A DNA stretch of 21,195 bases from Chrysochromulina tobinii. Its lineage: Eukaryota; Haptophyta; Prymnesiales; Chrysochromulinaceae. Of this stretch, positions 1-21,195 are shown in pieces. The stretch is taken from assembly GCA_001275005.1 (NCBI GenBank), contig JWZX01001489.1, positions 1 to 21,195 on the forward strand. The letters are read 5' to 3'. How positions within the stretch are numbered: the stretch's first letter is position 1; each line of letters begins with the position of its first letter. Position numbers and translations under genes: made by a program. The notes beneath the pieces were generated by a model. That model was given only the letters and a program-made list of their open reading frames with translations, did not search any database and was not told the DNA's origin.

Positions 1-579
1 CATTGCACGCCTCGCCTCGAGCGCCTCGCGGTACAGCACGCCCGCCTCGTCGAGCTTGCCCTGGTACTGAAGCAGCAAACCCAGATTAGCAATCGAGGTC
101 AGAGTGTCCGGATGCCGATCGCCGAGCGTCGCACGCTGCGCCTCGAGCGCCTCGCGGAGCAGCACGCCCGCCTCGTCGAGCTTGCCCTGGGCACGCAGCA
201 GCGTCCCCAGATTATTCATCGAGTCGAGGGTGTCCGAATGCCGATCGCCGAGCGTCGCACGCCTCGCCTCGAGCGCCTCGCGGTACAGCACGCCCGCCTC
301 GTCGAGCTTGCCCTGGTCCTGCAGCAGCATCCCCAGATTATTCATCGAGTCGAGGGTGCGCGGATGCCGATCGCCGAGCGTCGCACGCCTCGCCTCGAGC
401 GCCTCGCGGAACAGCCCGCCCGCCTCGTCGAGCTTGCCCTGGTCGTTCAGCAGCAGCCCCAGCTGGTTCTGCAGCACCGACGTCGCCCGCTCCTCGCGCG
501 GCATGCGCGCCAGCGCCGTAGCCCGCCGAGCGCCGTGCCGTGGTACGGGTGAAACTGTACCGCCAGTGACCCTCATCAT
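1..579 (-). CDS. TPR (kinesin-light-chain-like) repeat protein, 3' end outside window; truncated paralogue of the next gene
   Basis: The reading frame is open from a pair of ATGs (579 and 576) to the window edge, after an in-frame stop just upstream. From Met at 504 it matches the downstream gene: MPREERATSVLQNQLG here, MPREARATSVLQDRLG there. Four 42-residue TPR units follow, each with GKLDEAG, REALEARRATLGDRHP and NNLG signatures; the DNA repeats with a 126-bp period. Such TPR repeats form a helical scaffold for protein binding. The ~25 residues before the homology resemble nothing in the neighbour, and the TIR-like half is absent, so this is either a short TPR-only protein or a 5'-truncated duplicate. 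Units are more alike within this gene pair than expected for ancient repeats, which suggests recent duplication or gene conversion. The 3' end is not visible. Confidence 0.6.
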   Translation of the reverse strand, partial: MMRVTGGTVSPVPRHGARRATALARMPREERATSVLQNQLGLLLNDQGKLDEAGGLFREALEARRATLGDRHPRTLDSMNNLGMLLQDQGKLDEAGVLYREALEARRATLGDRHSDTLDSMNNLGTLLRAQGKLDEAGVLLREALEAQRATLGDRHPDTLTSIANLGLLLQYQGKLDEAGVLYREALEARRAM

Positions 580-631
580 CCGATCAGCCCTGCTCAACGC
601 CGCATCGGCATGTCACGCCGGGTCCATCTCG

Positions 632-2635
632 TCAGGAAGTGCCTACGCTGTGGGAACTGGCGGCCTCTTCCTCCTGCGAGAGCGCCACTGCGCAGCGACG
701 CGTCTCAGGGTGCTCCGGCCCGAGGACGGTCCTCATGCGCTCGAGGGACGCTTTCAGCGGGCTGAGCCCTCCGCCTGCCGCGCACTCGAGCCGGGCGTGG
801 ACGGCCTCGAGCAGCAGCGTCGTGTCCACCGTCGGGCCCAGCGCCGCACGCGCCGTGCTGAGCACGCGTGCATCCACGAGCGCGCGGGCGCTCTCGATGC
901 GACCTTGCGCGCGGCGCACGTCTGCGAGCCAGGCTTGCGAGCGCAGCCAGGTGCGATGGCCCTCTGAGAGCGTGGCCGCGCAGCCGTCGTGTGCTTCGAG
1001 GAGCAAGGTCTCGGCCTCGCCCAGCCGACCCTGGTCGTGCAGGAGCCGCCCGAGGTTGTTAATCGAGCCGAGGGTGTCCGGATGCCGATCGCCGAGCGTC
1101 ACACGCCTCGCCTCGAGCGCCTCGCGGTACAGCACGCCCGACTCGTCGAGCTTGCCCTGGTCCTTCAGCAGCACCCCCAGATTATTAATCGAGACGAGGG
1201 TGTCCGGATGCCGATCGCCGAGCGTCGCACGCCTCGCCTCGAGCGCCTCGCGGTACAGCACGCCCGCCTCGTCGAGCTTGCCCTGGTCCTGCAGCAGCGT
1301 CCCCAGATTATTAATCGAGGTGAGGGTGCGCGGATGCCGATCGCCGAGCGTCGCACGCCTCGCCTCGAGCGTCTCGCGGAGCAGCACGCCCGCCTCGTCG
1401 AGCTTGCCCTGATCCAGCAGCAGCAACGCCAGATTATTCATCGAGACGAGGGTGTCCGGATGCCGATCGCCGATCGTCGCACGCTTCGCCTCGAGCGCCT
1501 CGCGGAGCAGCACGCCCGCCTCGTCGAGCTTGCCCTGGGCCTGCAGCAGCCTCCCCAGCCGATCCTGCAGCACCGACGTCGCCCGCGCCTCGCGCGGCAT
1601 GCGCGCCAGCGCCGCGCGGCCCTCCGCCGCGAGCCACTCGCGCAGCGACGCGCACACCGTCGCCGTCACCGCGCCGATGCCGCCCTCCAGCTGCGCCACC
1701 TCGGCCAGGATGTAGTCGCGGTCCTCGATCATGGTGATCTGCGCGTCGGCCGCGTCGATACCCGCCACGATGCCCGCAATCTCGTCAAAGTCATCCGTCA
1801 GCAACTCCTCGAAGCCGTCCACGTCCGCGGGCGCGAGCACCACGTGCAGCGTCGCGCCCTTGGCGAGCGCCTTGACGAGCTCGAACATGCACCACGCGCG
1901 CGTCATCGCGCCCGGCCCGCGGCGCAACCAACCGGCGGGCGGCGCGCCGCGCTCGGGCAGCAAAAAGGGCTGGTTGGGCGCGGGCCACTCGGCCGTGAGC
2001 GGCGAGCAGTACAGGAGGAGCTCGCCGATGGCCGCCATCGCATCGGCAAACACGTGGTCCGTATCCTCCTTGCGCGCCGTGTGCTCCTCGCTGCCCCGGG
2101 GGTAGCGGCCGGCATCAAACTCGCCCGCGAGCAGCGTCTGAGAGGCCGCAAAGATGTCGATCCACACGTAGCGCGTCACGCCGTCGGAGGCCTCGAGCTC
2201 GGCCAGCCTGCGCTCGATGGCGTCGAGCATGTCGCCCAGCTTCGTGCCATCCCACGAGTACGAGAAGAAGGTGGTCGCGAGGCCGATGAGCGCGTCCACC
2301 ACCTCGCCGCGCGCCTCGGCCGTGAGCGCGAGCGACTCGATGAGCGAGAGCCCCGTCGAGCGCGTGAGCGCGCACACACTCCACTCGAAGCCCTCCTTCT
2401 TGATCAGGTCGCCCATCAGCATGCCGAGCGCGCCGCGCGCGCAGTAGAAGCGCCGGATGGCGCGCAGCATCTTGCGGGTGATGCCGCGCCGGCCGCTCGG
2501 CAGGCGGCGCGCGTGCGGGCGCACCGGCACTTTGAGCGTGCCCTTGGGCACGCGCGCCGCCGCGATCGCGTCGAAGAGCGCGTCGGCGAGGGATTCGGGA
2601 TCGTTCCGGATCGAATTCGACAAAGCGCAGCCCAT
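632..2635 (-). CDS. TIR-like / TPR repeat protein with predicted N-terminal acylation
   Basis: Single-exon gene of 667 residues from the chosen start. The frame is open 32 codons further up (to 2731), but the internal start gives MGCALSNS, a classic N-myristoylation plus palmitoylation signature (Gly2, Cys3, Ser6), so I prefer it; membrane attachment is inferred. Residues ~123-300 carry the signature of a TIR-like fold common in algal TPR proteins: FFSYSWDG, then YVWIDIFAASQ, then RAWCMFELVKAL. From ~residue 355 about five 42-residue TPR units follow (QGKLDEAGVL, EALEARRATLGDRHP, INNLG), then a degenerate helical tail. The arrangement resembles sensor/scaffold proteins of the NLR-like or kinesin-light-chain-like class, but no NTPase domain is visible. 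No introner-like intron is present, unlike most neighbours. Exact function unknown. Confidence 0.8.
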   Translation of the reverse strand: MGCALSNSIRNDPESLADALFDAIAAARVPKGTLKVPVRPHARRLPSGRRGITRKMLRAIRRFYCARGALGMLMGDLIKKEGFEWSVCALTRSTGLSLIESLALTAEARGEVVDALIGLATTFFSYSWDGTKLGDMLDAIERRLAELEASDGVTRYVWIDIFAASQTLLAGEFDAGRYPRGSEEHTARKEDTDHVFADAMAAIGELLLYCSPLTAEWPAPNQPFLLPERGAPPAGWLRRGPGAMTRAWCMFELVKALAKGATLHVVLAPADVDGFEELLTDDFDEIAGIVAGIDAADAQITMIEDRDYILAEVAQLEGGIGAVTATVCASLREWLAAEGRAALARMPREARATSVLQDRLGRLLQAQGKLDEAGVLLREALEAKRATIGDRHPDTLVSMNNLALLLLDQGKLDEAGVLLRETLEARRATLGDRHPRTLTSINNLGTLLQDQGKLDEAGVLYREALEARRATLGDRHPDTLVSINNLGVLLKDQGKLDESGVLYREALEARRVTLGDRHPDTLGSINNLGRLLHDQGRLGEAETLLLEAHDGCAATLSEGHRTWLRSQAWLADVRRAQGRIESARALVDARVLSTARAALGPTVDTTLLLEAVHARLECAAGGGLSPLKASLERMRTVLGPEHPETRRCAVALSQEEEAASSHSVGTS

Positions 2636-3058
2636 CGCTCGCGCGCGGGGGAGCACGCTAAATACTCTTCGCGACCAAACTTCAAACATGTTCAAACTTG
2701 TCGCGATGCAGGAGTGTGGTGAGAAAGCCACTGAGGGTTATCCAGCACATTTCGTGTTTGCGGTGTCCGTGTCTGTGCAGGGTATCGCGTGCACGGTGCA
2801 GTTGCGTCGTCAGAGGATGGAAGTAACGGAGGGGACGCAGCGACGCACAGTTTATCAGTTCGTACCCTATTACCCACAGTACTGTAATCAGTACATGTAT
2901 GCGGACTGCAATGAGCAGTCTGTGTCGAGGCTGTGTCGCGCGTGTGCATACGCTACTCTCTACTAGAGTCTAACCGAACCCCCAACACTCCAGTACGACG
3001 TCATCCTCAGAAAAAGTGACGAAACAACTCAGCTCTCAGCTATCGTTACCTGTGAAGG
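2636..3058. other. Intergenic region between two minus-strand genes
   Basis: About 420 bp, less GC-rich than the flanking genes. It holds the 5' flank of the TIR/TPR gene (towards 2636) and the 3' flank of the BTB gene (towards 3058). An 85-codon minus-strand ORF (2692-2949) and a plus-strand ORF running across 2457-2966 show no domain or repeat pattern. A weak TATA-like stretch lies at 2658-2665 on the minus strand, too close to the chosen start to be convincing. Nothing else is recognised. Confidence 0.5.
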
Positions 3059-3384
3059 CTATTCCGCGGTTGCAGCTGAAGGTCCTGGGCTATGCTTCGG
3101 TCGTGCGCGCGTCAGGCTTGCAGACTTTGAAGTGAAGCCGAAGAGAAAATGAAGGGCTCGCTCGAGGTTCCCGTCGGCGGCAGCGGCGGCGGCGACCACC
3201 TTCTCGCGCTCAAATCCCATGTTTACGCGGGCGAGGACGGTGGCTGCCGCCGAGTCTCGGTCCGCCAGCGCCGTAGTGGGCACTTGCATGCTGGGCGCCG
3301 CCGAGTCCTCCGCCAAACGGCGCCGTGCTGAGCACGCCAAGTCTCGGTCCTCCACCACATGCACGCCGCCTCCGCCTAAAGTCT

Positions 3385-3438
<54 letters not shown>

Positions 3439-6400
3439 TGCTGCTGCTGCTGCTGCTGTGAGCCGAGCTCGGAGGGAAGAGGATGCGCGCAGTGCCTCCC
3501 ATGGTGTGAACAGGGGCTGCGAGATCTGAGCTCGGAGGGAAGAGGATGCGCGCAGTGCCTCCCCCCTCACGGCCCGCCGCGCGATGGATGGAAAGCTTCG
3601 ACGATCCTTCCGACAATCTCGGCAATCTCCCCTCCCCAATCTCCGACGGAGGCACGCGCCCAGACTGATGGCCTTCCGACAATCTCGGCAATCTCCCCTC
3701 CCCAAACTCCGATGGAGGCACGCGCCCAGACTGATGGCCAGAGCCGCCCTCGTCTTTTGGACCCCCATTTGGCTCCCCTTTTGGCAACTCTGTGCTCGGG
3801 TAGAAGCCCGGGTGATAGAAGAGGTCGGCGAAGAGGTACGTGGACGAATCGCGCTCGGGACGGCGCGTAGACGTGTCGCGCACGCGTGCCGCGACCGGAG
3901 CCGGCGCTTGGGACGGCGCTCGAGCTGGCACGGGAGCTCGCACGGGAGCTCGCACGGGAGCTCGCGCGGGAGCCGGCGCTCGGTACGGCGCTCGAGCTCG
4001 CGCGGGAGCTCGCGCGGGAGCTCTGTCGAGCTCGAGCACACCCCCTACGGTCATCACCTGCGGGCATCAGTGGCAATCAGTGGCAATCAGAGGTCATCAA
4101 CGGTCATCACCTGCGGTCATCAGTGGCAATCAGTGGCAATCAGACGCCATCAACGGCCATCACCTGCGGGCTCTGACTGAGCCAAGTACGCCACGCGCGC
4201 CCAAGCATCAGCCGCAGGTACACACTCGGCTGGAGCAGCAACTGCTGCAGCCGGTGGCTGTCGAGCCCACGCAGGAGCGCAGAGTGCCCGAAACGGCGCG
4301 CGCCACCCTGGGTGATGACGAGGCTGTGGTTGCCTAATATGGAAAGGTCGAGAAGCTGCTCTTCGAGCGTGGCCTGCATCCAGATGCGCCACGCCCCGAG
4401 CAGCTGCCGCCGGAGCACCGCGCGTCGCAAGGCCACGAGCTGCGAGCCGGAGGCAATTCGTACGGCAATCAGTGGCAATCAGTAGAGGCAATCAGAGGCA
4501 ATCAGTGGGCAATTCGTAGTCATCAGTGGCAATCAGTAGAGGCAATCATAGGCAATCATAGGCAATCAGAGGCCATCCGAGGCCGAAAGCTGCGAGCCGA
4601 AGGCAATCAGTGAGTGGCAATCAGAGGTCATCAGCGGCCATCCGAGGCACTCACCGAGTCGTTACGCCCCATCCTCGCCGGATCCACCAAGAGGGAAGCG
4701 CGCTGCCGATGCACGAACTCGATGCATGCAAGCTCGAGCCCCCGAGAGCCCAGCCGCGTGGCAAGCTCGCGGCGGCTCGCCACGTTGTCGGCCGTGAGCG
4801 CCCGAATGCAGCTCGCCTGATAAAGGATGCAATCAAGAGGTCATCAGAGGTCATCAGAGGTCATCAGAGGTCATCAGAGCGCCCGAATGCAGCTCGCCTG
4901 ATGACGGAAAGGGTACAGTCGGAGCCAGCAGAGGCAATTGAAGCTCAGCAGAAGCCATCGGAGATGTCATCAGAGACGCAATCAGGGACGTCATCAGTGA
5001 CGTCATCGCGGACGCAATCAGGGACAATGGTGGCACTTCAGAGGCAATTGGAGGCAAATGAAGCGGCAATCAGCTCGCCTCCGCCAGCAGTTGGAGCTTC
5101 GTCAATCCAAATTCGAGGCCAAGTCCGAGCAGCTCGGTTGCATGCAAGTGGAGCGGCGCGTCCTCGATCACGCCGGTGTACACGAATGCGAGCGCCACGC
5201 GCATCAGGTGCGACGGGTGGGTCGTCGTGATGGTGTGAACAGGGGCCGCGAGATCTGAGCTGAGCTCGGGCTTTGTGTCGGCTACGGGTGCCCGATACGG
5301 CGCGTCGGCTACGGATGACCGGTACGGCGCGTTGACAACGGGTGGCCGGTACGGCGCGTCGGCTACGGGCTTTTTCGCCGGCGCTGCAGCCTTGGACATA
5401 GCTGCCGTCGCCTCGACAAGCTTGCGCGTCGTCGTGGGCGTCGCCTCGACAAGCTTGCGCGTGCCGCCCTCGACATCGCCGGACTGCATCTGCTTGAGCG
5501 CCGCAGCCTCGGCAGGCTTGATCGCAAGCTTGAGCGCCTCGTCATAAGCGCCGTCGGCTGCTAAGAATCGCATCCACTCGATGCGCCGCATCTCCTCCTG
5601 TGAGTCGCGTGCCTGATGAGGAGGGACAATCAGCATGCACTCAGGGAGGCACTCAAGCACAATCAGCATCTCCGCATCTCCTCCTGTGAGTCGCGTGCCT
5701 GATGCCCTCGAAAACGCCTGCACCCTAATGAGTGAGGCAATCAGTGGCCATCAGAGGCAATCAGAGGCCATCAGAGGTCATCAGCTCGCCTGGTGCCCTC
5801 GAATCCACGCCTGCACCCTAACCGCCGCCTTCTCCCACTTGCTAGATGTGATCTCAACCCTGGCGACCACGTGGCTGCTCGCTTCGGGGGAGCGCGGCGA
5901 TGCTCCTGACGAAGCTGCCCTCGCCTCGCTGAAGAGCGCTCGCGGCGACGCTCCTGACGAAGCTGCCCTCGCCTCGCTGAAGAGCGATCGGAAGTGATCG
6001 GACGCGGCCGCGAGCACGGCCTGGTGGGCATGGAGCGTCGTGCCGTCGGCCGAGCAAACGAATCGCACGTCGCACTGTGTCGAGAAGGCCGCGAGGAAGG
6101 CATGCACGCTCGGTGAGCCTGGTGCTGACGTGGCATGCACGCTCGGTGAGCCTGGTGCTGACGTGGTGTGGCCCTCCGCAGCCGCACGCTCAGCGGCACT
6201 CAATCGCGCGATGGCCGCTTCGAGCCATGCGACCTGGCTATCGCCCGCCTGTCTGTGAACAGGGCTGTGAACCGTCTGCATCTCGAGCTGGACGGCGAGG
6301 AGCCGCGCGAAACTGGATGGAGAGAGACCATCGATGTCTGTCTGCAGAGCCGGCTCGGCTGTGCTGGGCGCTGTGCTGGGCGCATTGTGCTCATAGCACA

Positions 6401-6827
6401 CGGCGGATGCGAAGGTGGCCCTGGCGTGGACGTCTGCGCCGCGCTCAATGAGCGTTGAGAGTATTGTGAGTGCGTCCTCGTGTCGAGCAGTATCCGCAGG
6501 GTGCTTTCCCACCACAAGGTAGCCATTGAGCACGGCAAAGTGCACCAATGTTACTTGGCTCATCATGGCTTCGAATCCAGATCCTTCGGCGGTCGAGCTG
6601 AACCAATGGGTCTCCTCCATCCCTGGGGCACGCGTGGCATCCGCGCCTGCGTCCAGCAGCCTGGTGACCAACGGCGGAGAATTCGCCATGATGGCTTGCG
6701 CCAAGTGAAGTGGCGCCTCCAATTGCCTCCGGGACGCACGCGAATCGGATGCAATTGGCGATTGCAAGGCTCGCGCTAATGGTGAGCGCATGGCAACGTC
6801 CACGCGGCACTCACGCGCGTCACACAC
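3059..6827 (-). CDS. Ankyrin-BTB-IQ-BACK-UBA multidomain protein, five exons
   Basis: Predicted exons (minus): 6827-5790, 5612-5079, 4816-4655, 4439-4164, 4057-3059, giving 1002 residues; all junctions are phase 0. Domains in order: two ankyrin-like stretches (~38-68 and ~93-135: LVTRLLDAGADA, LSTLIERGADVHA); the first half of a BTB domain (~250-328: CDVRFVCSADGTTLHAHQAV); an IQ motif formed across the first splice junction (AAVRVQAWIRGHQ|ARDSQ); a low-complexity linker; the second half of the BTB (ALAFVYTGVIEDA, ELLGLGLEFGLTKL); a BACK-like helical segment in exon 3 (ALTADNVASRRELATRLG); and a UBA domain near the C-terminus (VNMGFEREKVVAAAAAADGN). BTB-BACK proteins usually act as cullin-3 adaptors and UBA binds ubiquitin, so a ubiquitin-pathway scaffold is inferred. 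Exon 5 also encodes runs of Arg-Ala-Pro, Gly and Ser and several in-frame duplications. The start codon and exon 5 (possible further introns) are the least certain parts. Confidence 0.75.
3269..3296 (-). mobile_element. Possible degenerate family A introner fragment inside coding sequence
   Basis: On the minus strand this reads CAGCATGCAAGTGCCCACTA and then CGGCGC. It matches the 5' part of the family A module with one change (GTGCCCAC for GTGCTCAC), but the CCCTCTCCCCACAG end is missing. The flanks share a GACCGAGACT(T/C)GGCG direct repeat (about 3338-3352 and 3252-3266), as at intact copies. With no acceptor AG it is probably translated, just before the UBA domain. Confidence 0.5.
3465..3563 (-). 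repeat. 36-bp direct duplication flanking a 27-nt insert (family C), in frame
   Basis: Copies at 3465-3500 and 3528-3563 are identical over 36 bp. The 27 nt between them match 5230-5256 in exon 2 of the same gene, apart from one base. On the coding strand the insert contains CCCCTGTTCACACC. The whole 63-nt unit is a multiple of three and encodes SSDLAAPVHT plus a duplicated GGTARILFPPSS. It has the same architecture as the introner insertions but lacks a good 3' splice site. Confidence 0.7.
3606..3737 (-). repeat. 66-bp tandem duplication in coding sequence
   Basis: Two head-to-tail 66-bp copies (3606-3671 and 3672-3737) with very few differences. They encode two 22-residue units beginning GHQSGRVPPSE and ending PRLSE. 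The length is a multiple of three, so the frame is kept. It is one of several local exon duplications in this gene. Confidence 0.85.
4058..4163 (-). repeat. Intron 4 of the BTB-UBA gene: family B array, duplicated acceptor edge
   Basis: 106 nt, donor CCGCAG|GTGATGGCC, final acceptor GATGCCCGCAG|GTGATGACC. The body is TGATTGCCAC/TGATGACC units. The motif CCGCAGGTGATG(G/A)CCGT occurs three times (donor edge, internal, acceptor edge), so each copy carries both a potential acceptor and a potential donor, as expected for serial insertion with duplication of the exon junction. Confidence 0.75.
4440..4654 (-). repeat. Intron 3 of the BTB-UBA gene: family B array
   Basis: 215 nt, canonical donor CTCG|GTGAGTGCC, acceptor CGGCTCGCAG|CTCGTGG. 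It is filled with sense-strand TGATTGCC and TGATGACC units of irregular spacing. An internal copy of the acceptor edge (CGGCTCGCAGCT, near 4590) suggests at least two insertion rounds. Confidence 0.75.
4817..5078 (-). repeat. Intron 2 of the BTB-UBA gene: GC-AG composite family B intron
   Basis: 262 nt. Donor GCGGAG|GCGAGCTGATTGCC, acceptor TTTATCAG|GCGAGCTGCATTC. GCGAGCTG is repeated at donor and acceptor, and a further internal copy of GCGAGCTGCATTCGGGCGCT sits behind its own CATCAG (about 4877-4899), so two insertions appear stacked. Between them runs a regular array of TGATGACCTC units. Splicing joins the BTB end (KLQLLAE) to the BACK-like segment (ASCIRALTADN) in phase 0. Confidence 0.75.
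5613..5789 (-). repeat. Intron 1 of the BTB-UBA gene: GC-AG composite family B intron
   Basis: 177 nt. Donor CACCAG|GCGAGCTGATGACC, acceptor CCTCCTCATCAG|GCACGCGAC. Inside, a ~32-bp exon-derived copy (near 5700-5730) follows CTCATTAG, and a 28-bp copy of the downstream exon edge (GCACGCGACTCACAGGAGG) is present, so two insertions are nested. Joining the outer sites restores an intact IQ motif, which supports this choice. Confidence 0.75.
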
Positions 6828-6930
6828 GGGTCGGGCGGACGACCGTGTCGAAAACTTGAGGGAGCCGGAGGGAAAACGTTTCAGAAGTTCAACGCGGGGG
6901 CATGCACACGTTTCAAACGATCTGGTACGA

Positions 6931-7001
6931 AGTTCAGTTCAGTTCAGTTCAGTTCAGTTCAGTTCAGTTCAGTTCAGAACTGAACTGAACTGAACTGAAC
7001 T
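6931..7001. repeat. Long perfect hairpin made of AGTTC pentamers
   Basis: Nine copies of AGTTC (6931-6975), one A, then five copies of GAACT (6977-7001). The central 25 bp on each side are perfect reverse complements with a one-base spacer, so the DNA or a transcript can form a 25-bp stem. It lies between the BUD13 stop codon and the start of the BTB gene, ~100 bp upstream of the latter. Confidence 0.95.
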
Positions 7002-7039
7002 GGTACGACGCATGGACCCAGGCGAGGGGTATCCCAAGC

Positions 7040-7097
7040 TCACATATCGTGCGTCGCCCATGCATGGGCCTCACATATCGTGCGTCGCCCATGCATG
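7040..7097 (-). repeat. 27-bp direct repeat over the BUD13 stop codon
   Basis: 7040-7066 and 7071-7097 are identical 27-mers separated by 4 bp. The copy at 7071-7097 encodes the last residues and stop of BUD13; the other lies just downstream in the presumed 3' UTR. Each contains the palindrome CCATGCATGG or part of it. Confidence 0.9.
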
Positions 7098-7921
7098 CGC
7101 CTCACTCGCCTTGATGCGCGCCTGCGCTTGCTTCAGGAAGAACTGTCTCTCGTACCCGTTGGAGCGGTCGACGCCGTCCCACCGGAAGCCCGGCGCGATG
7201 TTGAAGCGGTTGGGCGGCGGCGCGGGCCCGCGATACTTGGGCTTGGCGGGCCCTCCCGCAGCCGCCTGCTTCCTCGCCAGATGCTCCGCCATCGGATCGT
7301 CGAAGCGCACCACGGCGCGCTTCTCAGCATCGACGCTCGCGTCGAGATCGTGCCTGATGAAGGAGGCAATCAAGAGGTCATCAGAGGTCATCAGAGGTCA
7401 TCAGAGGTCATCAGAGGTCATCAGAGGTCATCAGAGGTCATCAGAGGTCATCAGAGGTTCTTCGCCGTCGAGATCGTGCCTCGCGACCGGCCCGGCGGCG
7501 GTGGTGCGCGCAAACTCGCGCCACTCGTCCTTCTCGCGCTGCTGGGCCAGGCCGGTGCCCCACGTGGGCTTCACACGCGCGGGCGGAGCGTCGTCCTGAG
7601 CGCCCAAGCCGGCGCCGGCGCCGCCCGTGTTCGATGGCTCGATCTTCTTGCCGAGCTTGTCGCGGTAGATGGTGGCTCGGCCCGCACCCAAGGCCATCGC
7701 GTCCGCCGCGCTCGCGCTCTCGCCTCTCAACGCCTCCGCGGCGGCGCTCGACTGCGACGCAAAGTGGGTATGCAGGCCAGGCGCAGCCAGGGCGGTGGAC
7801 GAGGCTGAATCGATCATCTGTGAACAGGGCTGTGAATCGATCATGGCGCCACGCGCGCTGCTGCTGCTGCTGCTGCTGCTGCTAGCGGCGCCCGCGGCGG
7901 CGGCGGAGGCGTCTCGCCGCG

Positions 7922-7953
<32 letters not shown>

Positions 7954-8465
7954 TTTGAAGATGGTGCCGCCGGATTCGGTGCGGAAGTGGAAGCGCTCGA
8001 CACGGCGCCGACGCTCTTATCGTCTGCCGGTCGGCGGCGAGGCGGGCTGGGGTCGGGGCTGTCATGCCGCTCCGGCTTGCGACGAGGCGGGCTGGGGTCG
8101 GGGCTGTCATGCAGGGCGCGCTTGCTATTGCCAACGGGCACTTCTTCCCATTGACTGACTGGCGCACTGCGCGGCGCGGCTGCGCTGGCGGCCCTCTGAG
8201 CCGTTTGCGCGGCAACGAGAGCAGCAGCGGCCTCGTCGAGCTGCGGCTTCTCCTCCTCGTCCTCGTCGTAGATCTCGCGGCCACCCGCGGCCACCACCTC
8301 GTCGGCGTCGATCACCCTCATGCCCGAGTGATGGTGATGGTGGTGCCGCTTGTGCTTCTTGTGTTTGTGCTCCTTCTTATCTCGCTTTTGCTCGCTCGCA
8401 TCGGTGCCGCCACCGTCGAGGTACCGCTTCAAATACTCGGCCTTGCTCTGCGTGGTGGTCGTCAT
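7071..8465 (-). CDS. BUD13: BUD13, subunit of the RES pre-mRNA splicing complex, two exons
   Basis: Exons 8465-7480 and 7353-7071 give 422 residues. BUD13 works with SNU17/RBMX2 and PML1/SNIP1 in the nuclear RES complex, which binds the spliceosome and helps splicing of introns with poor 5' sites. The N-terminus has SKAEYLKRYLDG, a basic Lys/His stretch and GMRVIDADE, as in BUD13. The middle has AGRATIYRDKLGKK. The C-terminus has the family hallmark KPKYRGPAPPPNRFNIAPG, continuing FRWDGVDRSNGYE, and ends WATHDM. Ser-Pro-Pro-Arg-Arg repeats, Pro9 and Ser runs fill the centre. The exons join inside an Arg codon (AG|G) over a 126-nt GC-AG intron. Start chosen at MTTTTQSKAEYL; the frame is open further up, but homology begins here. 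Confidence 0.93.
7354..7479 (-). repeat. BUD13 intron: GC-AG family B introner with 15-bp flanking duplication
   Basis: 126 nt. GGCACGATCTCGACG occurs at both edges: the first copy supplies the donor (GCGAG|GCACGA), the second is the start of exon 2 after CTTCATCAG. The body is nine near-perfect sense-strand CTCTGATGAC units followed by TTGATTGCCTCC. Every unit contains a TGA stop and a CTGAT branch-point-like sequence. This is the cleanest single family B insertion in the window. Confidence 0.85.
7806..7844 (-). repeat. Short family C insert with 12-bp perfect duplication in the BUD13 exon
   Basis: TGAATCGATCAT occurs at 7806-7817 and 7833-7844 around the 15-nt insert at 7818-7832 (coding strand CAGCCCTGTTCACAG). 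The 27-nt gain is in frame and yields MIDSQPCSQMIDS. CTGTGAACAGGG recurs at 6253-6264 in the BTB gene, with a related form at 3504-3517 and 5233-5246. Confidence 0.8.
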
Positions 8466-8676
8466 TTGCTGAAAAGACGACGAGCCAAGACTCCAGAATC
8501 GCCGCCGTGAGCTTTGCCAGTCGCAGCGGTCCGCAAACTTAAGACGCAGAGTTTCGTCAAGACGTGCACGTTCAAGTTTCACGTGTCGCCCAGCATTCCG
8601 CCGCCCGATCTGTGGCGAGGGTCGTCGCGGTTTCTGCCTGTGAACGATCTGCCGCACCGTTAACAGCTGCAACGCA
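8466..8676. promoter_or_regulatory. Divergent 5' region shared by BUD13 and the RING ligase gene
   Basis: 211 bp between two outward-facing start codons, so it must hold both promoters and 5' UTRs. I see no TATA box or repeat element in it. The promoter role is inferred from gene arrangement only. Confidence 0.5.
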
Positions 8677-9480
8677 ATGGCGGGGACGAGCCAGTCCAGC
8701 GAGGAAAAGGTTGAGGCCGTACAGTTCTTCGAGTGCAACATCTGCCTGGAGACTGCCTGCAACCCAGTCATAACCCAGTGCGGCCACCTCTACTGGTGCG
8801 TGCAAACTCCCGAGAGCGCGAGCCATTTCACAAGCCGTGTGGCACCGTTCCAGACGCTGACCTCCTGCTGCCCGATTTCTCGCCCGTGCGCCGTTCCCTT
8901 GCAGCTGGCCGTGCTTGTACAAGGTGCGCACCGCGCGCACTGGTGCCTATGCCTGCGTTCCGCTCTTTCCTCTCTGACAGCGCGCACGCTTCTCGCATGG
9001 CTGCCACAGTGGATGCGTGCCTCGCCGAACAACGCTGCCTGCCCCATCTGCAAGGCAGCCCTCTCCGAGGAGCGAATCATCCCGCTCTACGGCCGCGGGC
9101 GGGCAGAGGTAGACCCTCGCAAAGACGGCAGCTTACGGACCAGAATCAGCGACGAGCTCGACGCCGTACCGGCGCGGCCACGCGCGCCGTTCTCGCCCTC
9201 CCTGCAGACGCAGCAGGCGATCAGGCAGCAGCAGCAGTACCAGCAGCAGCAGCAAAACGCGACGCTCTCTTCGGGGCTCAGGGTGCTACCTTCAGTTTTG
9301 GGGCTGCAGCTCGTCTTTCCCATGCCGGGCATGCCACCGCTGGTGCCAGCCATGGCGATGCCGAGCGACGCGGTGGCGCCCACGATGGCCCTTACCGCGG
9401 AACAGGCGCAGCAGGCGTTCCTCTCGCGCATGCTGCTGCTGCTTGGATCGCTCATCATCTTCTGCCTGCTGCTCTTCTGA
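8677..9480 (+). CDS. RNF185: RNF5/RNF185-type RING E3 ubiquitin ligase, ER tail-anchored, three exons
   Basis: Exons 8677-8795, 8905-8923 (19 nt) and 9010-9480 give 202 residues. Splicing restores an intact C3HC4 RING: CNICLE, CGHLYCWPCLYKW, CPICKA, with the spacing of RNF5/RNF185/RMA1. Unspliced, the frame is open but the fifth and sixth zinc-binding cysteines are lost, which proves the microexon. PLYGRG after the RING is a family signature. A Gln-rich linker follows, then a C-terminal hydrophobic tail (LLLLGSLIIFCLLLF), typical of these ER membrane ligases acting in protein quality control. Donor and acceptor sites are GTGCGT...TTGCAG and GTGCGC...CCACAG. These two introns (109 and 86 nt) contain none of the repeat families. 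The symbol marks the family; RNF5 and RNF185 cannot be told apart here. Confidence 0.93.
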   Translation: MAGTSQSSEEKVEAVQFFECNICLETACNPVITQCGHLYWCVQTPESASHFTSRVAPFQTLTSCCPISRPCAVPLQLAVLVQGAHRAHWCLCLRSALSSLTARTLLAWLPQWMRASPNNAACPICKAALSEERIIPLYGRGRAEVDPRKDGSLRTRISDELDAVPARPRAPFSPSLQTQQAIRQQQQYQQQQQNATLSSGLRVLPSVLGLQLVFPMPGMPPLVPAMAMPSDAVAPTMALTAEQAQQAFLSRMLLLLGSLIIFCLLLF

Positions 9481-9958
9481 GCTGCCCATATTAGGCAGCA
9501 GGCCGGCAGAGGGCTCGACCTGATGAGGGACGCACTCAATCGCAATCAATCGCAATCAATTAGAGATGCAAGCGGGCCGGCAGAGGGCTCGACCTCTCTC
9601 GGCTATTAGCGAGCGTGCGTGACAGGCCATGCACAGCCGGTGCATGCAACCAGGGCATGCACAGCCGGTGCATGCAGCGAGTGCATGCAGCGAGTGCATG
9701 CACAGCCGGTGCTATGGTTATGCGGACACCGACCACCCGAACGCCGGACGACAGTGTACTATACGAGTGACTAGTGGAGTGTGTATAGGTTCTCTGATAG
9801 GATCTAGCTAGCTGCTCTCCGTCGTTTCCATAACGCGCCACGGGAGACGAAATGACACGAACAAATGTGTTATTTACGCCGGTCTCCCGATTGATACGAC
9901 CGCGGTGATCAATACAACGCGCGCAGGGCTCCCAGCTCTTCTGGCCGAGGCACGCCCA
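9481..9958. repeat. Convergent intergenic region with a family B element and GCATGC repeats
   Basis: Between the stops of two converging genes. A 21-bp direct repeat (9501-9521 and 9575-9595) flanks a family B-like insert that reads, on the minus strand, TGATTGCGAT units ending CCTCATCAG followed by GTCGAGCCC, so it is oriented for the minus-strand gene (possible 3' UTR intron). At ~9628-9713 a cluster of GCATGC palindromes in units such as CACAGCCGGTGCATGCA forms an irregular tandem array. A 24-bp perfect repeat lies at 9927-9950 and 9972-9995, reaching into the end of the glutaredoxin-like gene. No coding gene is recognised in the gap. Confidence 0.75.
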
Positions 9959-10600
9959 TCACGGCGCGCATGGCTCCCAGCTCTTCTGGCCGAGGAACCC
10001 CGCGAATACCTGTGTGTGCCGGCCTGAGTCGAAGAGCTCCTGCACCTCGTCTCCGCCGCCCACGAATGTACATTGCTCCCCGTAGATGAAGACCTGTGGG
10101 TAGGTGCGAGCGCCGCTTACGGCCCACAGCGCGTTCCGGACCTCCTTCATGGGCGGCGAGGCGCCGTCGACGGGCACGTAGTCGATGCCCTTGGCCTGCA
10201 GCTGCGTCTCCACTTTCCGCCATGCGACCTCGAAGAGCTGGTTCGAGGCGTAGCTCGTGAAGAGCACAATGCACTTGCCCTTGTACGGCTCGAGCGGGTC
10301 GCCGACGGCCGCGCTTGCCATCTCTGTCACGGGCGGTGCCAGCGGAGGCGGCGGCGGCGGCGGCATCGATGGCGCCGCCGCTGGAGCGGGAGCTGGAGCG
10401 GGAGCTGGAGTAGGAGCGGCGGCAGCAGCGGCGGGCGCGGGCGCAGGCGCCGCGATGACAGCACCTTCCACAAGCTGGGCGTCTTTTACCTCGACCCACG
10501 TGGTTTTACCGTCATCGAACTCCACCCGAAGTCGAGGACCCATGACTTTGAGTATGCGGCCAGAGCCTTTCGGCGTCCTCACAAGATCGCCCTCTTGCAT
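9959..10600 (-). CDS. Glutaredoxin-fold (SH3BGRL-like) protein with N-terminal Tudor/SH3-like domain
   Basis: 213 residues, single exon. Residues 1-45 (GDLVRTPKGSGRILKVMG, then LRVEFDDGKTTWVEV) look like a small beta-barrel of the Tudor/KOW/SH3 kind. Residues ~46-100 are an Ala-Pro linker with a Pro7 run. Residues ~107-205 have a thioredoxin-like pattern: KCIVLFTSYASNQLFEVAW, KGIDYVPVDG, and TYPQVFIYGE with the cis-proline. The CxxC/CxxS redox motif is absent (TSYASNQ), as in SH3BGR/SH3BGRL proteins, so a non-catalytic binding role is more likely than disulfide reduction. The last residues and stop fall in a 24-bp direct repeat (9927-9950 and 9972-9995), so the C-terminus may have been altered by that duplication. 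Start taken at the first Met. Confidence 0.72.
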   Translation of the reverse strand: MQEGDLVRTPKGSGRILKVMGPRLRVEFDDGKTTWVEVKDAQLVEGAVIAAPAPAPAAAAAAPTPAPAPAPAPAAAPSMPPPPPPPLAPPVTEMASAAVGDPLEPYKGKCIVLFTSYASNQLFEVAWRKVETQLQAKGIDYVPVDGASPPMKEVRNALWAVSGARTYPQVFIYGEQCTFVGGGDEVQELFDSGRHTQVFAGFLGQKSWEPCAP

Positions 10601-10845
10601 GGGATGGCCCGATTAGCGTTTTCATCACAAGAATCCCGCATTCGCAATCAATCCTTCGCGACCGGAAACGACTAGTCCTTGTCCACCCGCATGCAGCCCC
10701 CGCCCTCGGAGGGACCGTCAGTGGGAGTTTCTTTTCGAAGGCGTGAAATTCCTCACACGCTCTGACCGCTCGCTCCCCCCCGCACAAACGTCCGCGAAAG
10801 CGGCGTCGAAGCGCGTGCTCGAGCCGCCATCACGCTGCGCTCTCC
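10601..10845. promoter_or_regulatory. Divergent 5' region shared by the glutaredoxin-like and Kelch genes
   Basis: 245 bp between outward-facing starts. No repeat element or recognised motif; promoter role inferred from the arrangement. Confidence 0.45.
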
Positions 10846-12478
10846 ATGGCGTCCGGGATCGGGTACACGCCGCTCCCGACCTGCAACAATCACCCACGAA
10901 GCACGTCGTCGTCGGTCGTTGGCTCGGCTCAGGCACTCGGCGTGGCGGTGCTGCTTGGGCTGAGCCTCGTCCTGTGCATCTGGTGGCGCACCGCAGCAGA
11001 CATCGGTCAATTCCCCGCACAGCGATGGCAGGAGCTGGCTCCAATCCCGGACGCGCTTGGCGTTGCTGGGCCGTTTGTGGGCGCCTCTGGCGGTGCGCTG
11101 CTCCTCGCGGGCGGTGCCAACTTTCCCGACCGACCACCGTGGGAGGGCGGCGCGAAGCACTGGCTCGATGCCGTGTACGCCCTGGAGTCTCCGCAGGCCA
11201 CACGCTGGATGCTCGTCGGTCGCCTGCCGCACCCGCTCGGGTACGGCGTCTCGGCGAGTTGGCGAGGCCGTCTGCTCTGCGTCGGTGGCAGCGACGGGTC
11301 GGCGCACCGTGCCACTGTCCTTGCTCTCCGGTACTCGTACCGCGTCGGCACCGGGACTGTGGAAATGGAGGCCGGCCCGTCGCTCCCAGTGGCTCTGGCG
11401 AACGCGGCTGGCGTGCTCGTGGGCGACGTGCTCTACGTGGCCGGCGGCTCCGCGAGCCCGCAGGCCACCGAGGCGTGTTCACAGCTGTGGAGATTGCATC
11501 TCGTCGAGGGCCTGAGTGCGAGCTCGTGGCGAGCGTTACCCTGCATGCATGCAAGTGCTCACGACGGCGCCCGCACCCCTCTCCCCACAGGTGCGAGCTC
11601 GTGGCGAGAGTTACCGGCCATCCCGGGCCCCGGGCGCGTGTTGCCGGCGATCGGGTGGAGCGGCCTCACCCAGCGAGTGCTGCTCATCAGTGGCGCGCGG
11701 CTGCTGCCAACGGCCGATGGCACGGGCTCGACTCGTGACGAACCCTGACGAACCCTGGCGAACCCTGACGAACCCTGGCGAACCCTGACGAACCCTGACG
11801 AACCCTGGCTGCTGCCAACGGCCGATGGCATGGGCTCGACGCGTGAGTTCCTTCGCGACGGTTTCGGTGGCATGCAAGTGCTCATCACGGCGCCTCTCGC
11901 TCCTCTTCCCACCACAGGTGAGTTCCTCCGGGACGGCTTCGCCTTCGACCCCGCACTGAGCACCTGGCGCAAGCTGAAACCACCGCCGCGCGCCATCGTC
12001 GGGTCGCCCGGCCCGGCGCTCGAGCTCACATCTCGCGCCGAGCTCACATCACCTTCCAAATTAGGAGCTCGGAATGCCATGCTCTTCCTGCCCGGGGACG
12101 ACGGCGCCCACTTTGGGGAGCAAGCGGTACGTCCTGATTACGACTGATTGCGACTGATTGCGACTGATTGCGACTGATTGCGACTGATTGCGACTGATTG
12201 GATTGGCTTCCCTATCACAGGCCCTCAAGGATCGTCACCCGGGCTTCGGCGCTCTGATGATGAGCTACAGCGAAATCGAGGACAGCTGGAGCACAGTTTC
12301 GTCAAGTGCCATGGCCTTCCCGGGCGGAGCGCCCGTGACGACGCCGGCGGCCCGCTGGGGTGCGTTGTGGGTGATCCCGAGCGGCGAGGTGCGCCCTGGG
12401 GTGCGCACACCGCGGGTGGTGGCTTTGGTGCTGCCCGGGGGCGAGGCAAGGGGCGAGGAGGCTCAGGCTGCAACTTAG
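10846..12478 (+). CDS. Membrane-anchored NanM-like Kelch beta-propeller (sialate epimerase / mutarotase family), four exons
   Basis: Exons 10846-11515, 11591-11734, 11918-12126 and 12221-12478 give 426 residues; phases 1, 1 and 0 all match. An N-terminal hydrophobic segment (~30-45: ALGVAVLLGLSLVLCIWW) suggests a signal anchor. The rest follows bacterial N-acetylneuraminate epimerase (NanM) and the related cyclically permuted mutarotases: ANFPDRPPWEGGAKHW, GYGVSASW with LLCVGGSDG, LANAAGVLVGDVLYVAGGS, SWRELPAIPGPGR, REFLRDGFAFDP, PGDDGAHFGE and KDRHPGFGALMMSY. These are successive propeller blades. NanM interconverts sialic acid anomers; here a secretory-pathway or surface sugar isomerase is inferred, with catalysis unproven. 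Both of the first two splice junctions fall exactly at duplicated exon edges made by introner insertion. A bacterial origin of the domain is possible. Confidence 0.82.
11516..11590 (+). mobile_element. Kelch gene intron 1: single family A introner, 75 nt
   Basis: The intron is a 25-bp copy of the following exon edge (11516-11540 against 11591-11615, 24 of 25 identical) plus a 50-nt module (11541-11590). The module begins CTGCATGCATGCAAGTGCTC and ends CCCTCTCCCCACAG. The duplicated exon supplies the donor (CTGA|GTGCGAGC); the module supplies the pyrimidine tract and acceptor. It is 75 nt without an in-frame stop, so retention adds 25 residues rather than truncating. Confidence 0.9.
11735..11917 (+). 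mobile_element. Kelch gene intron 2: family D array plus family A introner
   Basis: 183 nt, donor ACTC|GTGACGAACC, acceptor CCACCACAG|GTGAGTTCC. First comes ~6 copies of an 11-nt CGAACCCTG(A/G) unit flanked by a 40-bp exon duplication (11699-11738 and 11807-11846, 38 of 40 identical). Then a family A module (CATGCAAGTGCTCATCACGG, from 11871) is flanked by a 24-bp duplication starting GTGAGTTCCT (11843-11866 and 11918-11941). Two successive insertions therefore built one intron. Confidence 0.82.
12127..12220 (+). repeat. Kelch gene intron 3: family B array
   Basis: 94 nt, donor AAGCG|GTACGTCC, acceptor TTCCCTATCACAG. The body is about six copies of the 10-mer CGACTGATTG on the sense strand. 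No flanking duplication is visible, unlike most other family B introns. Confidence 0.8.
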
Positions 12479-12752
12479 GTCTAAAGGCAATGGCTCGCCG
12501 CCAATTAGCAATTTTCGTTCGTTTCGTTGTTTCCCACAAATAAGTCACAGTTCTTAAGGCAATGGCTCGCCGCCAATTTTCGTTACGTTTCGTTGTTCCC
12601 ACAAATAAGTCACCCGAGTTCGTCATTTCCAGAACCGGCCTGGAAGTTGCACTTCGCTTCGTCAAACTCGTGAGGACGAAATTGATTCCCTTCGGTCGTC
12701 CACAAGCCTCCAACTCACGAGGAGAGGCCTTTCAGAACAACTCACACGCGAC
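12479..12752 (+). repeat. Intergenic stretch with an imperfect ~65-bp direct repeat
   Basis: Between two plus-strand genes. A unit starting AAGGCAATGGCTCGCCGCCA and ending with CACAAATAAGTCAC occurs at ~12484-12548 and ~12556-12613. The first copy carries a small insertion (TTAGCAA). This is probably the 3' UTR of the Kelch gene. No other feature seen. Confidence 0.7.
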
Positions 12753-13302
12753 ATGGCCACCGAGGGCCTCCCGATGCGCCGAACGCCGAGCTCTCTGCTG
12801 TCATTCAAGCTGCGCGAGGTCCGCAAGCCTCGCGGATCGCCCTTTCGTGCTCGCCCCGACCTCCTCTGTGCGAGCGCGCGCGCTCTCGGAGGTTCCGTGC
12901 TCACTCCCTTGCATTCCGTTTGGCAGTTCCTTGACTCTAAGGAAGAGCCGACGCAGGAGTTGCCGCTGCCGCTGATCGCTGAGCGTAGCGTAGCACCGCG
13001 CCAGCACCACCGGCAGCAGAGCAAGAGCGCACTCTTGCAAGCACATCCCACCAATGCCGTCTACGGTGCGCCCGAATTCGCCTGTGAACGTGGCCGTGGA
13101 CCTCCTCCACGCGAGCCCTCTCGAATCTTCCCACAGCCTTCCCGAGTCCCTCCCACGCTCACTCTCTGTGTGTCGCACATCGCCGCCCGCAGTCGACTGC
13201 TTCTTCTACGGCTTCTGGCTACCGATGGAGAAGCTTCCAGCTTATCAGGCGAGCATGTCACACCATCCGGGCATGGCGGCCATGGCGGCGGTCGGCTCTT
13301 GA
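12753..13302 (+). CDS. Small protein of unknown function (104 aa), three exons
   Basis: Model: exons 12753-12818, 12927-13065 and 13193-13302, phases 0 and 1 fitting exactly. Acceptors are convincing (CCGTTTGGCAG and CGCCGCCCGCAG, each after a pyrimidine-rich tract); the donors are GAG|GTCCGC and TACG|GTGCGC. The joined product reads MATEGLPMRRTPSSLLSFKL, then REFLDSKEEPTQELPLPL, a Gln/His-rich stretch, then AVYVDCFFYGFWLPMEKLPA with Met/His/Ala at the end. The aromatic patch CFFYGFW might be a short membrane or interface helix. I recognise no family. The unspliced frame is open for 195 codons but loses this conserved-looking end. Its introns lack the repeat families. Confidence 0.5.
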
Positions 13303-13603
13303 TGAGCGCGCGCGCTGCGACAGGCGCGCGGTTGCACTGACGTGGCCGCCACCCCACGGAGTGGCCGGCCACCGCACTCAGTCCGGTAGTGAAGGTAGTA
13401 AAGGTCAGTATGTACAGTATGTGGTCGTAGGGCCCATGTCGTAGGCATGGTCGTAGGCCGTACCCGGTAGAGGGAGACACCTGGCCCGGTGAGAATTCGG
13501 AATAAATTCGATTCGAACCACGAGTCGATACCGCGCACGACTCCTCCTCACCTCTTTACCTCGAGGCTACACCGGCGCGCCCATCCCGGCGCCCGCCCCT
13601 CCC
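13303..13603. other. Convergent intergenic region
   Basis: About 300 bp between the 3' ends of the small plus-strand gene and the ClpX-like minus-strand gene. It contains irregular GTCGTAGG and CAGTATGT/CAGTATGTGG-type short repeats near 13410-13460, and no gene or hairpin that I can support. Confidence 0.5.
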
Positions 13604-14887
13604 TCAACGCTCAAGCAGCCGGCGCAGCGCCACCTGCGGCTGACGAATCATACTCGCATCCACCTCGAGCTTCGTCAGCGCCGTCCCGGGCAGCTCAAAC
13701 TTGAAGTGACGAAGCGCACCTTCCAGAACGGTGAGCAGCCCCCGTGCCCCGGTCTGCTCGGCGGTCGGTCATCCGTGCTCATCAGTGGCAGTCAATAGCA
13801 ATCAGCGGCACTCAGCGGCACTCTGCGGGGGCACTCAGCGGCACTCAGCGGCACTCAGCGGCACTCAGCGGCACTCAGCGACACTCGGCGACACTCAGTG
13901 GCAATCAGAGGCAATCAGAGGCAATCAGTGGCAATCAGAGGCAATCAGAGGCAATCAGTGGCAATCAGTGGCAATCAGAGGCAATCAGTGGCAATCAGTG
14001 GCACTCGCCTGTTCGGCGGCCGCTCGGCGCGCCACCTCGCGCAGAGCGCACGGGAGAAGCACGAGCTCGATCTCGTACCTGCAATCACGATGGCAATCAC
14101 GATGGCAATCAAGCGCAATCACGGGAGCAGCACGAGTTCGATCTCATACCTTCCACAATCAGAGGCAATCACGATGGCAATCAAGCGCCATCCGATGGCG
14201 CGATCTGAGGCCATCCGATCTGGCGCGCTCGAGATCACGATGGCAATCAATCTGGCGCGCTCGAGATCTGGCGCGCACCCTTCGAAATCTCGCACGATCT
14301 GCGCCGCCACCGAGTCGTGCGCGTCGGTGAGCACCTGTGGGGAGAGGGGGGGGCGGGCGCCGTAGTGAGCACTTGCATGTTGGCACTCACGTGCGCGTCG
14401 GTGAGCACCCGAAACAGATCGGCCTCGCGCAGCCGTTGGCACGGACGCGCCGTAGTGAGCACTTGCATGCAGGCACGCACCCGAAACAGATCGGCCTCGC
14501 GCAGCCGTTGGCACGCGACGCGCACGGGGATGCGCCCGATGAACTCTGGCTCGAGTCCATGGCGTACCTGTGGGGAGAGGGGCGTTGTAGTGAGCACTTG
14601 CATGCAGGCCGACCCGATGAACTCTGGCTCGAGTCCATGGCGTACCTGTGAGGAGAGGGGGAGCGGGCGCCGTAGTGAGCACTTGCATGCAGGCCGAGAG
14701 CGCGCGCGGGGATGCGCCCGATTGAACTCTGGCGCACCTGCCATATTAGGTACTCGTGAGGGCACTCAGCACGCAATCGAAACGCAATCAGAACGCAATC
14801 AGGCGCAATCATACGAAATCGGCCGTCTGCGCCAAATGAAGTACGTCAGGGAGCTCTTCCTTCGCCTCCGCCTCTTGCTGCTGCTGC

Positions 14888-14924
<37 letters not shown>

Positions 14925-17586
14925 GGTACTGATGCTGCAGCGATGCGTCGAGTTGGGTGAACGCGCCCGAGAAGACGAAGAGCACGTGCCTGATGAGAGA
15001 GGTCATCAGAGGTCATCAAACGTCATTAGAGGACATCAGAGACCATCAGAGGTCACCAGAGGCCATTAGAGGCCATCAGCGAAGGCGAAGGGCACGTGCC
15101 GTGTGCGTAGGATGGCAATCAGAGGCAATTAGCGGTAATCAGGGCACGCGCCGTGTGCGTAGGATGGCAGCCTCCTCCTCTCTTCGGCTGGTAGTGCCGC
15201 CGCCGCCGCCGGGATGATGATGACCGACAAGGGGGCTGGGGCGTCCGAGGCGTGGCGGCATGCCTGCCTGCGCCGTCGCGGGCTGCAGAGGAACCTCCGC
15301 ATCCTCCATCAGCTTGAGGAATGCGAATTGCACCTGATGACGGAAGTCATTAGAGGTCATTAGAGGTCATTCGAGGTCATTAGAGGTCATCCGAGGCCAT
15401 CGAGGCCACTCAGAGGCCTCTCAGAGGCCATGCGAGGCCATCAGAGGCCATCCGAGCTGATGAGGTAGGCAATCAGGGCTCATCAGGGCTCATCACCTTG
15501 CGCTCCGTCTCAGTAGGGTGGAGCTCATCGTCCCTGATGAGGTAGGCAATCAGAGGGCAATCAGGGCTCATCAGAGGTCATCAGGGGTCATCAGAGGCCA
15601 TGCGAGCTGATGAGGTAGGCAATCAGAGGGCAATCAGGGGCCATGCGAGGCAATCAGAAGCCACTCATCAGAGCTCATCAGCGAGCGCACCTCCTTGGTA
15701 TTGACCCCGCTGATGATGGAAGCAATCAGACGCAATCAGAGCTCATCAGCGAGCGCACCTCCTTGGTATTGACCCCGCTGATGATGGAAGCAATCAGACG
15801 CAATCAGAGCTCATCAGCGAGCGCACCTCCTTGGTATTGACCCCGTTGCCACCGCCTCCTCCAAAGACACCTTGCGATGCTTTGACCGCGAGCTTATCCA
15901 CCTCGTCCACATAGACAATCCCAAACTCGGCTAAGCTCACGTCGCCGTTGGCCGCGGGCACGAGCGCGCGCACCTGTCACCAGTGGTCATCAGAGGTCAT
16001 CAGAGGCAATCAGAGGTCATCAGAGGCAATCAGACGCAATCAGAGGCAATCAGTCGCAATCAGAGGAGCTGACCGCATCTTCGACGTCGGCGCCCACGTA
16101 GCCTGTAGCGCTAAACTTGGTCGCGTCGGCCTTGGCGAAGGGCACTCCCAGCAGCCGCGAGAGGGCGCGCATCAGGTGCGTCTTCCCCACACCTGCCATC
16201 AGCGGTCATCAGTGGTCATCAGAGGTCATCAGAGGTCATCAGAGGTCATCAGAGGTCATCAGAGGTCATCAGAGGTCATCAGAGGTCATCAGTCAGCTGC
16301 GTCTTTCCCACACCGGACGGTCCAAGCAGCAGCACGTTCTGATGAAGGAGGCCATCAGAGGCAATCAGAGGCAATCAGAGGCAATTAGAGGCCATCAGAG
16401 GCAATCAGAAGCAATCAGCCCACACCGGACGGTCCGAGCAGCAGCACGTTCGGCTTCACGTGATGTGTCTCCGCGAGGGCGGGCTCGGCGAGGCAGCGCC
16501 GTGCGAAGTTGTAGTGGTCACACACGGCGACCGAGAGCGCGCGCTTCGCCTCGTCCTGGCCGATGACGAACCTGTGGGGAGAGAGTGGCGTTGTAGTGAG
16601 CACTTGCATGCTGGCCGTGAGGTTCGGCTCTAGGCCGAGGACGCACCGGTCGAGATGTGCCTTCATCGGAGGAAGGAGGCAATCAGCATGCACTCAGCGA
16701 GGACGCACCGGTCGAGATGCGCCTTCACCTGCCTCGGGGTCAGTCGGAAGTCTCGGATCGCCTGGCGCATGTGTGCGACGGCGGCGCGCTCGGTACGGCG
16801 CGTGTCTAGGGGCGGCGCCTCCTCGGAGCGCTCGGTACGGCGCGTGCTCTCGGCGCGCTCGGTACGGCGCGTGACATCCGCCGCCGAGGAGAAGGGATCG
16901 TTCGATGGCGTACCTGTGGGGAGAGGGGCGGGCGCCGTAGTGAGCACTTGCATGCAGGCCGAGGAGAAGGGATCGTTCGATGGCGTACCTGTGGGGAGAG
17001 GGGCGGGCGCCGTAGTGAGCACTTGCATGCAGGCCGAGGAGAAGGGATCGTTCGATGGGCGCTGCTGCTGCTGCTGCTGCCGCTGCTGCTGCTGCTGCTG
17101 CAAGGAGGAGGAGGAGGAGGAGGAAGAGGACGGCGGCGGCCACATGGATGTCGGCTGCTGACCGCTACGGTCGATGACCACGCGCCCGGCGGCCTCCTGC
17201 GGGTCGACGCGGCCGGCAGGCAGCTCAAGCGGGCCCTCGTCCTCGATGAAATCACCCGCGAGCCCGCTCAGGCCGCGGCGCCGTCTGACGCGGTGCTCGG
17301 CGGCCTCGCGTCGGATCTGCTCCGCCTGCTCCTTGGACGAGAGCGGCCGCGCCTCTTCGGAAGTTTCTTCGGACGCACCGACGGCGTGCAGGTATGACTC
17401 GAAGCTCGTCGCTTCGTCCACTGGCGGCAGCCGGCGCGCGTAGGCCGCCTTTGCCGCCTCCGCCTCTGCAGCGGCGACCGCATCGGAGGCCTGGCCGATG
17501 AGCGAGGCGAGCGGGCTGTGCGGCCGCGGCCATGCGAGATTGTGCACGCCGCGCCGCTGGAGGCGCGGGAGGAGACGGCCAAACAT
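13604..17586 (-). CDS. CLPX: ClpX-type AAA+ unfoldase, probable mitochondrial, ten exons
   Basis: Exons: 17586-16709, 16571-16426, 16192-16074, 15973-15827, 15333-15152, 14989-14815, 14567-14481, 14334-14279, 14078-14009, 13753-13604; 669 residues. The start [17 protein letters not shown] looks like a mitochondrial presequence. Exon 1 is Ser/Gln-rich and carries two tandem introner copies. The AAA+ core follows Clp[21 protein letters not shown], Walker A GPSGVGKT (~338-345), pore loop GYVG, Walker [10 protein letters not shown] (~400-408), [11 protein letters not shown], sensor 1 [22 protein letters not shown] with the arginine finger, and sensor 2 TGARGL. The N-terminal C4 zinc domain is not visible. 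Between sensor 1 and GLEPEF, where ClpX has the IGF loop that docks ClpP, there is polyglutamine instead. It resembles HslU at [10 protein letters not shown], but the overall order is ClpX. Every junction preserves the frame. Confidence 0.88.
13754..14008 (-). repeat. ClpX-like intron 9: GC-AG, long family B arrays
   Basis: 255 nt. Donor GAACAG|GCGAGTGCC, acceptor CGCCGAGCAG|ACCGGG. GCCGCCGA(A/G)CAG occurs on both sides. The first half is TGATTGCCTC/TGATTGCCAC units, the second half CGCTGAGTGC units, so two array types are joined. Splicing yields [11 protein letters not shown]. Confidence 0.78.
14079..14278 (-). repeat. ClpX-like intron 8: composite family B intron
   Basis: 200 nt, donor GAAGG|GTGCGCGCC, acceptor GTGATTGCAG|GTACGAG. 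Contains TTGATTGCCATCG units, a duplicated GATCTCGAGCGCGCCAGAT, and an internal ~30-bp copy of the downstream exon edge (from GTATGAGATCGAACTCGTGC). The relic differs from the real exon at several bases, as expected of a non-coding copy. Confidence 0.75.
14335..14480 (-). mobile_element. ClpX-like intron 7: truncated plus complete family A introners
   Basis: 146 nt, donor CGG|GTGCGTGCC, acceptor CCCCACAG|GTGCTCACC. Upstream is a family A copy lacking its pyrimidine tract and AG (about 14448-14472), flanked by a >30-bp exon duplication. Downstream is a complete copy (14335-14382) flanked by GTGCTCACCGACGCGCAC. Only the complete copy can provide the acceptor. Confidence 0.82.
14568..14814 (-). 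mobile_element. ClpX-like intron 6: family B array plus two family A introners
   Basis: 247 nt, donor GATTTC|GTATGATTGC, final acceptor CCCCACAG|GTACGCCATGG. In sense order: a family B array ending AATATGGCAG; a partial exon-edge copy; family A copy (14646-14692); a second exon-edge copy of ~33 bp (about 14613-14645); family A copy (14568-14607); the real exon. The outermost exon-edge relic is the most diverged, so insertions appear to have been added stepwise towards the 3' exon. Confidence 0.85.
14990..15151 (-). repeat. ClpX-like intron 5: GC-AG family B intron
   Basis: 162 nt, donor CACACG|GCGCGTGCCC, acceptor CTCTCATCAG|GCACGTGCTC. CATCCTACGCACACGGC is repeated inside with a diverged copy of the downstream edge (GCACGTGCCCTTCGCCTTCG against GCACGTGCTCTTCGTCTTCT). 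The body is TGATGGCCTC/TGATGACCTC units. Confidence 0.78.
15334..15826 (-). repeat. ClpX-like intron 4: 493-nt composite with 68-bp tandem unit
   Basis: Donor AAGGAG|GTGCGCTCG, final acceptor CCGTCATCAG|GTGCAATTC. Next to the donor, an exact 68-bp period (GAGCTCATCAG starts at 15671, 15739 and 15807) repeats the end of exon 4 plus a short TGATTGC array ending CATCATCAG. Further in, several CTACCTCATCAG acceptor-like sites alternate with TGATTGCC/TGATGACC units. A 37-nt non-repeat island lies at 15497-15533. Splicing the outermost sites gives [14 protein letters not shown], which fits ClpX. Confidence 0.75.
15974..16073 (-). repeat. ClpX-like intron 3: family B array
   Basis: 100 nt, donor GATGCG|GTCAGCTCC, acceptor GGTGACAG|GTGCGCGCG. 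Made almost wholly of TGATTGC/TGATGAC units in the sense strand; no clear flanking duplication. Confidence 0.78.
16193..16425 (-). repeat. ClpX-like intron 2: composite family B intron splitting the Walker A motif
   Basis: 233 nt, donor CCGTCCG|GTGTGGGC, acceptor GATGGCAG|GTGTGGGG. A 32-bp copy of the Walker A coding sequence (starts AACGTGCTGCTGCT) lies inside, behind CCTTCATCAG, with TGATTGCCTC units on one side and a regular TGATGACCTC array on the other. The internal copy even keeps the GGAAAGACGCA that encodes GKT, so it is a relic of the coding sequence. Confidence 0.8.
16572..16708 (-). mobile_element. ClpX-like intron 1: family B plus family A composite
   Basis: 137 nt, donor CTCGACCG|GTGCGTCC, acceptor CCCCACAG|GTTCGTC. 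A short family B insert (TGAGTGCATGCTGATTGCC) is flanked by a 29-bp duplication (GAAGGC(G/A)CATCTCGACCG and on); downstream is a family A copy (16572-16614). Outer splicing restores [12 protein letters not shown]. Confidence 0.82.
16883..17063 (-). mobile_element. Two tandem family A introners in ClpX-like exon 1, 75-nt period, open in frame
   Basis: Family A modules at 16914-16957 and 16989-17032 (44 nt each, identical) alternate with three copies of a ~31-bp exon segment (CCATCGAACGATCCCTTCTC). Each 75-nt unit is in frame and encodes [15 protein letters not shown] plus [10 protein letters not shown]. The 3' copy can be removed as a GTACGC...CCCCACAG intron. The 5' copy has only a possible GC donor (C|GCCCATCG). 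Protein length is 669, 644 or 619 residues depending on splicing. Confidence 0.88.
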
Positions 17587-17744
17587 GACGATCACGCTTG
17601 CTTTCTCGGCACAAAATCTCCGAAACCGTGGCTTTTCCCTCACAGTTCTCCCCAGGTGAGACGATGAGGTGAGAGTTGTTCGACCGCTCATGCCCCGCTA
17701 ACGCCCAAATTTTGGACACGCTTCCGCGGGGTCCGCGCAACGTG
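17587..17744. promoter_or_regulatory. Divergent 5' region shared by the ClpX-like and C2/EF-hand genes
   Basis: 158 bp between outward-facing starts, the shortest such gap here. It includes a pyrimidine-rich stretch followed by CTCCCCAGGTGAGA (about 17648-17661), which looks like joined acceptor and donor consensus but is not needed by either model. Promoter role inferred. Confidence 0.45.
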
Positions 17745-19593
17745 ATGAAGAGCGTCAAGATGCCAGCCTCGCCCAACAGCGGTTCGCTGCGCGTGCGCCT
17801 CTCGCACGCCATCGGCCTGCGCTCCATGGACAGCAACGGCTACTCGGACCCGTACGTCAAGCTCACGCTAGGCAAGGAGACGCACAAGTCGGAGGTCGTG
17901 AAAAAGAGCCTCAACCCGCGCTGGGACAAGGACTTCTTCTTCCGCGGCGGCTTTGAGCAGCTCGTTGCGCTGCCGCTCCAGGTGCACGCCTGGGACCACG
18001 ACCGGCTGAGCTTCCGCAACGATCCGCTCGGCAACGGCTCGATCGATCTGCGTCAGTTGGACCTCGGCTCGTGCCAGGCCGTGGACTGCTCGGTGCAGCT
18101 CAAGGACGAGCAGGCGACGCCCGGCGAGGTCTTCTTCACCATCCAGTGGCAGCCCGACGCGGGCGCGGCCCATGCGCCGCCGCCGCCGCCGCCGCTGCCG
18201 CCGCCGCCCGCCGCGCACGTGTCGGGTGCCCAATACGCCGCGCACGTGTCGCCACTGAGCTACGGTGGCGGCAGCGTCGGGTACGGCAGCACCTATCTGA
18301 ACGGCGCGTACGGCAGCAGCGGCGGCAGCGGCGTAGTACGCCCCTTGGGCGCGGTGCAGGCCAAGGTGGCCCAGACGTTCCATCACTTCGACGCCAACCG
18401 GAGCGGCTTCCTCGACCACAGCGAGCTGCGCAATGCGCTCCGTCATTATGGGCTGAGCGACCTGACTGTCGAAGGGGCGCAGGTGAGTGCCGTTGAGTAC
18501 CGTTGATTACCGTTGATTACGGGCGGAGCGACAAAGGGGCGCAGGTGAGTGCCACTGATTGTCCGTTGATTGTCCGTTGATTGCCTGTTGATTGTCCGTT
18601 GATTGTCCGTTGATTGTCTGTTGATTGTCCGTTGATTGTCCGTTGATTGTCCGTTGATTGCCTGTTGATTGTCTGTTGATTGCCCGTGGAGCGCCTGTGG
18701 ATTCTCCGCTAATGGGCGTTGATTGCGACGCTAATGGGCGTTGATTGCCCGTGGAGCGCCTGTGGATTCTCCGCTAATGGGCGTTGATTGCGAGCGCAGT
18801 CGGTGGTGCGCCGGTATGATGACACCCCAGATGGCAAGCTCGACCTCGCCGAATTCACCGAGCTCATCCGAGATGTCGAGGCGGGCGTGGTGCGCAGCCA
18901 AGGGCGTAACCACACCTACTACCCTGCATGCATGCGAGTGCTCACGACGGCGCCCGTACCCCTCTCCCCACAGGTGCGCAGCCCAGGGCGTGACCACGCC
19001 TACCCAGTGCCCGCGCGTGTCTCGGCCGCCTTTGACGCCTTCGACGCGGACCAGAGCGGCTACATAGACCATCGTGAGCTTCGGGCTGCGCTGCGCTACT
19101 ATGGGTACGTTGATTACCCGTTGATTACCATTCATAGCCTTTGATTACGTCTAAGTGCGACTGATGACGTCTGAGTGCGTCTGATTGCATCTGAGTGCGT
19201 CTGGATCGCATCTGATGACGTCTGATTGCGTCCCTCATCAGGTTCGAGGCGACAGAACCCGAGGCCATCGCCCTTGTGCGCGTCTACGATGACGACCCGA
19301 ACGGCAAGCTCGATCGCATCGAGTTCGCGACGCTGGTGCGCGATCTCGAACGCGATCTCGAACGCGATCTCGAACGCGATCTCGTGCGCGATCTCGAAGG
19401 CCGCCCCTGCATGCAAGTGCTCACGACGGCGCCCGCCCCCCTCTCTCCCCACAGGTGCGCGATCTCGAGGGCGGGATCGTGCGGCGCGAGGGGCGCGCCG
19501 CCAAGCAGACCGAAGCCGAAGCGCGTGGCATGGCCCCGGCGGGCTACCAGCACGGCGCCTCAGCCTCCACCGACTGCTGCTCTGCCCTCTGCA

Positions 19594-19634
<41 letters not shown>

Positions 19635-20462
19635 ACTGGCAAGTGGTCCACTCGGAGCGACGATTGGTTGCCCACGAGCGCTCAGGACGGCGCGCCCACG
19701 ACGGCGTGCGAGCGGCTGAGCGGCGCGTGCGCGTACCTGATGGACGTCGCGTTCCGGGCGTTGTGCTACGCGATGATGACGGCCCTCATCATCGCACCCG
19801 ATCGGCTGCGTTCCACAGCAGACGCGATGGCGCGCGTCGTCGTGGGCGAGGAGTCTGCCGAGGCGCTGCGCCACCGTTACGGCGCCCTCTTGGTGCTCAT
19901 CACGGCGCTCGCCGGTACGACGCTCCTGCTCGCGTGGGTCGTCGTCAACTGCAGGCGAGCTGATGGCCTCTGATTGCAGTTGATGATGACCTCTGATTGC
20001 ATGCTGATTGGGTCGTCGTCAACTGCAGGCGAGCTGATGGCCTCTGATTGCAGTTGATGACCTCTGATTGCATGCTGATTGGGTCGTCATCAACTGCAGG
20101 CGAGCTGATGGCCTCTGATTGCAGTTGATGATGACCTCTGATTGCATGCTGATTGGGTCGTCGTCAACTGCAGGCTGGGCAAGCGCGCCTCGGACGCGAT
20201 GCTCGGATGCGTCAGTTGCCTAAAATGGGGCTGCAGCTGCGCGCGCTGCTGGCGCGCATGCATCGGGCGTGGCGCCCAGAACGGCGCGTCCGATCGCTAT
20301 GCCGAGGGCACCGAATATGGGTCTAAGTATGAGGTCGAGCGCTATGGTGGGCGCGCCGTTCTGGGCACCGAATATGGGTCTAAGTATGGTGAGTATGAGG
20401 GCGAGCGCTATGGTGGGCGCGCCGGGTCACGCTGGCGCGATCAGCGCAGCGATCTCTACTGA
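17745..20462 (+). CDS. C2-domain, four-EF-hand, two-TM calcium-binding membrane protein, six exons
   Basis: Exons 17745-18482, 18800-18889, 18974-19104, 19242-19335 (or to 19383), 19455-19954 and 20174-20462; 613 residues. A C2 domain (~10-140) has the usual pattern SLRVRLSHAIGLRSMDSNGY, SDPYVKLTLG and LNPRWDKDF with VHAWDHDRLS, including calcium-binding Asp residues. A Pro- and Gly-rich linker follows. Then two EF-hand pairs: DANRSGFLDHSE with DDTPDGKLDLAE, and DADQSGYIDHRE with DDDPNGKLDRIE; the pairs are alike, so an ancestral pair was duplicated. Gly13, two hydrophobic segments (LCYAMMTALIIAP and LLVLITALAGTTLLLAWVVV) and a Cys-rich tail ending in EYGSKYE/GERYGGRA repeats complete it. A membrane calcium sensor is inferred. 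Start could also be Met at 17760. Confidence 0.85.
18483..18799 (+). repeat. C2/EF-hand intron 1: family B array, duplicated donor region
   Basis: 317 nt, donor GCGCAG|GTGAGTGCC, acceptor GCGAGCGCAG|TCGGTGG. A 20-bp segment spanning the exon end and donor (18472-18491) is perfectly repeated at 18534-18553. The body is ~10 copies of GTCCGTTGATT-type 11-mers, then two copies of a ~60-nt CTAATGGGCGTTGATTGC-containing unit. Confidence 0.82.
18890..18973 (+). mobile_element. C2/EF-hand intron 2: single family A introner
   Basis: 84 nt. A ~33-bp exon copy (18890-18922 against 18974-19006, about five mismatches) followed by a 50-nt module (18924-18973) ending CCCTCTCCCCACAG. Donor GGCGTG|GTGCGCAGCC comes from the duplicated exon, as in the Kelch gene. 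Confidence 0.88.
19105..19241 (+). repeat. C2/EF-hand intron 3: family B array
   Basis: 137 nt, donor TATGG|GTACGTTG, acceptor CCCTCATCAG|GTTCGAG. TTGATTACC units give way to TGATGACGTC/TGATTGCGTC units. No flanking duplication is clear. Splicing yields RYYG|FEATEPEA, matching the first EF-hand pair (RHYGLSDLTVEGA). Confidence 0.8.
19336..19454 (+). mobile_element. C2/EF-hand intron 4: family A introner with two possible donors
   Basis: The module (19407-19454) ends CTCTCTCCCCACAG; the exon copy GTGCGCGATCTCGAAGGCCG (19384-19403) matches 19455-19474 at 18 of 20. The donor may be 19336 (119-nt intron) or 19384 (71-nt intron); both are GTGCGC and in phase. The 48 nt between are repeats of GATCTCGAACGC. 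The longer intron gives the protein that aligns best with the first EF-hand pair. Confidence 0.8.
19955..20173 (+). repeat. C2/EF-hand intron 5: GC-AG intron of three ~70-nt tandem units
   Basis: 219 nt, donor CTGCAG|GCGAGCTGATGG, acceptor CAACTGCAG|GCTGGGC. GTCGTC(G/A)TCAACTGCAGGC, the exon edge, recurs ahead of each unit, and each carries TGATTGCAGTTGATGA and CTGATTGCATGCTGATT. Any unit could be removed alone; the outer sites give NCR|LGKRASD. Confidence 0.82.
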
Positions 20463-21195
20463 GCCTGCTGGAGCGCGGTGGATTGAGATTGCATTTGCAA
20501 TCTCTACTTAGCCCGCTGGTGGGTTGAGATGATGAAGTGAGTGTGGGCGAGCTCTAGGCGAGATCGAGCTCTAGGCGAGATCGAGTGAGAGGTGCTCAGC
20601 GGAGGCGGGCATCCCGGCCGCGCGCCGTCCTGGGCGGAGAAGAGAGGTCGTGGCCCAGGCTGCAGTCCTGCGTCCCATCCTTACGTTCTTCCGCTCGACG
20701 GTGGCGCGGCGTTTAGGGTTTTCGGTGTTCACCTTCACCTGCGTGTGCCGTAAACCCGCGCGGGGTATGGGCGTGCGGCGCGAGCTCGGCGGCGAGATGT
20801 GCATCACCTCCTCAGGGAGATCGAGGTTTGCATCTCCCTGAGGAGGGAGATGTGCATCACTCCTCGGCGTAGGCGGGGACGTATTTTCCCTCGTAGGCGC
20901 TCCCCAAAACCCCTCTAATGTATGTGTCGGATCCAGTCTGGCTGTTGCGGTTTGGTTTCAGGTTTGGTGGCTGTCAAGTCTATACATAAACAACAGACGA
21001 ACCAAGAACCATACGGAAGCCTATCGAATGTGCTCCGGAAGCCAGCAGGGGAGGACGGGAGTGGGCGGAGATGACGGAGGGGGTCCATCTAGAGGTGACA
21101 CGTCATAAAATCTCGCAAACTTGCAAGCATCCGTTAACGAAACAAACCAACACGGCGCCAGCACGTGCGGCGCGCGCAACAGAGCCGACGAGTGG
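20463..21195. other. Right-hand flank without a recognised gene; contains a 15-bp hairpin
   Basis: Presumed 3' flank of the C2/EF-hand gene and beyond. A perfect inverted repeat, CCTCCTCAGGGAGAT (20807-20821) and its complement (20832-20846) with a 10-nt loop, is flanked by GAGATGTGCATCAC direct repeats. Two copies of GAGCTCTAGGCGAGATC lie near 20550-20583. ORFs of 60-80 codons exist on both strands (20571-20807 and 20650-20841) without domains or codon evidence. A single TTTAGGG at 20712 is not a telomere array. A gene entering from the right cannot be excluded. Confidence 0.5.

Follow-up and report, generated by a model that had tools for sequence, protein, structure and literature searches.

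Can a short repeated module that carries only half of an intron make a whole one by taking the other half from the exon it enters? The locus that raises this question lies in a kelch-like gene of the alga Chrysochromulina tobinii, within a 21,195-nucleotide stretch of contig JWZX01001489.1 that was analysed as a whole and is called the window here. An initial annotation, made from the sequence alone, had described the insertion at this locus as one of a set of "family A" introns, each composed of a copied piece of exon followed by a module. We found all eleven modules of its list (at 11541, 11871, 14335, 14448, 14568, 14646, 16572, 16914, 16989, 18924 and 19407), and all eleven are, as it had claimed, in the sense orientation of their hosts in our gene models, namely the kelch-like gene (+), a ClpX-like gene (−) and a C2/EF-hand gene (+). 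Near-identical sequence is therefore shared across predicted introns of three unrelated genes in the window, which is the property by which introners are recognized. A twelfth, degenerate module lies at about 3255–3297 on the minus strand.

Ten of the modules in the window are complete, that is, they end in ACAG. The claim that every complete module is preceded by an exon copy starting with GT held for eight of the ten; the other two (14646 and 16989) are the upstream members of tandem pairs, and their upstream copy is decayed by indels in the former and lacks the GT in the latter. The eight GT-starting copies measure 14, 18, 19, 24, 25, 30, 31 and 33 bp and are 86–100% identical, a wider range of lengths than the 20–33 bp (85–100% identity) first given. 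Module 14448, which lacks a 3′ splice site, lies between perfect repeats of 39 bp. The coordinates are collected in Table 1.

Table 1. Host genes, family A modules with their exon copies, and repeat-type insertions, in window coordinates.
Feature	Position	Strand	Remark
Host gene 1, kelch-like protein	10846..12480	+	ends approximate
Host gene 2, ClpX-like AAA+ protein	13605..17586	−	ends approximate
Host gene 3, C2 domain and EF-hands	17745..20460	+	3′ end approximate
Focal dup1, intronic exon copy, 5′ splice site GTGCGA	11516..11540	+	25/25 identical to empty allele L189
Focal module, 50 nt, ends CCCCACAG (3′ splice site)	11541..11590	+	
Focal dup2, exonic copy	11591..11615	+	24/25 to empty allele
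Second copy, dup1	11843..11866	+	14-nt deletion in L189
Second copy, module	11867..11917	+	
Second copy, dup2	11918..11941	+	88% identical to dup1
dup1, 19 nt, 100%	14390..14408	−	
Module, GT..AG = 74 nt (not a multiple of 3)	14335..14389	−	
dup2 of module 14335	14316..14334	−	
Truncated module without 3′ splice site	14444..14476	−	between 39-bp repeats 14405–14443 and 14477–14515
dup1, 33 nt, 100%	14613..14645	−	
Module, GT..AG = 78 nt	14568..14612	−	
dup2 of module 14568	14535..14567	−	
Module, upstream member of tandem pair, upstream exon copy decayed	14646..14689	−	
dup1, 14 nt, 86%, old	16633..16646	−	
Module with decayed filler, GT..AG = 75 nt	16572..16632	−	
dup1, 31 nt, 100%	16958..16988	−	
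Module, GT..AG = 75 nt	16914..16957	−	
dup2 of module 16914	16883..16913	−	
Module, upstream member of tandem pair, upstream copy without GT, open frame through module	16989..17029	−	
dup1, 30 nt, 90%	18890..18919	+	
Module, GT..AG = 84 nt	18920..18973	+	
dup2 of module 18920	18974..19003	+	
dup1, 18 nt, 94%	19384..19401	+	
Module, GT..AG = 71 nt by nearest copy, 119 nt in gene model	19402..19454	+	
dup2 of module 19402	19455..19472	+	
10-bp repeat introns/insertions	4796–4902, 5586–5704, 7340–7481, 9497–9595, 14049–14151, 16307–16451, 16636–16727		

We regard family A as probably an introner-like element that combines a portable 3′ splice region with a long exon copy, and we infer that it is inserted via template switching or long-stagger repair. 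The portable region would consist of a conserved core, GCATGCAAGTGCTCACCACGGCGC, with a putative branch point in its CTCAC; after the core would come a variable tract of pyrimidines and CACAG. Insertion of the module into an exon would leave about 15–45 nt of that exon on either side of it; where this stretch starts with GT (or GC), its upstream copy would act as the 5′ splice site, and exon copy and module would be removed together in a single intron of some 79 nt, leaving the message unchanged. The insertion step itself would join a module fragment between long local duplications rather than proceed by transposase cut-and-paste with a fixed short stagger, and two candidate routes are polymerase template switching and the fill-in of nicks 15–45 nt apart.

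How common is this architecture in the genome? The initial annotation had proposed a genome-wide search for the module and a collection of its flanks. In 53,154,812 bases on 2253 contigs, the exact 15-mer head of the module, CATGCAAGTGCTCAC, occurs 932 times (460 and 472 on the two strands; 0 and 1 for the reversed control), while the core endings GTGCTCACCACGGCGCC and ...GCGCG have 668 and 112 exact copies, respectively, with none in the controls. A longer form of the module, which begins GTACGTTGATTGCC or GTGAGTGCCACTGAT, gave 259 matches to its joint, GATGACCTGCCTTGCATGCAAG, with at most two mismatches (control 0). The flanks were taken from 269 distinct copies, a non-random sample of part of the genome comprising the loci at the first 100 listed places of the 15-mer, those with the best matches at the DNA level and, for the G-ending form, most of its listed places. 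The full intron signature, defined as a module that ends in a pyrimidine-rich AG, is followed by GT or GC and has on its upstream side a copy of the following exon with a score of at least 10, was present in 121 of these; the remaining 148 were nested, truncated, of another type or decayed, or had none that we found.

Among the 121 signature copies, the median length was 27 nt for the duplication (5–95%: 13–42) and 79 nt for the intron (5–95%: 64–93), and the GT..AG lengths modulo 3 were distributed as 42, 31 and 48. In an earlier subset of 90, the introns start with GT (82) or GC (8) and favour G/A, C and G at positions 3–5, and the last base of the upstream exon is G in 75, with A at −2 in 45. 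When each of the 121 copies was paired with the downstream exon of another copy, a duplication of equal score appeared in 31 of 2420 trials, and triplet shuffling of the window left no local duplication of the module type in three of three shuffles. The co-opted 5′ sites favour GTGCG or GTACG. An odd U1 was considered as the cause and ruled out, since the U1 snRNA of this genome (C924:1867–2023) has a canonical 5′ end, ATACTTACCTG.

The claim that the module brings only the 3′ splice site fits the short form; it fails for the longer form, the end of which supplies the 5′ site in some copies. In a mirror form at L051, the module opens with GTGAGTGCCACTGATTACC right after the exon CAG, and the CAG of the duplicated exon closes the predicted intron. 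Likewise, in L033, L064, L082 and L171, the module end would be the 5′ site and the duplicated exon would give the 3′ AG. The mirror form thus indicates that one element can supply either splice site, as far as sequence tells. The module ends vary on both sides, and the filler that precedes the core measures −6 to 52 nt; another core lies within 140 nt for 60 of the 269 copies, and 15 of the 269 are near-identical tandem repeats of the whole unit.

Is there an allele from before the insertion? A comparison of presence and absence among relatives, also suggested at the outset, showed the focal insertion to be polymorphic. An IMG/VR contig (IMGVR_UViG_3300027760_000958, positions 1–4554; L189) is chimeric, being phage-like to about 4205 and then consisting of about 345 bases of the alga's kelch-like gene. 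Its site is empty and reads ...GGCCTGA GTGCGAGCTCGTGGCGAGCGTTACC GGCCATCC..., with the 25-bp segment in single copy and no module; elsewhere, it differs from the window by 8 substitutions in about 345 aligned bases. L189 runs from the variant of the intronic copy straight into the downstream exon, which a simple collapse of the window allele during assembly would not produce. The single base that distinguishes the two copies in the window has the state of L189 (A) in the intronic one and that of the protein relatives P0122 and P0123 (E) in the exonic one, a split that may reflect either an older polymorphism or the join of two alleles. At the second intron, the deletion in the L189 exon copy would be tolerable only if that copy is intronic. 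Of 28 loci in the viral collection, only L189 carries the module, the other 27 being chance matches by context; a further search of that collection found no module, and no relative of the kelch-like protein was found in it.

In a protein alignment with six relatives, the focal insertion is absent from five, P0122 (85 member sequences), P0123 (7), P0124, P0125 and P0127, of which P0122 and P0123 are the nearest, at 93% identity. It is present in P0121 (5 member sequences) as a naive read-through. Presence and absence therefore mark a new intron position at this one site. The empty allele also bears on ordinary tandem duplication of an AGGT-bearing exon segment, which the module would have entered afterwards. 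That introns can arise by tandem duplication is accepted, according to the available parts of PMC4974935 and PMC3443670, but this route would leave adjacent copies with both splice sites from the duplicated AGGT, whereas here an interposed module brings the AG. The same module stands between both copies at 121 of 269 places, and the empty allele has neither the second copy nor the module, which makes this origin very improbable.

Between the two introns of the kelch-like gene, at 11699–11846, lies an array of CGAACCCTGA/CGAACCCTGG units between 40-bp exon copies; its unit number differs by 30 nt in L189.

Are the exon copy and the module spliced out together? The focal insertion is 75 nt long with an open frame, and P0121 carries it as read-through, so the focal site alone is no proof of splicing. 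We therefore evaluated the reading frame across copies with a model of codon positions, for which 822 codons of the window genes served as the training set and which was applied to 120 nt on each side. The frame was kept in 44 of 50 confident pairs when GT..AG was removed, compared with 13 of 50 when it was retained and 20 of 50 when the module alone was removed. Across thresholds of 0 to 8, removal of GT..AG kept the frame in 51/67, 49/61, 46/56, 44/50 and 35/39; at the loosest (n = 67), retention kept it in 22 and module-only removal in 25. Composition-based strand scoring was unreliable, with 86 and 93 of 121 scored as sense, then 8/18 and 8/11, and finally 1/6 and 0/2 as the thresholds were tightened.

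The host proteins were examined as well. The predicted spliced exons of the ClpX-like gene encode 434 residues up to the stop, and the named neighbours of the protein are from the haptophytes Chrysotila carterae (56% identity), Prymnesium parvum (57%) and Emiliania huxleyi (52%), over about two thirds of the query, alongside some metagenomic and many bacterial matches. The C2/EF-hand gene model has intact EF-hands and is collinear with P0241, P0244 and P0247 over both introner sites, and for its C2 domain the match to Chrysochromulina tobinii is 89% and covers 25% of the query. The frames of the two genes are broken unless the introns at 14335 (74 nt) and 19407 (71 or 119 nt), respectively, are removed. 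Frame and homolog comparison thus point indirectly to splicing at GT..AG, and the initial reading of the intron as duplicated exon (5′ site) plus module (3′ site) is borne out by frame continuity only with both parts removed, by homologs that stay collinear across the sites in the ClpX-like and EF-hand genes, and by the empty allele and homologous proteins without the insertion. Could the insertions instead be in-frame coding sequence or assembly artefacts? The open frame of the focal insertion would fit such a reading, as would the mostly in-frame copies without a 3′ site, but the frame test, the two frame-breaking introns and the five member sequences of P0121 that carry the insertion speak against it; we consider this reading hardly credible.

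Copies that lack both splice sites provide a natural control, since splicing could not take them out. Among 16 copies with neither site, the offset (36 to 87 nt) is divisible by 3 in 14, the exceptions being L076 (58) and L181 (82); the binomial p of 1.2e-5 against one third is exploratory, as the hand sorting was done after viewing. Sorting was by hand because automatic sorting mixed in tandem units, neighbours of complete copies and carriers of a 5′ site. Left out were the remaining rows of the 30-row candidate list and of a list of 75 rows lacking a 3′ site, the unclear rows L129, L160, L162, L168 and L183, and the array L158 (25 nt, not divisible by 3), with which the count becomes 14/17; L132, L054 and L178 are borderline. 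The duplications at copies without splice sites are 14–47 nt, as long as those at spliced-type copies, and their length therefore stems from insertion and not only from selection for spliceable introns.

What kind of insertion leaves such duplications? Fresh copies, taken as those with 95% identity and a duplication of at least 15 nt, have broadly spread duplications of 15–58 nt (median 29, n = 72), the lower bound being set by the filter; 11 of the 72 are in tandem units, as judged by a long leftward match. Given this spread, the suggestion in the initial annotation that duplications of such length mean another insertion mechanism is a reasonable inference. A small non-autonomous DNA transposon (a MITE-type introner), moved by a fixed-stagger transposase with duplications extended later, is distinctly improbable. 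Most introner families with clear signatures fit this type, according to the available part of PMC9860276, and the module ends, CTG...CAG, have three inverted bases in common; however, the spread is at odds with a fixed short target duplication, inspection by eye of the 50-nt module found only CTG/CAG instead of terminal inverted repeats of at least six bases, both module ends vary, and L189 shows that all 25 bp were duplicated at the insertion itself rather than by later extension. Target-primed reverse transcription of a short, SINE-like RNA, antisense to the host gene, is in our judgement unlikely: it would account for long variable duplications and for one-sided truncation (copies ending at GGCGC), but the opposite end varies too, in the filler before the core. 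Reverse splicing of intron RNA alone was rejected because it predicts no exon duplication.

Compared with target-primed reverse transcription, template switching or repair synthesis is in our view the better candidate. The tandem iteration of the whole unit would be easy for iterated template switching. On the other hand, the joins of spliced-type copies showed no excess of junction microhomology, which counts against template switching: matches of 0–3 bases between upstream flank and module end were observed 22, 44, 19 and 16 times, compared with 22, 44, 24.7 and 16.1 under random dealing. Beyond position 2700, the window contains 56 local duplications (score at least 16, insert at least 8), some of them internal to arrays, compared with 0 in the shuffled control; their inserts contain the family A core in 9, the 10-bp TGATTGCC/TGATGACC repeats in 28 and neither in 19. 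Long local duplication thus seems to be a habit of the genome rather than of one module, which favours a repair or replication process.

Other parts of the window are built on similar lines. The introns or insertions of 10-bp TGATTGCC/TGATGACC repeats are flanked by exon duplications of 16–33 bp and have the same architecture with another module. At 9919–9995, a 32-bp duplication encloses a 13-nt filler, CACGCCCATCACG, resembling part of the family A core, and TGTGAACAGGGCTGTGAA-like words, perhaps a further short module, recur near local duplications at 3505, 5233, 6254 and 7819. At 1–1653, 126-bp tandem repeats, possibly TPR-like, occur in what looks like minus-strand coding sequence.

The bulk origin of introns is a long-standing question, and here the two halves of an intron can be read separately, one as a repeated cassette and the other as a local, dated copy of exon, together with an allele that has neither. 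As a tentative extension, family A may belong to a transposase-free class of intron making, in which template switching or gap repair would place copies of a minimal branch-point/3′ splice cassette in exons, and each event would duplicate 15–45 nt of exon. The host would give the other half of the intron; the cassette would supply either site depending on the extent copied, or become an in-frame coding insert if it supplies neither, and the process could be a major intron source in haptophytes. If this is true, the 5′ third of each intron would be unique to its locus, and screens that need matching intron ends would be blind to the family.

How does family A compare with known introners? Work by Huff in 2016 reportedly found that, in Micromonas and Aureococcus, one splice site of an introner comes from the target duplication. 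As far as the available descriptions go, Micromonas, Aureococcus and Symbiodinium resemble the present case in that a short repeated element makes introns with one splice site from the duplicated target, but their duplications are 4–8 bp and they have terminal inverted repeats, whereas here the duplications are 15–58 nt, no inverted repeat is clear and the ends vary. The available part of PMC9860276 makes co-option of one splice site from the target duplication already known, describes Symbiodinium elements that carry the 3′ site and take the 5′ site from the duplication, and gives 3–9 bp duplications for cut-and-paste introners. In the large screen described there, similarity had to set in, at either boundary, no more than ten bases into the intron, so introns with at least 15 unique 5′ bases should be missed. 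In searches of open-licence PMC papers, we found no report of introners with such long exon duplications, nor of a family with variable duplications of 15–58 nt in which the 5′ third of the intron is a locus-specific exon copy. The introners of Chrysochromulina sp., a related alga, have 4 bp duplications and an element that carries the 5′ site, unlike the short form of family A (PMC9860276, available part). New introns of Daphnia, attributed to staggered break repair in the accessible part of PMC4202315, repeat an exon segment at the opposite end of the intron, as here, but with repeats of 4–12 bp and inserts that are not one shared module. Finally, in a known system of which a partial account was available, a copied exon turns into an intron and leaves the protein unchanged; the likeness lies in the copied exon serving as intron, whereas in family A a shared module between the copies supplies the AG.
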